Part shown: positions 1 to 62,114 of the stretch, in pieces
How positions within the stretch are numbered: position 1 is the first letter of the stretch
Layout of the letters: every line of letters begins with the position of its first letter
NCBI GenBank assembly: GCA_030145325.1
Contig: JAQYVW010000012.1
Coordinates: 1 to 62,114 of the forward strand
DNA length: 62,114 nt
Reading direction: 5' to 3'
From: Desulfurivibrionaceae bacterium
GTDB lineage: Bacteria; Desulfobacterota; Desulfobulbia; Desulfobulbales; UBA5123
Made by a program: the position numbers and the translations under genes
The notes under the pieces: generated by a model
Databases searched by the model: none
What the model was told of the DNA's origin: nothing
The model's input: the letters and a program-made list of their open reading frames with translations, nothing else

Positions 1-937
1 CATTCAACTACCTCCTCAATTGGATTGTAATTTCCGGTCTCACCTTACGCGAAACCGATTTTTTCCTTATATACCTGAACCACTTAACGAGTAAAAAAAG
101 TAGAAGCCATGGAATTGCATACAACAATAAAGTATGCGCCAGAACCTGATTACCAATACCCGAAAAGCAGCCTTGATACCTCAAAAAACACAACAATAGC
201 ACTGTGTTAGCCACAGCTTCAGACTTTTTCGCAAAGCATACAACCAGCCGAAACAATTAGATTTTTTTTACCACGGACTTGAATAACAATAAACAGTCAT
301 CAAAATGAGGGGCCACTCATTTTTTATCCAGAAGTCTGTATAATTTTTCAGCTGCTAAATGTCAAGAAAAAACTATTAACCACTCTAGCATTCGGAACTA
401 AAAACAAATCAGCTAAGGTTATTTCAATACCCACTATTAACCTTCCGGGCAACAGAGCCCCAGACACACCCCCATCACCATACTCTCTAAATCACCCTGC
501 ATTATGAATTTGACACCAGGCCAGGTGATGATTAATGTGTGCCGCAAATGAACTGTAAACGTAAAATCGATTCGCCAGACAACGTCGCTACCATAACAGG
601 GTATCTTGAAAAATTACCACCTTTAGTTAGTGTCTGTCCATAAATGGTCTTTTTGCCCGATCTCTGCGTTATGTTCAAAAAATAATGCTCGGAATATCAA
701 ACATATGCCTGCGCTTATTTTTTTCGCATGCCTTGATCTCGAACAAAAATCCTCATTTATGGACAGACCCTAGTTAATTCAAGAGATGATAATACCCCGG
801 CGAACTGCTTATTCGATACCGCTTGCACGTAAAACTCAAGGCTGCCCGCGAAAGAAGTTCAACCTGGGTAACCATTAAAAGACTGACCGGCGCATTTCCC
901 GCACCTCTGTCAACAGACCTTCATTAAGGATTGAACC
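1..937. other. Long stretch without a convincing gene
   Basis: About 0.9 kb precedes the first credible gene. A minus-strand frame at 8-256 (82 codons, hydrophobic, no recognisable domain, no clear ribosome site) is not supported as a gene. The stretch is AT-rich compared with the coding regions. It contains the palindromic element at 632-768 described separately. The sequence just before 938 carries AAGGA, which serves the next gene. No promoter or RNA gene could be identified with confidence. Confidence 0.5.
632..768. repeat. MITE-like imperfect palindrome with 15-bp terminal inverted repeats
   Basis: The ends GTCTGTCCATAAATG (632-646) and CATTTATGGACAGAC (754-768) are perfect inverted repeats. 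Pairing continues imperfectly inward (TTTTTG, then GATCTC/GAGATC-like steps) so the whole 137 bp can fold back on itself. TAGTTA occurs at 624-629 and again at 771-776, as would be expected of a short target-site duplication. No transposase is encoded. The inner wording (GCCTTGATCTCGAAC) resembles part of the element at 5095-5351 (GCCTTGGATATCAAAG), so both may belong to one dispersed family. A non-autonomous mobile element is the best guess; a long transcribed hairpin is the alternative. Confidence 0.5.
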
Positions 938-1894
938 ATGAGCGACAAATCATCTTCCGACCCCAGCAACGCCAAGTCTCTTTTCGGGACCGAAAACAAC
1001 CCTAGCCATGTCATGCCAGCCAAACTGACCTTGAACAGCAAAATAAAATTCCGCTGCCACCCGAAAGTCAGTTGCTTTACCGCCTGCTGCGGCAACATCA
1101 ACATTACCCTAACCCCCTTTGACATTCTCCGCCTTCGCAAACGTCTTGAAATTGACGCTGCAGACTTTCTTCACCAATACACCACGCCGGTGTTTCTTGA
1201 AAAAACCGACATGCCGGGAGTGCGGATAAAACTTACCGAAGAAAATCGTTGCCCCTTTGTCACCCCCGAGGGTTGCACCATCTACGAGTCCCGCCCTACC
1301 ACCTGCCGTTATTACCCGGTGGGGATGGCCAATTTCCACGAAAGACCGGATGATGAAAAGGAAAAAGCCAACGATCAACAGTTTTTCTTTCTGATCAAGG
1401 AGCCGCACTGTAAGGGTCATGAGGAAAGCAAGGAATGGACGATCAGGGAATGGCGAGCCGACCAGGGCGTTGATCTCTGCGATAAAATGAACACCGACTG
1501 GATGGCTCTGGTTATGCGGCGCAAATCCTTTGGCCCGCAGGCGACGTTAAGCGAGAAAGCACAGCGAATGTTCTTCATGGCCAGTACCGACCTTGACCAA
1601 TTTCGGCGCTTCGTTTTCGAGAGTTCCTTCCTTGCCACCTACCACGTTGAGCAGGAAGAACTTGACCGCATTCGCGAGGACGACGTCGCCCTGATGCAAT
1701 TTTCCTTCCGCTATCTCGCCTCTTCCCTTTTCGGCACCGATGACCTGACCATCAATGCCGAAAAGGTAAAAGCCAAGGTGGACGAGATCAAGCAGAAGCA
1801 ATCGGAGATAGAAGGCAACGCCGACTCCACCTACGATGAGCTGAAAAGCATCCGCGACACCATGTTGGCCGAAGTCAACAAGAACAAGAAGTAA
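938..1894 (+). CDS. YkgJ family cysteine cluster protein
   Basis: This is a 318-residue soluble protein of the zinc/iron-chelating YkgJ family (PF03692, formerly UPF0153). The family cysteines are clear: C-x3-CC near residues 46-51 (the stretch FTACCG), C-P-F-x6-C around 103-112, C-R-Y-Y-P near 121, and a further HCKGH later. The second half is alpha-helical and unassigned and is longer than in minimal family members. The ATG at 938 is preceded by AAGGA at good spacing. Its stop abuts the stop of the convergent histidine kinase gene with no intergenic base and no visible terminator between them. Family members bind metal through the cysteines; the physiological role is unknown. Confidence 0.85.
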   Translation: MSDKSSSDPSNAKSLFGTENNPSHVMPAKLTLNSKIKFRCHPKVSCFTACCGNINITLTPFDILRLRKRLEIDAADFLHQYTTPVFLEKTDMPGVRIKLTEENRCPFVTPEGCTIYESRPTTCRYYPVGMANFHERPDDEKEKANDQQFFFLIKEPHCKGHEESKEWTIREWRADQGVDLCDKMNTDWMALVMRRKSFGPQATLSEKAQRMFFMASTDLDQFRRFVFESSFLATYHVEQEELDRIREDDVALMQFSFRYLASSLFGTDDLTINAEKVKAKVDEIKQKQSEIEGNADSTYDELKSIRDTMLAEVNKNKK

Positions 1895-3319
1895 TCAAGC
1901 CCCAGGCAAGATGAGCCGGAAGGTGGTTCCCGCCCCTTCCCGGCTCTCTACTTGCATCTCACCGCCATGGCTGTCAATGATATTCTTGACGATGGCCAGA
2001 CCAAGCCCTGTCCCCCGGCTTTTATCGGTATAAAAGGGGATGAATATCTGCTGTAATTTCTCCTCCGAAATACCGATGCCGTCGTCGGAAAATTCCACTA
2101 TCACGGCATTGTCCCCGTCCCGCGCCGTCCGCACTAACAAGCGTCCCCCATCCGGCATCGCCTGCACCCCATTGACCAGAATATTCAAATAGACCCGATA
2201 GATGAGATTTTCATCCAACGGCACTGGATCCAGAGCTTCATCAAGATCCATATCCACCCTGACCTTATACTTCTCAAACTCTGGCGCCATGAAGCGGATG
2301 GCCTTGATAAGGCCTTTATTAACCAGCAGAAGGTCTTTCTTTGGCTCCAAAGGACGGGCAAAATCAAGAAATTCACGGACAATATTATCAAGCCGCCCGG
2401 TCTCTTCGATAACGATGGTGGCCAAATGTTCATTGCCGGGGGCCACCCTTATTAGCCTCTTCTCAAGAATCTCAGCGGTACTCTTGACAATCCCCAAAGG
2501 ATTTTTGATCTCATGGGAAACAGAGGTGATCATCTTCCCCAAACTAGCCAACCGTTCGGCATGATGCAGCTTTTTTTCAAGCCGATGGCGCTCAGCCGCC
2601 CGCGCTTCGATAATCCGGTCGGCGCGAGCGACAATAAACTGAAGGACGATAAACAGCGACCCCATAATCAATACCGAGGTAACAATGATTATCCCCTGCA
2701 AACGGATAATCGCCAGCAAATCAGCAGACAAAACCTGCTCCACCTCAATGACCCCCATGATCACATCGGTGCTCTGGCTAAGCGCCCGCTCTTGCCGAAA
2801 GGGGACATAGGTGATCAGTTTGCAAGAAATGGGCTCAGACCCAGGCAAAAGATTCAGCAGAGAACTATCTGAAATCATCACCGAGTTATTTTCACCTTGC
2901 AAGGCCCGCCGATACTCATCGCCACCGGCATCCCGCTTTCCCACCCGCTGAGAAACGGTACTATAGGAGATAACATTTTCCTTGGAGTCATAAATAGAAA
3001 CCGACTCGATATTCATCCCGTGGGTGATGTTACGGACAATGGCGTCCAAACGTTCAAACTGGCGGGGGTAACGAAGGGCGATGGCCCCGTAGCGCAAAAC
3101 CGTGGGCAGAACAAACTGCTGAAAGACCTGATGATTGAGATTCTCGGCAAAAACCTGGGCATAGGCCTCACTACGTTCCAACAACACATCCTTGGTATAA
3201 TTTGAAATCACCCAGGAAAGAACCAAGGTTGAAATAAGGATCACCGCCAGGCTGGTAAAAGAAAAGAACTTCACCAGCCGAAACGGCTTCAAATTTACTT
3301 CGCTTACCTCAGCTACCAT
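1895..3319 (-). CDS. Orphan membrane-bound sensor histidine kinase
   Basis: This is a two-component sensor of about 474 residues. An N-terminal membrane segment is followed by an extracytoplasmic sensor region of about 160 residues, then a second membrane segment near residue 215. A HisKA domain with the phospho-acceptor box SVSHEIKNPLG and an HATPase_c domain (N box ILVNGVQAMPDG, DDGIGI, GTGLGLAIVKN) complete it. The HEIKNPLG form is typical of NtrB/ZraS-like kinases that partner sigma54 regulators, but no response regulator lies nearby. An in-frame GTG at 3331 is possible, but the ATG at 3319 has GGAG six bases upstream and is preferred. Either start overlaps the end of the radical SAM gene, so the two are probably co-transcribed. 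Confidence 0.88.
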   Translation of the reverse strand: MVAEVSEVNLKPFRLVKFFSFTSLAVILISTLVLSWVISNYTKDVLLERSEAYAQVFAENLNHQVFQQFVLPTVLRYGAIALRYPRQFERLDAIVRNITHGMNIESVSIYDSKENVISYSTVSQRVGKRDAGGDEYRRALQGENNSVMISDSSLLNLLPGSEPISCKLITYVPFRQERALSQSTDVIMGVIEVEQVLSADLLAIIRLQGIIIVTSVLIMGSLFIVLQFIVARADRIIEARAAERHRLEKKLHHAERLASLGKMITSVSHEIKNPLGIVKSTAEILEKRLIRVAPGNEHLATIVIEETGRLDNIVREFLDFARPLEPKKDLLLVNKGLIKAIRFMAPEFEKYKVRVDMDLDEALDPVPLDENLIYRVYLNILVNGVQAMPDGGRLLVRTARDGDNAVIVEFSDDGIGISEEKLQQIFIPFYTDKSRGTGLGLAIVKNIIDSHGGEMQVESREGAGTTFRLILPGA

Positions 3320-5072
3320 CACAAACTCCACATCGCTGGCAGCGACTAGTATCGCAGGGCACCGTCAATTTATCTGCCAACGCCTTTTGATACTCGCGCC
3401 ACAGGTATTCCCGCTGGATGCCATGATCCACAACCTCCCACGGGAAAGATTCTGTTTGCCCCCGTTCACGCAAGACATAATCCTCCAAAACCAGCCCCTG
3501 CCGCTTCATGACCTGCCGCCAATTACCACCTTCCACCGCAAACGCCAGCAAGGCCGGGCCAATCCGCCGATCAGCTTTAGCCAAAGAAGCCTGAAAAAAA
3601 GCACGATCCGGGTGGTCGGCAACAATGCGGATATTCGCCTCCCGACCAAGGGTCTTGCGCAGATACTGCAACCGCTTTTTTAACACCTTAACCGGCGCAA
3701 AGGGATAAAACTGGAAAGGCGTCCACGGCTTAGGGACAAAACAGTTAACACTCAAGGTCAAGGTGCCCAGATACCCCTTGCGTCGCCCCACCGCCATGAC
3801 CCGCTCTCTAATGCGCAGGGTGAGATCCACCATCTCATCAAGATCCGCATCCGTTTCCGTGGGCAGCCCAATCATATAATAAAGCTTCAGGTTGGTGACG
3901 CCAATCTCGGCCAGGGCCTCAGCGGCAGTGAGTAGTTCCAGCTCAGTGATGCCCTTATTGATCACCCGCCGCAATCGTTCCGAGCCACCATCCGGGGCTA
4001 TGGCCGCACTCTTTAAACCGCTTTTACCCAACAATTCCACCAAGCGTGGGCCAATGACGTCAGCCCGCAAAGAAGAAAAGGAAAGAGAACATGCTTCATC
4101 GAGCAGATAGCCAGCCAGGACCGCCAGGTCATCAGCCCGCGCCATCTCCATCCCCAACAGGCCAATCCGCTGAACATCCCGGGGCCGCTCTTCAAACGCC
4201 CTGACTATGGCATCGGCATCCCACAACCGGGGCGGCCGATAAACAAAACCAGCCGCACAAAAACGACAACCACGGCTGCAACCACGACCAAGCTCAGTGA
4301 GATAAAGATCGGAAAACTCGGCATCAGGACTCAGCAACTCAGAATGACCTGCTGTTTCCTGCCGGGGGGCGGTGAGTTTCAAAACTCGCTCCGGCACTCC
4401 CTCGGCAACCTGAAAAGAAAGAAAAACCCCATTCTCATCATACACCGGGGTGTATAGGGATGGGACATAACAACCAGGCACCTCAGTTGCCAGCTGTTGC
4501 AACATGGCCTGCCGTTCTGTTACCGCCACCCCTGCTTTTAATGCCGCGAGAACTGGCGGCAGCGCAACTTCCGCCTCGCCAATGACAAAGAGATCAACAA
4601 AAGAAGCTAAAGGCTCAGGATTGATGAAGGTGGCAACCCCACCGGCAACAAGCAGGGGAGCTCCAGCCTGAATATGATCACTTTGTTGGCTCCGCTCCTC
4701 GGCCGACGGCGCAACCCCACCACCAACCAGCATCCGCAGGAGATTTGGGTAGTCATCTTCAAAGCTTAACGAACAAAAGATCAGCGGGAAATCGCGCAGG
4801 GGACGGCCAGATTCCACAGAGAGTGGCTGGTCGGCATCATCTTCAGGCAGGAAGACCCGTTCACAAACAATGTCCGGGTCGTTGTTGAGCTGGGCATAGA
4901 CCAGCTGAAAACCAAGATTGGACATCCCCAGCCGGTAGCGATTGGGGAAGACCAGGGCAATGGGAAGTTTATCCTTCCACTTTTTCCGAACCCCTCCCGT
5001 TTCGCGGCTACGAAAATCCGATTTGACGGGCTGCTGACGACGGCTCAAAGTTCGTTGTTCCTTTGGGTGCAT
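3309..5072 (-). CDS. B12-binding-type radical SAM protein, TIGR03960 family
   Basis: The 587-residue protein begins with a B12-binding-like Rossmann region (residues about 35-200, FPNRYRLGMSNLG). A radical SAM core follows, with the Fe-S cluster motif C-S-R-G-C-R-F-C near residues 263-270 and the downstream GSERLRRVINKG signature. The extreme C-terminus carries CDTSRCQRCGVC, the cysteine-rich tail typical of the TIGR03960 family. The fused DUF2344 half seen in longer relatives is absent here. The family is uncharacterised biochemically; it often sits near tRNA or ribosome genes in other bacteria. The gene overlaps the histidine kinase start downstream. Function beyond radical SAM chemistry is not inferred. 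Confidence 0.88.
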   Translation of the reverse strand: MHPKEQRTLSRRQQPVKSDFRSRETGGVRKKWKDKLPIALVFPNRYRLGMSNLGFQLVYAQLNNDPDIVCERVFLPEDDADQPLSVESGRPLRDFPLIFCSLSFEDDYPNLLRMLVGGGVAPSAEERSQQSDHIQAGAPLLVAGGVATFINPEPLASFVDLFVIGEAEVALPPVLAALKAGVAVTERQAMLQQLATEVPGCYVPSLYTPVYDENGVFLSFQVAEGVPERVLKLTAPRQETAGHSELLSPDAEFSDLYLTELGRGCSRGCRFCAAGFVYRPPRLWDADAIVRAFEERPRDVQRIGLLGMEMARADDLAVLAGYLLDEACSLSFSSLRADVIGPRLVELLGKSGLKSAAIAPDGGSERLRRVINKGITELELLTAAEALAEIGVTNLKLYYMIGLPTETDADLDEMVDLTLRIRERVMAVGRRKGYLGTLTLSVNCFVPKPWTPFQFYPFAPVKVLKKRLQYLRKTLGREANIRIVADHPDRAFFQASLAKADRRIGPALLAFAVEGGNWRQVMKRQGLVLEDYVLRERGQTESFPWEVVDHGIQREYLWREYQKALADKLTVPCDTSRCQRCGVCDGS

Positions 5073-5094
5073 TCGTAACCATTCAAATACACCT

Positions 5095-5351
5095 GTTTTA
5101 AGTTTTAAGTATTAAGTTGTTGATAGCGTCGGAAAAAGTCCGATCTACTTCGTTGCAGTGCACTTTTGCTCCTTCGGCATACCAGATGTATAGCCTCACT
5201 CGCAGATAGCAAAGACTCCGAAAGAACAACACGCCTTGGATATCAAAGTTTCTACTTAGCCCTCTCCGTCGGTACGCTGGACTTCTTACGTGTCCAGCAA
5301 GTATCAAGGAATAAAAAACGACCAATCGAAGCAAAACTTAAAACTTAAAAC
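5095..5351. repeat. AT-ended inverted-repeat element between ftsZ and the radical SAM gene
   Basis: The 15-mer GTTTTAAGTTTTAAG (5095-5109) is matched by its exact reverse complement at 5337-5351, bracketing 257 bp. The interior has no credible gene but contains CGATCTACTTCGTTGC and CGCCTTGGATATCAAAG. These resemble inner parts of the palindrome at 632-768 and suggest a shared repeat family. A short local hairpin (GCTGGACttcttacGTGTCCAGC, around 5277-5298) lies inside. The element fills the whole spacer downstream of ftsZ, where a transcription terminator for the dcw cluster would be expected, so it may serve as one. No transposase is present. Confidence 0.5.
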
Positions 5352-5374
5352 CTAAAACTAACAACTTGACGCTG

Positions 5375-6556
5375 TTAACTTTCGTTGCGGCGCAAAAAGG
5401 TTGGTCGATCAAGCTCTTCCTCATCAAACAGGGTCTGCTGCGGATAACCGCCACGGGGCTTCACACCCTTGCCAGCAGAGGAGGCAGATTGCTCGTCACG
5501 AGCCCCCCCCCTCTCACTAAAGGGTAAGAATGGATTGGAAGCCTCATTTTTCTTAGGTAAAACTTTGACGTTTTCCGGCAAGGTATCGAGCTGCTCGAGG
5601 GAACTGATGCCGGTGGCGATTACGGTCACCCGCAATTCCTCACCAAGGCTATCATCAAAGATAACGCCGAGAATAATATTGGCATCGTCATGTACCTCGT
5701 CATAGATCCGAGAAGTCGCCTCGGTGACTTCAGCCATGGTCAAAGTATCCTCACGGGCTGAGATATTGACCAACACCCCCTTGGCACCATCGATACTGAT
5801 ATCCTGCAAGAGCGGGCTGGCAATGGCCATATCCACCGCCTCGGTGGCACGGTTATCACCAATACCGTTACCGGCGCCCATCAAAGCCGGCCCCATCTGA
5901 TTCATAACCGTGCGCACATCAGCAAAGTCGGGATTGATATAACCGGGGAGGTTGATCAGATCAGTAATCCCTTTCACAGCTTGGACAAGAACCTCATCAA
6001 CCATTTTCATCCCGTCAATAAAGCGAGCGCCTTTTTGCGAGAGAGAAAGGAGGCGATCATTGGGGATGGTGATAATGGTATCAACTTCCTTGCGCAACTC
6101 TTCCCAGCCAGCATCAGCGTTGCGCATCCGGCTTCGCCCCTCAAAGACAAAGGGCTTGGTGGTTACCGCCACCGTCAAAGCACCGAGCTCCCTAGCAACC
6201 CTAGCCACCACCGGCGCAGCGCCGGTACCGGTTCCACCACCCATCCCAGCAGTGACAAAAACCATATCACTATCTTTCAAGAGACTCTTGATTTCCTCAA
6301 TACTTTCCTCAGCAGACTCACGACCCTTCTCGGGATTCGCGCCAGCGCCAAGACCCTTGGTAACCGCTGGGCCGATCTGAAGCTTAACATCCGCTTTCGA
6401 ATCCTCAAGGGCTTGACAATCGGTATTGGCGGCAATAAACTCCACCCCCTGCATCTTGCTCTCAACCATGGTGTTGACGGCATTACCGCCACCGCCGCCC
6501 ACCCCAATCACCTTGATCTTCGCTCTTGACTCTGATTCCGCCAACTTGAATGACAT
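5375..6556 (-). CDS. ftsZ: Cell division protein FtsZ
   Basis: FtsZ is the tubulin-like GTPase that forms the division ring at midcell. The 393-residue protein is of normal length. It shows the N-terminal nucleotide pocket (VIGVGGGGGNAVN), the tubulin signature GGGTGTGAAP near residue 108, and the T7 loop NPDFADV that completes the active site of the next subunit. A variable linker follows, then the conserved C-terminal peptide PTFLRR that binds FtsA. The linker codons at 5503-5511 form a run of nine G on the coding strand, so slippage there would remove the FtsA-binding tail. It is the last gene of the dcw cluster, 64 bp after ftsA. Confidence 0.97.
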   Translation of the reverse strand: MSFKLAESESRAKIKVIGVGGGGGNAVNTMVESKMQGVEFIAANTDCQALEDSKADVKLQIGPAVTKGLGAGANPEKGRESAEESIEEIKSLLKDSDMVFVTAGMGGGTGTGAAPVVARVARELGALTVAVTTKPFVFEGRSRMRNADAGWEELRKEVDTIITIPNDRLLSLSQKGARFIDGMKMVDEVLVQAVKGITDLINLPGYINPDFADVRTVMNQMGPALMGAGNGIGDNRATEAVDMAIASPLLQDISIDGAKGVLVNISAREDTLTMAEVTEATSRIYDEVHDDANIILGVIFDDSLGEELRVTVIATGISSLEQLDTLPENVKVLPKKNEASNPFLPFSERGGARDEQSASSAGKGVKPRGGYPQQTLFDEEELDRPTFLRRNES

Positions 6557-6620
6557 AATATCTCCCCTTATCTAAATCGGCGTTCACCGTCCCGCTACGA
6601 CCAAACGCCTGCCGAGTTTG

Positions 6621-7856
6621 CTATATAATACTTTTAAACCAATTTCTCATCCGATTAGACACCCGCCCCATCATCGAACCTTCTCGCATCCGAAAACGAC
6701 GGCCGGGCTCATTTCGCATCCCGAAGATCACCAACCCTACCCCGGTGGCGCATTGCGGGCTATTAACCAAATCCACCACCCCGCCCACATGCTGCGGATA
6801 GCCGATTCGAACAGGCAGATCAAAAATCTGCTCAGTAATATCCAACATATCCTCCAATAAAGAACTGCCACCGGTAAGAACGATGCCGGCATTAACCAGT
6901 TCCTTAAAATTTGAATCGATCATCTCCTGATTGATCATGGTCATCATTTCCTCGACCCTGGGCTCCAGAATCTCGCCCATCACCTTGCGGGAGAGCTTCC
7001 GAGTCCGACGCCCACCCACGCTGGGCACCTCGATGGTCTGATCCTTGTCGATCATCGAGGCCAGAGCACAGCCATACTCTTCCTTAAGTCGCTGCGCTTC
7101 ATTAAGCGGCGTCCGCAGACCGATGGAAAGATCATTGGTCAGATTATGACCACCCAAACCAAGAACAAAGGTATGACGAATGCAACCGTCGGAAAAGATA
7201 GCGAGATCAGAAGTACCGCCACCGATATCGATCAGCGCCACCCCTAACTCAAGTTCTTCTAAAGTCAACACCGCCTCGGCGGAAGCGATGGGTTCCAACA
7301 CCACATCACTAACTTCAAGCCCAGCCCGGTTACAGCACTTGACGATATTATGCACCGAGGTAGCGCCGCCAGTGACGATATGCACGTCGGCCTCAAGACG
7401 CACCCCAGTCATGCCGATGGGATCTTGAATACCGGTCTGATCATCAACGATAAATTCCTGCGGCAACACATGCAACACTTCCTGATCCGGCGGAATAGGC
7501 ACTGCCCGCGCCGCATCCACCACTCGATCGATATCATCCTGGCGAATCTCTTGGTGCTTGATGGCAATGAGCCCGTGGCTGTTAAACCCTTTGATGTGAC
7601 TACCAGCAATCCCTACATAAACCGAGGATATCTCACAACCAGCCATCATCCCCGCTTCATCCACCGCACTGCGGATGGAGTTCACCGTACTTTCGATATT
7701 TACCACCACCCCACGGCGAAGACCGATGGAGGGATGGGTGCCGACACCGATAATGTCCACCTTGTCGCCATGAACCTCGCCCACCACCGCGCAAATCTTG
7801 GTGGTGCCGATATCCAGCCCGACAATCAAGTCGCCTCTTTCTTCATGTGCCATCAT
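6621..7856 (-). CDS. ftsA: Cell division protein FtsA
   Basis: FtsA is the actin-like protein that tethers FtsZ filaments to the inner membrane. The 411-residue product has the actin-fold phosphate motifs DIGTTKICAV near residue 15, DIGGGTSDLAIF near 210 and GIVLTGGSSLL near 340. It ends in an amphipathic membrane-targeting helix (SNRMRNWFKSII). A GTG at 7862 is also in frame but overlaps the AAGG ribosome site, so the ATG at 7856 (or the adjacent one at 7853) is preferred. It lies between ftsQ and ftsZ, the standard order. Confidence 0.96.
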   Translation of the reverse strand: MMAHEERGDLIVGLDIGTTKICAVVGEVHGDKVDIIGVGTHPSIGLRRGVVVNIESTVNSIRSAVDEAGMMAGCEISSVYVGIAGSHIKGFNSHGLIAIKHQEIRQDDIDRVVDAARAVPIPPDQEVLHVLPQEFIVDDQTGIQDPIGMTGVRLEADVHIVTGGATSVHNIVKCCNRAGLEVSDVVLEPIASAEAVLTLEELELGVALIDIGGGTSDLAIFSDGCIRHTFVLGLGGHNLTNDLSIGLRTPLNEAQRLKEEYGCALASMIDKDQTIEVPSVGGRRTRKLSRKVMGEILEPRVEEMMTMINQEMIDSNFKELVNAGIVLTGGSSLLEDMLDITEQIFDLPVRIGYPQHVGGVVDLVNSPQCATGVGLVIFGMRNEPGRRFRMREGSMMGRVSNRMRNWFKSII

Positions 7857-7927
7857 TCTCACCTTGGATCAATGGTCGGACGTCTCCGAACTTCAATATC
7901 CACCACAACTTTTACGATTCACACCTT

Positions 7928-8740
7928 TCAACTGGTAACCGTTGAAACAACCAGTACTTTGTCTTCTCGATAGTCCATCATAACTGATGCCGTGGTGGCA
8001 AATTTCTTATGGCTGTACAACCAATGCAGCACCCTGGCCAAGCGATAGTATTTTGTTTTCAGCCGCTCCCGGCCCAGATAGATCGGAAAAGGCCGGTCAG
8101 CAAGCAATAGAATCAACCCACCATCAGCGGCCACCTGCAACTCCGAAATATTCTGGCGCGGCAAAACTGGATTGCCACCCCCGGCATAACCCACAAATCT
8201 TAAGGCGGCAAGCATCGCCCGATGGCTTTCCGAACCCGGTTCACCAATTTCTGCTAGGCCGCTGATCACCGGAAAATCAATATCTTCCGGCGGCAAGGCC
8301 GGGGCAAAAACCACCCCTTTTCGATCCACAAAATGCAACCCGGAGGAGAGGTTAACCATTGCCACAGGTTTCCGTTCTGTGATCTTCATCTCAAGCTGAT
8401 TGGGCCAATGCCGCTCAATTACCGCCTTGGCTACCCAGGCGTCAGCCTCGATCCGCCCTCGGGCCTCATCGGCGCCAAGGGTCAACAGATTGGCGTGAAT
8501 ATCAACGCCGCTCAATTCCAACACCTTGCTCTTACTAAGGCGACGACAGCCGTCTATACTGATATCGGTTATCTGAAAAAAATCAGAGCGAAGCATCCCC
8601 TGATAAGCAAAAAAACCAACCACCCCGACTCCCAGGCAAACCCCACACAAAATCAAGCCGACTAAGACCACCACGTTGCGATGCTCACCACCGCTCTGTG
8701 AACGATTTTGTCCAACTGGCGCTGTCCGTATTTTTTTCAT
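7928..8740 (-). CDS. ftsQ: Cell division protein FtsQ
   Basis: FtsQ is a bitopic inner-membrane protein that links early and late division proteins through its periplasmic domains. The 270-residue product has a basic cytoplasmic tail and one membrane segment (about residues 24-48). A POTRA domain follows (FFQITDISIDGCRRLSKSKV) and then the FtsQ beta domain. Length and position between murB and ftsA are typical. Its natural periplasmic partners include the FtsW-FtsI complex, whose components are unusual here. Confidence 0.92.
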   Translation of the reverse strand: MKKIRTAPVGQNRSQSGGEHRNVVVLVGLILCGVCLGVGVVGFFAYQGMLRSDFFQITDISIDGCRRLSKSKVLELSGVDIHANLLTLGADEARGRIEADAWVAKAVIERHWPNQLEMKITERKPVAMVNLSSGLHFVDRKGVVFAPALPPEDIDFPVISGLAEIGEPGSESHRAMLAALRFVGYAGGGNPVLPRQNISELQVAADGGLILLLADRPFPIYLGRERLKTKYYRLARVLHWLYSHKKFATTASVMMDYREDKVLVVSTVTS

Positions 8741-8766
8741 CGCCCGTTTGCCCTTGCTGCCATTTT

Positions 8767-9780
8767 TTACTTTCGCCGCTCACCGATGATCCGAACCTCG
8801 GGCTCCAGCCAGATCTGAGTCATGGCAAAAACCTTTTCCTGGACGATTTTCATCAACCTTAAAAAATCATCGGCAGAGGCATGACCCATGTTAACCAGAA
8901 AATTCGCATGTTTAAGGGAAACCATCGCCTCACCAACCTGCAACCCTTTAAGGCCTGCATCCTCTATCAACTTGCCGGCGGCCGGACCGTTGAGTGGATT
9001 CTTAAAAAATGATCCAGCGCTGGCCTTAGCAAGGGGCTGGCTCTCGCGGCGGCGGCGAGACAACTGATGACAGCTCTCTTCTATCTCTTGTCGCGTCCCC
9101 TGTCCCAGACGCAGGGTTACCGCTGCCACCACCTGTCCATGTAAGCCCCAACTCCGATAACGAAAAGGGATCGTCTCACCGGCAAGATCAGCAAGGTTTC
9201 CATTGGTATCAACCACTGTCACCTGTTGCACCAAGGAGCCAATTTCGCGGCCCCAGGCACCAGCATTCATAACCACAGCCCCCCCTATACTGCCAGGAAT
9301 GGAGGTTGCAAACTCCAAGCCGGTGAACTCATGCCCTAGACACCAGTTACCCAAACGAGCCAGACTGCAACCAGCCTCAACGGTAACCAGCACTCCGTGC
9401 TCATCATTGCTAAGCTTCGAAATGGCAGCAAATTGTCGACCCAGATGGAGAACAACTCCAGCAAATCCCTGCTCACAGACCAGGATATTGCTGCCACCGC
9501 CCACCACCAGCCAGTCAATACCATTGGCCTGAAACCCTCGCACCAAACCAGCAAGCTCGGTGGTACACCGTGGCTCAAGCAAAGCTGCTGCCGGCCCACC
9601 CGCACGTAAGGTTGAATAACGCGCCATGGGACAACCCCAGAGAACCTCGCCACCCCACAACCCTTGCACCGTCCTCCGCAGGTCAGCCATCCATTGCGCT
9701 CCTTCCCATGCTCCGCCACTGCCAATAACCGCAGATCTTTTCCGGCTGTTTTCGGCTGCCCAAATTCCTGTAAGGTTCAT
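8767..9780 (-). CDS. murB: UDP-N-acetylenolpyruvoylglucosamine reductase MurB
   Basis: MurB reduces UDP-GlcNAc-enolpyruvate to UDP-MurNAc with NADPH through bound FAD in the cytoplasm. The FAD-binding stretch VVGGGSNILV, the substrate loop SIPGSIGGAVVMNAG, the catalytic serine motif AGSFFKNP and the final glutamate in LEPEVRIIG are all present. The protein is 337 residues, with about 30 extra N-terminal residues. The ATG at 9780 has GGAGG at good spacing, so the extension is likely real. It starts 3 bp after the murC stop. Confidence 0.96.
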   Translation of the reverse strand: MNLTGIWAAENSRKRSAVIGSGGAWEGAQWMADLRRTVQGLWGGEVLWGCPMARYSTLRAGGPAAALLEPRCTTELAGLVRGFQANGIDWLVVGGGSNILVCEQGFAGVVLHLGRQFAAISKLSNDEHGVLVTVEAGCSLARLGNWCLGHEFTGLEFATSIPGSIGGAVVMNAGAWGREIGSLVQQVTVVDTNGNLADLAGETIPFRYRSWGLHGQVVAAVTLRLGQGTRQEIEESCHQLSRRRRESQPLAKASAGSFFKNPLNGPAAGKLIEDAGLKGLQVGEAMVSLKHANFLVNMGHASADDFLRLMKIVQEKVFAMTQIWLEPEVRIIGERRK

Positions 9781-9783
9781 TTT

Positions 9784-11160
9784 TCAGCCTCCAAGTATTT
9801 CCAGCAACTGCTCTCCAACCCGACAGATGTTCCCCGCGCCCAGAGTCACCACCACGTCACCACTCTTCAACAAAGGCTTTACACCTTGCGCCAGGTCAGC
9901 AAACTCCGGTACCAGTTGCACCTGTCGCTGCCCATGCTGCCGAATCCCTTCCAACAGCCATTGAGAACTCACTCCGGCAAGAGGTTGCTCACTCGCCGGA
10001 TAAATATCGGTGAGTACAAGAAGATCCGCGTCATGAAAGGCAGTACAGAAATCCTTGTACAAAGCTTGGGTCCGCGTATAACGATGGGGTTGAAAGAGAA
10101 CCACCAACCGCCGCTTTGGCCAAGCACTACGAACGGCGCCCAGGGTGGCGCGAACTTCGGTGGGGTGATGACCGTAATCATCCATCACCATGATTCCATC
10201 CACCTCACCCTTCACCTGCAAACGCCGCTGTACGCCACTGAATTTCCGTAAAGCCTCGACAATGGTTGCAAAAGGAATCTCCAGCTCAAGTCCTACCACC
10301 ACTGCCGCCAAGGCATTCTGCACATTATGAATACCAGGCATGCCAAGACTTACCTCGCCCAACACCTCATCACCAAGACAAACCTCGAAACGGGACAGAT
10401 AACCATCAACAACTACCTGCCGGGCATGAACATCGGCCTGACTGGCAACTCCGTAGGTAATCACCCTCTTTTTTATCTCGGGTAAGAGGTCGGTGGTATA
10501 GGGATCATCCAGACAGATGATAGCTGCACCGTAAAACGGGATCTTGTCGATGAAGGCCAGAAAGGCCTCCTTGATCTCGTCGATATCCCGGTAGTGATCC
10601 AAGTGCTCAAGATCAACGTTGGTAATAACCTCCACCACCGGCGACAGTTTAAGGAATGAACCATCCGACTCATCTGCCTCGGCAACCAAAAACTCTCCCT
10701 CGCCAAGCTTAGCGTTGGTACCAAGACTGTTCACCTGACCACCGATGACCACGGTGGGGTCAAGCCCGGCTTCCGCCATTACGCATCCCACCATGGAGGT
10801 GGTGGTGGTTTTGCCATGACTACCAGCAATGGCAATACCGTATTTTTTCAACCGCATCAACTCGGCCAGCATCTCAGCCCGGGGGATAACCGGCACCAAC
10901 GCTTCCCGCGCCGCTTGCACCTCCGGGTTATCTTCCTTAACCGCACTGGACACCACCACCACATCGGCACCAACAATCCACTCCCCTTGATGACCGACAT
11001 GAACCGTACAGCCAAGAGCAGCCAAACGCTGGGTAATCTCTGAATCTCGCAAATCAGAACCACTGACCTGATAACCCAGATTAACCAGCAATTCGGCAAT
11101 ACCACTCATGCCGATGCCGCCGATACCGACAAAATGTATATGTTGGGTCTTTCGATACAT
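9784..11160 (-). CDS. murC: UDP-N-acetylmuramate--L-alanine ligase MurC
   Basis: MurC adds the first amino acid, L-alanine, to UDP-MurNAc in the cytoplasm, using ATP. The 458-residue protein has the N-terminal Rossmann motif [14 protein letters not shown] and the ATP-binding P-loop [10 protein letters not shown] near residue 112. It also shows the Mur ligase central-domain residues [10 protein letters not shown] and the C-terminal [10 protein letters not shown] motif characteristic of MurC. All key residues appear intact. It begins 4 bp after murG ends, consistent with one transcript. Confidence 0.97.
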
Positions 11161-11164
11161 AACT

Positions 11165-12307
11165 TTATCCGTTTACCGAGGCCAGAGAGACCAATTCATC
11201 AACGATGCTTTCAGTTGCCTTGGGCAACGATAATTTCCGGGCCATCATGCCCATGCGGGTCCGTTCTTGTAAATTTCCCAACAACCCAACCAGCTCTTTT
11301 GCCAACAAGGCTCCATCAAGCTCACTTTCCCTACACAAGATGGCCCCGCCGGCATCAACCAGATAACGAGCGTTACCTTCCTGATGATCATCGGCGGCAA
11401 AGGGATAAGGAATCAAGATTGACGGCTGCCCATATACCGCCATCTCAGCCAGAGATGTCGCACCAGCACGGGAGACCACTAGCCCCGCCGCCCCGTAAAG
11501 CAACGCCATCTCATCAAAGAAAGCTGCAACTCGCGCCTTTACCCCCAAGGCCTGATACCGCTCCCGAACCCACTGTTCATCACTGGGCCCGGTTTGGTGG
11601 ATAACCTGGAAATCCTCGGGTAATTCACCCGCCGCGCGCTCAACCGCCTCAACCACCAAAGCATTAACTCGGTGGGCGCCCTGACTGCCTCCCAAAACCA
11701 ACAAGGTATTACTCAACTCCTCGCTGGAGGTAGTTTCGTTAGCCTTTGCCAACAACTCGCGTCGAACCGGATTGCCACTCAACCGACACTTCCGGGCCGG
11801 GAAATATTTCTCACTACCCGGAATGGACAGCAACACCCGCTTAACCACCCGTCCCAAAATCCGATTGGCCAACCCCGGCACCGAGTTTTGCTCGTGAATG
11901 GCGGTGGGCACCCCCAACAATCTCGCAGCCAACACCACCGGGCCGGTAACATAGCCACCAACCCCGAAGACTACCCCCGGCCTAAACTTTATGATCAGCC
12001 GCATGGCGGCGAAAAGACTGAACGGCACCTGCAGTAAACCGCCAAGTTTAGCAAACAGGCTTTTCCCCTTCAACCCTCGCGAACGAATCGATACCACCTT
12101 GAAACGGCGATTAGCCAAAGCCTTTTGATCAATTAAGCGCTCAGTACCAACAAACAAAACCTCACTGCCGGGAAATCGATCCAACACCGCTTCGGCCACA
12201 GCAATTCCGGGGAACAGATGCCCACCGGTGCCACCGCCGGTGACCATCACCCGGTAAAAGTTTTGTGCCTGTAAAGAGCCGGTTGCCAAATAACAATCCT
12301 CTTTCAA
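11165..12307 (-). CDS. murG: Undecaprenyldiphospho-muramoylpentapeptide N-acetylglucosaminyltransferase MurG
   Basis: MurG transfers GlcNAc to lipid I to form lipid II at the inner face of the membrane. The glycine-rich donor loop [11 protein letters not shown], the acceptor loop GVGGYVTGP, the motif [11 protein letters not shown] and the nucleotide-sugar loop LGGSQGAH are all present. The start is uncertain. A TTG at 12307 overlaps the stop of the small zinc-ribbon gene. A TTG at 12289 follows AGAGGA at ideal spacing, and a GTG at 12250 would give the usual compact N-terminus. In most genomes ftsW sits immediately upstream; here it does not. Confidence 0.95.
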
Positions 12308-12477
12308 TCAATTGCTGGCTGAAAATCAGCCCCAAAAGCCATAACCTTTTGCATGGCTTTCCGATAACACTCCGGGCAATATCCATGGGAGAGCTTAACC
12401 AGTCTCCGACACTTACCACCCTCAACCCAACCGCTCTTACTCTTCACCCGTTGACATACGCAGCACACTTTTTCCAT
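12304..12477 (-). CDS. 57-residue zinc-ribbon-like protein in the ftsW slot
   Basis: A 57-codon gene lies between murD and murG. It encodes a small basic protein with cysteines at residues 5, 6, 8, 23, 34 and 37. The pairs C-C-V-C and H-G-Y-C-P-E-C look like a zinc ribbon. The SHGYCPEC block resembles the SHG-[IY]-CP-[DE]-C tail found next to some signalling proteins in Proteobacteria; that likeness is from memory. The ATG at 12477 is preceded directly by nine G residues (AAGGGGGGGGG), which act as the ribosome site. The stop overlaps the most upstream possible murG start. Function is unknown. Its location where ftsW is expected makes it noteworthy. Confidence 0.75.
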   Translation of the reverse strand: MEKVCCVCQRVKSKSGWVEGGKCRRLVKLSHGYCPECYRKAMQKVMAFGADFQPAID

Positions 12478-12486
12478 CCCCCCCCC
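12478..12486 (-). repeat. G9 homopolymer forming the ribosome-binding site of the zinc-ribbon gene
   Basis: Nine consecutive G (coding strand) touch the ATG at 12477. Changes in tract length by slippage would alter spacing between the AAGG core and the start codon and could tune translation of this gene and, by coupling, of murG. Confidence 0.6.
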
Positions 12487-12520
12487 TTACCGACCGGTGG
12501 CCGGATACGTCGACACGTCG

Positions 12521-13960
12521 CTACAGAACGCAGGCATGTCGTGCCTCTTCCACCTTGTGCGCCGCCCCCGACGCAGTTGGCGAAAGCAATCGCATCACCG
12601 CTTTTTGAAACACCTCACCACGGTGTGCGTAACTGGAAAACATATCAAAGCTGGCACAGGCCGGTGAAAGCAAAACCGTATCACCAGGATTTGCTAATCG
12701 CTGCGCTCGACTTACCGCTTCTTCAAGAGTATCTGCATTTACAATATCGGTTAAACCAGCATAGGCAGCCGCCATTTTCTCCCGGGCCTCACCAATAAGA
12801 AACAACACCTTCACCTTTTGCCGGATAGATTCGGCTAACAAACCGTAATCCCCGCCCTTATCGCGACCACCAGCAATCAACAGCACTGACCCAGGCAGGC
12901 CTTCCAAAGCTGAGCTTACTGCGCCGATATTGGTGGCCTTGGAATCATCCACATAGCGAACTCCGGCTATTTCCGCCACCACGGTCAAGCGATGCGCCAA
13001 GGGGGCAAAACCAGCCAGCCCCTTGGTTATGCTCTTGGCACTACAACCCATGATCCGCGCGGCAATAATCGCTGCTGCGGCATTTTCACAGTTTGGCGAT
13101 TCAGCGAGAGCGGTTGAAGACAAATCGTAATCTTCCCGATCGCCAAAACCACTCACCTCAACTCTTGCCCCGACAACCCTTGCCCCTTGCTGACCAGCAA
13201 GATCACGGCCAAAGCAAAACATACGACCTTCCGACCTGTGCTCGGCTCCCTTGATAATTTCCTGATCATCGCCGTTAAGAATCGCTGCTCCACCCGGTCC
13301 CTGATTGCGAAAGAGGCCAAACTTCGAGGCAACATAATCTGCATATGTTTCATAGCGATCAAGATGATCCGGGCTGATGTTCAACAACACCCCAACTTCA
13401 GGGGAGAAGGCTCCGGCAATATCAAGCTGAAAACTACTTATCTCCAGAACCGCCACCTCGGCCTCCTGCTTACCAGCCAAATAATCGGTGAGCGGGGTGC
13501 CGATATTACCGCCGACAAAAACCTTTTTCCCAGCGGCTATCAACAGTTCACCCAGCAAGGTCACCACCGTGCTTTTGCCGTTGGTACCAGTAACCGCCAC
13601 CATGGGCGTTTTCATAAACTGGGCCGCCAACGCCATCTCACCAAAAATCGGAATCCCCATGGCTCTGGCCGCCGTTAAAGGGGGCAGGGTCAACGGCACC
13701 CCAGGACTTAGCAAGATGTGATCAACGCTGCAAAAAAGCTCAGAGGAGTGACCGCCTTCTTCCACAAACACTCTTTCTCCGTCTAAAAACCGGCGGGTCT
13801 CCCGTCCCAACCGGTCCAGACGGCCACCCTCTGAAACCGAAACTCTGGCACCTATTTGCAACAAAAATTTTACAGCCGACAGGCCGGACTTACCCAATCC
13901 CACCACCAATACATTGTCGCCGGGGTTAATCCTAACTTCTTTTGCTCCGCCAACAGTCAT
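12521..13960 (-). CDS. murD: UDP-N-acetylmuramoylalanine--D-glutamate ligase MurD
   Basis: MurD adds D-glutamate to UDP-MurNAc-L-Ala in the cytoplasm. The N-terminal motif VVGLGKSGLSAVKFL, the ATP P-loop VTGTNGKSTVV near residue 125, the central NISPDHLDRY and the C-terminal DDSKATN motif are intact. The ATG at 13960 is preferred over the TTG immediately before it. The product is 479 residues, slightly longer than usual because of a low-complexity C-terminal tail. It is followed after 43 bp by the zinc-ribbon gene rather than ftsW. Confidence 0.96.
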   Translation of the reverse strand: MTVGGAKEVRINPGDNVLVVGLGKSGLSAVKFLLQIGARVSVSEGGRLDRLGRETRRFLDGERVFVEEGGHSSELFCSVDHILLSPGVPLTLPPLTAARAMGIPIFGEMALAAQFMKTPMVAVTGTNGKSTVVTLLGELLIAAGKKVFVGGNIGTPLTDYLAGKQEAEVAVLEISSFQLDIAGAFSPEVGVLLNISPDHLDRYETYADYVASKFGLFRNQGPGGAAILNGDDQEIIKGAEHRSEGRMFCFGRDLAGQQGARVVGARVEVSGFGDREDYDLSSTALAESPNCENAAAAIIAARIMGCSAKSITKGLAGFAPLAHRLTVVAEIAGVRYVDDSKATNIGAVSSALEGLPGSVLLIAGGRDKGGDYGLLAESIRQKVKVLFLIGEAREKMAAAYAGLTDIVNADTLEEAVSRAQRLANPGDTVLLSPACASFDMFSSYAHRGEVFQKAVMRLLSPTASGAAHKVEEARHACVL

Positions 13961-13973
13961 CAACGTAGTATCC

Positions 13974-15053
13974 CTAACGTAATTTCAAGGTTGCCATGGC
14001 AACCAAGGCAAGGATAATGGAAATAATCCAGAATCGAACCACCACCTTGGGCTCCTGCCACCCCTTTTTCTCAAAGTGATGATGAAACGGAGCCATCAGA
14101 AAGATCCGCTTACCGCCACTAACCTTATAAAAGCCAACTTGCAGAATCACCGACAGCGCCTCCATGACAAAGATACCGCCCACCAACGCCAACAAGAACT
14201 CCTGCTTGATCATAATTGCCACCGTGCCCATGGCCCCGCCCAGGGCCAACGAACCAACATCACCCATAAAAACCTGGGCCGGGAAGGCGTTAAACCACAG
14301 GAAACCGAGACTAGCCCCCACTAAGGCACCACAAAATACCGCCAGCTCACCGGCCCCTTCCACATAGGGAATTCCCAGATAGGAGGCAAGGACCACATGC
14401 CCGGCTAGGTATGAAAACAGCAAATACACCCCAGCCGTAATCACGGTTGGCCCTGCCGCCAGGCCATCAAGACCATCAGTGAGATTAACCGCATTGGAGG
14501 CCCCGACGATCACCAGAATGGCAAACAGCACATACCAGTCACCAAGATTAGGGCTCACATCCTTAAAAAACGGCAGGCTGACATGACCGTCAAAGGCCTG
14601 GTGGGCCGAAAGCAGCCAACCAAGCAGCGCCGCCCCGCCGATCTGGAGAAAAATCTTGCCGCGAGCACTCAACCCTGCACTGTTTTTCAACTTTATCTTT
14701 CGGTAGTCATCATAGGCGCCGATGGCTCCGTACCAAAGGGTTATCCCCAGCACCAGCCAAACCAAATGGTTCCGTAAATCAACCCACAGGAGAGTGGTAA
14801 GGGTCACCGCCATAATAATCAGCAGCCCCCCCATGGTGGGCACTCCTTGCTTACTGAAATGCGATTCCGGGCCATCCGCCCGCACCACCTGCCCTATCTG
14901 ATGATCCCGCATCATGGCCACAAACCGCTTCCCACAGAAGATCACCACAAAAAAGGCGGTCAAGGTCGCGCCAATGGAGCGGAAGGTGATATAGCGAAAA
15001 ACATTAAAACCGCCAAACAGGTCATGAAGTGGGAACAGGAAGTGGTAGAGCAT
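13974..15053 (-). CDS. mraY: Phospho-N-acetylmuramoyl-pentapeptide transferase MraY
   Basis: MraY is the ten-helix inner-membrane enzyme that makes lipid I from UDP-MurNAc-pentapeptide and undecaprenyl phosphate. The 359-residue protein is of standard length. It has the catalytic aspartate motif AYDDYRKI, the NLTDGLDGLA and FMGDVGSLALGG motifs, and the histidine cluster MAPFHHHFEKKGW. Its ATG overlaps the murF stop by one base (TAATG), an arrangement typical of translational coupling. Confidence 0.97.
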   Translation of the reverse strand: MLYHFLFPLHDLFGGFNVFRYITFRSIGATLTAFFVVIFCGKRFVAMMRDHQIGQVVRADGPESHFSKQGVPTMGGLLIIMAVTLTTLLWVDLRNHLVWLVLGITLWYGAIGAYDDYRKIKLKNSAGLSARGKIFLQIGGAALLGWLLSAHQAFDGHVSLPFFKDVSPNLGDWYVLFAILVIVGASNAVNLTDGLDGLAAGPTVITAGVYLLFSYLAGHVVLASYLGIPYVEGAGELAVFCGALVGASLGFLWFNAFPAQVFMGDVGSLALGGAMGTVAIMIKQEFLLALVGGIFVMEALSVILQVGFYKVSGGKRIFLMAPFHHHFEKKGWQEPKVVVRFWIISIILALVAMATLKLR

Positions 15054-16561
15054 TAATCAGTTTCTCCCTGAACCATATTTTCCAACTCAGTGAGGATTGT
15101 TTCCATCCGCATTCCGCGTGACCCCTTAACCAGCAGCCAGTCGCCACCCTTGAGGAGGCCATGGGCAACCATGCCGCGCAAAAAATCCACCAGCGCTCCC
15201 TTATCGGCAAAACTCCTGGCCTGACCGCTGCCCATTCCGGCCTGCACAGCGCCGTTGACAATATCCTCTCCAAATTCACCCACAGCTAACAAATAATCGT
15301 AACCCAGGCCACCGGCAGACTTGCCGATGGATACATGCGCGGCTTGACTCTCTTGCCCCAGCTCCAGCATGTCACCCAAAACCGCCACCGCCTGCTGCTC
15401 ACGGCTAGCCCCACCCACTGTTTCCAGAGCGGCCAACATTGAGGCCGGGTTGGCGTTATAGGTGTCGTTGACTACATGCAGGCCGTTGCTAAGTTCACAA
15501 ACCTGCAAACGCTTATCTGTACCCTGGAAAGATTCCAATCCTTTAACAATAAGCGCCAACCGCATCCCCACCCCATGGGCCAGAGCTGCGGCAGCCAAAC
15601 TATTCAAGACATTATGGGTTCCCATGGCCTTGAGCCGCACCCGGCTCTTATCACCCTTAAGATGCAAGGTGAACGAGACCCCCTGCGCGCCCAAATCACG
15701 AATATGGGTGGCCCGAACATCCGCCTGCGGTCTGCGCCCAAAGGTAATCTGCTTTTGCTCACAACCTTTGACCAACTTACGGATGCGCTGATCATCGATA
15801 TTCACCACCAACGTCGCCCAGGATTTAACCCCGGCAAACAACTCGCCCTTGGCCCTGGCCACACCTTCCATGTCGCCAAAACCGGCCAGATGCGCGGCTT
15901 GGATATTAGTGATACAGGCGATATCTGGATCGGCAATCTCAGCCAGACGAGATATCTCTCCGGCCTGGTTCATGCCCATCTCCAGCACCGCCACGTCGTC
16001 CTGACGTCCCAACGGCAACAAGGAGAGAGGAAGGCCCACCAGGTTATTAAAATTCCCCTTGGTCTTCAGGACCCTCTTCTTTTGCGACAAGATAGCGGCC
16101 ACCATCTCTTTCACCGTGGTTTTACCGGAACTACCGGTAATGGCCATCACCTTCAACTTCTCCATCATTGACCGCCGATAAGCGGCGAGATCGCCAAGGG
16201 CAGCAAGAGTGTCTTCAACTAGAATCACCGGCACCGACGGCAAAGGTTCCGGCAGACGTTCCACAACAACCCCTGCCGCCCCTTTACGAATTGCCTCTGC
16301 AACAAAAGAAAGCCCATCAAACTGATCACCAGCAAGAGCCAGGAAAAGATCTCCGACCTCAAGGGAACGAGTATCCGTGGAAATGGAACGGAACTTCGCC
16401 TGTGGGCTGCCACCGACAAATCGCCCGCCAGTGGCGAGCAACACCTGCGACAAAGTCCACGAAGGATCCTGATGGGCCACAAAGCCATAACCAAAATCAG
16501 CAGCGACCCTGCCGATATAAGGGTGATTCCTTCCACCCCCTGCCATCCTATTTAGCTCCAT
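15053..16561 (-). CDS. murF: UDP-N-acetylmuramoyl-tripeptide--D-alanyl-D-alanine ligase MurF
   Basis: MurF joins D-Ala-D-Ala to the UDP-MurNAc-tripeptide. The P-loop ITGSSGKTTVKEM near residue 140, the motif NFNNLVGLPLSL and the C-terminal NDTYNANPASM motif are clear. The 502-residue product has about 30 additional N-terminal residues compared with common MurF proteins. The start at 16561 lies just after a run of eight G (16565-16572), which forms the ribosome site. It is separated from murE by 119 bp, the longest gap within the cluster, which could hold an internal promoter, though none was convincing. Confidence 0.96.
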   Translation of the reverse strand: MELNRMAGGGRNHPYIGRVAADFGYGFVAHQDPSWTLSQVLLATGGRFVGGSPQAKFRSISTDTRSLEVGDLFLALAGDQFDGLSFVAEAIRKGAAGVVVERLPEPLPSVPVILVEDTLAALGDLAAYRRSMMEKLKVMAITGSSGKTTVKEMVAAILSQKKRVLKTKGNFNNLVGLPLSLLPLGRQDDVAVLEMGMNQAGEISRLAEIADPDIACITNIQAAHLAGFGDMEGVARAKGELFAGVKSWATLVVNIDDQRIRKLVKGCEQKQITFGRRPQADVRATHIRDLGAQGVSFTLHLKGDKSRVRLKAMGTHNVLNSLAAAALAHGVGMRLALIVKGLESFQGTDKRLQVCELSNGLHVVNDTYNANPASMLAALETVGGASREQQAVAVLGDMLELGQESQAAHVSIGKSAGGLGYDYLLAVGEFGEDIVNGAVQAGMGSGQARSFADKGALVDFLRGMVAHGLLKGGDWLLVKGSRGMRMETILTELENMVQGETD

Positions 16562-16564
16562 CGT

Positions 16565-16572
16565 CCCCCCCC
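16565..16572 (-). repeat. G8 homopolymer at the murF ribosome-binding site
   Basis: Eight G on the coding strand (GAGGGGGGGGACG before the ATG) serve as the Shine-Dalgarno region of murF. Length variation would shift spacing to the start codon. Confidence 0.5.
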
Positions 16573-16680
16573 TCGTTCAATTGTCACCATTCCGCCGCGT
16601 TTACCGGACTCCCCAAAGTACGCACGACGAAGCAAAATCCCGATTCCATCATATAAACAACATCAAACCGTTACTGGGCC

Positions 16681-18294
16681 TCAGTGATAAATAACCGCCA
16701 GGCTGTTCCGGGCCTCAACTCGATCATCGAAAAATTTCTTACCAGCGCGATCAAGCTGGTAGCACTCATGCCCCTTGCCACTGACCAACACCACATCTCC
16801 AGCGGCGGCGCCTTGCACGCCAACCCGAATGGCTTCCCGCCGCGAAACAATGATGTCATAGCCACGCAACCGACGGTGGCTAAGCAAAGCCTCGCCACGC
16901 ATCCTAGCCACTCCTTGCAAACCGGCTTCAATCTCAGTCAAAATCTCTTCCGGCGCCTCACTGCGAGGATTATCCGAAGTGACCAACACCACGTCAGCCA
17001 AACGCCCGGCAACCTCGCCCATCAAAGGCCGCTTGCCACGATCACGGTCACCGCCGCAACCAAAGATTACGATCAATCGGGCCGGGGTCAAAGCACGCAG
17101 GGTAGACAAAACATTTTCCAGGGCATCGGGAGTATGGGCGTAATCAACAAAAACTGTCGGGCTAGCTCCATCCACCCTGCTTACCCGCTCAAGCCGCCCC
17201 GGCACGCCCCTAAACTGCGCCAGCCCGGAAGCCATCTTGTCAACATCAAGGCCAAGGACTGTTCCCACTCCCAAACAGCCAAGAATATTCTTCAGGTTGT
17301 AACCGCCAACCATCTGCGTCTTTAACTGCATGGAACCGCCGGGCAAGGTTATTTCCGCCTCAATGCCACCCAGTCCACCACTATGCGAAACCGGAAAAAT
17401 ATCGTTATCCGCACCCAACCCGCAGGTGACAATCTTACCCTTTGCCGCTCGCCAAGAATGAGTATCGGCAAGGTTCCGGGCCAAACGACGCCCCCAGTAA
17501 CCCTCACCTGTCACCTCGCAATCATCTTTAGCGCCATCCTGTAAGATCACTGCCACCGCCTCTTTTTTTAGATGCGCCTGAAACAACAACTGCTTGGCCT
17601 TGAAATAACTTTCCATATCGCCATGAAAATCAAGATGATCCCGACTGAGATTGGTAAACAGGGCCACATCGAAGAATACCCCCTGCAATCTCTTTTGCGC
17701 CAGAGCATGGGACGACACCTCCATCACCACATGACTAACCTGCTCCTCGGCCATCTCCCACAGCAGTTTTTGCAGCTGCACCGGTTCCGGGGTAGTAAAC
17801 GGAGCCGCAATCTCCCTACCGGCAAAACGATAATTAACCGTCCCAATCACCCCGGGTCGAGCGCCTGCCGCCACCAGCACCTCCTCCAGCAGATAAGAGG
17901 TGGTGGTTTTGCCGTTGGTGCCGGTAATGGCGATCATCTGCAGGCGGCGGACGGGATGATCATAAAACGCCGCCGCCACTTCTCCCAGCGCCAGCCGGGT
18001 ATCTGCAACCATCACCCGCACTACGGGACTAGAACCTTGGACAAACTCAGTCAACCCCTGTTCAACAAGAACGGCAGCACAACCCTTGGCTTCTGCCTGC
18101 GCCACAAATTGATGTCCATCAACCCGCAGACCCGAAATGGCCACAAACAAAACTCCAGGGCCAGCCTTACGAGAATCAGCGGTGATGGCGGTTATAGTCA
18201 CGCCCTGAAGATCACCGTCAACCTGTACATCCAACCCCTTAAGCAACTCCGCAAGATCCTTGGCCCGGCCATTCGCACCCACAGTCACGCTCAC
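16681..18294 (-). CDS. murE: UDP-MurNAc-L-Ala-D-Glu--meso-diaminopimelate ligase MurE
   Basis: MurE adds the third residue of the stem peptide. The P-loop ITGTNGKTTTSYL near residue 122 and the central NLSRDHLDFHG motif are present. The DNPR motif (SDNPRSE) recognises meso-diaminopimelate rather than lysine, so the wall is meso-DAP type. The 537-residue protein is somewhat long because of an insertion around residues 255-300. The start is GTG at 18294 and overlaps the ftsI stop by four bases (GTGA). Confidence 0.96.
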   Translation of the reverse strand: MSVTVGANGRAKDLAELLKGLDVQVDGDLQGVTITAITADSRKAGPGVLFVAISGLRVDGHQFVAQAEAKGCAAVLVEQGLTEFVQGSSPVVRVMVADTRLALGEVAAAFYDHPVRRLQMIAITGTNGKTTTSYLLEEVLVAAGARPGVIGTVNYRFAGREIAAPFTTPEPVQLQKLLWEMAEEQVSHVVMEVSSHALAQKRLQGVFFDVALFTNLSRDHLDFHGDMESYFKAKQLLFQAHLKKEAVAVILQDGAKDDCEVTGEGYWGRRLARNLADTHSWRAAKGKIVTCGLGADNDIFPVSHSGGLGGIEAEITLPGGSMQLKTQMVGGYNLKNILGCLGVGTVLGLDVDKMASGLAQFRGVPGRLERVSRVDGASPTVFVDYAHTPDALENVLSTLRALTPARLIVIFGCGGDRDRGKRPLMGEVAGRLADVVLVTSDNPRSEAPEEILTEIEAGLQGVARMRGEALLSHRRLRGYDIIVSRREAIRVGVQGAAAGDVVLVSGKGHECYQLDRAGKKFFDDRVEARNSLAVIYH

Positions 18295-20216
18295 TGCTCC
18301 AACTGCAAGCTAAGGACCACTTCCTGCGCCCCTTTAAGAGAAGCGCCGAGCACCGGCTGCTGAGCCACCACCCGGCCACTGCCCTGGACCCTTACGGGCA
18401 AGCCGTACGCTTGCAAAACCTGTAAGGCCTTGCGAAGGCTGAGCCCGGTCACCGTGGGCATTACCTCGACCTTACGACTTCTCACTGATCTCTGTTGCCG
18501 ATCTGGTTGCTTCTGGATCTTTAACCAAGCCTGGTAAAAAGCTTCTTCATTGGCCTGCGGCAACGTCTGCGGGCGAATACTCCCCCCCCGGCGTAACGCC
18601 ACCGCCTTCCGCAATATTTCCCGACCCAAACCCGCCAAAGGAGAAGAAACCTTGGCATCAAATCTGCTGCCACTCAAGGCCGCCACCACAACCAACTTCG
18701 GCCCGTTACCGGCCGACATGCCAAGCATGGTGGCATAATATCTCTCAGCATTACGACTTGTCTCCGCCGCAACCACTGCGGGCGACGCCATCTCCACCAC
18801 CCCAGCAAGCTCTTTACCCTGAACCGCAGCACGACTTTCAACCAGTTGTTCAGGAAGGCGAGATTCCACTATCAACTCCCGCCCATGGCCGCTTCCCCCA
18901 CCCAACGAGTCCAGCAGCGCCCCACATAATCCGGGACGAAAATTTGCGGCCCCATCCTTGCTTACCGCCGCCCCCGACCACTCACCACCCTCCCAGCGAA
19001 TTCGGCTCAGGAGACGCGGCCTCACCAACACCCCGCCATTCACGGTTCGGGCAAAGGCCGTCAGTAAATCAATGGCGGTGGTTGATCCCGTCTGCTCTTC
19101 ACCAGCAAACCATTGCTCATTCACCCCACCCTGCTCCACGGGCAGATCAATTCCTGTTCCAGGATGTAGCGCCAGCCGCTCAACAAAGCTTGCATCCCCT
19201 GCATCTCCGCTCACATCCTTACCTAAACGGGCCAGATTACGGCTGACAAAAACACCCTCAGAATCCTGTTGCCATTGCGCCGCACTCTCATCGACGCCAA
19301 TTGCCGGGAAACCACCCCGCAACTCATAAGCTGCCGCACACCTGAACAACCGGCCGATCCCGCCTGGGAAAACCGGGTCGACTACGGCCCGGTTACGGCG
19401 ATCCGTAGCAGTAAAATCCCAAAAACTATTGGGATCATAGGTGGGCAGGCTGACCATGGCTACAACCGCACCGGTTTTGGCATCCATCACCGCAGCCACC
19501 CCGGAGGCGGCATTGGCCTTTTGCATAACCCGGCCAAGTCTCTTCTCCAACAGGGATTGGAGTCTTAGGTCCAGACTTAAAATCAAATCCGCGCCGCGTT
19601 CTTCAACACTGTCTGGCGAAGAAAGGCCAACCTTGGCAAGATCAGCATCCTTGCCCACTATTCCCCGCAAAACGTTATCGTATTGAAACTCTATCCCGGC
19701 CAACCCCTGGTCGTCCTTGACAAAGCCAAGCACCGAGGCAGCAACCTGCTTATGGGGATAGAATCGATGCATTTCGTCAACCCCATAAACACCCGGAATA
19801 CCGAGCCCAAGGATTTTTTCAGCTTGTAGGGCCGGTAACTGCCGACCAAGCCAGATAAAACTTCGCTCTGCCTTCAGCAAGGATCGCAACTCATCCTTAT
19901 CAACCTCCAGCACGGTGGCGATATCTTTGACCGCCGCATCGATATCCACCAGTTCTAAAGGCCTGGCATATATCGAGGTAAGCCGGAAACTAACCGCCAG
20001 TTCCCGGTAATTATGATCATAAATATTCTTGCGACTGACCACCCTGCCCAGCGCGGGCACCGCTTTAACACCCGCCCCACCCTCTTCGGTGGCAGCTCGA
20101 TCATCAAAAGAACCCAGGCAGGCAAAAACCAACAACGTCAACAGGACCGAAAGGGCCGCCGCCCCGCCGATGATCAACCAGCCCCGCCTGACAATTTTTT
20201 GTCGATCTCTCCTCAT
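18291..20216 (-). CDS. ftsI: FtsI-type class B penicillin-binding protein lacking canonical catalytic motifs
   Basis: Position after ftsL and before murE, a membrane helix (residues 11-35), a PBP dimerisation region (about 55-205) and a C-terminal PASTA domain (about 583-641) identify this 641-residue protein as FtsI. FtsI normally crosslinks septal peptidoglycan. In the transpeptidase domain the expected EPGSTFKP box reads FPGGIGRLF at residues 283-291, so the nucleophile serine is glycine and the lysine is arginine. The frame is continuous, with NRAVVDP before and AAAYELRGG after the box. An SxN-like S325-R-N327 is present. No KTG box can be found near residues 465-485, where ELAGVVEMASPAVV stands. 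It looks like a non-catalytic, still structured homologue. A G8 run sits at 18582-18589. Confidence 0.88.
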   Translation of the reverse strand: MRRDRQKIVRRGWLIIGGAAALSVLLTLLVFACLGSFDDRAATEEGGAGVKAVPALGRVVSRKNIYDHNYRELAVSFRLTSIYARPLELVDIDAAVKDIATVLEVDKDELRSLLKAERSFIWLGRQLPALQAEKILGLGIPGVYGVDEMHRFYPHKQVAASVLGFVKDDQGLAGIEFQYDNVLRGIVGKDADLAKVGLSSPDSVEERGADLILSLDLRLQSLLEKRLGRVMQKANAASGVAAVMDAKTGAVVAMVSLPTYDPNSFWDFTATDRRNRAVVDPVFPGGIGRLFRCAAAYELRGGFPAIGVDESAAQWQQDSEGVFVSRNLARLGKDVSGDAGDASFVERLALHPGTGIDLPVEQGGVNEQWFAGEEQTGSTTAIDLLTAFARTVNGGVLVRPRLLSRIRWEGGEWSGAAVSKDGAANFRPGLCGALLDSLGGGSGHGRELIVESRLPEQLVESRAAVQGKELAGVVEMASPAVVAAETSRNAERYYATMLGMSAGNGPKLVVVAALSGSRFDAKVSSPLAGLGREILRKAVALRRGGSIRPQTLPQANEEAFYQAWLKIQKQPDRQQRSVRSRKVEVMPTVTGLSLRKALQVLQAYGLPVRVQGSGRVVAQQPVLGASLKGAQEVVLSLQLEQ

Positions 20217-20228
20217 CCATAAAGCCTG

Positions 20229-20579
20229 CTAAGGTCGCCGTACTTGCCGAGAGGTGGGCGGATACAATCCCAAGGTCACCGCCGCCGCTTCTATCTGTTT
20301 CCGGCTTCGCAAGGTGTCCCGCTTTGCAAGAAGATTTTTGCTCTGCACCGTTAACTCCTGCCGCACCTGGTGAACGCTGCCCAACTCATCAAGACCGCTA
20401 TCTATTTGCCAACCCAACCACAGACTTGCCGCCACCCCTACCACCACCGCAAAGGAAGCTAGCACCCCAACCGCCTTCCACAACAAGCCGCTATCGGCCC
20501 CCCCGGTGACCCGACGATGACGACAAACCTTTTGCGAACGACCTACCGTGGAATAACGACGTGAATAATCCTGAATCAT
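20229..20579 (-). CDS. ftsL: Cell division protein FtsL-like
   Basis: This is a 116-residue bitopic membrane protein with a basic cytoplasmic N-terminus, one membrane segment (about 32-55) and a short periplasmic coiled coil ending in LGLYPPTSRQV. The last stretch matches the pattern of FtsL tails. Sequence conservation in FtsL is low, so the call rests mainly on topology and on position between rsmH and ftsI. FtsL normally forms a complex with FtsB and FtsQ that activates FtsW-FtsI. Its ATG overlaps the rsmH stop by four bases (ATGA). Confidence 0.82.
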   Translation of the reverse strand: MIQDYSRRYSTVGRSQKVCRHRRVTGGADSGLLWKAVGVLASFAVVVGVAASLWLGWQIDSGLDELGSVHQVRQELTVQSKNLLAKRDTLRSRKQIEAAAVTLGLYPPTSRQVRRP

Positions 20580-21469
20580 TGCTCACCCCTCACCATCTCG
20601 GCAACCCGCAGCTTAGCGCTCCGTGCGCGCGGATTGACCGCCAACTCATCCACCCCGGCGATTATCGGTTTCCGAGTCAAGACCTGTAATTTCGGATTAT
20701 CAGCAAAAGCCCTTTTGACCAGGCGATCTTCAAGAGAATGAAAAGAGATAACGCAGAAACGGCCCCCCGGGGCCAAGAGATCAGCCCCGTCGGTGAGGAT
20801 TTGGGCAAGATTTTCAAGCTCCCGGTTAACCGCAATCCGCAAAGCCTGAAAAACCTTGGTGGCAACATGTATTTTCTTGGGATGAAAACGCTTGGGAACC
20901 GCCCATTCCACCACCTTTACCAACTGCGCGGTGGTGACAAACGGTTCCTTGCGCCTGGCCTCAACAATACTAGCGGCGATGGGCCGGGCCTGCCGTTCTT
21001 CACCGTAATAATAAAAAATATCGGCCAACTCATCCTGGTCAGCGCGGTTCAATAAATCCGCCGCCGTCCTTTCGCCTCGATCATCCATGCGCATATCCAA
21101 CGGTTCACTGCCTTTAAAAGTGAAACCACGGCCGCTCTCGTCCAGCTGCAACGAGGAAAGGCCCAGATCAAGAAGAAGGCCGTTCACTTTGTCAATCCCA
21201 AGTTCCGCCAGCACATCTTTCACCGCCGCAAAATTTTGTCGAACAAAATGTACCCGGTCACCGAAACCAGCTAACCGTTCCTGAGCAATGGCCATTGCGG
21301 CTGCATCCCAATCAAAGGCCAGCAGCCTACCATGGGGAGCAGAAGCCTCAAGAATCTTTGCCGAATGTCCCCCCAAGCCAAGATTCCCATCAACGTAGAT
21401 GCCGCCGTCCCGTGGTGCCAACCACTCCATGGTCTCTGCCAAAAGAACTGATTGATGTAGCTCTTCCAT
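20576..21469 (-). CDS. rsmH: 16S rRNA (cytosine(1402)-N(4))-methyltransferase RsmH
   Basis: RsmH (MraW) methylates N4 of C1402 in 16S rRNA using S-adenosylmethionine. The start HQSVLLAETMEWL, the SAM-binding glycine loop DGNLGLGGHS, the LLLDLGLSSLQLD and GFTFKGSEPLDMRMD motifs, and the C-terminal CVISFHSLEDRLVK motif are all typical. Length (297 aa) is normal. It begins 2 bp after mraZ ends and overlaps ftsL. Confidence 0.97.
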   Translation of the reverse strand: MEELHQSVLLAETMEWLAPRDGGIYVDGNLGLGGHSAKILEASAPHGRLLAFDWDAAAMAIAQERLAGFGDRVHFVRQNFAAVKDVLAELGIDKVNGLLLDLGLSSLQLDESGRGFTFKGSEPLDMRMDDRGERTAADLLNRADQDELADIFYYYGEERQARPIAASIVEARRKEPFVTTAQLVKVVEWAVPKRFHPKKIHVATKVFQALRIAVNRELENLAQILTDGADLLAPGGRFCVISFHSLEDRLVKRAFADNPKLQVLTRKPIIAGVDELAVNPRARSAKLRVAEMVRGEQ

Positions 21470-21471
21470 CC

Positions 21472-21948
21472 CTACATCAATCCCGATTGGATCATGATCT
21501 GTTCAAAGGCCTGGAAATCCTCTTCGGCCGGACGATTCTCCTGCTCCCAGATGGAGTGATCCCATATCTCGAAATAGGTAATCATGCCACTGACCACCAC
21601 GTCTTTAGCAATATCACAACCAGCGCGCAACCCCGGCGGCAACAAGACCCGCCCTTGCTTATCCAACGGGCAGTCAACCACCCCACCCACCAAAAAGCGG
21701 AGCAGCTTAATCATCTGCGGCTGGGTTTTACCTTCTGCCCGCAAGGTTGTCTCAAGTTCTTCCCACTGGGGCAGAGGATAGGCCCGCAAGCAATTATTCC
21801 AGGGCGCAACCATCAGCCGTTCGTCATACTGACGACGCAAGACCTCACGAAACCTGGTCGGAATATTCAAACGCCCCTTAATGTCCAAGGCGTGTTCCGA
21901 TCGGCCGCGAAAATGACTCACTGGACTTGTCCCCATTGCATCGGTCAC
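21472..21948 (-). CDS. mraZ: Transcriptional regulator MraZ
   Basis: MraZ is an AbrB-fold DNA-binding protein that represses the dcw operon by binding repeats in its own promoter. Two SpoVT/AbrB-like domains are recognisable. The first holds FRGRSEHALDIKGRLNIPTRFR and the second holds DCPLDKQGRVLLPPGLR. The GTG at 21948 follows GGGGGAG at nine bases; an ATG at 21936 is the alternative. It is the first gene of the cluster and has an operator-like site directly upstream. Confidence 0.94.
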   Translation of the reverse strand: MTDAMGTSPVSHFRGRSEHALDIKGRLNIPTRFREVLRRQYDERLMVAPWNNCLRAYPLPQWEELETTLRAEGKTQPQMIKLLRFLVGGVVDCPLDKQGRVLLPPGLRAGCDIAKDVVVSGMITYFEIWDHSIWEQENRPAEEDFQAFEQIMIQSGLM

Positions 21949-21961
21949 TGGTTAAAACTCC

Positions 21962-21991
21962 CCCAACCCCTTTCACCCACTTTACACCACT
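21962..21991 (-). promoter_or_regulatory. Putative MraZ operator, three 10-bp direct repeats
   Basis: Read on the minus strand this segment consists of AGTGGTGTAA, AGTGGGTGAA and AGGGGTTGGG in immediate tandem, a strict 10-bp period. Known MraZ sites are short G-rich words repeated every 10 bp (TGGGN in E. coli, AAAGTG-type in Mycoplasma). The repeats cover the expected transcription start between the -10 element and mraZ, as fits autorepression. Confidence 0.8.
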
Positions 21992-21998
21992 ATATGTT

Positions 21999-22027
21999 TT
22001 TATATGGGGAAGATGACCGAGTGTCAA
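21999..22027 (-). promoter_or_regulatory. Sigma70-like promoter of the dcw cluster
   Basis: On the minus strand TTGACA (22022-22027) and TATAAA (21999-22004) are separated by exactly 17 bp. This near-consensus promoter lies 50 bp upstream of the mraZ start and adjoins the MraZ operator repeats. Confidence 0.85.
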
Positions 22028-22307
22028 GGGAAAATCACCACAACAAACGACAAGGAAAGGGAAGAGAAAACGACACAAAATCCAACATGTCGTGCCCATC
22101 AAAAACGCAGCTACCACATATAGCACAATACAAACATGAAACCGAAGGAAGTGGGGGAAAGTGGTGAAGAAATAAATGCAAAATAAAACCGCAATAACCA
22201 TCCGTAAATGACACGGGGACTATTGGTTGGGAAAAATCCGCCTAGCGGTGACCAGGTTAACAAAAACCGCTGGCAAGAAAAGGAGAACTGCCGCCCGGAA
22301 CAGGCGC

Positions 22308-22982
22308 TCAGAGAATTACGGTACGCTTAATATGGTTAACGATCTCTTCTGGATCATCCATCAAGGTAAAAAGAAAAAGATCATCCTTGCCCACATACCC
22401 GGCCTTGACCATTTGCTCCTGGATCCAATCCATTAAGCCAGACCAGAATTCAGTGCCAACCAGGATCACCGGAAAGGATTTAATCCGCCGGGTCTGCATC
22501 AGGGTCAAGGCCTCAAATAGTTCATCCAAGGTCCCGAAACCACCGGGCAGACAGATAAAGGCCATGGCATACTTGATAAACATCACCTTACGAACAAAGA
22601 AATACTTAAAATCAAGGGGCAGGTTGGAGAAGGGATTAGGCTCCTGCTCAAAAGGGAGGTTGATATTAAGACCGATGGAAACCCCCTCGGCCACCGCCGC
22701 CCCCTTATTCGCCGCCGCCATAACCCCAGGCCCACCGCCGGTGATAATGGCGTAGCCAGCTTCGGCAAGTTCAGTGGCAAGCTGATCGGTGAGTTTGTAG
22801 TAAGGATCTTCGGGCCGGATCCGCGCTGAACCGAAAAAAGAAACCGCCGGTTTCTGCACACTGGAGAGGGAATCAAAGCCGTCCACAAACTCAGACATGA
22901 TCCGAAAGAGACGCCAGGAATCACCGGCATTAAAATTCTCCAACGAATACTGATGCCGCTCGTCTACAAATCTGGATTTCAT
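22308..22982 (-). CDS. LOG family (TIGR00730) Rossmann-fold nucleotide hydrolase
   Basis: This 224-residue protein belongs to the lysine-decarboxylase-like LOG family. Members hydrolyse nucleoside 5'-monophosphates to the base and ribose 5-phosphate, as in cytokinin activation in plants and purine or pyrimidine salvage in bacteria. The diagnostic motif PGGFGTLDELFE lies near residue 145 and ITGGGPGVMAAANKGA near 80. The ATG at 22982 is chosen because AAGGAGA lies six bases upstream; a GTG at 22988 would overlap that site. An 11-base C tract (coding strand) sits about 38 bp upstream. Actual substrate is not known. Confidence 0.92.
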   Translation of the reverse strand: MKSRFVDERHQYSLENFNAGDSWRLFRIMSEFVDGFDSLSSVQKPAVSFFGSARIRPEDPYYKLTDQLATELAEAGYAIITGGGPGVMAAANKGAAVAEGVSIGLNINLPFEQEPNPFSNLPLDFKYFFVRKVMFIKYAMAFICLPGGFGTLDELFEALTLMQTRRIKSFPVILVGTEFWSGLMDWIQEQMVKAGYVGKDDLFLFTLMDDPEEIVNHIKRTVIL

Positions 22983-23019
22983 CTCCACTCTCCTTACCGC
23001 CCACCCTTAGTATCACCTA

Positions 23020-23030
23020 GGGGGGGGGGG
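23020..23030. repeat. Longest homopolymer in the window (G11 on + strand)
   Basis: Eleven consecutive G lie in the 74-bp spacer between the GGDEF/TPR gene and the LOG gene. Because the spacer carries the leader of the LOG gene, length variation could affect its expression if there is a promoter here; none was recognised. Confidence 0.7.
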
Positions 23031-23056
23031 CGACAGCCATTCAGCTATAGGTCTCG

Positions 23057-25204
23057 CTATACCAGACCAGTCAACTCCGTCAACGCTGCTGCCGCTTTGC
23101 CATGTTCCGGGCGAAGGCGCATCACCCTGGCAAATATCCGCTGAGCTTGGCGCTTCTGACCACCATCCCGACAGATAACGCCAAGAAGATAGAGCACCGC
23201 AATATTTTTTCTATCTAACCGCAAACTCTGCCGCAGAGAATCACGGGCAGCCGCCCCATCGCCAAGACGATACTGCACCCGTCCAAGCCGATACCAGGGC
23301 TGCCAGGCCCCATCATCAAGCTCCACCGCCTGCTGACAAAAAGAGATGGCGATATCATCCCCCTCGCCCTCCTCGCAGTACAGCTCCCCCAGCAGGCTCA
23401 ACACCCCGCCATCGCGAGGATTAAGCCTGACCGCCCGTTCAAGCAAGACAATGGCCTCCCGATTACGACCTTCCCCATGATAAGCCTCAGCCAAAACAGA
23501 AAGAAGAGGCATGGTCGCTTCCTGCGGGGCCATGGCTCGCTCCAACAAAGGCACCGCCTCCGCGTAACGCTCCAGCCGACAATATAAACGCCCCAACCAG
23601 AACAGCAGATCCGCGTGCGTATCATCAATGACCAACGCCTTTTCGAAAGCCACGGCCGCGGCCTCAGGACGACCCTGTTCAAGATAGGCAAAAGCAAGAT
23701 TGAAAGGGGCCATAAAATCAGACTCGTCCAGAGCCGCAGCTTGCTCGAAAAGCGGGATCGCGCTTCGATAACGATTCATTTGCACCAAAACAACGCCAAG
23801 ACTGTTGAGAAGATTGACACTCTCAGGATCAAGGCGCAATCCCTGCCGATACTCCCGAACCGAACGAGCCAGATCGCCATCATTATAATAAACATCACCG
23901 CTGATATTGAGACTCACGGCATCAAAAACCGCCCTGGCATTGTCACCAAAAAACGAGGCATGCCGCAACGCCTTGGCAGCATTGGTGGGCATTGCTGACT
24001 TCCCATAGCCGCCAACAGGGTAAAGCGCGATCCCCGCCGAGCAGCAACCCCGGCCGAGCCCGGCAACCTTACCCTGCACCGACTCCACCCAAGCCAACGC
24101 CTCCTGCCCACCGACATCAGCCAAAAACACGTACACCTCGCCGCCCTCAGCTGGCACCGAAACCGCTCCAGGGCCCAAAAGGGCAACAAAACCACCAGCA
24201 AAGGCATCCTCCCCGTCCCTCGCTCCTGCCCCATCCTGCCGGAAAAGAATCAAGGCAAAGCGATCAACACCCCGCCATAAGCGCCGCAACGCCCCCATCA
24301 CCTCGGCGGCAGGCAAGGCAAAAGGATGATCCTTCTTGCGACTCAAGGCATCATGGCTACAAAGAGCATGGGGACCACGCCGGCGAGCGGCGCACAATGC
24401 TTCCCAAGCCTGATCGAGCAACTGCGAAGCCGCACCCTCCGCATCCTGGCCGGAAGCCGCAGGCGGAACAATGGCAACAATGCCCAGATGCACCTTCTGG
24501 TAATTCTCCCTTTTCAGGCGACGCAACAGTGCCTCGCCCATCTTCAAGGTCTGTTGGATCTCGGTTTTACGCCAAATGGCCCCAAACACGCCAGCCCCAC
24601 AGGAGTAAAGCGGCGCGACACTACCAATCAGACCATCCAGGGCAGCAGCAGCTCGGGAAATTTGCGCCAAAACCTGCTCACCATCCCGACCCTTAACATG
24701 AACCTCCACCAGCAGCAGAGATCCGCGCTGGCCGGAATCTTCGCGGCCATGCTCACGGGCTAATTCCACCGCCAAACCACTACGCAGCTGCTGACCATTA
24801 GGCAGACCGGTTACCCCATCAACCGACCACTGTTTAACCAGCCGAAACTCCCGCGACAAAATCCGGCTCACCTCCAACAACCAACTGCCGGACATATCTT
24901 CAAAGGGAAGGTCACCATTATGCAGAACCGCGACGCCAAGCAAATCATCGTCATTCCACAGCGGCAAAACCAGGGACTGGCTATCAGCAGAAAGAGCTGG
25001 GCGGCCACGATCACGCACCTGACACAAGCCCTCATGCCAGGCAAGATCATCGCCATGATGAGCGTCTATATCATCAAGGCGCATAAAGATAACGCCGGTA
25101 CCGGGAAAGAAATGCCCCACTGATCGGGCAAAAGGAACCGCCAGGCGGTGCAAATCATCTTCAACCAGAGGCAGACCAACGGCGGCGAATGGAAACCGAC
25201 TCAT
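23057..25204 (-). CDS. Degenerate GGDEF-like protein with C-terminal TPR repeats
   Basis: The 715-residue protein starts with a GAF-like sensor region (residues about 1-125). A diguanylate-cyclase-like fold then begins at VDGVTGLPNGQQL near 128. The signature GG[DE]EF loop is missing: the matching place reads YSCGAGVFGAI. Catalysis of cyclic-di-GMP synthesis is therefore unlikely. A second alpha/beta region of similar type may span residues about 290-425. From about 445 to the end there are seven or so TPR units (such as VNLLNSLGVVLVQMNRYRSA), typical of protein-binding scaffolds. There is no signal peptide. Its ATG overlaps the selA stop (ATGA), so the two are translationally coupled. Function is unknown; a cytoplasmic signalling scaffold is plausible. 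Confidence 0.78.
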   Translation of the reverse strand: MSRFPFAAVGLPLVEDDLHRLAVPFARSVGHFFPGTGVIFMRLDDIDAHHGDDLAWHEGLCQVRDRGRPALSADSQSLVLPLWNDDDLLGVAVLHNGDLPFEDMSGSWLLEVSRILSREFRLVKQWSVDGVTGLPNGQQLRSGLAVELAREHGREDSGQRGSLLLVEVHVKGRDGEQVLAQISRAAAALDGLIGSVAPLYSCGAGVFGAIWRKTEIQQTLKMGEALLRRLKRENYQKVHLGIVAIVPPAASGQDAEGAASQLLDQAWEALCAARRRGPHALCSHDALSRKKDHPFALPAAEVMGALRRLWRGVDRFALILFRQDGAGARDGEDAFAGGFVALLGPGAVSVPAEGGEVYVFLADVGGQEALAWVESVQGKVAGLGRGCCSAGIALYPVGGYGKSAMPTNAAKALRHASFFGDNARAVFDAVSLNISGDVYYNDGDLARSVREYRQGLRLDPESVNLLNSLGVVLVQMNRYRSAIPLFEQAAALDESDFMAPFNLAFAYLEQGRPEAAAVAFEKALVIDDTHADLLFWLGRLYCRLERYAEAVPLLERAMAPQEATMPLLSVLAEAYHGEGRNREAIVLLERAVRLNPRDGGVLSLLGELYCEEGEGDDIAISFCQQAVELDDGAWQPWYRLGRVQYRLGDGAAARDSLRQSLRLDRKNIAVLYLLGVICRDGGQKRQAQRIFARVMRLRPEHGKAAAALTELTGLV

Positions 25205-26637
25205 TCCTTTGCCTCCAGAAAGGCATCACCCAGACAACGGGCCAGATCCGCCACCTCCCCGTCAGCCACAGTACGCATATCGAGGAGGAAGCGATCATCT
25301 TCGATACGGCCAATCACCGCCTGGGAAGCACCACGTAAAACTTTTTCCAACTTGCTAACCGTGCCCACCACCGGTGCCAACGCCACTGCCCGACTGGCCA
25401 ACCCTTGCTCCGGCAAAGCTCCTCCCCCAACCCGCGACTCAACATCCACCACCGTTACCCGACAGTACTCCGCCAACGGTTTTTGAATCCGCCGCAACAA
25501 CCTCTTGGCGCGACGATCAATGGTTTCGCGAGACTGACTCAACATGGCCAGAGTGGGAATGGTGGAGAAAATATTCTCTTCGTCAAAATAGAGGCGCAGG
25601 ATAGCCTCGAGCCCGGCCAGGGTAAATTTATCGATCCGCAAGGCCCGGTTGATGGGATTCTTTTTAATCTTATCAATATAACGCCGCTTACCGAGGATGA
25701 TTCCGGCCTGAGGCCCCCCCAGAAGCTTATCGCCGCTAAAAGTGACCACATCAACCCCGGAAGCAACCACCTCCTGCACCGTTGGCTCCTTGGCCAACCC
25801 GAACCGGGAGAGATCTACGAAACAACCGCTGCCCAGATCCTCCATCACCGGCAAGGAGTGCTCCCCTGCCAATTTCACCAAATCTTCCACCGGAACCTCG
25901 GAGGTAAAACCGATCACCTTAAAGTTGCTGGTATGCACCTTAAGGAGCATGGCGGTGTTGTCATTGATGGCCGCCTGATAGTCTCGGGGATGGGTGCGAT
26001 TGGTGGCGCCTACCTCCACCAGGATCGCGCCGCTTTTTTCCATGACATCAGGGATGCGAAAGGAGCCGCCGATTTCCACCAACTGCCCCCGCGACACCAC
26101 CACCTCCCGACCGGCAGCCATGGTTTCAAGCACCAGCAGCACCGCTGCCGCGTTATTGTTCACCACCAGCGCCGCCTCGGCCCCAGTCAACTCGCAGAGT
26201 AGATCCTCCACCAAACTGTAGCGACTGCCGCGCTTACCAGTCTCAAGGTCAAATTCAAGATTGGAATAACGGGATCCCACCTGCAACAACATCTCCATGG
26301 CCGACTCAGGCAGTGGCGAACGGCCCAGATTGGTATGCACCACCACCCCGGTGCCGTTAATCACCGTACGGAAATTGGGGGCCATCTTTCGGGTAAGCTT
26401 CTGTTCGAAAACCGGCTCCAGAACCCCACGGGCAAGATCCGCCAGCCGGATCGGTTTGTCAGCAAGGATGGCCTGCCTTCTCTCCTCAAGCAGTTCCCGA
26501 ACTACGCTTTTAACCATGGACAGAGGAGCTTCCACCGTTCCCTCGATCCAGCCCAGGAATTCATCAACCTTGGGGATGGCGCGTAACAAGTCATTCTTAA
26601 CTGAACCGGCCTTACCTGTTTTTTTCACATCGGACAT
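25201..26637 (-). CDS. selA: L-seryl-tRNA(Sec) selenium transferase SelA
   Basis: SelA converts seryl-tRNA(Sec) to selenocysteinyl-tRNA(Sec) using selenophosphate and pyridoxal phosphate. The 478-residue length is normal. The N-terminal domain (IPKVDEFL) and the motif VVHTNLGRSPL are typical. The PLP-binding lysine sits in VVTFSGDKLLGGPQAG near residue 290. The ATG at 26637 follows GAGGA at nine bases; an upstream in-frame start at 26661 has no good ribosome site. The gene implies that the organism makes selenoproteins. Neither selB, selD nor a tRNA-Sec gene is visible in the window. Confidence 0.96.
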   Translation of the reverse strand: MSDVKKTGKAGSVKNDLLRAIPKVDEFLGWIEGTVEAPLSMVKSVVRELLEERRQAILADKPIRLADLARGVLEPVFEQKLTRKMAPNFRTVINGTGVVVHTNLGRSPLPESAMEMLLQVGSRYSNLEFDLETGKRGSRYSLVEDLLCELTGAEAALVVNNNAAAVLLVLETMAAGREVVVSRGQLVEIGGSFRIPDVMEKSGAILVEVGATNRTHPRDYQAAINDNTAMLLKVHTSNFKVIGFTSEVPVEDLVKLAGEHSLPVMEDLGSGCFVDLSRFGLAKEPTVQEVVASGVDVVTFSGDKLLGGPQAGIILGKRRYIDKIKKNPINRALRIDKFTLAGLEAILRLYFDEENIFSTIPTLAMLSQSRETIDRRAKRLLRRIQKPLAEYCRVTVVDVESRVGGGALPEQGLASRAVALAPVVGTVSKLEKVLRGASQAVIGRIEDDRFLLDMRTVADGEVADLARCLGDAFLEAKE

Positions 26638-26755
26638 GTAGGAGTATCCTCTTTTCAACAACTCTCATTTTTCAAATAATTCACAACAACTTTAACGAGT
26701 TACCGTTTTAACCGCCAACTGTCAAGCGCAAGCCCGTAAAAGCCCGGCCAGAAAC

Positions 26756-26789
26756 AAAAAAAGGCAAGGCCAATGGTGACCTTACCTTT
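26756..26789 (-). terminator. Rho-independent terminator after the transglutaminase-like gene
   Basis: On the minus strand a 9-bp stem (AAGGTAAGG with CCTTGCCTT, one G-T pair) with a 10-base loop is followed by a run of seven T. It lies 22 bp after the stop of the 1379-residue gene. Confidence 0.75.
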
Positions 26790-26811
26790 AGATCCTACAA
26801 AGAAAACAGGA

Positions 26812-29800
26812 CTACAAGTTCACGTCATGAAAAGAAGTCTCACCGGCGGCAATAACCACCGTGCTGCTATTTTCGGTCTCACCATCACCATTCACATCAA
26901 CAGTCACCGTGTAGGTGGCATCGGCGGTCAAGCCATTGTAAGCATAGTTTCCCTGCGCGTCGGTTTGAACTGCGTTGACAAAAACACCATTGCCGGCAAA
27001 GATCTTCACCACCGCGTTGACAACCGGAGCATCGCTGACGTTCACCGTACCGGCAAGATCTCCATAGCTGGCACCGCCGAAAATGATTTCATGATCACTC
27101 AAGTCTGATCCCACTGTGACTGTGGGCAAGGTGTAATTGCCAAACTCACCGGCAAGGGCAAAGGTATAGTTGCCACCAGCAACACCGGTAAACTTATATT
27201 TCCCTTGACCATTACTCACCGCAGACTTACTAACCGTTGCCCCAACCAACTCCACCGTACCCTCGGCAAGCTGCTCTCCGGCATCGCCAATGCCATTACC
27301 ATTGGCATCCAGATAGACGGTTCCAGAAATGGTATAGCCTTCGGCAAGGGAAAAGGTACCCAAGGCCTGATCAGCAGCCAAGATTACGGCAGTTGCTTGC
27401 TGGTATTGAATGGTTACAATACCAACAGATTGGTAGTAGTTTTCGGCAAGGCCTTCACCATAAAATGCTACCTTGTAACTGCCGCCGGGCAGATTGAGAC
27501 TGAACGTGCCGCTGGCATCAATTGCTGTCCCTGCCCACACGCCGCTGGACTCATCCCAGACATCTACCCATACCTTGCCTGCTGCCGGTAGCGGATCGAT
27601 AAGACCGGAGATGGCATAAGTCGCCAAGGCCACATCATCCAAAACAAAATCCACCCCAGAACTATCACTGGCCGAGATATCAACCAGATCCACCCCAAGA
27701 CGTGAGGTTTTACCGTCATAAAAAACCTTTTGGGTGGCAGTTTCAACAAAGATCACATAGTCGGCGGCCGGACTGAGATCTGAAATTTCGTACGATCCCC
27801 CCCCCTCCCCATCGGCAAAAACGGTCACCGAGGTATGATTAGCAGCCTGCTCGCTTTCAGCATGCACGGTAAGTTGGGCAAAGGACCCTGCGCCGGAAAT
27901 AGATCCCGTGATACTGTTGCCTGCCTGGAGAACACAGTTGACATTGGTCGGGTTAACACTGCTATCGACATTGCCGACAATCATGTCCACATGTGATTCG
28001 GGATAAAAATGCACTTCATAATCAGGGGCCACAGGCAAACCACTGAGCTGATAAGTAGCGGGCTCGCCACTGCCAACCACACTGACGCCACCCCAGCTCC
28101 AAGCATCCTCACTCCAGGCCTCAACCCAGACGATTTCACCAAGATTAAGACCGCTGACAATACCAGCAATACCAGACCCTCGGCTTAGAACAAAATCAAT
28201 GGTTTCAGGAGTGGACGAGGAGGTATCCACCAGAAAAGCATCTTCAAGAGCAACCATACCGGTGCCACTGTAATATCCGTCCAGATACCCTTCAGCGTAG
28301 ATCGATACCCGATAATCATCGGCGGCAGCAAGACCACCCAAGGTGAACGTTAGCAGCGTGCCGGTGCCGGTGACACTCTTCCCGGCCCACCCCCCGGTGG
28401 ACTCACTCCAGGCAGAAACCGTGGCTCGATCACCCTCAGCAAGGCCGCTGAGGGTGCCGGAGAGAATATTGCCAGCAACTAACAGCAAAGAAACATCCTC
28501 CTGGTCTAGCAAAGAAAGATCAACAAGGGTCGCTTCACTCCATGAAACTGGCTCCAAGGCAACACTGCGGTAAAAACCACCGCCGTAACCATCCGCCTGC
28601 ACCGACAACCGATAATCATCAGCCGCCGCCAAGGCCGAAATAGTAAAAGAAACATCGGTGCCAACTGAAACAACCTGAACGCTATTGCCGGCACCGGCGT
28701 CCTCGCTCCAAGCGGTGAGCCAAGCGGAATCACCATCGGCAAGACCTGCCAGGGTACCGGACAGGGTTCGACTCTCACTGAGGGTAATAACTAAGGCGTC
28801 AGTGGTAGAATTAACCGTCAACGCCTCTTCCCAACCACCAAGAAGCCCCCCTGCCTGCAGGTAGCCGCCGTGATGTTGTTCCGGTTGGACATTGACGAGA
28901 TAATCTGTTGCCGGAACCAGCCCCTGGACAATAAAATTGTCAGAAAGGGTGCCGGAACCGACCACCGTAGTCATACTCCACGACCGGGTGGTTTCACTCC
29001 AGGCTTCGACGCTGGCAATTTCGCCTGCGGCCAAATTGACAAGAGTGCCGCTGATACTTTCACCGCCCTGTAAGGCAAAATCAATACCGTTCACTGCCCC
29101 GCTGGCAACATCAACAAGCTTCGCTTCCGTCCATTTGCTGACATTATCATAATGACAATCACGATAGTCGGCCCAGTTCCAGACCGAAACCCGATAATCC
29201 GAGGCCAACGGCACGGCCAGAGCATAGAAGCCTTCACTATCACTCCTGCCACCAACCCAAGACATGGTGGCAAGGGATGCCGCCTCAACCCAGACTCCGC
29301 TAAGCGGCGCGCCACTGGCAGTAATTCGCCCACGGATGAAGATTTCAGCAAGCTGCGGATTGCTCCCCCCTTGATACTCAGCCAAGTTGGTGATGGTGTC
29401 ACCGTCCATATCGCCAGCGGCATCGGCAGGATCAAAAGGATCAAAGGTATTGGCAACCTCCCAGCTATCCGGCATCCCGTCGTTATCATCATCAGGATCG
29501 AGACTATCAATAATGGCATCACCATCATTATCCGGCTCCAGGATCACCTCCATAATTGCTACGGTTATTGTAACCATCTCGGAATCAACGTAACCATCGC
29601 TAACCTTAAAGGTAAACGTGTCAGAACCACTTACTCCCGACGCAGGTACGTATAGAAAAGTGCCAAGAGCTGGATCAGCAATGGTTACCACACCCAAAGC
29701 ACCCTGGGCGACAATGGTGTAAAAAAGAGCATCACCGTCTGCATCACTGCCGGAAAGCGCCCCGGCCAGAACCACATCTTGGTCGGTTTCGAAAAAAGCA

Positions 29801-30951
29801 GAGGACGCCAACGGCGGATTATTGAATATCACCACCGGGCTGTAATAATAATCGTATATGGATTGCGTATGACGTTCTTCCTCGCTCACGTAAGTGAGAT
29901 TAATTTCGTCGACAACGCCTTCAGTAACGCCTGTGCTCCAAAACATATCAGCAGGGGGATTCAAATTAAGTGGCGGATTAAGTGAGCGTTCCATACTTAC
30001 CGATGCATTGGAAGAGGTATACCAAGACATAGAACCAGCTATGAGACCACTATCTTGCGGGGCCACCCCATATGTAATCCGATGGGTATCGATATGATGC
30101 AGATCCCGCTGCGGTTCGTAGGGTATCCAGCCCAGCGAAGGATAATAGACCTCTATCCAAGCATGGTTGCCAGCACCCCAATCAGCAGTCACCCAGCCGC
30201 CACCTGGCCACGGCATATTATACACCTTACTCAAGGCAACCCCGCTTACATAACGAGCGGGAATACCCACCGCCCGCAACAGGGCGCAGGAAAGCAACGA
30301 GTAGTTGCTGCAGACCCCGTAACGATCCTGGTAGGTGGAGAGAGCATCGATGGAATCATTGTGGGCATAAGTAATATTATCCATCACCCACCCCACCAGC
30401 GCATCAACCACTTGCCACTGCTGATCAAAACCATCCGCCTGACTCTCGGCAAAGGCAATCAGCTCAAGGTTATCAGACTGAACCTCATCGCCTGCGACCA
30501 AATAGGTCTCACGAATATCATCAGGAATTTCACTTGCCGAGAGCGGAAACGGATCACTGGTGACAAAGGAATCAAAATCTGCGGTGGTTTCCACCGTATA
30601 ACTAACTGTGCCACTAATATTTCCGGCTGGAAGCACATCCCAGACCAATTCCCAAAAGGGATTACCATAAGAATCCTCACCCAAAGTTGCCGAGTTAGGG
30701 GCCGGTACAAATGACTGTGTCGGCAACACCGTCACAGTCTGACTGTTGACCGCATACGAGTAACTGTTTGGGAGGGGATAAAGATAAGTTAATTGCGTGA
30801 CATCGCTTGAAACATCAATGGTGACGGTATCCTCAACCGGAATTACCGCGTGCATGGAACCACTGTAATTGTAAACAGTTGCCTGTGGCGCTGAAGGCAC
30901 AAACAACATCCAGCAGAGGGCTGTGAGACAAATTCTGGAGATTAATCGCAT
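26812..30951 (-). CDS. Giant exported transglutaminase-domain protein with W-x-A-W-S repeat array
   Basis: The 1379-residue protein has a signal peptide (about 1-24). A transglutaminase/protease-like core follows, with C214 in YGVCSNYS, H263 in GNHAWIEVYY and an acidic residue at YEPQ (279), which is Glu rather than the usual Asp. A cadherin/Big-like domain (about 378-465) comes next, and then thrombospondin-3-type Asp-rich calcium repeats (about 470-530). From about 536 to the end there are eight or nine carboxypeptidase-regulatory-like beta-sandwich repeats of 85-100 residues with the motif W-[VL]-x-A-W-S-E. Their order matches the repeat array of the 1766-residue protein. The start lies 2 bp after the CAP-domain gene. 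A surface or secreted crosslinking or peptidase role is inferred; secretion by the nearby type II system is likely but unproven. A G9 run at 27797-27805 encodes part of GEGGGS. Confidence 0.8.
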   Translation of the reverse strand: MRLISRICLTALCWMLFVPSAPQATVYNYSGSMHAVIPVEDTVTIDVSSDVTQLTYLYPLPNSYSYAVNSQTVTVLPTQSFVPAPNSATLGEDSYGNPFWELVWDVLPAGNISGTVSYTVETTADFDSFVTSDPFPLSASEIPDDIRETYLVAGDEVQSDNLELIAFAESQADGFDQQWQVVDALVGWVMDNITYAHNDSIDALSTYQDRYGVCSNYSLLSCALLRAVGIPARYVSGVALSKVYNMPWPGGGWVTADWGAGNHAWIEVYYPSLGWIPYEPQRDLHHIDTHRITYGVAPQDSGLIAGSMSWYTSSNASVSMERSLNPPLNLNPPADMFWSTGVTEGVVDEINLTYVSEEERHTQSIYDYYYSPVVIFNNPPLASSAFFETDQDVVLAGALSGSDADGDALFYTIVAQGALGVVTIADPALGTFLYVPASGVSGSDTFTFKVSDGYVDSEMVTITVAIMEVILEPDNDGDAIIDSLDPDDDNDGMPDSWEVANTFDPFDPADAAGDMDGDTITNLAEYQGGSNPQLAEIFIRGRITASGAPLSGVWVEAASLATMSWVGGRSDSEGFYALAVPLASDYRVSVWNWADYRDCHYDNVSKWTEAKLVDVASGAVNGIDFALQGGESISGTLVNLAAGEIASVEAWSETTRSWSMTTVVGSGTLSDNFIVQGLVPATDYLVNVQPEQHHGGYLQAGGLLGGWEEALTVNSTTDALVITLSESRTLSGTLAGLADGDSAWLTAWSEDAGAGNSVQVVSVGTDVSFTISALAAADDYRLSVQADGYGGGFYRSVALEPVSWSEATLVDLSLLDQEDVSLLLVAGNILSGTLSGLAEGDRATVSAWSESTGGWAGKSVTGTGTLLTFTLGGLAAADDYRVSIYAEGYLDGYYSGTGMVALEDAFLVDTSSSTPETIDFVLSRGSGIAGIVSGLNLGEIVWVEAWSEDAWSWGGVSVVGSGEPATYQLSGLPVAPDYEVHFYPESHVDMIVGNVDSSVNPTNVNCVLQAGNSITGSISGAGSFAQLTVHAESEQAANHTSVTVFADGEGGGSYEISDLSPAADYVIFVETATQKVFYDGKTSRLGVDLVDISASDSSGVDFVLDDVALATYAISGLIDPLPAAGKVWVDVWDESSGVWAGTAIDASGTFSLNLPGGSYKVAFYGEGLAENYYQSVGIVTIQYQQATAVILAADQALGTFSLAEGYTISGTVYLDANGNGIGDAGEQLAEGTVELVGATVSKSAVSNGQGKYKFTGVAGGNYTFALAGEFGNYTLPTVTVGSDLSDHEIIFGGASYGDLAGTVNVSDAPVVNAVVKIFAGNGVFVNAVQTDAQGNYAYNGLTADATYTVTVDVNGDGETENSSTVVIAAGETSFHDVNL
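26815..29345 (-). repeat. Tandem protein-repeat array, about nine units (transglutaminase-type protein)
   Basis: Residues about 536-1379 are built of consecutive units. Most begin with I-S-G-T-[LV]-x-G-L-x-x-G-[DE] and continue through A-W-S-E, a Y-x-[VL]-x-x-L turn, D-Y-R-[VL]-S-[IV] and a closing V-D-x-S segment. The last two units drift toward SdrB-like and CNA-B-like forms (LDANGNGIGDAGE). Confidence 0.75.
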
Positions 30952-30953
30952 GG

Positions 30954-31703
30954 CTAACGCACCGTGTAGTCGAAGATATTAGTTTGACGATACACATTGT
31001 CACGGCGGACATCAAAACTGATCCGATAAAGCCCTTTGCCCTTATCCAGATGGATAGAGGCAGTAAAATCCCCATCACCATCTACTTCACTCTCAGCGAC
31101 CACTTTTTCCTGACCAGCAAAGAGAACCCGCACTCGCACCATCTCACCGCTAAGGTGACCAGAAACCGTTACCTGCTGCCGGGGGACTCCTGCACGCAAC
31201 CAGGAGTTGAACCTAAAGGGGCTGAAGGTAATCACCCGCTCAACCATATGGATGGTAAGCCAGCAACTGCCATCATCAGCGACAAACGCACCAATACCCA
31301 CATGGGTCATGGTCGGGTCTGTAAGCACAGAGAGACTATCCGCCGTCTGTAGATGGGACTGTAACTCAGCACCCGTTGCCTCTTTGGCAACCAACAACCG
31401 ATGAACGAAATCAGTCACCCCCTTGGCACGAGCACGATCAGCCGGAGCAACGAAAGTGGGCTCCCCAACAGCCAATACACCTTCTGCCGCCATCTCAATG
31501 CAATGAGCGGTAGCTATTTCAGCCAACTTAGAATCCAGGATCAGTGCCGCCAAGTCTTGCTGCTCGCGAATTGACTCTATCTGGAGAGCAATTTCATTAC
31601 GAATATCCTCAGTAGTCACTGCAGCCTCAGCAGCAGTCAACAAACCGGACAAAAGCATCAAAACACCCACTATCCCACCGACGACTTTCCCAATTCCAGC
31701 CAC
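30954..31703 (-). CDS. Exported CAP (SCP-like) domain protein
   Basis: The 249-residue protein has a signal peptide (about 1-28) and a CAP/SCP domain. The family pattern is visible in LDSKLAEIATAHCIEMA near residues 58-74 and MTHVGIGAFVADDGSCWLTIHMV near 130-152. A C-terminal beta-rich region of about 85 residues (VTVSGHLSGEMVRVRVLFAG) follows. CAP proteins are secreted and have varied roles in binding lipids, proteins or cell walls. The gene ends 2 bp before the transglutaminase-type gene and is probably co-expressed with it. A perfect 24-bp hairpin lies 59 bp upstream. Confidence 0.78.
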   Translation of the reverse strand: MAGIGKVVGGIVGVLMLLSGLLTAAEAAVTTEDIRNEIALQIESIREQQDLAALILDSKLAEIATAHCIEMAAEGVLAVGEPTFVAPADRARAKGVTDFVHRLLVAKEATGAELQSHLQTADSLSVLTDPTMTHVGIGAFVADDGSCWLTIHMVERVITFSPFRFNSWLRAGVPRQQVTVSGHLSGEMVRVRVLFAGQEKVVAESEVDGDGDFTASIHLDKGKGLYRISFDVRRDNVYRQTNIFDYTVR

Positions 31704-31761
31704 GATTGCCCCCCATACTAACTCAAAACCGAACCAACGAATTACCGTTGCAATCTATAAA

Positions 31762-31813
31762 AATTTTAGAGCTGTCCTAGATAATTTTCATTATCTAGGA
31801 CAGCTCTAAAATT
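31762..31813. repeat. Perfect 24-bp inverted repeat with a 4-base loop
   Basis: The arms 31762-31785 and 31790-31813 are exact reverse complements, ending AATTTTAGAGCTGTCC and GGACAGCTCTAAAATT. They are separated by TTTC on + (GAAA, a GNRA-type loop, on -). On the minus strand the hairpin is followed by TTTATAG, so it could stop transcription before the CAP gene. The symmetry is far beyond an ordinary terminator and resembles a small palindromic mobile element. The CTGTCC-A-TAA wording partly echoes the ends of the 632-768 element. Confidence 0.65.
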
Positions 31814-31932
31814 ATACCCTACTTCAAAGCGATCCTGAACCATTTTCAATTCTTGAACCACTGCAAGAGGTAGATCCCCCCCCGCAATCATTCTCCCAGC
31901 AACTTGCCCAACACCTAGCAACTAAAATGCAT

Positions 31933-31963
31933 AAAAAAAGGGAGACAGCCGAAGCTGTCTCCC
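31933..31963 (-). terminator. Strong Rho-independent terminator after the 1588-residue gene
   Basis: On the minus strand GGGAGACAGC-TTCG-GCTGTCTCCC, a perfect 10-bp stem with a stable UUCG loop, is followed by seven T. It lies about 29 bp after the stop codon and should end transcription from the genes to its right. Confidence 0.93.
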
Positions 31964-31991
31964 TTGATGAGGATTATGCAAATACTACTGT

Positions 31992-34900
31992 TTAGCCAGC
32001 CGGATCAAGATGCTCTTTCCGCCGGGCGCGCATGGTAGCCAAAGCAATACCAAAGACCACCATCACCATCCCCAACAACATGATCTGCAACGGTGAGAGA
32101 TAGAGCGCAACATAACCCATGCCAACCAGCGGCAGAAGAGCTACGCGAACGATACCCCGCAACACGTCGTGCTGAGCAATGAAGTTAGCAAAAGGCGGTG
32201 AGTAGTGATAGTACGCTTGCACAAAAGCCTTACCAATGGAGTTAGGCAGCAAGTAACGGTCACGGAACTTGCGCAGTACCATGACATGCTTCTCCATGGG
32301 CGAACCGTAAGCAGCAGTAGCGATAAAACAGGAGCTGCTGCCACCATTGTCAACAGCTGCTGACGCGATACTAGCAGGCAAGCCAAGACCAAAGGCCGAG
32401 AGATGGTCAACCCAGAAGGTCACCAGCCCGTTGGTGTAATCAACATCCCCAACGATCTGACTCACCGGTACGGCGATGGCTGTGCCAGCAACAAGTGCAG
32501 ACATATCGGCGGCATGATAAATCACATAAGAACCACTTTCCAGACTACCTACCGTAACCACGGTGGGATCGAAGGCCATGGTGATTTCTATACGACCAAT
32601 GGTTGAGTTATCCAACTCAGCACCAGAGGCGTCAATAAGATCAACCTCAACAATTTCCGAACCAGTAATCAAAGTTGCCCCGGCAGAAGAAGCATCCGCC
32701 TGACCAATTACCACGGTGACGGTGTCAATAACTTCACCAGTCAAACCACCAGGAGGCAGAGTAATACCAGTAGTCCCGGAAGTAGCGGTACCTCCGGCAA
32801 TAACTGGATTGGCAATTGCGGTTACCACTGGAACGGTCACAGACTTGACATAACTCCAAGTCTTGGTAGCAACATAACCACTGTCGACATCGTTATCATC
32901 ACCGGCATCCGCCTTAATGGTGATGGTAAAGTTTTCATAGGCATCGTGGGTAAAACTCCACGTATTAGCACCAGCAGAGGCAAAGGCATCAAGGGTTACC
33001 GCCGCATCAGCAGAATCCGTTACCGAGATTTCCGTAACCGTACCGGCAAAAGCTGTACCACCGGCGTCGGCAGTAATCTTCACCTGCACATTATCATTGG
33101 TGTCATCTCCATCATCACTGAAAGTTACTACAGGAGTGACTGTAATGATAGTGACCGGATTCAAGGTAAGATTAGCAGTGGTATCACCAACAGCAACACC
33201 AGTCAGGATGCCCTGATCTGTGCCACTATCATAGTCACCAAAGATATAGCCGGTTTTACGAGCTTCCACGGTATAGGTCGCTGCATTGGCAAAAGCCTCA
33301 GGAACCGGGAAGGAATAGGCACCTGCTGGATCAGCATAAACAGTAATCGCTGCTCCAGCACTGTCAGTAATATAGGAGCCATCAGCCTTCACCTTGACGG
33401 TGATTCCTGTGGTGGGTGTTGCTCCTGCGGTAATGACACCAGTAATGGTACCTCCGGCACCAAGGGATTCAAGGGTAACATCCCCAGCAGCAATCTCAGT
33501 GCTGGTTACAACCTTGTCTATATAGTTAACCAAGTGAAGCTGGAATTTGTATGCAACACCAACATCATCCAAGGCAGTAGCGAAGGTAAAATCACCATTG
33601 AAATCCGTTGTTTGTGAAGCAAGAGTCGCATCAAAGGTAGGTGTTACAGTAACCCCAACAAGAGGATCACCGTTTGCATCAACCACAGTACCGGTAACAG
33701 TTACAACCGGCATTACCCAGTAAACAGGAGTGGAAACAGAACCAAGACCATCGGCTATCAACCGTACCGTGTTGGTATCGGTGGAACTGCTATCCAAGCT
33801 CACCTGCACTTGGAAACCGGTCAACTCACTAATAGTGGCAAAGGTAAAAACATCGCTGTTGCTGGTTGCGGTTGATGTTGTAAAGGTACCAACAGTATCT
33901 GCAGCAGCGGCATTGCCGTTAACATCAAGAGCGGTAAAGAGATAATCATTGACCGACGGACCGCCGGTAACGGTGAAGGTATCACCGGTATCGGTATCGG
34001 TTTTGTATATACCAGCGACGTCACCAACCGTTGCCGCAATCTTCATCGGCACCCGGACCCTCAAGGTACCAGCAGCCAAAGCTGAATTATCGGAATCAGT
34101 CAAGGTAACGGTATAGACACCTGCACCGCTGACACCAAACAAGACATCAGGAACTAAGGTAAAGGTGGTTCCGGTAATGGAACCAGCACTTGCTCCATCC
34201 CAAGCCGTTACCGCCCAGGTGTAATTACGAGTGTCATCTGCAGCGGTGAGAGTTGTATTGGTGGTAAATTTTAACATAGGATAGGTCGACGGGGTGCCGT
34301 CAACATAATCCGCAGCCAAATCAATGTTCGCCGCCGCATAAACCGATACGGCTTGCGTGGTCAGGACATCGCTGTAAGTAGCATCTGTGGCGGTGATGGT
34401 AACGGCCTGGTTACCACTGGCAACTGCCGGAGCAGTATATTCGCCAGTGCTGCTATCGATGGTTCCGGCAGAAGCAGACCAAACCACGGTACCCGTACCG
34501 CCGGTGGCAGTAAAAGTGGTTGAAGTTGCCGCGTCGACAACAGTAACACCGCTGATGGCGATGGGGGCCACGATTTCGATCTGAGCCGTGGTAGCCCGGA
34601 AGCCATTGGCAGTGGCAAAATCGCCATAGGTGGTATCCTTGACGTTTACAGTCAAGGTTCCGGCGGTCACCGGGGTAATAACACCGGTGGCGGCATCAAT
34701 GGTTGCAGCAGCAGTATTGCTGCTTTCGAAACCATAAGTACCAGTACCACCGGATGCGGTTACAGTGCTCGTCCCGCCAACAGCGACACCGATGGCGGTA
34801 GTGGGCGCGGTCACAGCAAGAGGATTGTAAACAGTAACCGTGATCGTATCGCTCAAGGCACTATCTGATACACTGGTTAAAGTAATGGTCGCGGTAGTAG

Positions 34901-36758
34901 AGTCACCAGTGATGCTTTCTGGCGACGTAAAGGTAATGGAATCAGCGGTGGTACTGCTGATGGCACCGTCGCCGGTCAAGGCCCAACTATAATCACCAGT
35001 GACACTACCAACCCCGGCAAGGGTCGCCGTGGTCGGGGTAGAAGCGCTGGTCACCAGATGAATACCGGTAGAAGCAGCATAGAACGGTGCCGCCGGAGCG
35101 CTAACTTCGATAGAGAAGTTAACGATATTAATATCGATACCCGCGACAGGCACTGGCGTAAGAACCGGAGCCGATGTAGCAGTAACGGTATCCACGTTCG
35201 GTGGCGTTGTAACGGTACCAGCAACAGAAACGATGCCAATGGTAGCGACACCATTAGTCACTGTTGCCGGGTTAGTAGCGCCGTCGGCAAAAGCAAGTTT
35301 TACCCCATCCGCACCAGAACCGTCGGCAATGGCAAAAGTCACCACCGTGCTACTATCACCAACAACAGTGTTACCGTTAGCATCCAAGACCGTCGCAGTC
35401 ATGGTGGTGTTGCCTTTGCTATCACTGGCCAAGGTAGTTTTGCCAGCCGCGAGAGCAATTTGCGATGCAGCACCGGGAACAAAAGTAACGGTACAGGTAC
35501 CTACTGTATCTGCACCAACCTTGGCAGTAACAGTCTTACTTTCTGCCAAGGTGGAAGCAATGGTGCCACTGGTTTGCCCACTTCCATCTGTAACGCTTGC
35601 CGGCTGAACAATGGTATTGCTCGAGCCACTGGCTTCAAGGGTTACCGTCTGACTAGGAACAACATTCCCCAGCGCATCAATCAGGGTTACAGTAATCGTC
35701 GCTGTCGCTCCGCCATCAGTGGTCACACTACTAGGCGCCGCGACTACAGTAGAGCTGGAGGCGCTAAAACTGCCAGCAGCAAAGGTTACAACTGCGGTAT
35801 CAGTTATGGTCGTTCCACCCGCTGCTGCAGTAACTGTTACGTCCTGAGCGGTTGTGGAACTGAGTTGAAAGGTAACCTGGCCACTAGCGTTAGTGGTCGT
35901 TGCCAAGGCAACAGGAGCGCTATAAGCTGTTCCATCAATTGAATTTCCGCTTCCACTCAAGGTGATGGTTACGGTCTCACTGGTAACAGGGTTGAGATTC
36001 GCATCATACAATGAAACCGTTACCGTCGCGGAGTTACTGCCATCGGCGCTTACAGTAACAGGATCGGTTGAAGCGCTTACAGCCGAGGAAGAAGCATCAG
36101 CGGCGCCTGCCGAAACAGTAACCGTGCTGGCAGCGCTGGTTAAAGAACCGAATGTTGCTGTTACGTCGGTAGTACCGGTATGTACTGCCGTCAACAATCC
36201 GGTTGCAGTAATGGTTCCTTTATCGGTATCAGAAGAAGTCCAGGTTGCACTGCTAGATACATCAGGAGTTCCGCTTATGCCGTCAAAAGTGGCGACAGCA
36301 GTAAACTGTTGCGTACTGCCGGACTGAACAGCTGCACTAGAAGGAGTTATGGTCAAAGCTGTTGGGGTCAAAGCTGCAAGGGTTACAGCCCCAGCATCAT
36401 CAGCACCGGCATTGGTCAAGGTGACTTGTACCTGCCCCCCTTCAAAATTTGTCGTATTAAGCAAACTAACAACTAATACATCACCGTTTTCAGCACTCCA
36501 GGATGTTGCAAAGTTTCCTGTATCGAGTCCCCAAGTTGCCCCATCATAGTTAGCTGTTGTCGGGGTTGAAAGTACTTCATCTGTACGAGTTGATATATAA
36601 GCAGTAATTTCTATATCACTCGCAGCGGGAGTACTTCCGTCTGAATTAACGACGGTTCCGAAAACAAGATGAGGTGTGCCCGCAAATGCAACTTCGGATA
36701 CGAGCACACTCATGCACAAGATTAACATAAACGAACATATTCGTTTTACCGAACCCAT
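31992..36758 (-). CDS. Giant Ig-like repeat surface protein with CFI-box C-terminal tail
   Basis: The ATG at 36758 follows AGGAGA and opens a signal peptide ending at VAFAG, giving 1588 residues. Bacterial Ig-like domains fill the protein. A Big_2-type domain ([20 protein letters not shown]) comes first, then several Big_1/invasin-like domains ([20 protein letters not shown]), several plain Ig-like modules, and carboxypeptidase-regulatory-like units ([18 protein letters not shown]). The C-terminus is the CFI-box-CTERM arrangement: [18 protein letters not shown], then [20 protein letters not shown] and YYHYSPP. A hydrophobic helix and a short basic end (RARRKEH) follow. Such tails are thought to direct anchoring or sorting after export. 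Composition is Thr/Ser/Ala-rich. Surface adhesion or matrix function is inferred. It stands between two other giant genes on the same strand. Confidence 0.82.
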
Positions 36759-36803
36759 AATCTCTTCTCCTGTATTATAACAATATTCTTTATAAATATT
36801 CAT

Positions 36804-39185
36804 TTACCATACCCATGAAGTTGCGCCAGTCACACTAACGAAATAACCACTACCTTCCGAAACAGTAAAATCATTAAACGTGGCCGCAGCCATCGCATGC
36901 GAAACATAAATCTGCCCGGCAGCATCCCATTTAGCAACGGAATCCACATTGCCAATATCAGTACCCAGTTCATGGGCTGTGGTTACTGTTGACGACTTGC
37001 TTGTCGGCAAAGCGACGGCATTAACATTCGTCAAAGCCGTAGTTATCAAAGATAAGGTTTTGCTTGAAGGTAATGAGCCCGTGAGGGTGAACGAAGTATC
37101 AGCTGTAACACTAACAAAATACGCTTGGCCCACCTCCAAATCGAAGTTATTAAAAGTCGCTGCCGCCATTGCATGCGACACATAAATCTGCCCAGCAGCA
37201 TCCCATTTAGCGACAGAATCACAATTCGCCCCAATGGCAAGCCCAAGTTCATGGGCAGTAGTGATTCCAGTACTCTCATAAATCAACCCGATCGCATTAA
37301 CATTGGTTGTTGATGTTGTGATCAAGCTATAGGTAGTCGATACAGTGTCAGGGCTGACAACAATATCAACGGTATCCAGAGAACTCTGCGAGGCACCGTC
37401 AGTAACCGTCAATTGCAAGGTATAGGTACCGGTGATTCCAACTTCGGTGGTAAAATTATAAACAGCAGTTGCAGCTACTTCCGACGATAACGGATAGGTC
37501 GAATCTGTCGGCTTTGCAGTAAACTGCCAAGAATATGATACAGGATCACTCCCATCATCCGGCAGATTGGTGCTGGCGGAGCCATCGACAATCACCACGA
37601 TTCCAGCAGCATCCGTATTCGTCACATTCTGGTCAGGGCCTGCCTTGGCAACGGGTACCGGATTGTTCGAAACGCTAATGGTAACAGTGTCTGCCACCGA
37701 AGCGGCGTTTGCCAAGCCGGACTGGTCATTAACAGTTAGGGTGGCAACGTAGTCTCCAACGCTTGACGCGGTGAAAGAAGGCGCGCTGGTTGTGGCACCG
37801 GTTAACGAGGCAGTGGCATCACCACTGCTGGGATCGATGAGAGTCCAAGTGTAGGTCAAGGTGGTGGCGGCATTGGCATCGGAACTACCGGTTCCATCCA
37901 AGGTTACAACATCATCAGTCTGCACCGATTGATCGATACCGGCATCAGCCACCGGTTGAGCATTGGCCCATACTACCACCGTATCGGAATCGGTGGCAGC
38001 AGAACCATCGGTTACCGTCAGGGCGATGCTATAGTTACCGGCAACAACAGGGGTAAAACTTGGCGTTGCAGATGTCGCCGAATCAAACTCGGCAGTGGAA
38101 CCGGTGGGCACGGAACTAAAGGCCCAAGCATAAGTAATACTGCCATCATCGGTGGAAGAACTGCCGTCAAGAGAAACAGGAGAACCCGCCACGACTTGTT
38201 GGTCACTGCCTGCATTGGCAACCGGAATCTCATTGGTTGAAGAATTAACAACGATTTCCTGGGTGGCTGAACCAGACAACGAACCGTCACTGACTGTGAC
38301 CTTGATGGTATAGACACCAGGAACATCACAAGTACTGGGGGCAGCAAAGGTTGTGCTGGTACCGGAAGTCGGGGTAAGAGTGTAATCGTCGGTGACTACT
38401 GCACCTGTGGGGACAGACAATACGGTCCAAGTATAAGAAAGAGAGTCATCCTCAGCATCCGTACCGGTGGCGGTCAGTGTCGAAGAATTCGGTAAGGTAA
38501 TAGAAGCGGCGGAAGGGGAGATCGTAACAGTGGGGGCGGTGTTGCTGGACGTAACTTGATAACCATTAGAAAGCACGCCATAACTTAAGTTAGGATTAGT
38601 AACCTTTACGTCATAGGTTCCAGCCACCAATCCGGCTGGGACGGTGGCAGTCAAAGAGGTTGCCGAGGAAAAAGTCACATTGGCCATGTCGGTAGTACCA
38701 ACAGCGGCGGTGGCTCCATCCATAAAATCAGTGCCGGAAATGGTCACGGACTGCGTGGTTCCATTACTGCCGGTTGCAGGTGAAATTGCACTGACAGCCG
38801 GAACGGTATCAATGGTATAAGGACCGACGGTAACCACGGTGCTGTATTCGCCTCCGGCATCAACAGCCTTAATATGAAAATACCAGGTACCATCTGAAAG
38901 GCTGGGAGAGGTGGTGGAGGTTGCAGCAGCACTCAAGGTTTTGGTAATCACCAAATCAGTAGTGGCTGAATGATCCCAAACCGTGGCATACCCACTGAGA
39001 ATGTCGTCGACAGCCACTGCGGTGGTCCAACTGATAGAAATTTTATTTTTTGTTGAAGTCACCCCGGCGGTATGGGTTGTACTTCCCACCCCAGTCGGAG
39101 CACTCGGCGCTGCCGCCAAAGCGAAAGTCACCGTTCCGACGACAAGAAAACATGACAGAACCAACAATCGTAAAATACGTTCCAT
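36804..39185 (-). CDS. Exported Ig/PKD-repeat protein with duplicated C-terminal module
   Basis: With the ATG at 39185 (AGGGGA upstream) the protein is 793 residues. It opens with a signal peptide ending TFALAAAPSAP. A fibronectin-III-like domain, an IPT/TIG-like domain (VSAISPATGSNGTTQSVTISG) and four to five PKD/cadherin-like domains (PVANAGSDQQVVAGSPVSLDGS) follow. The last 160 residues contain two copies of a module of about 75 residues. Each runs from a Thr-rich strand through TTAHELG, SVAKWDAAGQIYVSHAMAAA and a FVSVT strand. It probably shares the fate of the neighbouring giant proteins. No enzymatic domain is visible. An earlier in-frame start at 39275 would precede the signal peptide and is rejected. 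Confidence 0.8.
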   Translation of the reverse strand: MERILRLLVLSCFLVVGTVTFALAAAPSAPTGVGSTTHTAGVTSTKNKISISWTTAVAVDDILSGYATVWDHSATTDLVITKTLSAAATSTTSPSLSDGTWYFHIKAVDAGGEYSTVVTVGPYTIDTVPAVSAISPATGSNGTTQSVTISGTDFMDGATAAVGTTDMANVTFSSATSLTATVPAGLVAGTYDVKVTNPNLSYGVLSNGYQVTSSNTAPTVTISPSAASITLPNSSTLTATGTDAEDDSLSYTWTVLSVPTGAVVTDDYTLTPTSGTSTTFAAPSTCDVPGVYTIKVTVSDGSLSGSATQEIVVNSSTNEIPVANAGSDQQVVAGSPVSLDGSSSTDDGSITYAWAFSSVPTGSTAEFDSATSATPSFTPVVAGNYSIALTVTDGSAATDSDTVVVWANAQPVADAGIDQSVQTDDVVTLDGTGSSDANAATTLTYTWTLIDPSSGDATASLTGATTSAPSFTASSVGDYVATLTVNDQSGLANAASVADTVTISVSNNPVPVAKAGPDQNVTNTDAAGIVVIVDGSASTNLPDDGSDPVSYSWQFTAKPTDSTYPLSSEVAATAVYNFTTEVGITGTYTLQLTVTDGASQSSLDTVDIVVSPDTVSTTYSLITTSTTNVNAIGLIYESTGITTAHELGLAIGANCDSVAKWDAAGQIYVSHAMAAATFNNFDLEVGQAYFVSVTADTSFTLTGSLPSSKTLSLITTALTNVNAVALPTSKSSTVTTAHELGTDIGNVDSVAKWDAAGQIYVSHAMAAATFNDFTVSEGSGYFVSVTGATSWVW

Positions 39186-39318
39186 TGAGTATCCCCTCTC
39201 CCTTTTTATCATTGACTTTTCTCTCTCTACAATCTCATAGCATAAAAATGGATGGAGTACAAAAAAAAACTCCACCCTATAAACAATGCGGTATTATTAA
39301 AGAAATTCCCCAAATGCA

Positions 39319-39363
39319 ATATACAAACGGCACACGGAAGAAATCCGCGTGCCGTTTGTATAT
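39319..39363. terminator. Long hairpin after the 1766-residue gene, possible terminator
   Basis: Arms 39319-39337 and 39345-39363 form a 19-bp stem with a single mismatch (ATATACAAACGGCAC with GTGCCGTTTGTATAT at its base) and a 7-base loop. It lies 14 bp after the stop on the minus strand. No T run follows, so it may stabilise the mRNA end or terminate weakly. A second hairpin (GGGTGGAGT with ACTCCATCC, around 39249-39277) follows in the leader of the next gene. Confidence 0.6.
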
Positions 39364-39376
39364 CAAAATGCACTTT

Positions 39377-42300
39377 TTATGGGGTTAACAGCGCTGCGTT
39401 AACCGTAGTATCAGCAGCGGCGGTGACTACAACTCCGACCTGATCATCAGTAGCAACTGAGGAGGGCTCGACAAATTTGACCAAATACGTAGTTGCTGTC
39501 GACAAACCACCAAAGGCATAGTTACCGTCTTCATCGGTGACCACGGCATTAATAAAGGTTGCCGGAGTTGTGTCCTCACCGAGGAGATACACCGCGACGT
39601 TTTCCTTAGCAACGCCATCCAAGGTTACATTACCGACAATGCCGCCTTCGGCCGCATCGTCGCCAAGGGTTATGTCCTGAATAGTGTCCTCGCTGACCGT
39701 GGGAAGTTCAGCACTCCACTCACCCTCAACGGTCCAGACGCTGACCATCAAATCACTTCCTGACATAATGCCGGTGATCTCATAATTTCCAGCATTATTA
39801 GACCAAGCACCTAACCAACGGCCATTGGTGGAATTATGAACCTCAACCCAAACATTGGCCATGGGCGACCCGGCATTGGTAACGGTACCGGAGAGGGTGA
39901 TTCCCGTCGACAAGGTTAAGGTGCCAATTGCAGTATCACCACTAAGAGCTACCAATTCAGCATTATCCCATCCCGGAGTCAACCGGCTGCTATCGAGAGC
40001 ATCGGAATCGTAGTAAGAATCGGCATATTCCCAAGCATATACAGCAACCCGGTAACTCCCCACCGGTAGATTCTCAACGGTAAAGTCGCCGTTTCCTACC
40101 CGCGAAGTACCGCTCCACGCCCAGGTGGCATCGTCCCAAGCATCAATCCAGACCGTATCGGTGGACTGAATGCCGGCGATGGTGCCGCTGATCGCATAAA
40201 GGGTTTGCGAAGCGAAGTCAAAATTAACCGCAATGTCATCCGTATCATCGGTGACATCAACCAAGGTAGCAGCAGACCAGTTTGTGGTACCGCCCTCACT
40301 GGTATAGAAAAGGCTCATATTATCGGCCCAAGCACTCACCCTATAATCGGTAGCACTGGCCAAGCCCTTGATTTCATAGGTACCGTTACCATCGCTGTCA
40401 ACCTTGACATCGGCACCGCCCCATTGCCAGGTCGAATCACTCCAAGCATCAACCCATACCCACTGATTAGCGGCAACCCCTGAAACCGTTCCAGAAATAG
40501 ATTCACCGACACTGACAACAAAATTCACATTCGTCGGATTGTTACTGCTATCTATCCCTGCCTTTATCGCCTTAGCATGAGCATCGGGCCACAAGGAAAT
40601 CTCGTAGTCGTTAGCGGTTCGTAAGCCGGTTAAAGAGTATTCGACAACAGGTTCACCGGAGTCAACATCAAGAGCGCCAACCACATTGGTGCCGCCCCAA
40701 CTCCAAGTTTTCTCACTCCAAGCATCGATCCAGGCCCATTCTCCAACATCAAGTCCGGTAACAGTTCCGGAAATCGTATCACCTGCATCCAAGGTAAAGT
40801 TGATAGCATCATCAACCGTTTCATCTGCCGTATTAACAAAATCGGCACCTTCCCAGTAGGTTATGCCGTCGGCGCTATAAAATCCCCCGGTAAAACCATC
40901 CGCCCAAATGGAAACGCGGAAGTCTGTGGCCTGACCCAAACCATTAATGACATAGGTGCCATCACCTTGTATTTCGGCGCCACCCCAAGAACCGGTGGAG
41001 TCACTCCAAGCATCAATCCAAGCCCAACCATCAGCACCTAAACCGCTTACGGTGCCGCTGATAGATTGCCCAGCCGAAACTTCAATGTTCACCTCGGCAA
41101 CATTAGCGACGCTCAGGTCAAGCAAGGTTGCCTGCTCCCAATTAACCGGTGCAGCACCAATTGCGCCAGGGGTACCACCGTAATAACCGTTGGCATATCC
41201 TTCTGCCCAAATGGAAACCCGGTAATCATTGGCAGCCCCCAACCCCTTGATATTATAGGCTGGGTTATTCTCATCGGTTTTGGTTACATCATTGCCACCC
41301 CAACTCCAGGTGGACTCACTCCAAGCATCAAGCCAGGCATATTCACCCAAAGCCAATCCAGAGATGGTACCGGAAATCTGCTTTCCTTGAGACATATTAA
41401 TCGCAACATCTGTACTGCCAGTGGCAATTCCAGCAGCTGATTCCCAACTACCAAGGGAACCATCAATCTGCACATAACCACCTTTATAACCATCATCAGC
41501 CCAAACACTAAGCTGATAATCGGATCCAGCAACAAGTCCGTTAATGGTAAATGCATCACCATCGACTGAGCCGGTACCTGTTACGTTGGTACCACCCCAC
41601 GACCAGGTGGTGTCACTCCAGGCATCAATCCAAGCCCCATCGCCGCTCGCTAAATTATTGATGGTTCCGGCAATGGCCTCCCCGTTACTGAGGGTAAAAT
41701 CGATTCCGGTTGCAGGCACTCCTGCACCAGTTGCGGTATCGATGGTGCTGACCAAGGTAGCATCTTCCCAGCGCGTGGCCTGATTATAATAGATGGTCTG
41801 ATAGGTACCGTTGCTCCAGACCTGCACCCGGTAATCACCAGCCGGTGGGACAGGAATCCGATAGTTACCTTCTTGATCGGCACTGGAACCATACCAAGCG
41901 CCATTATTGTCAGAACTGGCATCAACCCAAACCCATGGGATCGGTTGCCCAAAAGTATCCTGAACACGACCAGAAATGGTAACACCAACCCCAAGGATAA
42001 GATTGATATTCTGATCCCCAGCAGAGAGATCCAGCTTAGTAGCGGCATCCCAATCGGCAGTCAACTTACCCTCAATACCCTCCACTGTATCATTCTGGAG
42101 AATAGTTTTGTGCCAAAAACCACCAACGTAATCACCTTCCCAAGGCCAGCTGCTCACCCGATAGCCAACCCCTGGTGGTACCACCATGGAAAAGGCACCT
42201 GCTTCATCCGTGGACGCTCCGCCCCAACCATTGGAGTTTTCAGAATAGGCATCAACCCACAGCCATGAGACCGGAGTTAATGTCCCGTCGGTTTCTTTCT

Positions 42301-44677
42301 TGTAAACATGCCCATAAATCTTGTTGCCACCGGCAAGTTGAACAAGAATACCACTCACACCACTCTCGGTAACATCAAACAGGGTTCTCGTCTCCCAGTC
42401 ACCGCCGGCAGTACCTGACCATTCTCCATCATCGCCAGGATCAAGTCCTGCGCCGCCATCAATATCGACGAAGTTGCCACCCATCAGGCCATCGTTGAGA
42501 TTCCAGGTATCAATATACAGTTCATAGCCGGTGCCTTCAGGCACGGCAAAGATAAAGTCGCCATTGGCGTCGGTTTCACCGCCGCCGCAGCCGCCGTCTT
42601 CGGACCAGGCATTGACCCAAACATTGGCAATACCATCGGTGCCATCGGTGACCGTACCGCTCACCGTAACTCCGGCGCTCAAGGTAATGGCGACACCGCT
42701 GACTCCATCAGGGCCAACATCAATGAGGGTTCGATTCTCCCAGTCATTGGAAGCGGTACCACTCCATGAGGTATCAGGACCAGGATCAGAACCGCTACCG
42801 AGATCATCATCAATAAAGTTACCACTCACATAGAGGGCAGCATCCGGGTTGGCATAGGTGTCAACCCAGACGTTCAAATCATAACCAGTACCTTCTTCAA
42901 CATTAAGGGTAAAAGCACCAGTGGCGTCAGTCTGTCCGTCACCGTACTGCATGGTGCTCTCCGACCAGGCATTCACCCAGACATTGGCCAGCCCTTCACC
43001 ACCTGGACCATAGACATAACCAGTGATAGCGACACCTTCGCTGATCGCCATATTTACCGCAACATCCGCACTGTTTACCGGCACCACGGTCTTATATTCA
43101 TAATTACCAACAGAACCACTATAGAGATTGTCACTGACTAAACTCCCAGAAAAATACCCCCCCATAAAGGCACTATAGGTTTGGTAGTCAGGCCAGACAC
43201 CTATTTCACAGTCAGCAACAGCAACCGGCAATTCAATGGAGTAGCTGCCATCACTACCAACCGATGCAGTATTCCAATAATACATATCAGAATCATCCAT
43301 ACAACCGACATCAATCATCAGCCCGGAAGTTACTTGCGTATCGAACTCCGCTGAATAAAGATTATTACCATCCCCATCGACGAAAATTTGACCGCTCAAA
43401 TAATAACCAACGCCGGTGGAGCCACCAGAATCGGAGGGCAGATCTCCATAATCACACAGCAAGGCATTAGGATCATTAATCAAAGTGTAATCAAAATTCT
43501 GAATCTGTAATGTCGCATCAATATATTCGGTATACGGCGTAAATCCGCGCGCCTCAGCCTGAATCCCACCAGGGATAAGAGCCGAATCATAAAAGAGGGT
43601 ATAAACTCCGTTTTTATCTGCCGGAGCCATGGAGTAGACAGTCGGCTCCATGGTCGGAAGATCAGCTACGGAGACAAACAATCCCAATTTTGCCTGAGCG
43701 CCATTAACACGCTTACTTAATGCCACGTTAAGACCTGTAGTATCTTCACCAGTTATAGTGCCAGTAAAGGAAGCAATTGACGCATTCGGCACAACCTCAT
43801 TCGTACCGCTAACATAATACAAAAGGTCAGTCGCATACGACTCCACCACAGGCAAGGACGTTTCCGACCCAGACTCGGCAATAATCCCTGTTCGATTAAC
43901 AAAACCTATATCCTGAACAAGAAGCCAAGATCCTTGCTCGTATTCCCTGTGCACAACAACGCCGGAAGGATCCATGGTTGCCCATTCACTTACCAGATCT
44001 ATTTGCAAGGCCGTTACGGGTGTCCCATTTAAGGTATACGCTGTCTCACCTTGTACGGTGAACTGCCAATTTGCTTCTTCGTATCCGCCAGTAAGCGCAC
44101 CTGTTTCGTCATACTCCAAATAGCGCAGCAGGGTTTCATAAACATTTGAACCTGCCGAATCATCAACCGTAGCTGGCAAAAGATAGGTGCCATATCCTGC
44201 CCCAGCGTCCATATCAAGGATATACGTCCGCTTGACAGGAATACCATCTGCACAAATCATGTGTCCAGAACCACGGTCGACCAGATTACCCTGACCGTCG
44301 AAATAAACTGAAAACCCATCATGGGGACTGATAAACCGATAAGCATAACCTGCACTGTCGGAGACATTTGACACCCAGGAGGGAGTAAACCTTTCGACAA
44401 ACTGGGTACCGATACCTTCCTCGGTTTCAATTGGCTGCAAGGTAGAGAGTAAAGCAATAAAGTCTTCAGGTGTAGTTACGTCACTATCAACAGGTCCAAA
44501 ATCAGAGTGGCTACCAGCCCAAGCCTGGATATCGCCGTCGTTTATGGGAAAGTAGTCGGCAACTGTATAGGTTGCGGCAGATGCCTGCACCACCCCAACC
44601 ACTAGAAGGATCACAGAGGCCAGTAACCCCAGAACACTCCTCTTCATTCTTGTTTGCCCAACCTTAAATTCCGTCAT
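39377..44677 (-). CDS. Giant exported protein with twelve W-x-D-A-W-S repeats
   Basis: From the ATG at 44677 (AGGAGAGGAGA upstream) the protein is 1766 residues with a signal peptide ending VVQASAATY. Residues about 40-470 form an N-terminal region with no family I recognise (VADYFPINDGDIQAWAG). From about 547 to the end there are about twelve tandem carboxypeptidase-regulatory-like units of 80-120 residues. The central ones read I-S-G-T-V-x-G-L, then W-A-W-I-D-A-W-S-[DE]-x-T-W-S-W-G-G, then D-Y-R-V-S-[IV]-W-A-[DE]. The units are unusually rich in Trp, Asp and Gly and poor in Lys. The last unit is CNA-B-like. It follows the STN-domain gene and the type II secretion operon on the same strand. 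An extracellular structural or binding role is inferred. Confidence 0.82.
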   Translation of the reverse strand: MTEFKVGQTRMKRSVLGLLASVILLVVGVVQASAATYTVADYFPINDGDIQAWAGSHSDFGPVDSDVTTPEDFIALLSTLQPIETEEGIGTQFVERFTPSWVSNVSDSAGYAYRFISPHDGFSVYFDGQGNLVDRGSGHMICADGIPVKRTYILDMDAGAGYGTYLLPATVDDSAGSNVYETLLRYLEYDETGALTGGYEEANWQFTVQGETAYTLNGTPVTALQIDLVSEWATMDPSGVVVHREYEQGSWLLVQDIGFVNRTGIIAESGSETSLPVVESYATDLLYYVSGTNEVVPNASIASFTGTITGEDTTGLNVALSKRVNGAQAKLGLFVSVADLPTMEPTVYSMAPADKNGVYTLFYDSALIPGGIQAEARGFTPYTEYIDATLQIQNFDYTLINDPNALLCDYGDLPSDSGGSTGVGYYLSGQIFVDGDGNNLYSAEFDTQVTSGLMIDVGCMDDSDMYYWNTASVGSDGSYSIELPVAVADCEIGVWPDYQTYSAFMGGYFSGSLVSDNLYSGSVGNYEYKTVVPVNSADVAVNMAISEGVAITGYVYGPGGEGLANVWVNAWSESTMQYGDGQTDATGAFTLNVEEGTGYDLNVWVDTYANPDAALYVSGNFIDDDLGSGSDPGPDTSWSGTASNDWENRTLIDVGPDGVSGVAITLSAGVTVSGTVTDGTDGIANVWVNAWSEDGGCGGGETDANGDFIFAVPEGTGYELYIDTWNLNDGLMGGNFVDIDGGAGLDPGDDGEWSGTAGGDWETRTLFDVTESGVSGILVQLAGGNKIYGHVYKKETDGTLTPVSWLWVDAYSENSNGWGGASTDEAGAFSMVVPPGVGYRVSSWPWEGDYVGGFWHKTILQNDTVEGIEGKLTADWDAATKLDLSAGDQNINLILGVGVTISGRVQDTFGQPIPWVWVDASSDNNGAWYGSSADQEGNYRIPVPPAGDYRVQVWSNGTYQTIYYNQATRWEDATLVSTIDTATGAGVPATGIDFTLSNGEAIAGTINNLASGDGAWIDAWSDTTWSWGGTNVTGTGSVDGDAFTINGLVAGSDYQLSVWADDGYKGGYVQIDGSLGSWESAAGIATGSTDVAINMSQGKQISGTISGLALGEYAWLDAWSESTWSWGGNDVTKTDENNPAYNIKGLGAANDYRVSIWAEGYANGYYGGTPGAIGAAPVNWEQATLLDLSVANVAEVNIEVSAGQSISGTVSGLGADGWAWIDAWSDSTGSWGGAEIQGDGTYVINGLGQATDFRVSIWADGFTGGFYSADGITYWEGADFVNTADETVDDAINFTLDAGDTISGTVTGLDVGEWAWIDAWSEKTWSWGGTNVVGALDVDSGEPVVEYSLTGLRTANDYEISLWPDAHAKAIKAGIDSSNNPTNVNFVVSVGESISGTVSGVAANQWVWVDAWSDSTWQWGGADVKVDSDGNGTYEIKGLASATDYRVSAWADNMSLFYTSEGGTTNWSAATLVDVTDDTDDIAVNFDFASQTLYAISGTIAGIQSTDTVWIDAWDDATWAWSGTSRVGNGDFTVENLPVGSYRVAVYAWEYADSYYDSDALDSSRLTPGWDNAELVALSGDTAIGTLTLSTGITLSGTVTNAGSPMANVWVEVHNSTNGRWLGAWSNNAGNYEITGIMSGSDLMVSVWTVEGEWSAELPTVSEDTIQDITLGDDAAEGGIVGNVTLDGVAKENVAVYLLGEDTTPATFINAVVTDEDGNYAFGGLSTATTYLVKFVEPSSVATDDQVGVVVTAAADTTVNAALLTP
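39380..43040 (-). repeat. Tandem W-I-D-A-W-S protein-repeat array, about twelve units
   Basis: The 3' 3.7 kb of the gene encodes the repeat array. Units 5-9 are the most alike in protein (AWIDAWSDTTWSWGG and close variants). Unit 8 (SSNNPTNVNFV) pairs with a unit in the transglutaminase-type protein (SSVNPTNVNCV). The neighbouring units of the two proteins also correspond in order. Confidence 0.78.
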
Positions 44678-44845
44678 TACCAGTCTCCTCTCCTCTTTTG
44701 AATACAAATAGCAGCCACATAGGCCACCTAACAACACTATTTTCAAACAAAAGTTATGCTAAAATTTCCTCTCCATGGAACTAGCAGCATAACCGTCTAA
44801 CTGCACATTTCATCATCTAGGAAACAAGCGCCCAGCTAAGGGCCG

Positions 44846-45769
44846 CTACTGATTCCTGCGCTGCTGTCGTTGCTGTTGCTGTTGACTACGCTGTTGCCGC
44901 TGCATCAACTGCTGCCGCTCTGTAATTTGCTGAGGCGTCAGCGCTTTGGCTTGTGCCGCCACCAGTTCGCGAACATTCTTCTCTTCCTCAATTATCAGAC
45001 GGCTGTTGAGGTTCTTGGTTCGTACCAATTGATTTTCTGCAGTTCCCAATGATTTAACCAAACCTGACCGCTCCTCGGCCGGCGGATTATCACTGAGCTG
45101 CCGCTTCAAATCCGCTATCCGCTCATTGACATGTGCCGTCTCCATTTGCGCTTTACGCCGCAACATGGAAAGATTTTCATGGGCTTCGATAATAGCATGG
45201 CGAATGGCACCGGGCGTCCGAGCTTTGGTTTTACCAAGCTTGCCGGGTTTACCAAAACCACCTTTGCCTCCGCGAACCGATTTACCAGCCCCCACCGACT
45301 TGCCACTCACATTACCCATGACCGTCTTACCTGCAGAATAATTAACATAATTAGCTGCCAACATGTTTCCCTGCTTAAAGATCTTAACGGTTTCCATCTT
45401 AAAGATGGACTTCCCATCCACGCCTTTTTTCTCCACAAAAATAAAAGAACTACTAATTGGCCCCAGTAAACGTTTGATTCCTAACTCCAACGGCATATTT
45501 GCAAACTTGGCAGTAAGGGGAATTTTCAGGTTCTCATCAAGGAAAACATTGATATCTCCTTGCTGGGCAATGGCTTTGGCAACATCGGCAATATCAATAT
45601 TAACCAGCTTGACACTGATCATATTGCGAACGGGATCAATGTCGACAAAGTTTTTACCGGGGGGGGAAAGATTAACAGCGCCAACCACCGTCACGCCGCC
45701 TGCAACAAAAAACACCATTGCCGCCAGCACGACAAAAGAGACCCTGCCAAAGAATTTTCCAAACATCAC
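44846..45769 (-). CDS. Exported STN-domain protein with coiled-coil, Gln-rich tail
   Basis: The 307-residue protein has a signal peptide (residues about 1-30). An STN (secretin/TonB short N-terminal) domain follows near 50-110 (VNIDIADVAKAIAQQGDINVF), then a Gly/Lys-rich low-complexity stretch (KSVGAGKSVRGGKGGFGK). The last 120 residues are a charged coiled coil ending in a Gln/Arg-rich run. No secretin barrel follows, so it is not a pore. STN domains contact partner proteins in the periplasm; here the likely context is the type II secretin or one of the giant exported proteins next door. The start is GTG at 45769 or ATG at 45766, both after AGGGG. A run of eight C encodes Pro-Pro at 45659-45666. 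Confidence 0.72.
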   Translation of the reverse strand: MMFGKFFGRVSFVVLAAMVFFVAGGVTVVGAVNLSPPGKNFVDIDPVRNMISVKLVNIDIADVAKAIAQQGDINVFLDENLKIPLTAKFANMPLELGIKRLLGPISSSFIFVEKKGVDGKSIFKMETVKIFKQGNMLAANYVNYSAGKTVMGNVSGKSVGAGKSVRGGKGGFGKPGKLGKTKARTPGAIRHAIIEAHENLSMLRRKAQMETAHVNERIADLKRQLSDNPPAEERSGLVKSLGTAENQLVRTKNLNSRLIIEEEKNVRELVAAQAKALTPQQITERQQLMQRQQRSQQQQQRQQRRNQ

Positions 45770-46204
45770 AATGCGCCCCTACAGGGTTAAATTCACATTA
45801 ACAAACAAAAAAAGTCACAAAAAATACCACATTGAAACAACATCTCAGAAAGGATTTTACCTTATTTTTTCCCTTTAAATCCAATCATATTTTCCTCTGG
45901 AGATGACTCCGTGGGCCCTGATAGTAATTATTCCATCTTAATTCAAGCAATTAGAACACCAAGAAAATCGTCCTCGCCACCAAACCAATTGTCGTTCCGG
46001 GACTGACAAAATCGCGTCGCACTGCTACTGATGGTTAAGCGGTAAAGTTCGAGCGAGAGGTAAACAACTCCAGAGGGGGAAACTCTACGGAGGAAGTGGG
46101 GTCGAGAAAGAGAAATCCTACAGGGGGAAGTATCGAGCATGGTGCGAACCCGCCAAGGGGTAATAGCTTGATGTTTTCGCAATCATCGCTTAACAACACC
46201 ACCA
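45770..46204. other. Intergenic stretch between gspE and the STN gene
   Basis: This 435-bp spacer separates the secretion operon from the STN gene. A minus-strand frame at 45943-46182 (79 codons) has no ribosome site and no domain; its last codons (NDNWFGGEDDFLGVLIA) read like a natural protein end, so it may be a gene remnant. The segment 46060-46160 is rich in GAGG/GGGGGAA words. No promoter was convincing. Confidence 0.4.
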
Positions 46205-47893
46205 TCACTGCTGCGTCACCCGAAAGACCTCTTCAATGGATGTCACCCCCGCGCAGACCTTGCGAACTCCATCTTGGCGCAAGTTGGTCATCCCCTGCGC
46301 CATGGCAACCCGCTGAATAACATTGGCATCGGAACTTTTTATGACACTACTCTTGACCGCCTCATCCATCAACATCAGTTCATAGATACCGACCCGACCC
46401 CGATAACCGGTATTGAGACACTCAGAACAACCCTTTTCCCGATAGAAAGTATGTCCGGCAGCCATCTCGGCAGTGATCCCAACTCCGGCCAACGCCTCTG
46501 CTGAAGGGGAGTACGCCTCCTTGCAATCTGCACAGAGAACACGCACCAACCGCTGGGCAAGAATAGCCACCACCGACGACGTAACCAAGAAGGACTCAAT
46601 CCCCATATCCACCAATCGCGTTACTGCGCTGGCGGAATCATTGGTATGGAGGGTGGAAAAAACTAGATGACCAGTGAGGGCTGACTGGATGGCAATTTGC
46701 GCAGTTTCGATATCTCGAATCTCACCAACGAGAATAACATCTGGATCCTGCCGAACCAGAGAACGCAGCCCTCGGGCAAAAGTCAGATCGATTTTGGAAT
46801 TGACCTGCATCTGACCGATCCCTTCGAGGCGATATTCAATGGGATCTTCAATGGTAAGAATATTGATAGCAGCGCTATTGATAGATGACAGCCCGGCATA
46901 AAGGGTGGTGGTCTTACCGCTGCCGGTGGGGCCAGTGACTAGAATAATCCCATGGGGCAATTTGATCAGCTTATTAAAGCGGGCCAGGGTTTCCCCATCC
47001 ATACCCAGAGAGGAGAGACGGAGTAGAACATTTGATTTATCAAGCAACCTGAGCACCACTCGCTCGCCATGGGCGGTGGGGATGGTGGATACCCGCAGAT
47101 CGACATTCTTGTCGGCAATACGGATTTCAATCCGGCCATCCTGAGGCAACCGCTTCTCAGCGATATTGAGCTTAGCCATGATCTTGACTCGGGAAACCAA
47201 GGCGGACTGAATATGCCGGGGCGGGGAGAACATGTCATACAAGATGCCATCAACCCGGGAACGGATCTTAAAACTCTCCTGATAGGGCTCGATATGAATA
47301 TCGCTGGCCCCGGCGCGCACCGCTTGCGAAAGCATCAGGTTTACAAACTTTATAACCGGAGCATCACTGGTGTCGTCGAGAAGGTCACCGGTTTCTTCAA
47401 TATCGGAGATAATCTGCTGGGTGTCTTCATCCCGCATGTCCTGAATAACCTGCTCGGCCGAGCCCTGATTAACGTCATACAGGGAATTAAGCGCCGACAA
47501 GATAATATCCACCGGCGCAAGCCGTATTTCAGCCTCTGGCCAGCCCAACAGTCCGCAAAGGTCGTCCATGGGCTGAAACAGTAACGGATCATTGCAGATC
47601 ACGACCTTTTCACCGGCAAGGGGCAACAGCTTATACTTCTTTAAAAACGGCAACGGCACCCTGGCAACAAAATCAGCCGAGATATCATCAGGCAATTGGT
47701 CAACAAACCCATAGTCAAACTGCACGGCAAGTCCCTGTAAAAGAGCCACCGGGGAAAGCACCTTCTTTTTGACAAGTATTTCTCCAAGCCGCCCCCCCTT
47801 CTCACGCTGCACACCAAGGGCGTACTCCAGCATTTCAGGGGCAAGACCAGCTGTTTCCTGCAATATTTCACCAATCAAGCGCATGACAACCAT
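46205..47893 (-). CDS. gspE: Type II secretion ATPase GspE
   Basis: GspE is the hexameric cytoplasmic ATPase that drives pseudopilus assembly. The 562-residue protein has N1E-type domains (LGEILVKKKVLSPVAL), the Walker A motif GPTGSGKTTTLY near residue 325, an Asp box (IEDPIEY) and the Walker B region VGEIRDIETAQIAI. The zinc tetracysteine motif C-x2-C ... C-x2-C (CADC and CSEC) near 475-510 is also present. All catalytic elements are intact. It is the last gene of the operon. Confidence 0.96.
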   Translation of the reverse strand: MVVMRLIGEILQETAGLAPEMLEYALGVQREKGGRLGEILVKKKVLSPVALLQGLAVQFDYGFVDQLPDDISADFVARVPLPFLKKYKLLPLAGEKVVICNDPLLFQPMDDLCGLLGWPEAEIRLAPVDIILSALNSLYDVNQGSAEQVIQDMRDEDTQQIISDIEETGDLLDDTSDAPVIKFVNLMLSQAVRAGASDIHIEPYQESFKIRSRVDGILYDMFSPPRHIQSALVSRVKIMAKLNIAEKRLPQDGRIEIRIADKNVDLRVSTIPTAHGERVVLRLLDKSNVLLRLSSLGMDGETLARFNKLIKLPHGIILVTGPTGSGKTTTLYAGLSSINSAAINILTIEDPIEYRLEGIGQMQVNSKIDLTFARGLRSLVRQDPDVILVGEIRDIETAQIAIQSALTGHLVFSTLHTNDSASAVTRLVDMGIESFLVTSSVVAILAQRLVRVLCADCKEAYSPSAEALAGVGITAEMAAGHTFYREKGCSECLNTGYRGRVGIYELMLMDEAVKSSVIKSSDANVIQRVAMAQGMTNLRQDGVRKVCAGVTSIEEVFRVTQQ

Positions 47894-47957
47894 TACCTAT
47901 TATTCAACTTAGCGACAACAAAGGGCCAACAGCAGACGACGAGGACAGAAAATTGCC

Positions 47958-50303
47958 TCATTCATCGTCCTTCCTGCGAGAAGAGTTCATGCCATGATCC
48001 TCGGCATCAATAACGGGCGGAGTCTCAATGCTGGATCTAAATTGTGGATGAGTGGACAGCAGACGCTGCATATTCTTGCGGGCGACAGCAACAAGGGTTA
48101 CGCCCTGCTGGGTAGCATCCGTGGAAGCCACCGCCCGCTCATCTGGAGCAAGGGCAATCAACTTGGCATATAAAGCAAGGGCATCAGCCGGTCGGCCCTC
48201 TGCTTCTCGAACCACCCCCATATTCAAAAGGGCATAAGGATGATTGGGATCAAGGGCCAGCGCCTCTTCGAGATAAAGCCCAGCCTGCCCATATTTACCA
48301 TCGGTCAAAAATCCATAGCCAACATCGGCGAGGCGTTCTGCCGCCGCCTTATCTTTTTTCGCCAGTAGATCAGTAACCCCATCCCTAACGCCTTCCATTG
48401 AATCCTTCTTTTCCCGATAAACCTCGGTGGCCTGGGCTGGGTTACGGATAATCCGGGGAGTGATGAAGATAAAAAGATTGGTCTTCTTCCGCGACTCAGT
48501 GTGCGACTTGAAAAGCCATCCCAAGACCGGAATATCACCAAGTAAAGGCACTTTAAAGGTGCCTTCGGTGACATCCTCACCGATCAGACCACCGATAACC
48601 ACGGTATTCTTATCCTCAACAAGAACAGTGGTTTTGGCCGAGCGCTTGTAAGTAGTGGGTTGCAGGGTCGCCAGACCACCCTTCACCTTGATCACTTCCT
48701 GAAAGAGATTCAATCGCACCACCCCCTCCTGGTTGATCTGCGGGGTAATCTTCAGGGTAACGCCGACATCCTTATACTCGTAAGTATTGTATTCATTGGT
48801 GGTGGTCCCGGCAGTCTGTTGACGAGTCAAATAGGGAACGTTTTCCCCCACCTTAATCTCTGCTTCCTCATTGTCGGTGGTGAGCACTTGCGGGGTGGAG
48901 ATGATATTGACGCCGGAATCATCTTTATAAGCATCCAGCATGGCTCCCAAAGAGGCAAAGGTAATCCCGTCGACAGTGATTCCCTTCCCCAGAACCCCGA
49001 TGGAAATCCCTGAAGGCAAAGCCCCGCTCAGACCATCGTAAGCATTATCACCGCTGCCACCACTAAACCCGCCAATAATGACATCACCATTATTTGTGCC
49101 GCCACCCCGCCACTGAGCGCCAAGCTTAAAGTCCTTGTCAACATTTACCTCCATGACCAAGGCTTCGATGTAAACCATCTTCCGTGGCACATCCAACTTC
49201 TTAATCACATCCTCAAGAACTATGTAATCAGCACGTTTGGCGGTAATCACCATGGAGTTGGTCGCCTTATCGGCAACGATCTGCACATCGGCGGAAACAG
49301 CGGGGGCCTCGCCCTTGCTTCCAGCGGAGGTAGACTTTTTCTTGCCCGGCAAGGTGTTCAGCACCTTAGCCATATCTTCGGCATTGGCATTCTGCAGATA
49401 GTAGACATGGATATCACCCTCACCACGGGGCAATTCCTGATCCAATTTGTCAGCAACTAACCTAATCCTATCTGCATCATCGCTGGAGGCAAGAACAATC
49501 AAGGCATTGGTTCTTTCATCCGGGACAATCTTGATGGCCGAGGACGCCGCCCCCGCCACCGGCTTTCTCCCGGCCCGGGCCGAGGTTTGAAAAACCTGCG
49601 CCAAGGCGGTGGCAACAGTGGTGGCCGAGGCGTGCTGCAAAACAATAAAATTAATCTCTTCATCAACCACCAGCACATCAATCTCTTTGGTGATCTCCAT
49701 GAGTCTTTTGATATTGGACAACATGTCAGTAACAATCAGCATCCCGGTGGGAGCATAAGATGCCAAAACACTGTTCTTTGAGACCAGGGGAGTAAATAGC
49801 TTCTTCACCTCATTGGGATCGGCATACTTCAAGGGAATAAGTTGTGTCACCACCCTATCTTCCGAGACCCCGGGATCATTCATCAACAAGGTTTCGACAT
49901 TCTTGGAACGGGCAGCTACAGCTGGAACGATCTTAACGATGCTGCCTGAGATTACGGTGGCGAAGCCATGCACTTCGAGAACAGACTCAAAGACCTTGTA
50001 CGCTTCTTTAACGGAAATCTTGGTGGGTGAAATAATGGTCACCGTCCCCTTCACCGCACTATCGACAACAAAGTTCTTCCCGGTTAGCTCGCTGATATAC
50101 TTAATGAACAGACGGATATCAACACTGTCAAAATCGATGGTAACATAACGCCCGCCAGCACTGACCGCCGCAGCCTTAACCACCTTCCCCTTAATCGGCG
50201 GAGCAGCTAACCCCGTGGAAACTCCACCGAGAGAACAAGCCACCAACACCAAAACGGCACAAATAAAAACAAACCCGCCGCGAAAATTTCTACCTAATCT
50301 CAT
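47958..50303 (-). CDS. gspD: Type II secretion secretin GspD with C-terminal TPR extension
   Basis: GspD forms the outer-membrane channel of the system. From the ATG at 50303 (AAGGGA upstream) it is 781 residues. The signal peptide contains L-V-A-C-S at residues 20-24, a possible lipobox. N0 (VTIDFDSVDIRLFIKYISELTG) and N1-N3 domains follow, then the secretin domain ending with VPLLGDIPVLGWLFKSH and FIFITPRII. Instead of the short S domain, about 150 residues follow that contain two TPR units (GKYGQAGLYLEEALALDPNHPYALLNMG). Such an extension is unusual and could replace a separate TPR pilotin. A lipid anchor would fit self-targeting as in HxcQ. An earlier start at 50405 would bury the signal peptide and is rejected. 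Confidence 0.93.
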   Translation of the reverse strand: MRLGRNFRGGFVFICAVLVLVACSLGGVSTGLAAPPIKGKVVKAAAVSAGGRYVTIDFDSVDIRLFIKYISELTGKNFVVDSAVKGTVTIISPTKISVKEAYKVFESVLEVHGFATVISGSIVKIVPAVAARSKNVETLLMNDPGVSEDRVVTQLIPLKYADPNEVKKLFTPLVSKNSVLASYAPTGMLIVTDMLSNIKRLMEITKEIDVLVVDEEINFIVLQHASATTVATALAQVFQTSARAGRKPVAGAASSAIKIVPDERTNALIVLASSDDADRIRLVADKLDQELPRGEGDIHVYYLQNANAEDMAKVLNTLPGKKKSTSAGSKGEAPAVSADVQIVADKATNSMVITAKRADYIVLEDVIKKLDVPRKMVYIEALVMEVNVDKDFKLGAQWRGGGTNNGDVIIGGFSGGSGDNAYDGLSGALPSGISIGVLGKGITVDGITFASLGAMLDAYKDDSGVNIISTPQVLTTDNEEAEIKVGENVPYLTRQQTAGTTTNEYNTYEYKDVGVTLKITPQINQEGVVRLNLFQEVIKVKGGLATLQPTTYKRSAKTTVLVEDKNTVVIGGLIGEDVTEGTFKVPLLGDIPVLGWLFKSHTESRKKTNLFIFITPRIIRNPAQATEVYREKKDSMEGVRDGVTDLLAKKDKAAAERLADVGYGFLTDGKYGQAGLYLEEALALDPNHPYALLNMGVVREAEGRPADALALYAKLIALAPDERAVASTDATQQGVTLVAVARKNMQRLLSTHPQFRSSIETPPVIDAEDHGMNSSRRKDDE

Positions 50304-50326
50304 ATTCAATCCCTTACGATTTGCCC

Positions 50327-50382
50327 TAGTGTCATGTCCTGCAAGAATTGCCGCATTTTGCTCGTTCTTTGCCGCGACACTA
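50327..50382. repeat. Small imperfect palindrome in the gspD leader
   Basis: TAGTGTC (50327-50333) and GACACTA (50376-50382) bracket an interior where GCAAGAA pairs with TTCTTTGC. The 56-bp element lies in the 153-bp gspC-gspD gap and ends about 24 bp before the gspD start. It could be a transcribed hairpin or a decayed repeat element. Confidence 0.4.
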
Positions 50383-50456
50383 ACCAGACGAGCAATCATT
50401 ACCAATAACTATTCCTTCCCAACAAAACCCGACCGACTACCCCTTCAACAACCTTA

Positions 50457-51353
50457 TCATTCCTTAAGCGTGTAGTTAATCGTCTGCCGCCTGCCCCCTC
50501 TTTTCAACTGCATGGACACCGGCTCACCAGATCTCAAGGTCGAATACAAGCCAGCCGTCTCTTCGGGTGAGGTGATCGGCTTACCATTAACCCTTTCCAA
50601 AATGTCATTCTTACGAAGTCCCAGCTTCCTGAAAATCGAATTCTTTTTGATATCCGTCAACATAACCCCGTCAACCTTACCACCGCTCTGATGAGGACGC
50701 ATGGAGACCCCGACCCGCAGATTATTGATGTCGCTCAACACTTTATCGACATCACTTGCGTCCACGGCAATCTCCGACACCTGCCGGCCTGGGGATACTC
50801 GCGATCTACCCTTACTCCTACGCTGAAGAGAATTTGCAGCAGCAACCGAAGAAGACGACGCTTTATCGTCCGCCATGCTCAGGATCTCGTCCTTACCCCG
50901 CAGATGCAGAATAATCTTTCCTCGCAAAATTTTCTTCACCAGGGCCTGCTGCACACTGTCGCCCTCGCGATAGATATCCTGCTGCCGGGTTTTATTATCC
51001 AGAATAATTGCCCGCCGACCATTGCTGTCACTGTCAATGGTTCCCATCAGGGTCAAATCGAGGGATGTTTCCTGCAAATCCGCAACATCGGCAAGCTGCA
51101 CATCCTCAAGAACGGATTCCGCCGCCCCGAACAAGTTCCTGCTAACAATGACTTGATATCCCTTAACCTGCTCCTTAGCTTGCCGACGATTCTCCCGGGC
51201 CGGAACAGTGGCTGTGTCATGCACCGGAACCGCCACCGTGGCAGCCAGCCGCAAGCGAACTACCTTGTAGAAGAGATCAACCCCGGCAAAAATGATTATC
51301 GCCGAGGCGATGAGCAAAAATCCCGTTCTGTAAATTTTTGAAATACTGTTCAT
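50457..51353 (-). CDS. gspC: Type II secretion inner-membrane protein GspC
   Basis: GspC links the inner-membrane platform to the secretin. The 298-residue protein has one membrane segment (about 8-28) and a homology region around residues 70-145 (VSRNLFGAAE, TLMGTIDSDSNGRRAIILDN). A C-terminal PDZ domain (about 208-298, NSIFRKLGLRKNDILERVNG) completes it. It lies between gspN and gspD in the same transcript. Confidence 0.93.
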   Translation of the reverse strand: MNSISKIYRTGFLLIASAIIIFAGVDLFYKVVRLRLAATVAVPVHDTATVPARENRRQAKEQVKGYQVIVSRNLFGAAESVLEDVQLADVADLQETSLDLTLMGTIDSDSNGRRAIILDNKTRQQDIYREGDSVQQALVKKILRGKIILHLRGKDEILSMADDKASSSSVAAANSLQRRSKGRSRVSPGRQVSEIAVDASDVDKVLSDINNLRVGVSMRPHQSGGKVDGVMLTDIKKNSIFRKLGLRKNDILERVNGKPITSPEETAGLYSTLRSGEPVSMQLKRGGRRQTINYTLKE

Positions 51354-51366
51354 TTTCCCCGGTCAC

Positions 51367-52257
51367 TCACAGCAATCTAATCTTCGGCTGCTTAAAGGTG
51401 CCACCGACACCGATACGGATCTTGCCGTTGCGTAAAAATTGTTGCATCACCTTCATAGCGCTCTCCCCCTCGGGCGTTCCCCGAAAGGCATTCCTATCCG
51501 GCTCAATGTCGCCGCGCAGAGACAAGACGCTGCGCAGCAGGTTATCCTGAATATGCACGGAACCAGTGATCGTTCCCTGTCCCTCTCTGCCTGCCAAGTC
51601 AAAACGCTGAACCGTCGCCTTGCCCTTGGCAATCTCCAAGGCAAGGGACACCTGGCCAAGATCTAAGGAGGAAAAACCGAGCACCGGCTGCAACAACTCA
51701 ACCTCGCCGTTACGAAGGGTTAAATCCATCTGCCCAGTGCCATCATTAAATCGCGCACTACCGGCGGTGTAGGTAACGTCGCCGCTCACTTCACCCTCAA
51801 CATATCTGCCCAGCAAATTTTTCAGGTTGGCATAACGCCGCAACTGGATCTCAGTCATTTGCATTGACAAAGTCTGCGGGAAAGCACCGTCAGCGCGAAG
51901 CGCAACATGGCCTCGCACCTCGCCACCATAGGCGTTGGCGGTAAAAGAGACCTCTTTTCTCCCCATACACAGCCCCCACAGAGACGGCGCCACCCATAGT
52001 TTCTCCAGCTGTAGGACGGGCTGGCTCTCACCAACCGGAGCAACCCGACACCCGGCAGCACGCAATCGCAACAGAGGCGTCACCGCCACCTGGGCAACAG
52101 TCAGACGATATCCCGGCATCTGGCGGGCAAAGGCCCGCTGCAAAAAACCGGCTGCGACCTCAGAGGGCATACGAACAAACAAGGCCAGCACCGTCACCAA
52201 CAGGAACCAAACGGTATACCCCAGCCATTTTTGCCCATCCGCCGTCAACCATTTCAT
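51367..52257 (-). CDS. gspN: Type II secretion protein GspN
   Basis: This 296-residue bitopic protein has one membrane segment (about 12-30) and a beta-rich periplasmic region (MPGYRLTVAQVAVTPLLRLRA). It matches the GspN type seen in delta-proteobacterial systems more by layout and position than by strong motifs. It begins 24 bp after gspM ends. Its role is accessory and not well defined in the family. Confidence 0.82.
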   Translation of the reverse strand: MKWLTADGQKWLGYTVWFLLVTVLALFVRMPSEVAAGFLQRAFARQMPGYRLTVAQVAVTPLLRLRAAGCRVAPVGESQPVLQLEKLWVAPSLWGLCMGRKEVSFTANAYGGEVRGHVALRADGAFPQTLSMQMTEIQLRRYANLKNLLGRYVEGEVSGDVTYTAGSARFNDGTGQMDLTLRNGEVELLQPVLGFSSLDLGQVSLALEIAKGKATVQRFDLAGREGQGTITGSVHIQDNLLRSVLSLRGDIEPDRNAFRGTPEGESAMKVMQQFLRNGKIRIGVGGTFKQPKIRLL

Positions 52258-52281
52258 CGCATCAATCCCATGCCACCTTGC

Positions 52282-52806
52282 TCACTGAAAGGTCACCACT
52301 TGCAAAATAATATCTAGATAACTAGGCATACTTTTCGATTCCTGAACCGTTATCCGCCGCACGGAAACCACATTCTGCGAAGACTCGATCCTCCGCAAAA
52401 AATCCACCAATTGCGGCAAGGTAATCTTTTCCAGCTTCATCTCGACCTGCAACTCCCGACGAGCGCCATCCACGCCGATCTCGGAAGGTTTCATATACTT
52501 GATGTTCGCCTTTATGGCGGCCCCGGCAGCAGCCGCTTCCAGAAAAGGAAAAAGAGTAAAGCCCTTTTGGCGCTGAGCCAGACGTTGTTCAACATCCTGA
52601 TAGCCCTGGCGAGTAGAACGATATTCATCGCGCAAGACCTTCATTTTCTGCAGGGCTGCTTCCTTGGCGCTGACGCCGCTGCGTAGGCCATCCATCCTAT
52701 CCAGGAAAGGAAACACCAGCAGTTGCAGCACCAGGAACAGCACCGCCAAACCACCGGCAACCGCCACCAACATTTTTTCTCGCCTGGCAAGTTTCATTAA
52801 CGACAA
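52282..52806 (-). CDS. gspM: Type II secretion protein GspM
   Basis: GspM is a small bitopic partner of GspL in the inner-membrane platform. The 174-residue protein has a membrane helix at about 12-33, a coiled-coil stretch (GVSAKEAALQKMKVLRDEY) and a C-terminal ferredoxin-like fold (LVDFLRRIESSQNVVSVRRIT). It follows gspL by 7 bp. Confidence 0.88.
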   Translation of the reverse strand: MSLMKLARREKMLVAVAGGLAVLFLVLQLLVFPFLDRMDGLRSGVSAKEAALQKMKVLRDEYRSTRQGYQDVEQRLAQRQKGFTLFPFLEAAAAGAAIKANIKYMKPSEIGVDGARRELQVEMKLEKITLPQLVDFLRRIESSQNVVSVRRITVQESKSMPSYLDIILQVVTFQ

Positions 52807-52813
52807 CCAATCA

Positions 52814-54259
52814 TTATTGAATACGCAATTCGAACTGCACCTTATTACCGGTGCGATCGAGGTTTGCGGAACTTATGGTCACTTCCTGAAACAGCGGGGA
52901 AGCCTCAAGATCCTTCTTAATCACATCCACGTTATTGAAATTATCCGTCTCGCCCTTAATCCTCGCCCCTTCCTGATCAAGGGCCAAGCGGGTCAGGCGC
53001 ACCATAAAGGAGGCCGGAACACGGGTAGATATTTCCTGTAGAAAGGCCAGGGCGGAGATTTCGGCCCAGCCATTAGCACTTCCCGATGACGACTTTTTAA
53101 TTTCATTGATCCTGACCCGCAGCTGTTGCACAGGATCGACAATGCGAGTTACCTGTGGCAACGCTTCCCGAAAAACTCCCTTTACCTGCCCATCAAGATC
53201 TTGATACTGCCGCTGCAAATAAAAATATTCGAAACCGAGATTGGCGGCGGTCAAGGCCACCAAAACCATGGCAAAGGCCGACACCAGAGCAACCTCTTTC
53301 TTGAATCTATGCAAAGGACGATTAACGACAAACTCTTCTTTACGAAAGTTAAAGCTGCCCGCCTCAGCTCGACGCCCCCGCAGGGCCAAAGCCAAAGCGC
53401 CATCCATCAACGCACCATCCCACTGTGCCGCCACCGTCGGCTCAAGACTTATGGAGGCGTGGGCGGCAAGATCAACCCGCTCTACCCGGAGGCCCATGTA
53501 CTCGGCCAGGAGTGTCATTACGTCGGCCACGCCCACCAGCGGGCCGGTGACAAAAACCGTCTCGGGCGCTACAACTTCCCCTTCGTTGCCATAAGAACGA
53601 ACGGTATTCATCACCGCGCGGCAAAAGCGACGGCACGTTTCCGCGCGCATCTCCGCCGAATCCATATCGCCGGTAACGACGATATCCCGAACCAGCACCA
53701 CTCGCCCCGCTCGAAACAAGACCATCTCGCCACCGGAACGATTTAGATCCAGCAACAACCCACAATCCGGGCCATGGGCACGTTGGGCTAAATAGCCGGC
53801 CAGAGGAACATTTCTCACCTCCAAGAGCGCTGGCTCCACCGCCGCCGCCCGCCACTGGCCCAGATACTCGGTAAGGTATTGCCGCTCCACCATGGCGGCC
53901 AAAACATCCGGTTGCGCTCCTGATGTGGCCACTGCGAAATCAACCACCAGCCCTTCCATAGCGGCAGGAACCATGGTTTCAAGTTCATAACCAATGGTTT
54001 GCCCTATCTTTCTCGCCGAGGAAAAAGGCATTTTAACATTGCGAAAAGAAAGACGCCCGGCAGGAATAACACTGACACAATCACCACCCGAGGCCTCAAT
54101 CTGCGCGCAAACATCAGCAAGGGCCGCCGCGAGACCATTTCCATCCAGCAGCGGCACCGCAGCGACTCTGGAAATCACCTGCTGACGCAGGCTCCCCTTC
54201 ACCTCAACGGCGACCACCATGTCGTCGCGGATATCAATGCCAACCCTGGTGCCGATCAT
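52814..54259 (-). CDS. gspL: Type II secretion protein GspL (PilM-like actin fold)
   Basis: GspL anchors the GspE ATPase to the membrane platform. The 481-residue protein has an actin-like cytoplasmic domain (MIGTRVGIDIRDDMVVAVEVKG; LLLDLNRSGGEMVLF) of about 310 residues. One membrane segment lies near 325-347, and a periplasmic ferredoxin-like domain follows. Length is typical for GspL. It is placed between gspK and gspM as in other operons. Confidence 0.9.
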   Translation of the reverse strand: MIGTRVGIDIRDDMVVAVEVKGSLRQQVISRVAAVPLLDGNGLAAALADVCAQIEASGGDCVSVIPAGRLSFRNVKMPFSSARKIGQTIGYELETMVPAAMEGLVVDFAVATSGAQPDVLAAMVERQYLTEYLGQWRAAAVEPALLEVRNVPLAGYLAQRAHGPDCGLLLDLNRSGGEMVLFRAGRVVLVRDIVVTGDMDSAEMRAETCRRFCRAVMNTVRSYGNEGEVVAPETVFVTGPLVGVADVMTLLAEYMGLRVERVDLAAHASISLEPTVAAQWDGALMDGALALALRGRRAEAGSFNFRKEEFVVNRPLHRFKKEVALVSAFAMVLVALTAANLGFEYFYLQRQYQDLDGQVKGVFREALPQVTRIVDPVQQLRVRINEIKKSSSGSANGWAEISALAFLQEISTRVPASFMVRLTRLALDQEGARIKGETDNFNNVDVIKKDLEASPLFQEVTISSANLDRTGNKVQFELRIQ

Positions 54260-54325
54260 TTTACTCCCACAGAAATAACATTACCGACAACGAGAGCCGG
54301 GTTAATAAGCATAAAACTAAACATA

Positions 54326-55291
54326 TTACTCTACTTGCCACGACAGAACTTCGATTTTATTCTTATCAACTCGATCCACCACCCCACGTACGGATCGTTG
54401 CATCCGCCCCTTCTTGGCAATGGCGACAATCTCAAAATACCTGCTCTGCACACCCGCGCCCACAATGTTCACATCACCACGGACATTCTGATACCACAAC
54501 GGACTGGAGAGATCGTTGCCCGGCTCTCGACGATATTCATCCATCCCCTCAACCATTTCGGCATCCATGTTTACCGCCAGCGCCAATAGCACCGAGGGGG
54601 GAGCAGTATTGATGTTAACCGTACCGTCATTTCCATGCGGGGTAAGGCTTGCAGCGATGCCCGGACCATTTTCGCCGCCATACATAATCGCTTCGCTCAT
54701 CCCCTGCACCAACAACAGTTCCGCCAAATTCTCAATGGGACCGTTTTTACACTTGCATGGCCGTTGCCGAGAAAGATAGGTGGCGCTCTCCGCCCCGAAG
54801 CGGGTTACTTCATCATCACTATCCAGCCAATCCTTAACCGCATCAGAAATATTCTCAGCATCTTCCTCATCCACACCACCGGCAAGAACCAGCAAGCGGA
54901 CAAAACTCTCGCGGACGTCCTCATTATACTGGCCATCCTCACTTACCAGGGCATTCACCTGCAAAAGCCCGGATTGATCAATGATCTCCAGCTCACCCTC
55001 CGCAGCAAAGAATTGCTTGGCGTCCCCGCTCAAATCTTCTGGTAACGCCCACGTTTCGGTGAGGGCATCATATTCGTTTGCGGCGACATCAACGGCAAGA
55101 ACAGCTCTGGCATAATCGAACAGCGAACCAGCCCGGGCGGAAAGCTGAAATGATTCCCGTAAATTTGCAGCAGAGACATAATCGGTGCGCATGGCGATGC
55201 AGAAATAAACGGTAACCGCCGTCAACAGGGAGACCACCAGCAAGGTGACCAACAAAGCCATCCCGCGACGATTATTTAGTAACCGGAACAT
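54326..55291 (-). CDS. gspK: Type II secretion minor pseudopilin GspK
   Basis: GspK caps the pseudopilus tip with GspI and GspJ. The 321-residue protein starts with a short basic leader and RRGMALLVTLLVVSLLTAVT. It lacks Glu at position 5 after the cleavage Gly, as is normal for GspK. A large alpha-helical domain (residues about 100-200) is inserted in the pilin fold. It contains a Cys pair (CKCKN), and INTAPPSVLLAL follows. Gap to gspJ is 4 bp. Confidence 0.93.
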   Translation of the reverse strand: MFRLLNNRRGMALLVTLLVVSLLTAVTVYFCIAMRTDYVSAANLRESFQLSARAGSLFDYARAVLAVDVAANEYDALTETWALPEDLSGDAKQFFAAEGELEIIDQSGLLQVNALVSEDGQYNEDVRESFVRLLVLAGGVDEEDAENISDAVKDWLDSDDEVTRFGAESATYLSRQRPCKCKNGPIENLAELLLVQGMSEAIMYGGENGPGIAASLTPHGNDGTVNINTAPPSVLLALAVNMDAEMVEGMDEYRREPGNDLSSPLWYQNVRGDVNIVGAGVQSRYFEIVAIAKKGRMQRSVRGVVDRVDKNKIEVLSWQVE

Positions 55292-55295
55292 AGGC

Positions 55296-56072
55296 TCAAT
55301 CCTTTTCCCGGTTGCCGCGACTGGGCAGAATTACTGCAGTTCTAAATTTGATCACCTTGGCATCGCTGTCAGGGACAAGAAAATCAAGCTCCACGGCAAC
55401 ACCTGCCGGGAATTCACCCTGCAAAGACTCACTGGTGGAATCCCAGCTGTCAGACAGCTCTCCTTCTCGATCAAAATAGGTAAAATTCACCCCGACCAAG
55501 CCATTGCAGAGCAGAAAACCACGCTCACTTTCACCTTGTTCCTGCTCCGGCACGTCAACCCTATACAAGGCAAGGGTTTTACCATCTTCAGCCCCTTGCA
55601 CGGCATAGCTTATAATGCTCAAGCCCCCCCTGGACCCCGAACCGGAAAAAGAAAGATGCGCCCGCGACCAAAACCGCAACGAATCCGCCTCTTTTCCATC
55701 CTCTTGGCCATCAACTCCAAATAGGGAATGGCTTTCTTCCTCCATCCCTTCCCCTTGCCAACGAGGAGGCGCCACTGCCTCCAAATCCTCGGAGATCCTC
55801 TCCATGGCGATGCGGGCCATCTGATAGACATCAGCTTGCTTCTGCGTGGATCCCACCAGACGAAAGGTACTGCTGTAGGCACCATAAAGAGCAGAGACAA
55901 CAATACTGAAAATAAAAACTGCAACCAGGATCTCCACCAGGGTAAAACCGTCGCTGCCGGTGGCCGTACCATGAACAGTGCCAAGGCGGAACCATCCGCG
56001 AAGCTTTTGCGCTGCCAACCCATCCCCCTTGGGTCCAGCTCCCCTTACCTTCTCACTCCCGAAAAGTATCAT
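55296..56072 (-). CDS. gspJ: Type II secretion minor pseudopilin GspJ
   Basis: This is a 258-residue pseudopilin with the prepilin signal GFTLVEILVAVFIFSIVVSALYG. The leader before the cleavage Gly is about 42 residues, much longer than usual. No better start with a clear ribosome site was found, so the leader may be real or the start may lie at a later alternative codon such as the TTG about 20 codons in. The ATG overlaps the gspI stop. The body continues with the GspJ-like RISEDLEAV segment. Confidence 0.9.
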   Translation of the reverse strand: MILFGSEKVRGAGPKGDGLAAQKLRGWFRLGTVHGTATGSDGFTLVEILVAVFIFSIVVSALYGAYSSTFRLVGSTQKQADVYQMARIAMERISEDLEAVAPPRWQGEGMEEESHSLFGVDGQEDGKEADSLRFWSRAHLSFSGSGSRGGLSIISYAVQGAEDGKTLALYRVDVPEQEQGESERGFLLCNGLVGVNFTYFDREGELSDSWDSTSESLQGEFPAGVAVELDFLVPDSDAKVIKFRTAVILPSRGNREKD

Positions 56073-56476
56073 CAGTGGCCATCAAAGACGTATCTGGTCA
56101 GTCGATACCGATATCGTTCCGGCTCGCCCCAACTGACCACCACATCAACGCCTTTAAGTAACTGAGCAATTCCTTGGGAGACGCCCATGGGTGCGTCACG
56201 AGGCTCCACTCGCCAACTGTAGCCGGGAAAATCATCATCATACTCACCATTGTCAACACTGGCATCAGCCAGTCCGGCAAGGGTCAATTCCGTCATTTTC
56301 TCTTGGGCAAGCAAAGGAGCGGTGGTAAAGAAACGTGCTTCACAGGCCAAAGCAACACTTTGACTCTGTGAACCAAAGAGCGTAGTCAAGGCGATGGCGA
56401 TGATCACCACCGAAACCATGACCTCAAGTAGGGTAAAGCCATCCGAACGTCTGAGGGCAAAACCTGATCCCATCAC
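56072..56476 (-). CDS. gspI: Type II secretion minor pseudopilin GspI
   Basis: This is a 134-residue pseudopilin with the prepilin signal GFTLLEVMVSVVIIAIALTTLFG after an 11-residue leader. The C-terminal YSWRVEP segment is typical of GspI. The start is GTG at 56476 overlapping the gspH stop, or the adjacent ATG at 56473. It forms part of the tip complex with GspJ and GspK. Confidence 0.92.
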   Translation of the reverse strand: MMGSGFALRRSDGFTLLEVMVSVVIIAIALTTLFGSQSQSVALACEARFFTTAPLLAQEKMTELTLAGLADASVDNGEYDDDFPGYSWRVEPRDAPMGVSQGIAQLLKGVDVVVSWGEPERYRYRLTRYVFDGH

Positions 56477-56985
56477 TGCGTCGCCTCCGCCTCCAGATAG
56501 CCGTCCACAATGCGCACCGAAGCCATAAAGGGACTGATAAAAAGGGTAACTGTTCGTCCGTCTTCTTCACCCAGATGGATTGTCGCCTGATCCGCGTAAC
56601 CCTTCCTGCTCAAGAACAAAAAACCTTCGCCGCCATCCTGCTTGCGGCCATCGCTGGAGCAGATGTCAAGAACAGTGACCCCAGCAGGCAACTGCAGCAT
56701 GTCGGGAGTCTCATTGTTTTGCGCGGTTTCCCCCTCGGGGGAAGCCCATATCCGCCCGTGCTCAAAATCGAAATGGAGTCGATAATCGCTGTAATCACGC
56801 ACCGCGTTGGCACGAACCCCTTTAATCAACCCCACCAGACGACGGCTACTGGACTGCAACTGATCACGGAACAAGGCGGTGCGAAACCTAGGTACCGTCA
56901 CTGCCAGCATAATGGAGATCAAGACCATAACCACCATCAGTTCCATGAGGGTGTAGCCTTGTTGACGATTACGACGGTGGATCAC
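56473..56985 (-). CDS. gspH: Type II secretion minor pseudopilin GspH
   Basis: This is a 170-residue pseudopilin with the prepilin signal [21 protein letters not shown] and a beta-rich C-terminal domain. It overlaps gspG and gspI by four bases on each side, indicating tight translational coupling. Confidence 0.92.
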
Positions 56986-57443
56986 TCCGCATCCCAGTTA
57001 CTGGTATCACTGTTCTTCCCTTCGCCGCCAGGTTCACCGTCGGCGCCATAAGTCATCAGGTTATAGTCACCCTTTTCACTGGGACTTAAATAAATGTATT
57101 CGCCCCCCCACGGATCCTTGGGCACCCGGCCCTTCTCCAGATAACCGCCTTCACGCCAGCCCTGCGGCAACTTCCCCACTGCGGGCGCAGCAACCAGAGC
57201 ATCCAACCCCTGTTCAGTGGTGGGATATGAGCCGTTATCTAGATAATACATCTTCAATGCCGTCTCAAGGCTCTGGATATCAACCTTGGCTTTCATTCGC
57301 CGAGCTTCTTCCGGTCGCCCCATGATCCGAGGCCCAACCAGACCGGCAAGGATCAACAAGATAACCATCACCACCATCAACTCGATCAGGGTAAAGCCTT
57401 GGGCGTTCCCCAAGGGATTTAGACGTTTATTTCGTTCAAACAT
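56982..57443 (-). CDS. gspG: Type II secretion major pseudopilin GspG
   Basis: GspG is the main subunit of the pseudopilus. The 153-residue product carries [24 protein letters not shown] after a short leader. The conserved C-terminal calcium-site region reads [20 protein letters not shown] followed by a Gly/Asp-rich end. The ATG at 57443 has GAGGA at five bases; a GTG at 57458 overlaps that area and is less likely. A prepilin peptidase must be encoded elsewhere, as none is visible here. Confidence 0.96.
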
Positions 57444-57471
57444 AGTTTCCTCGTTCACAGTCTTGACCCTC

Positions 57472-58698
57472 TCAGCGAATCATCTGATTCATTTCGAATA
57501 TAGGCAACAAAATAGATATAACAATGAAGCCCACCGCCGCCCCCATGAAAAGAATCATGGTGGGCTCAAGCAAGGCGGTAAAGGCCATAATTTTGGTTTC
57601 CACTTCCCGCTCATAAACATCAGCCACCTTGCCGAGCATGGTCTCCAGACTGCCGCTCTGCTCACCAACCGACAACATCTGCACCACCATGGGCGGGAAC
57701 CAGGAACTGCCGGACAGTGAGCCGGTCATACTCTTACCTTTCTGGATATCCTCAATGGCTTCGTCTATCACCTCAGCCAGCAGTTGGTTGTTAACAATAT
57801 TCCTGACAATCTGCAATGCAACCAACAACGAGACCCCACTTTGCATGAGACTGGACAAGGTTCGACTGAAACGTGCCAAGGCGATTTTAAGATTAATCGA
57901 ACCCAGCACCGGCAGCCGCAAAAGCATGCGATCCCACAGGTAACCGCCCCGCTCACTCATCACAAAACGACGCAGAGAAAACCCCAGCAAGGTCAACAGA
58001 ACCAACAATACCCACCAATAAGATTGTAAGAAATGACTCACCCAGAGAAGGATGACGGTGGGCAGCGGCAGGGTTTGCTGCATCTCCACAAAAACTTCGG
58101 TTATTTTCGGCACCACAAAGGCAACCAGAGAAAAAAGCACCAGGGAACCAACCACAGCCATGAAAACCGGATAGGCCAGAGCAGCCTTAAAACGGCTTTG
58201 CAATGCCTGCTGCCGCTCGCCAAACTCAGCCAGCCGGTCGAGAACCACATCCAGCGAGCCGGAAGCTTCACCAGCTCGCACCATGTTGACATATACCTTG
58301 GAAAACAGCTTCGGATGCTCGGCCATGGCGACGGTGAGACTGTTTCCCTCATTAACCGACTCCTTGATCTGCGCAACGATCTTCTTCAGGGCGGGGTTGT
58401 AAATCTGCCGCACCAAGGTGTCAAGGGCTCCCACCAACGGGATCCCGGCATTAACCAGGGTGGCTAACTGCCGGGTAAAACTATGCAGTTCATCACTCTT
58501 CACCTTGCCAGCAAAGGAGGGCAAGACAAATTTACGGCCACCAACGACCTTTCCCCTGGCCACCGATTCCTTGATCGTCACCGGATAGATGCCGTCATGC
58601 CGCAACTTCTGCCGAGCGGCGACGCTGCTGTCGGCATCAATAATCCCGGCCAACGACTTGCCGGACTTACTCAGAGCTGTGTATTCAAATACTGGCAT
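57472..58698 (-). CDS. gspF: Type II secretion inner-membrane platform protein GspF
   Basis: GspF is the polytopic core of the platform. The 408-residue protein has two T2SSF domains (about 70-193 and 274-397) and three membrane segments. The motifs [20 protein letters not shown] and [20 protein letters not shown] open the two domains. It is the first gene of the twelve-gene operon, preceded by a 760-bp spacer. The start codon lacks an obvious ribosome site. Confidence 0.96.
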
Positions 58699-59460
58699 AA
58701 AATATAGAGTGTCCAGACAAACGGGCTATAACGCCTTGGCCTATCTTGAGAAATTGCTGCTTTTCAAAACAGCCTTTATTAACTAGAAAAAATGTATATC
58801 ACAGGATGCCCTAGCCTCGCACGTATAAAAAAATTGTCCAAACTTACGGGTTGACCTCCGTCATAGTAAAAAGGCCGGACTTTAAAATCCCAGGCCTATT
58901 TATTTCAATTTAAGGAACGTGGCGGAGAATTATTTCCACAAAGAAAATCCTGTAATCTTGGGCCGTTTCTTTCAATTTCGGAGTCTAAACTACCAGCAGT
59001 AAATTGGGATTTCCCCAACACGCTCCTAGTGATCAGGACAATCCTTACGGGATGACAAACTACCAATTGGCAACATAACCATCGGCAAACTCAACGACAT
59101 AAGTATTACCCTCAACCACCGCAAGTCCCTGATAAAAAAACCGTCCAGCCCATCACTCACCATGGACTGGCCAAATATCCCTGCAGAATAAGTACTCCCA
59201 TCAATATCGATTGACAACCTAACTAAAAAAATCCGGCACAGATCTGTTGCAAAAGCAGACAAATCAGACTAAGCATATGTCGTAGTCAGATACCAGGGAT
59301 ATCTTGAAAAAGAGTCTTTCGATTCTCGTCAAGCGAGTTATTTCGCCCAATCTCTACATATGCAATGGAAGAGAGGTTATACTCTTGTCTCAAACAACCA
59401 GAGGATAAATCTTCCAGATTGACCGCCACCACCAACACCCCAACCAACAAAAACAACCCT
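58699..59460. other. Divergent intergenic region between gspF and the hybrid kinase
   Basis: About 760 bp separate the minus-strand secretion operon from the plus-strand kinase, so promoters for both should lie here. No near-consensus -35/-10 pair was found. A weak hairpin (AGGCC with GGCCT, about 58872-58898) is present. A decayed reading frame lies at 59060-59262 and is listed separately. Confidence 0.45.
59060..59262 (-). pseudogene. Possible frameshifted gene remnant
   Basis: On the minus strand one frame reads IDIDGSTYSAGIFGQSMVSD and then GLDGFF up to a run of seven T. After a one-base shift the reading continues as QGLAVVEGNTYVVEFADG, then YVANW and a stop at 59060. Adding one T to the run would join the two parts smoothly (GFFYQGLAV). 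The composition is protein-like on both sides of the shift, so this looks like the 3' end of a decayed gene. No family is recognised, and chance cannot be excluded. Confidence 0.35.
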
Positions 59461-62114
59461 ATGTCGCCCCTAACCGTCCGGCTACTACTTTTCATCCTCT
59501 CTTTACTACCCCCCTGTTTCATGGCCACCAACCTGCTGGCCGCAACCCCGCTGGTTGTTACCGCCAGCCACCAATCCAAACAACTGGGCCTCCATCTTGA
59601 CTTTCTTGAAGACCCCACCGGGGAGTTAACCATTGCCGAGATTACCGGCAGCCCTGAGGTTGCCGACGCCTTCACCCCTTCTATCCGGCAAACTCCCAGC
59701 TTCGGCTTTACCGATTCCGCCTACTGGCTCCGCTTCACCATCAGCAACCGTCTCGCCGCAACAAGCCATTATTACTTGGAAGTCACCTACCCCCTACTGG
59801 ATCACATTGACCTGTACACCCCCACCAGTAACCACGGTTTCAAGGTTACCAAAGCTGGTGACCAACTCCCCTTCTCTGCTCGCAAGCTTCAATATCGCAA
59901 CAACGTCTTTGACCTGCAACTGAGCCCGCAGACACCAATTACCTATTATCTGCGTTGCCAGACCACCAGCTCCATGAACATCCCCCTCCTCCTTCTTTCG
60001 CCGCGAGGGCTGTCCAAACGGGTGAACGCCGAACAGACCATGCTCGGTCTTTATTACGGCATCCTGCTGGTCATGCTTATTTACAACCTTTTCATCTTTA
60101 TCAGCATCCGTGACATCACCTACCTCTATTACGTATTTTTCATCGCCGCTTACATGTTATTTCAACTCAGTCTCAACGGCATCGCCTTTCAGTACTTCTG
60201 GCCAAACTGGCTGTGGTGGGCCAACACCAGCCTGCCGTTTTTTATCTTCGTCTCCTATTTTTTCGCCACCCAGTTCACCCGCTACATCCTCGACACCCCC
60301 CGCCACACCCCACGGCTGGACAAGGTTCTCGTCGGCTGCATGATTTTATCCACGGGTGGCGCGATCCTTTCTTTACTGGTGAACTATGCAATCAGCATCC
60401 GTTTGGCCACCATCCTCTCACTTTCGGTGCTGATTCTTTTCATCTGCGGCTTCATCTGCACCATCAAGGGCTACCGGCCAGCCCGTTACTACTTTATAGC
60501 GTGGTCTGTCTCGTTGCTGGGCATTGCCATCTATGCCCTCAAAACATTCGCCTTCCTGCCCCACAACTTCATCACCAACTGGGGCATCCAGATCGGCTCA
60601 GCTTGGGAAGTAATCCTTCTCTCCTTGGGCTTGGCAGACCGCCTGCAGCTAATGGAGACTGAGAAAAAACAACTCCACATCGACTACGCCTCCCAACTGC
60701 AAAACGCCAACCAGGAACTGGAACGCAGCAATATCAAACTGGAAACCTTTAACCGAGAGTTGGAACAACTGGTTAGAGAACGCACTGCCGATCTGCATCT
60801 ACTCAATGATCACCTGCTCAAGGAAGCCACGGAACGAAAAACGGCTGAGCAAAAAGCCGCCGCCGCCAACCGGGCCAAGTCAGCATTTCTCGCCAATATG
60901 AGCCATGAGATCCGCACACCGATAAACGCCATCGTCGGCATGACTCACTTGGCCTGCAAACTTGACCTGTCGACAAAACTAAAGACATACCTGAGGATCA
61001 TTGAAAGCTCCTCTCAATCACTGCTGGGGGTCATCAATGATATTCTCGACTTCTCGAAAATAGAAGCGGGCAAACTCTCCATTGAAGAGCACAACTTCCC
61101 CCTCAGCGACGTGCTGGATCAGATTGCCGACCTGTTCAGCGGGCAACTGGGGCAAAAGGGGCTTAACCTCATCTTTGCGGTTAGCGATGACGTACCTTCC
61201 ATATTGAGGGGTGATGCCTTGCGTTTGCAACAAATCCTCGTCAACCTGATTAGCAACGCGATTAAATTCACCCCGAAAGGACAGATCCTGCTCAGCGTCC
61301 GCTGCCCGGAACAAACTGCGGCAAAGGTTCTCCTCACCTTTACGATTAAGGATACGGGTAGGGGCATTAAGCAAGAAGCCCAAGACAAACTCTTTACCCC
61401 CTTCACCCAAGAAGATGGCTCCACCACCAGAAACTATGGCGGCACCGGCCTGGGCCTGGCGATCAGCAAACGGTTGGTGACTTTAATGAACGGGGAGATC
61501 AGCGTAAAAAGTGAACCGGGCCAAGGCACCACCTTTTCTTTTTCCATCTCTTGCCAACCAGCAACGATTCCCCCCGTACCGGCTAAGAAAATGCCGGAGG
61601 CGTTGCAAGGCCTTAAAATCATGATTGCCGACGCCAACAGAGACAGTAGCGCCGCTTTGGCCAAAACCCTCCAGGCATTGGGCTGCACCCCGGAAACCGC
61701 CCTTCCAGGAGAAGACGCGTTAGAAAAACTCCATCAAGCGCAAAGAACAGAATCATTCCACCTGCTGATGGTGGACACCATCCTCTCCAGCACCGAGAAC
61801 CTCGACTTTGCCCAAACCGTTCGCGCAGACGAACAGTTACACCACCTGCCAATCCTGATCATGGGCGCCATTGGTATAGATAGTGAAATGGAACAACAAA
61901 CAGGCGACGCCCTGATTACCAAACCCATCAAGCCCACCGCTCTTATGCATACGATCATGGAGATGTTCGGACAAACCGAGCAAACAGATAAAAACACCCA
62001 AGACGATGTCGGGAGCTCAAATCTTGAAGGCATTCAGATCTTGCTGGTGGAAGACAACAAAACCAATCAAATTGTCGCCACCTCAATGCTTAATCAGTAC
62101 GGGGTTAAAATCGA
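59461..62114 (+). CDS. Hybrid sensor histidine kinase with 7TMR-DISM sensor, truncated by the window end
   Basis: The frame is open from 59461 to the end (884 codons, 3' incomplete). A signal-like hydrophobic start is followed by a 7TMR-DISMED2 domain (about 30-190) and a seven-helix 7TMR-DISM membrane region (about 195-395). A coiled coil precedes a HisKA domain with His482 in ANMSHEIRTPINAIVG. An HATPase_c domain follows (QQILVNLISNAIKF, DTGRGI, GGTGLGLAISKRL), then a receiver-like domain (about 718-835) and the start of a second receiver (ILLVEDNKTNQ). The first receiver has diverged acidic residues (MIADANRD). Upstream in-frame ATG (59365) and TTG (59419) starts exist; none has a good ribosome site. 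The signal and partner are unknown. Confidence 0.88.
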   Translation, partial: MSPLTVRLLLFILSLLPPCFMATNLLAATPLVVTASHQSKQLGLHLDFLEDPTGELTIAEITGSPEVADAFTPSIRQTPSFGFTDSAYWLRFTISNRLAATSHYYLEVTYPLLDHIDLYTPTSNHGFKVTKAGDQLPFSARKLQYRNNVFDLQLSPQTPITYYLRCQTTSSMNIPLLLLSPRGLSKRVNAEQTMLGLYYGILLVMLIYNLFIFISIRDITYLYYVFFIAAYMLFQLSLNGIAFQYFWPNWLWWANTSLPFFIFVSYFFATQFTRYILDTPRHTPRLDKVLVGCMILSTGGAILSLLVNYAISIRLATILSLSVLILFICGFICTIKGYRPARYYFIAWSVSLLGIAIYALKTFAFLPHNFITNWGIQIGSAWEVILLSLGLADRLQLMETEKKQLHIDYASQLQNANQELERSNIKLETFNRELEQLVRERTADLHLLNDHLLKEATERKTAEQKAAAANRAKSAFLANMSHEIRTPINAIVGMTHLACKLDLSTKLKTYLRIIESSSQSLLGVINDILDFSKIEAGKLSIEEHNFPLSDVLDQIADLFSGQLGQKGLNLIFAVSDDVPSILRGDALRLQQILVNLISNAIKFTPKGQILLSVRCPEQTAAKVLLTFTIKDTGRGIKQEAQDKLFTPFTQEDGSTTRNYGGTGLGLAISKRLVTLMNGEISVKSEPGQGTTFSFSISCQPATIPPVPAKKMPEALQGLKIMIADANRDSSAALAKTLQALGCTPETALPGEDALEKLHQAQRTESFHLLMVDTILSSTENLDFAQTVRADEQLHHLPILIMGAIGIDSEMEQQTGDALITKPIKPTALMHTIMEMFGQTEQTDKNTQDDVGSSNLEGIQILLVEDNKTNQIVATSMLNQYGVKI

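Follow-up and report, generated by a model that had tools for sequence, protein, structure and literature searches.

Loss of the FtsI catalytic motifs across the Desulfobulbales, in genomes where no FtsW is detected

The FtsW-FtsI pair is regarded as near-universal for septal wall synthesis, and C. difficile is the documented exception. We analysed a stretch of 62,114 nucleotides (the window) from a draft genome of a Desulfurivibrionaceae bacterium in the order Desulfobulbales (168 contigs), whose dcw cluster carries an ftsI gene with a dead-looking transpeptidase active site. The initial annotation of this locus had proposed that the protein is an intact, non-catalytic FtsI scaffold and that septal crosslinking is done by another enzyme. 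Is the loss of the motifs genuine, how widely is it shared, and what might build the septum instead? The proposal is supported by all the evidence given below, with the scaffold role remaining an inference. The missing ftsW had been overlooked; since ftsW is absent as well, polymerisation as well as crosslinking would have been handed over.

The window protein is an orthologue of FtsI/PBP3. It has the dcw position (between ftsL and murE), N-terminal membrane anchor, PBP_dimer pedestal, transpeptidase fold and PASTA domain of the intact FtsIs of the phylum (Table 1), and differs from FtsI/PBP3 in lacking SxxK and KTG, both expected of a functional DD-transpeptidase, and in having no FtsW partner in its genome. 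In the profile search, PF03717 and PASTA were recognised and the PF00905 match was split and weak. An AlphaFold2 model (pLDDT 77.5, pTM 0.73, low confidence at residues 362-376 and 467-489) retains the FtsI fold, matching PBP3 and SpoVD with Z of 33-36 across residues 56-545. The annotation's structural claims all held. The Ser and Lys of SxxK are replaced by G286 and R289 (residues 283-291 read FPGGIGRLF, with GIGR where SxxK is expected). No KTG exists near residues 465-485 by sequence or alignment, the former KTG strand having no K-T/S-G and its region reading RELIVESRLPEQ...AGVVEM. The 641-aa frame is uninterrupted, its anchor, dimerisation region and PASTA domain are kept (open reading frame, Pfam and model), and the gene retains its place and its coupling to murE, whose start it overlaps. 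SxN, on which the annotation had not commented, is the sole motif partly surviving in the window protein, as a poor SRN at residues 325-327, and its N is substituted in most orthologues. Relocation of the motifs within the fold was considered and rejected: stray KTG or SxxK strings occur in some orthologues, off the active-site positions and unconserved, as in the DAKTGAV of the window protein (residues 247-249), which lies in a turn early in the domain.

Table 1. Features of the window and of the genome it comes from (coordinates are window positions unless a locus is given)
Feature	Coordinates	Strand	Evidence or remark
ftsZ	5375..6556	-	PF00091, PF12327
ftsA	6621..7862	-	PF14450, PF02491
ftsQ	7928..8740	-	PF08478, PF03799; divisome partner still present
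murD-murG junction, usual ftsW site	12304..12520	-	no ftsW; only a 57-aa CxxC...CxxC ORF (12304-12477)
murE	16681..18294	-	Mur ligase domains; 4 bp overlap with ftsI
ftsI pseudoenzyme gene	18291..20216	-	uninterrupted 641-aa ORF; Pfam PF03717, PF00905, PASTA
C-terminal PASTA domain, residues 584-641	18294..18467	-	conservation above catalytic FtsI
Former KTG strand and loop, residues 446-477, without KTG	18786..18881	-	residues 467-489 of low model confidence
Degenerate SxN site, S325-R326-N327	19236..19244	-	N mostly E across the order
Former SxxK helix, residues 284-291, PGGIGRLF	19344..19367	-	alignment; Ser to G286, Lys to R289
Pedestal (PBP_dimer) domain, residues 61-189	19650..20036	-	conservation equal to catalytic FtsI
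N-terminal membrane anchor helix, residues 6-34	20115..20201	-	AlphaFold2 helix; hydrophobic sequence
ftsL-like small membrane protein, 116 aa	20229..20579	-	weak PF04999 match, E 0.012; between mraW and ftsI
mraW/rsmH	20576..21469	-	PF01795
Class A PBP of about 1100 aa	L260:349-3690	-	genome of the window, contig C161; also at L261, L262, L264, L265, L270

We then compared the orthologous FtsI frames that could be read from the single order containing the window, the Desulfobulbales (110 frames). PG[ST]xxK at the active-site position and KTG at the catalytic position are each found in 0 of 110, a loss far outside what chance would give, and every frame read is open. In 18 of 18 intact FtsIs of other lineages, the alignment shows the Ser, the Lys, SxN and KTG all in place. 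Most orthologues of the order carry G, L, A or E in place of the Ser, and R, P, S or G in place of the Lys. Two genomes of the same genus have orthologues 60% identical to the window protein; partial FtsI frames from families f2 and f11 (L202-L204) likewise miss the motifs. A sequencing or assembly error could be suspected, the genome of the window being a draft, but it is all but excluded by the agreement of the 110 orthologues, among them those of the single-contig genomes G007, G014, G048, G065, G110, G132 and G143. The motif loss in the window FtsI is therefore genuine. A replacement signature for KTG was also considered: 'ESL' is near-invariant in a 43-row alignment, but its E is present in only about 55% of 107 orthologues, and we do not claim it.

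The remaining parts of the protein have fared very differently from one another. Mean pairwise identity in the dead FtsIs versus the intact ones is 0.37 versus 0.39 for the pedestal, 0.34 versus 0.45 for the N-terminal part of the transpeptidase domain, 0.25 versus 0.60 for the active helix, 0.20 versus 0.46 for the rest of that domain, and 0.44 versus 0.34 for PASTA. The dead and intact sets are of unmatched age, so the contrast between domains counts for more than any single value. Between close ftsI pairs, whole-gene dN/dS is about 0.07-0.28, with the pedestal lowest in most pairs (0.01-0.23); the transpeptidase domain is still partly constrained (about 0.07-0.32). We conclude that the dead FtsI is maintained by purifying selection, the catalytic face excepted. 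The alternative that it is a passive relic, slowly decaying in the dcw operon without a function of its own, can point to the 20% mean identity reached in the transpeptidase domain and to the related lineages f40 and f59, where no FtsI was detected. The open frames, the low dN/dS, a pedestal conserved like that of catalytic FtsI and a PASTA domain conserved even better speak against it, and we consider it unlikely. Continued catalysis with a non-canonical nucleophile, or a role as a sensor that binds stem peptides, is equally unlikely for the transpeptidase domain. In favour of this are the retained fold and the partial order-wide conservation of S325 (56%), E451 (55%) and N393/G395/P400 (93%); against it, none of the residues that once formed the catalytic motifs comes close to invariance in the order. 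A ligand-binding role of the transpeptidase domain is nevertheless not excluded, because some constraint on it remains.

We then investigated the SEDS polymerases and the other class B PBPs. The usual ftsW site in the window is without ftsW, and none was found elsewhere in its genome, so that the cognate SEDS protein of an FtsW-FtsI synthase is missing. A PF01098 search detected a SEDS protein in 141 of the 146 genomes of the order and none in the other 5, and no SEDS polymerase other than RodA in any of the 146. Wherever its position can be compared, the SEDS gene adjoins mrdA; additional PF01098 rows are contig-end fragments or a split gene. The sole SEDS gene of one single-contig Desulfobulbales genome (L221, G014:C1:137697-138757) appears split into two frames, by either a sequencing slip or a real break. 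With PF03717, the genome of the window yielded only the dead FtsI and an intact MrdA beside RodA, and no second, intact FtsI paralogue. Class B PBPs number no more than two in any genome of the order (intact MrdA and dead FtsI), and PF00905 matches above 200 bits no more than one, which is MrdA; SxxK and KTG of MrdA are intact in 15 of the 15 order genomes read.

Part of this was known. The absence of ftsW, zipA and ftsN has been reported for two cable bacteria and two Desulfobulbus species, four members of the Desulfobulbaceae (PMC7873302). In the relevant passages of that inventory FtsI is treated as functional, with neither a lost active site nor an order-wide distribution described. We found no report of a dead FtsI or of an order-wide coupled loss in the open-licence PMC literature searched. 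As a separate observation, FtsL is barely detectable by Pfam here (E 0.012), which may account for published reports of missing ftsL in Desulfobulbaceae.

Two SEDS proteins are present in nearly all genomes from the rest of the phylum, and the outgroups mostly have RodA and FtsW. Exceptions are the neighbouring lineage f28, with a single SEDS beside MrdA and a dead FtsI (L200, L201), and lineages f35, f39, f40 and f59, with a single SEDS beside MrdA and no FtsI detected. In a few other single-SEDS genomes (for example, G159, G160 and G163) it is RodA that is missing, and FtsW is kept near an intact FtsI. One draft genome of 450 contigs (G146) has an intact FtsI and only RodA, probably by an assembly gap; with this exception, intact FtsI co-occurs with FtsW, and a dead or absent FtsI goes without FtsW. 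Six genomes from other lineages of the phylum (G165, G201, G169, G204, G170 and G205) yielded RodA as the only SEDS protein and a single class B PBP, with both FtsW and FtsI undetected; two of these are single-contig genomes of 1.8 Mb. A MrdA-RodA tree places the Desulfobulbales, f28, f40 and f59 in one group (SH-aLRT 99) and requires three changes of the FtsW and FtsI state over the phylum sample. An FtsI tree, from which most of the transpeptidase domain was left out, requires a single change between dead and intact. Both trees were built with a quick method and contain some long branches. The simplest history is one coupled loss in a common ancestor, with the whole ftsI gene lost later in f40 and f59, and independent losses in f35 and f39.

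Which enzymes are left for the septum? We infer that class A PBPs, RodA-MrdA or both take over septal synthesis; L,D-transpeptidases were outside this survey. A GT51 class A PBP is present in all 80 genomes checked, with at least two in every Desulfobulbales genome among them and three in the genome of the window. Class A PBPs without a canonical FtsW/FtsI pair, the arrangement of a C. difficile-type divisome, are thus what this genome has. Most of the order genomes checked have a class A PBP of about 1100 aa with SxxK and KTG intact and a long insertion between them, which was not seen in f28 or among the listed outgroup matches; it is a possible candidate for the septal synthase. Beyond two other class A PBPs, the genome of the window also encodes a divergent 908-aa GT51/transpeptidase protein on contig C3 (L267:1-2724, minus strand; GT51 102 bits).

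Two known systems bear on this question. C. difficile, a partial precedent, has a class A PBP (PBP1) as the synthase at the core of its divisome and divides with no canonical FtsW/FtsI (PMC10693644). Septation by PBP1 is promoted there by the class B PBP3, which acts in a complex and without catalysis (PMC12539705). The two systems share the lack of a canonical FtsW-FtsI pair and the presence of RodA-PBP2 and class A PBPs, and a class B PBP has a catalysis-free role there. They differ in that the C. difficile role was shown with a transpeptidase mutant rather than a naturally dead protein, and in that its dcw SEDS/class B PBP pair persists as SpoVE/SpoVD for sporulation; the Desulfobulbales are diderm, and their dcw FtsI is itself naturally dead. 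In B. subtilis, cells still divide with a catalytically inactive PBP2B as long as PBP3 is present (PMC5656894). The S309A protein is likewise a divisome class B PBP with a structural role and no catalysis, but it is a laboratory mutant for which PBP3 transpeptidates, whereas the loss in the Desulfobulbales is natural and order-wide, with no second division class B PBP.

On balance, and with no biochemical or cell-biological data, we lean towards a single dismantling of the septal FtsW-FtsI synthase, after which FtsI was kept as a divisome adaptor without catalysis; that the protein is inactive, that it acts as an adaptor and which synthase it partners are all inferred. An ancestor of the Desulfobulbales and their near relatives would have lost FtsW while the FtsI active site decayed, and the anchor, pedestal and PASTA domain would have been retained under purifying selection as an adaptor. 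The pseudo-FtsI would probably contact FtsL/FtsQ and recruit or regulate some other synthase of the septum. The likeliest is a class A PBP, which is both polymerase and transpeptidase, possibly together with RodA-MrdA. The C. difficile class A PBP precedent, the non-catalytic role of its PBP3 and B. subtilis PBP2B are the reasons why we favour a class A PBP adaptor, with RodA-MrdA as the main rival. In that possible alternative, RodA-MrdA, the last SEDS-class B PBP pair, builds the septum as well as the side wall, and is docked to the divisome by the pseudo-FtsI. It is consistent with the one SEDS and one catalytic class B PBP per genome and with the intact motifs of every MrdA read in the order. 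Against it, the sole essential SEDS-class B PBP pair of C. difficile, RodA-PBP2, elongates, and a class A PBP divides the cell (PMC10693644).

Two points weigh on the adaptor reading itself. Lineages f35, f39, f40 and f59 have no detectable FtsI, and an adaptor is not strictly needed, because vegetative cells of C. difficile, divided by a class A PBP, can do without FtsQLB. A bolder version of the class A PBP adaptor reading, which could as readily prove wrong as right, is that a whole diderm order has an FtsW-independent divisome in which FtsI is an obligate non-catalytic adaptor driving a class A PBP, perhaps the one of about 1100 aa, in place of the septal SEDS-class B PBP pair that is supposed to be universal.

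If FtsI is dead and FtsW gone, this sulfur-cycling order must build its daughter-cell wall with other enzymes, and FtsI-directed beta-lactams are predicted not to block division in these bacteria through FtsI. In a diderm order that includes the family of the cable bacteria, the structural role of FtsI would be naturally split from its catalytic role. Such a natural separation-of-function FtsI would make the long-standing question of the non-catalytic roles of FtsI directly testable.
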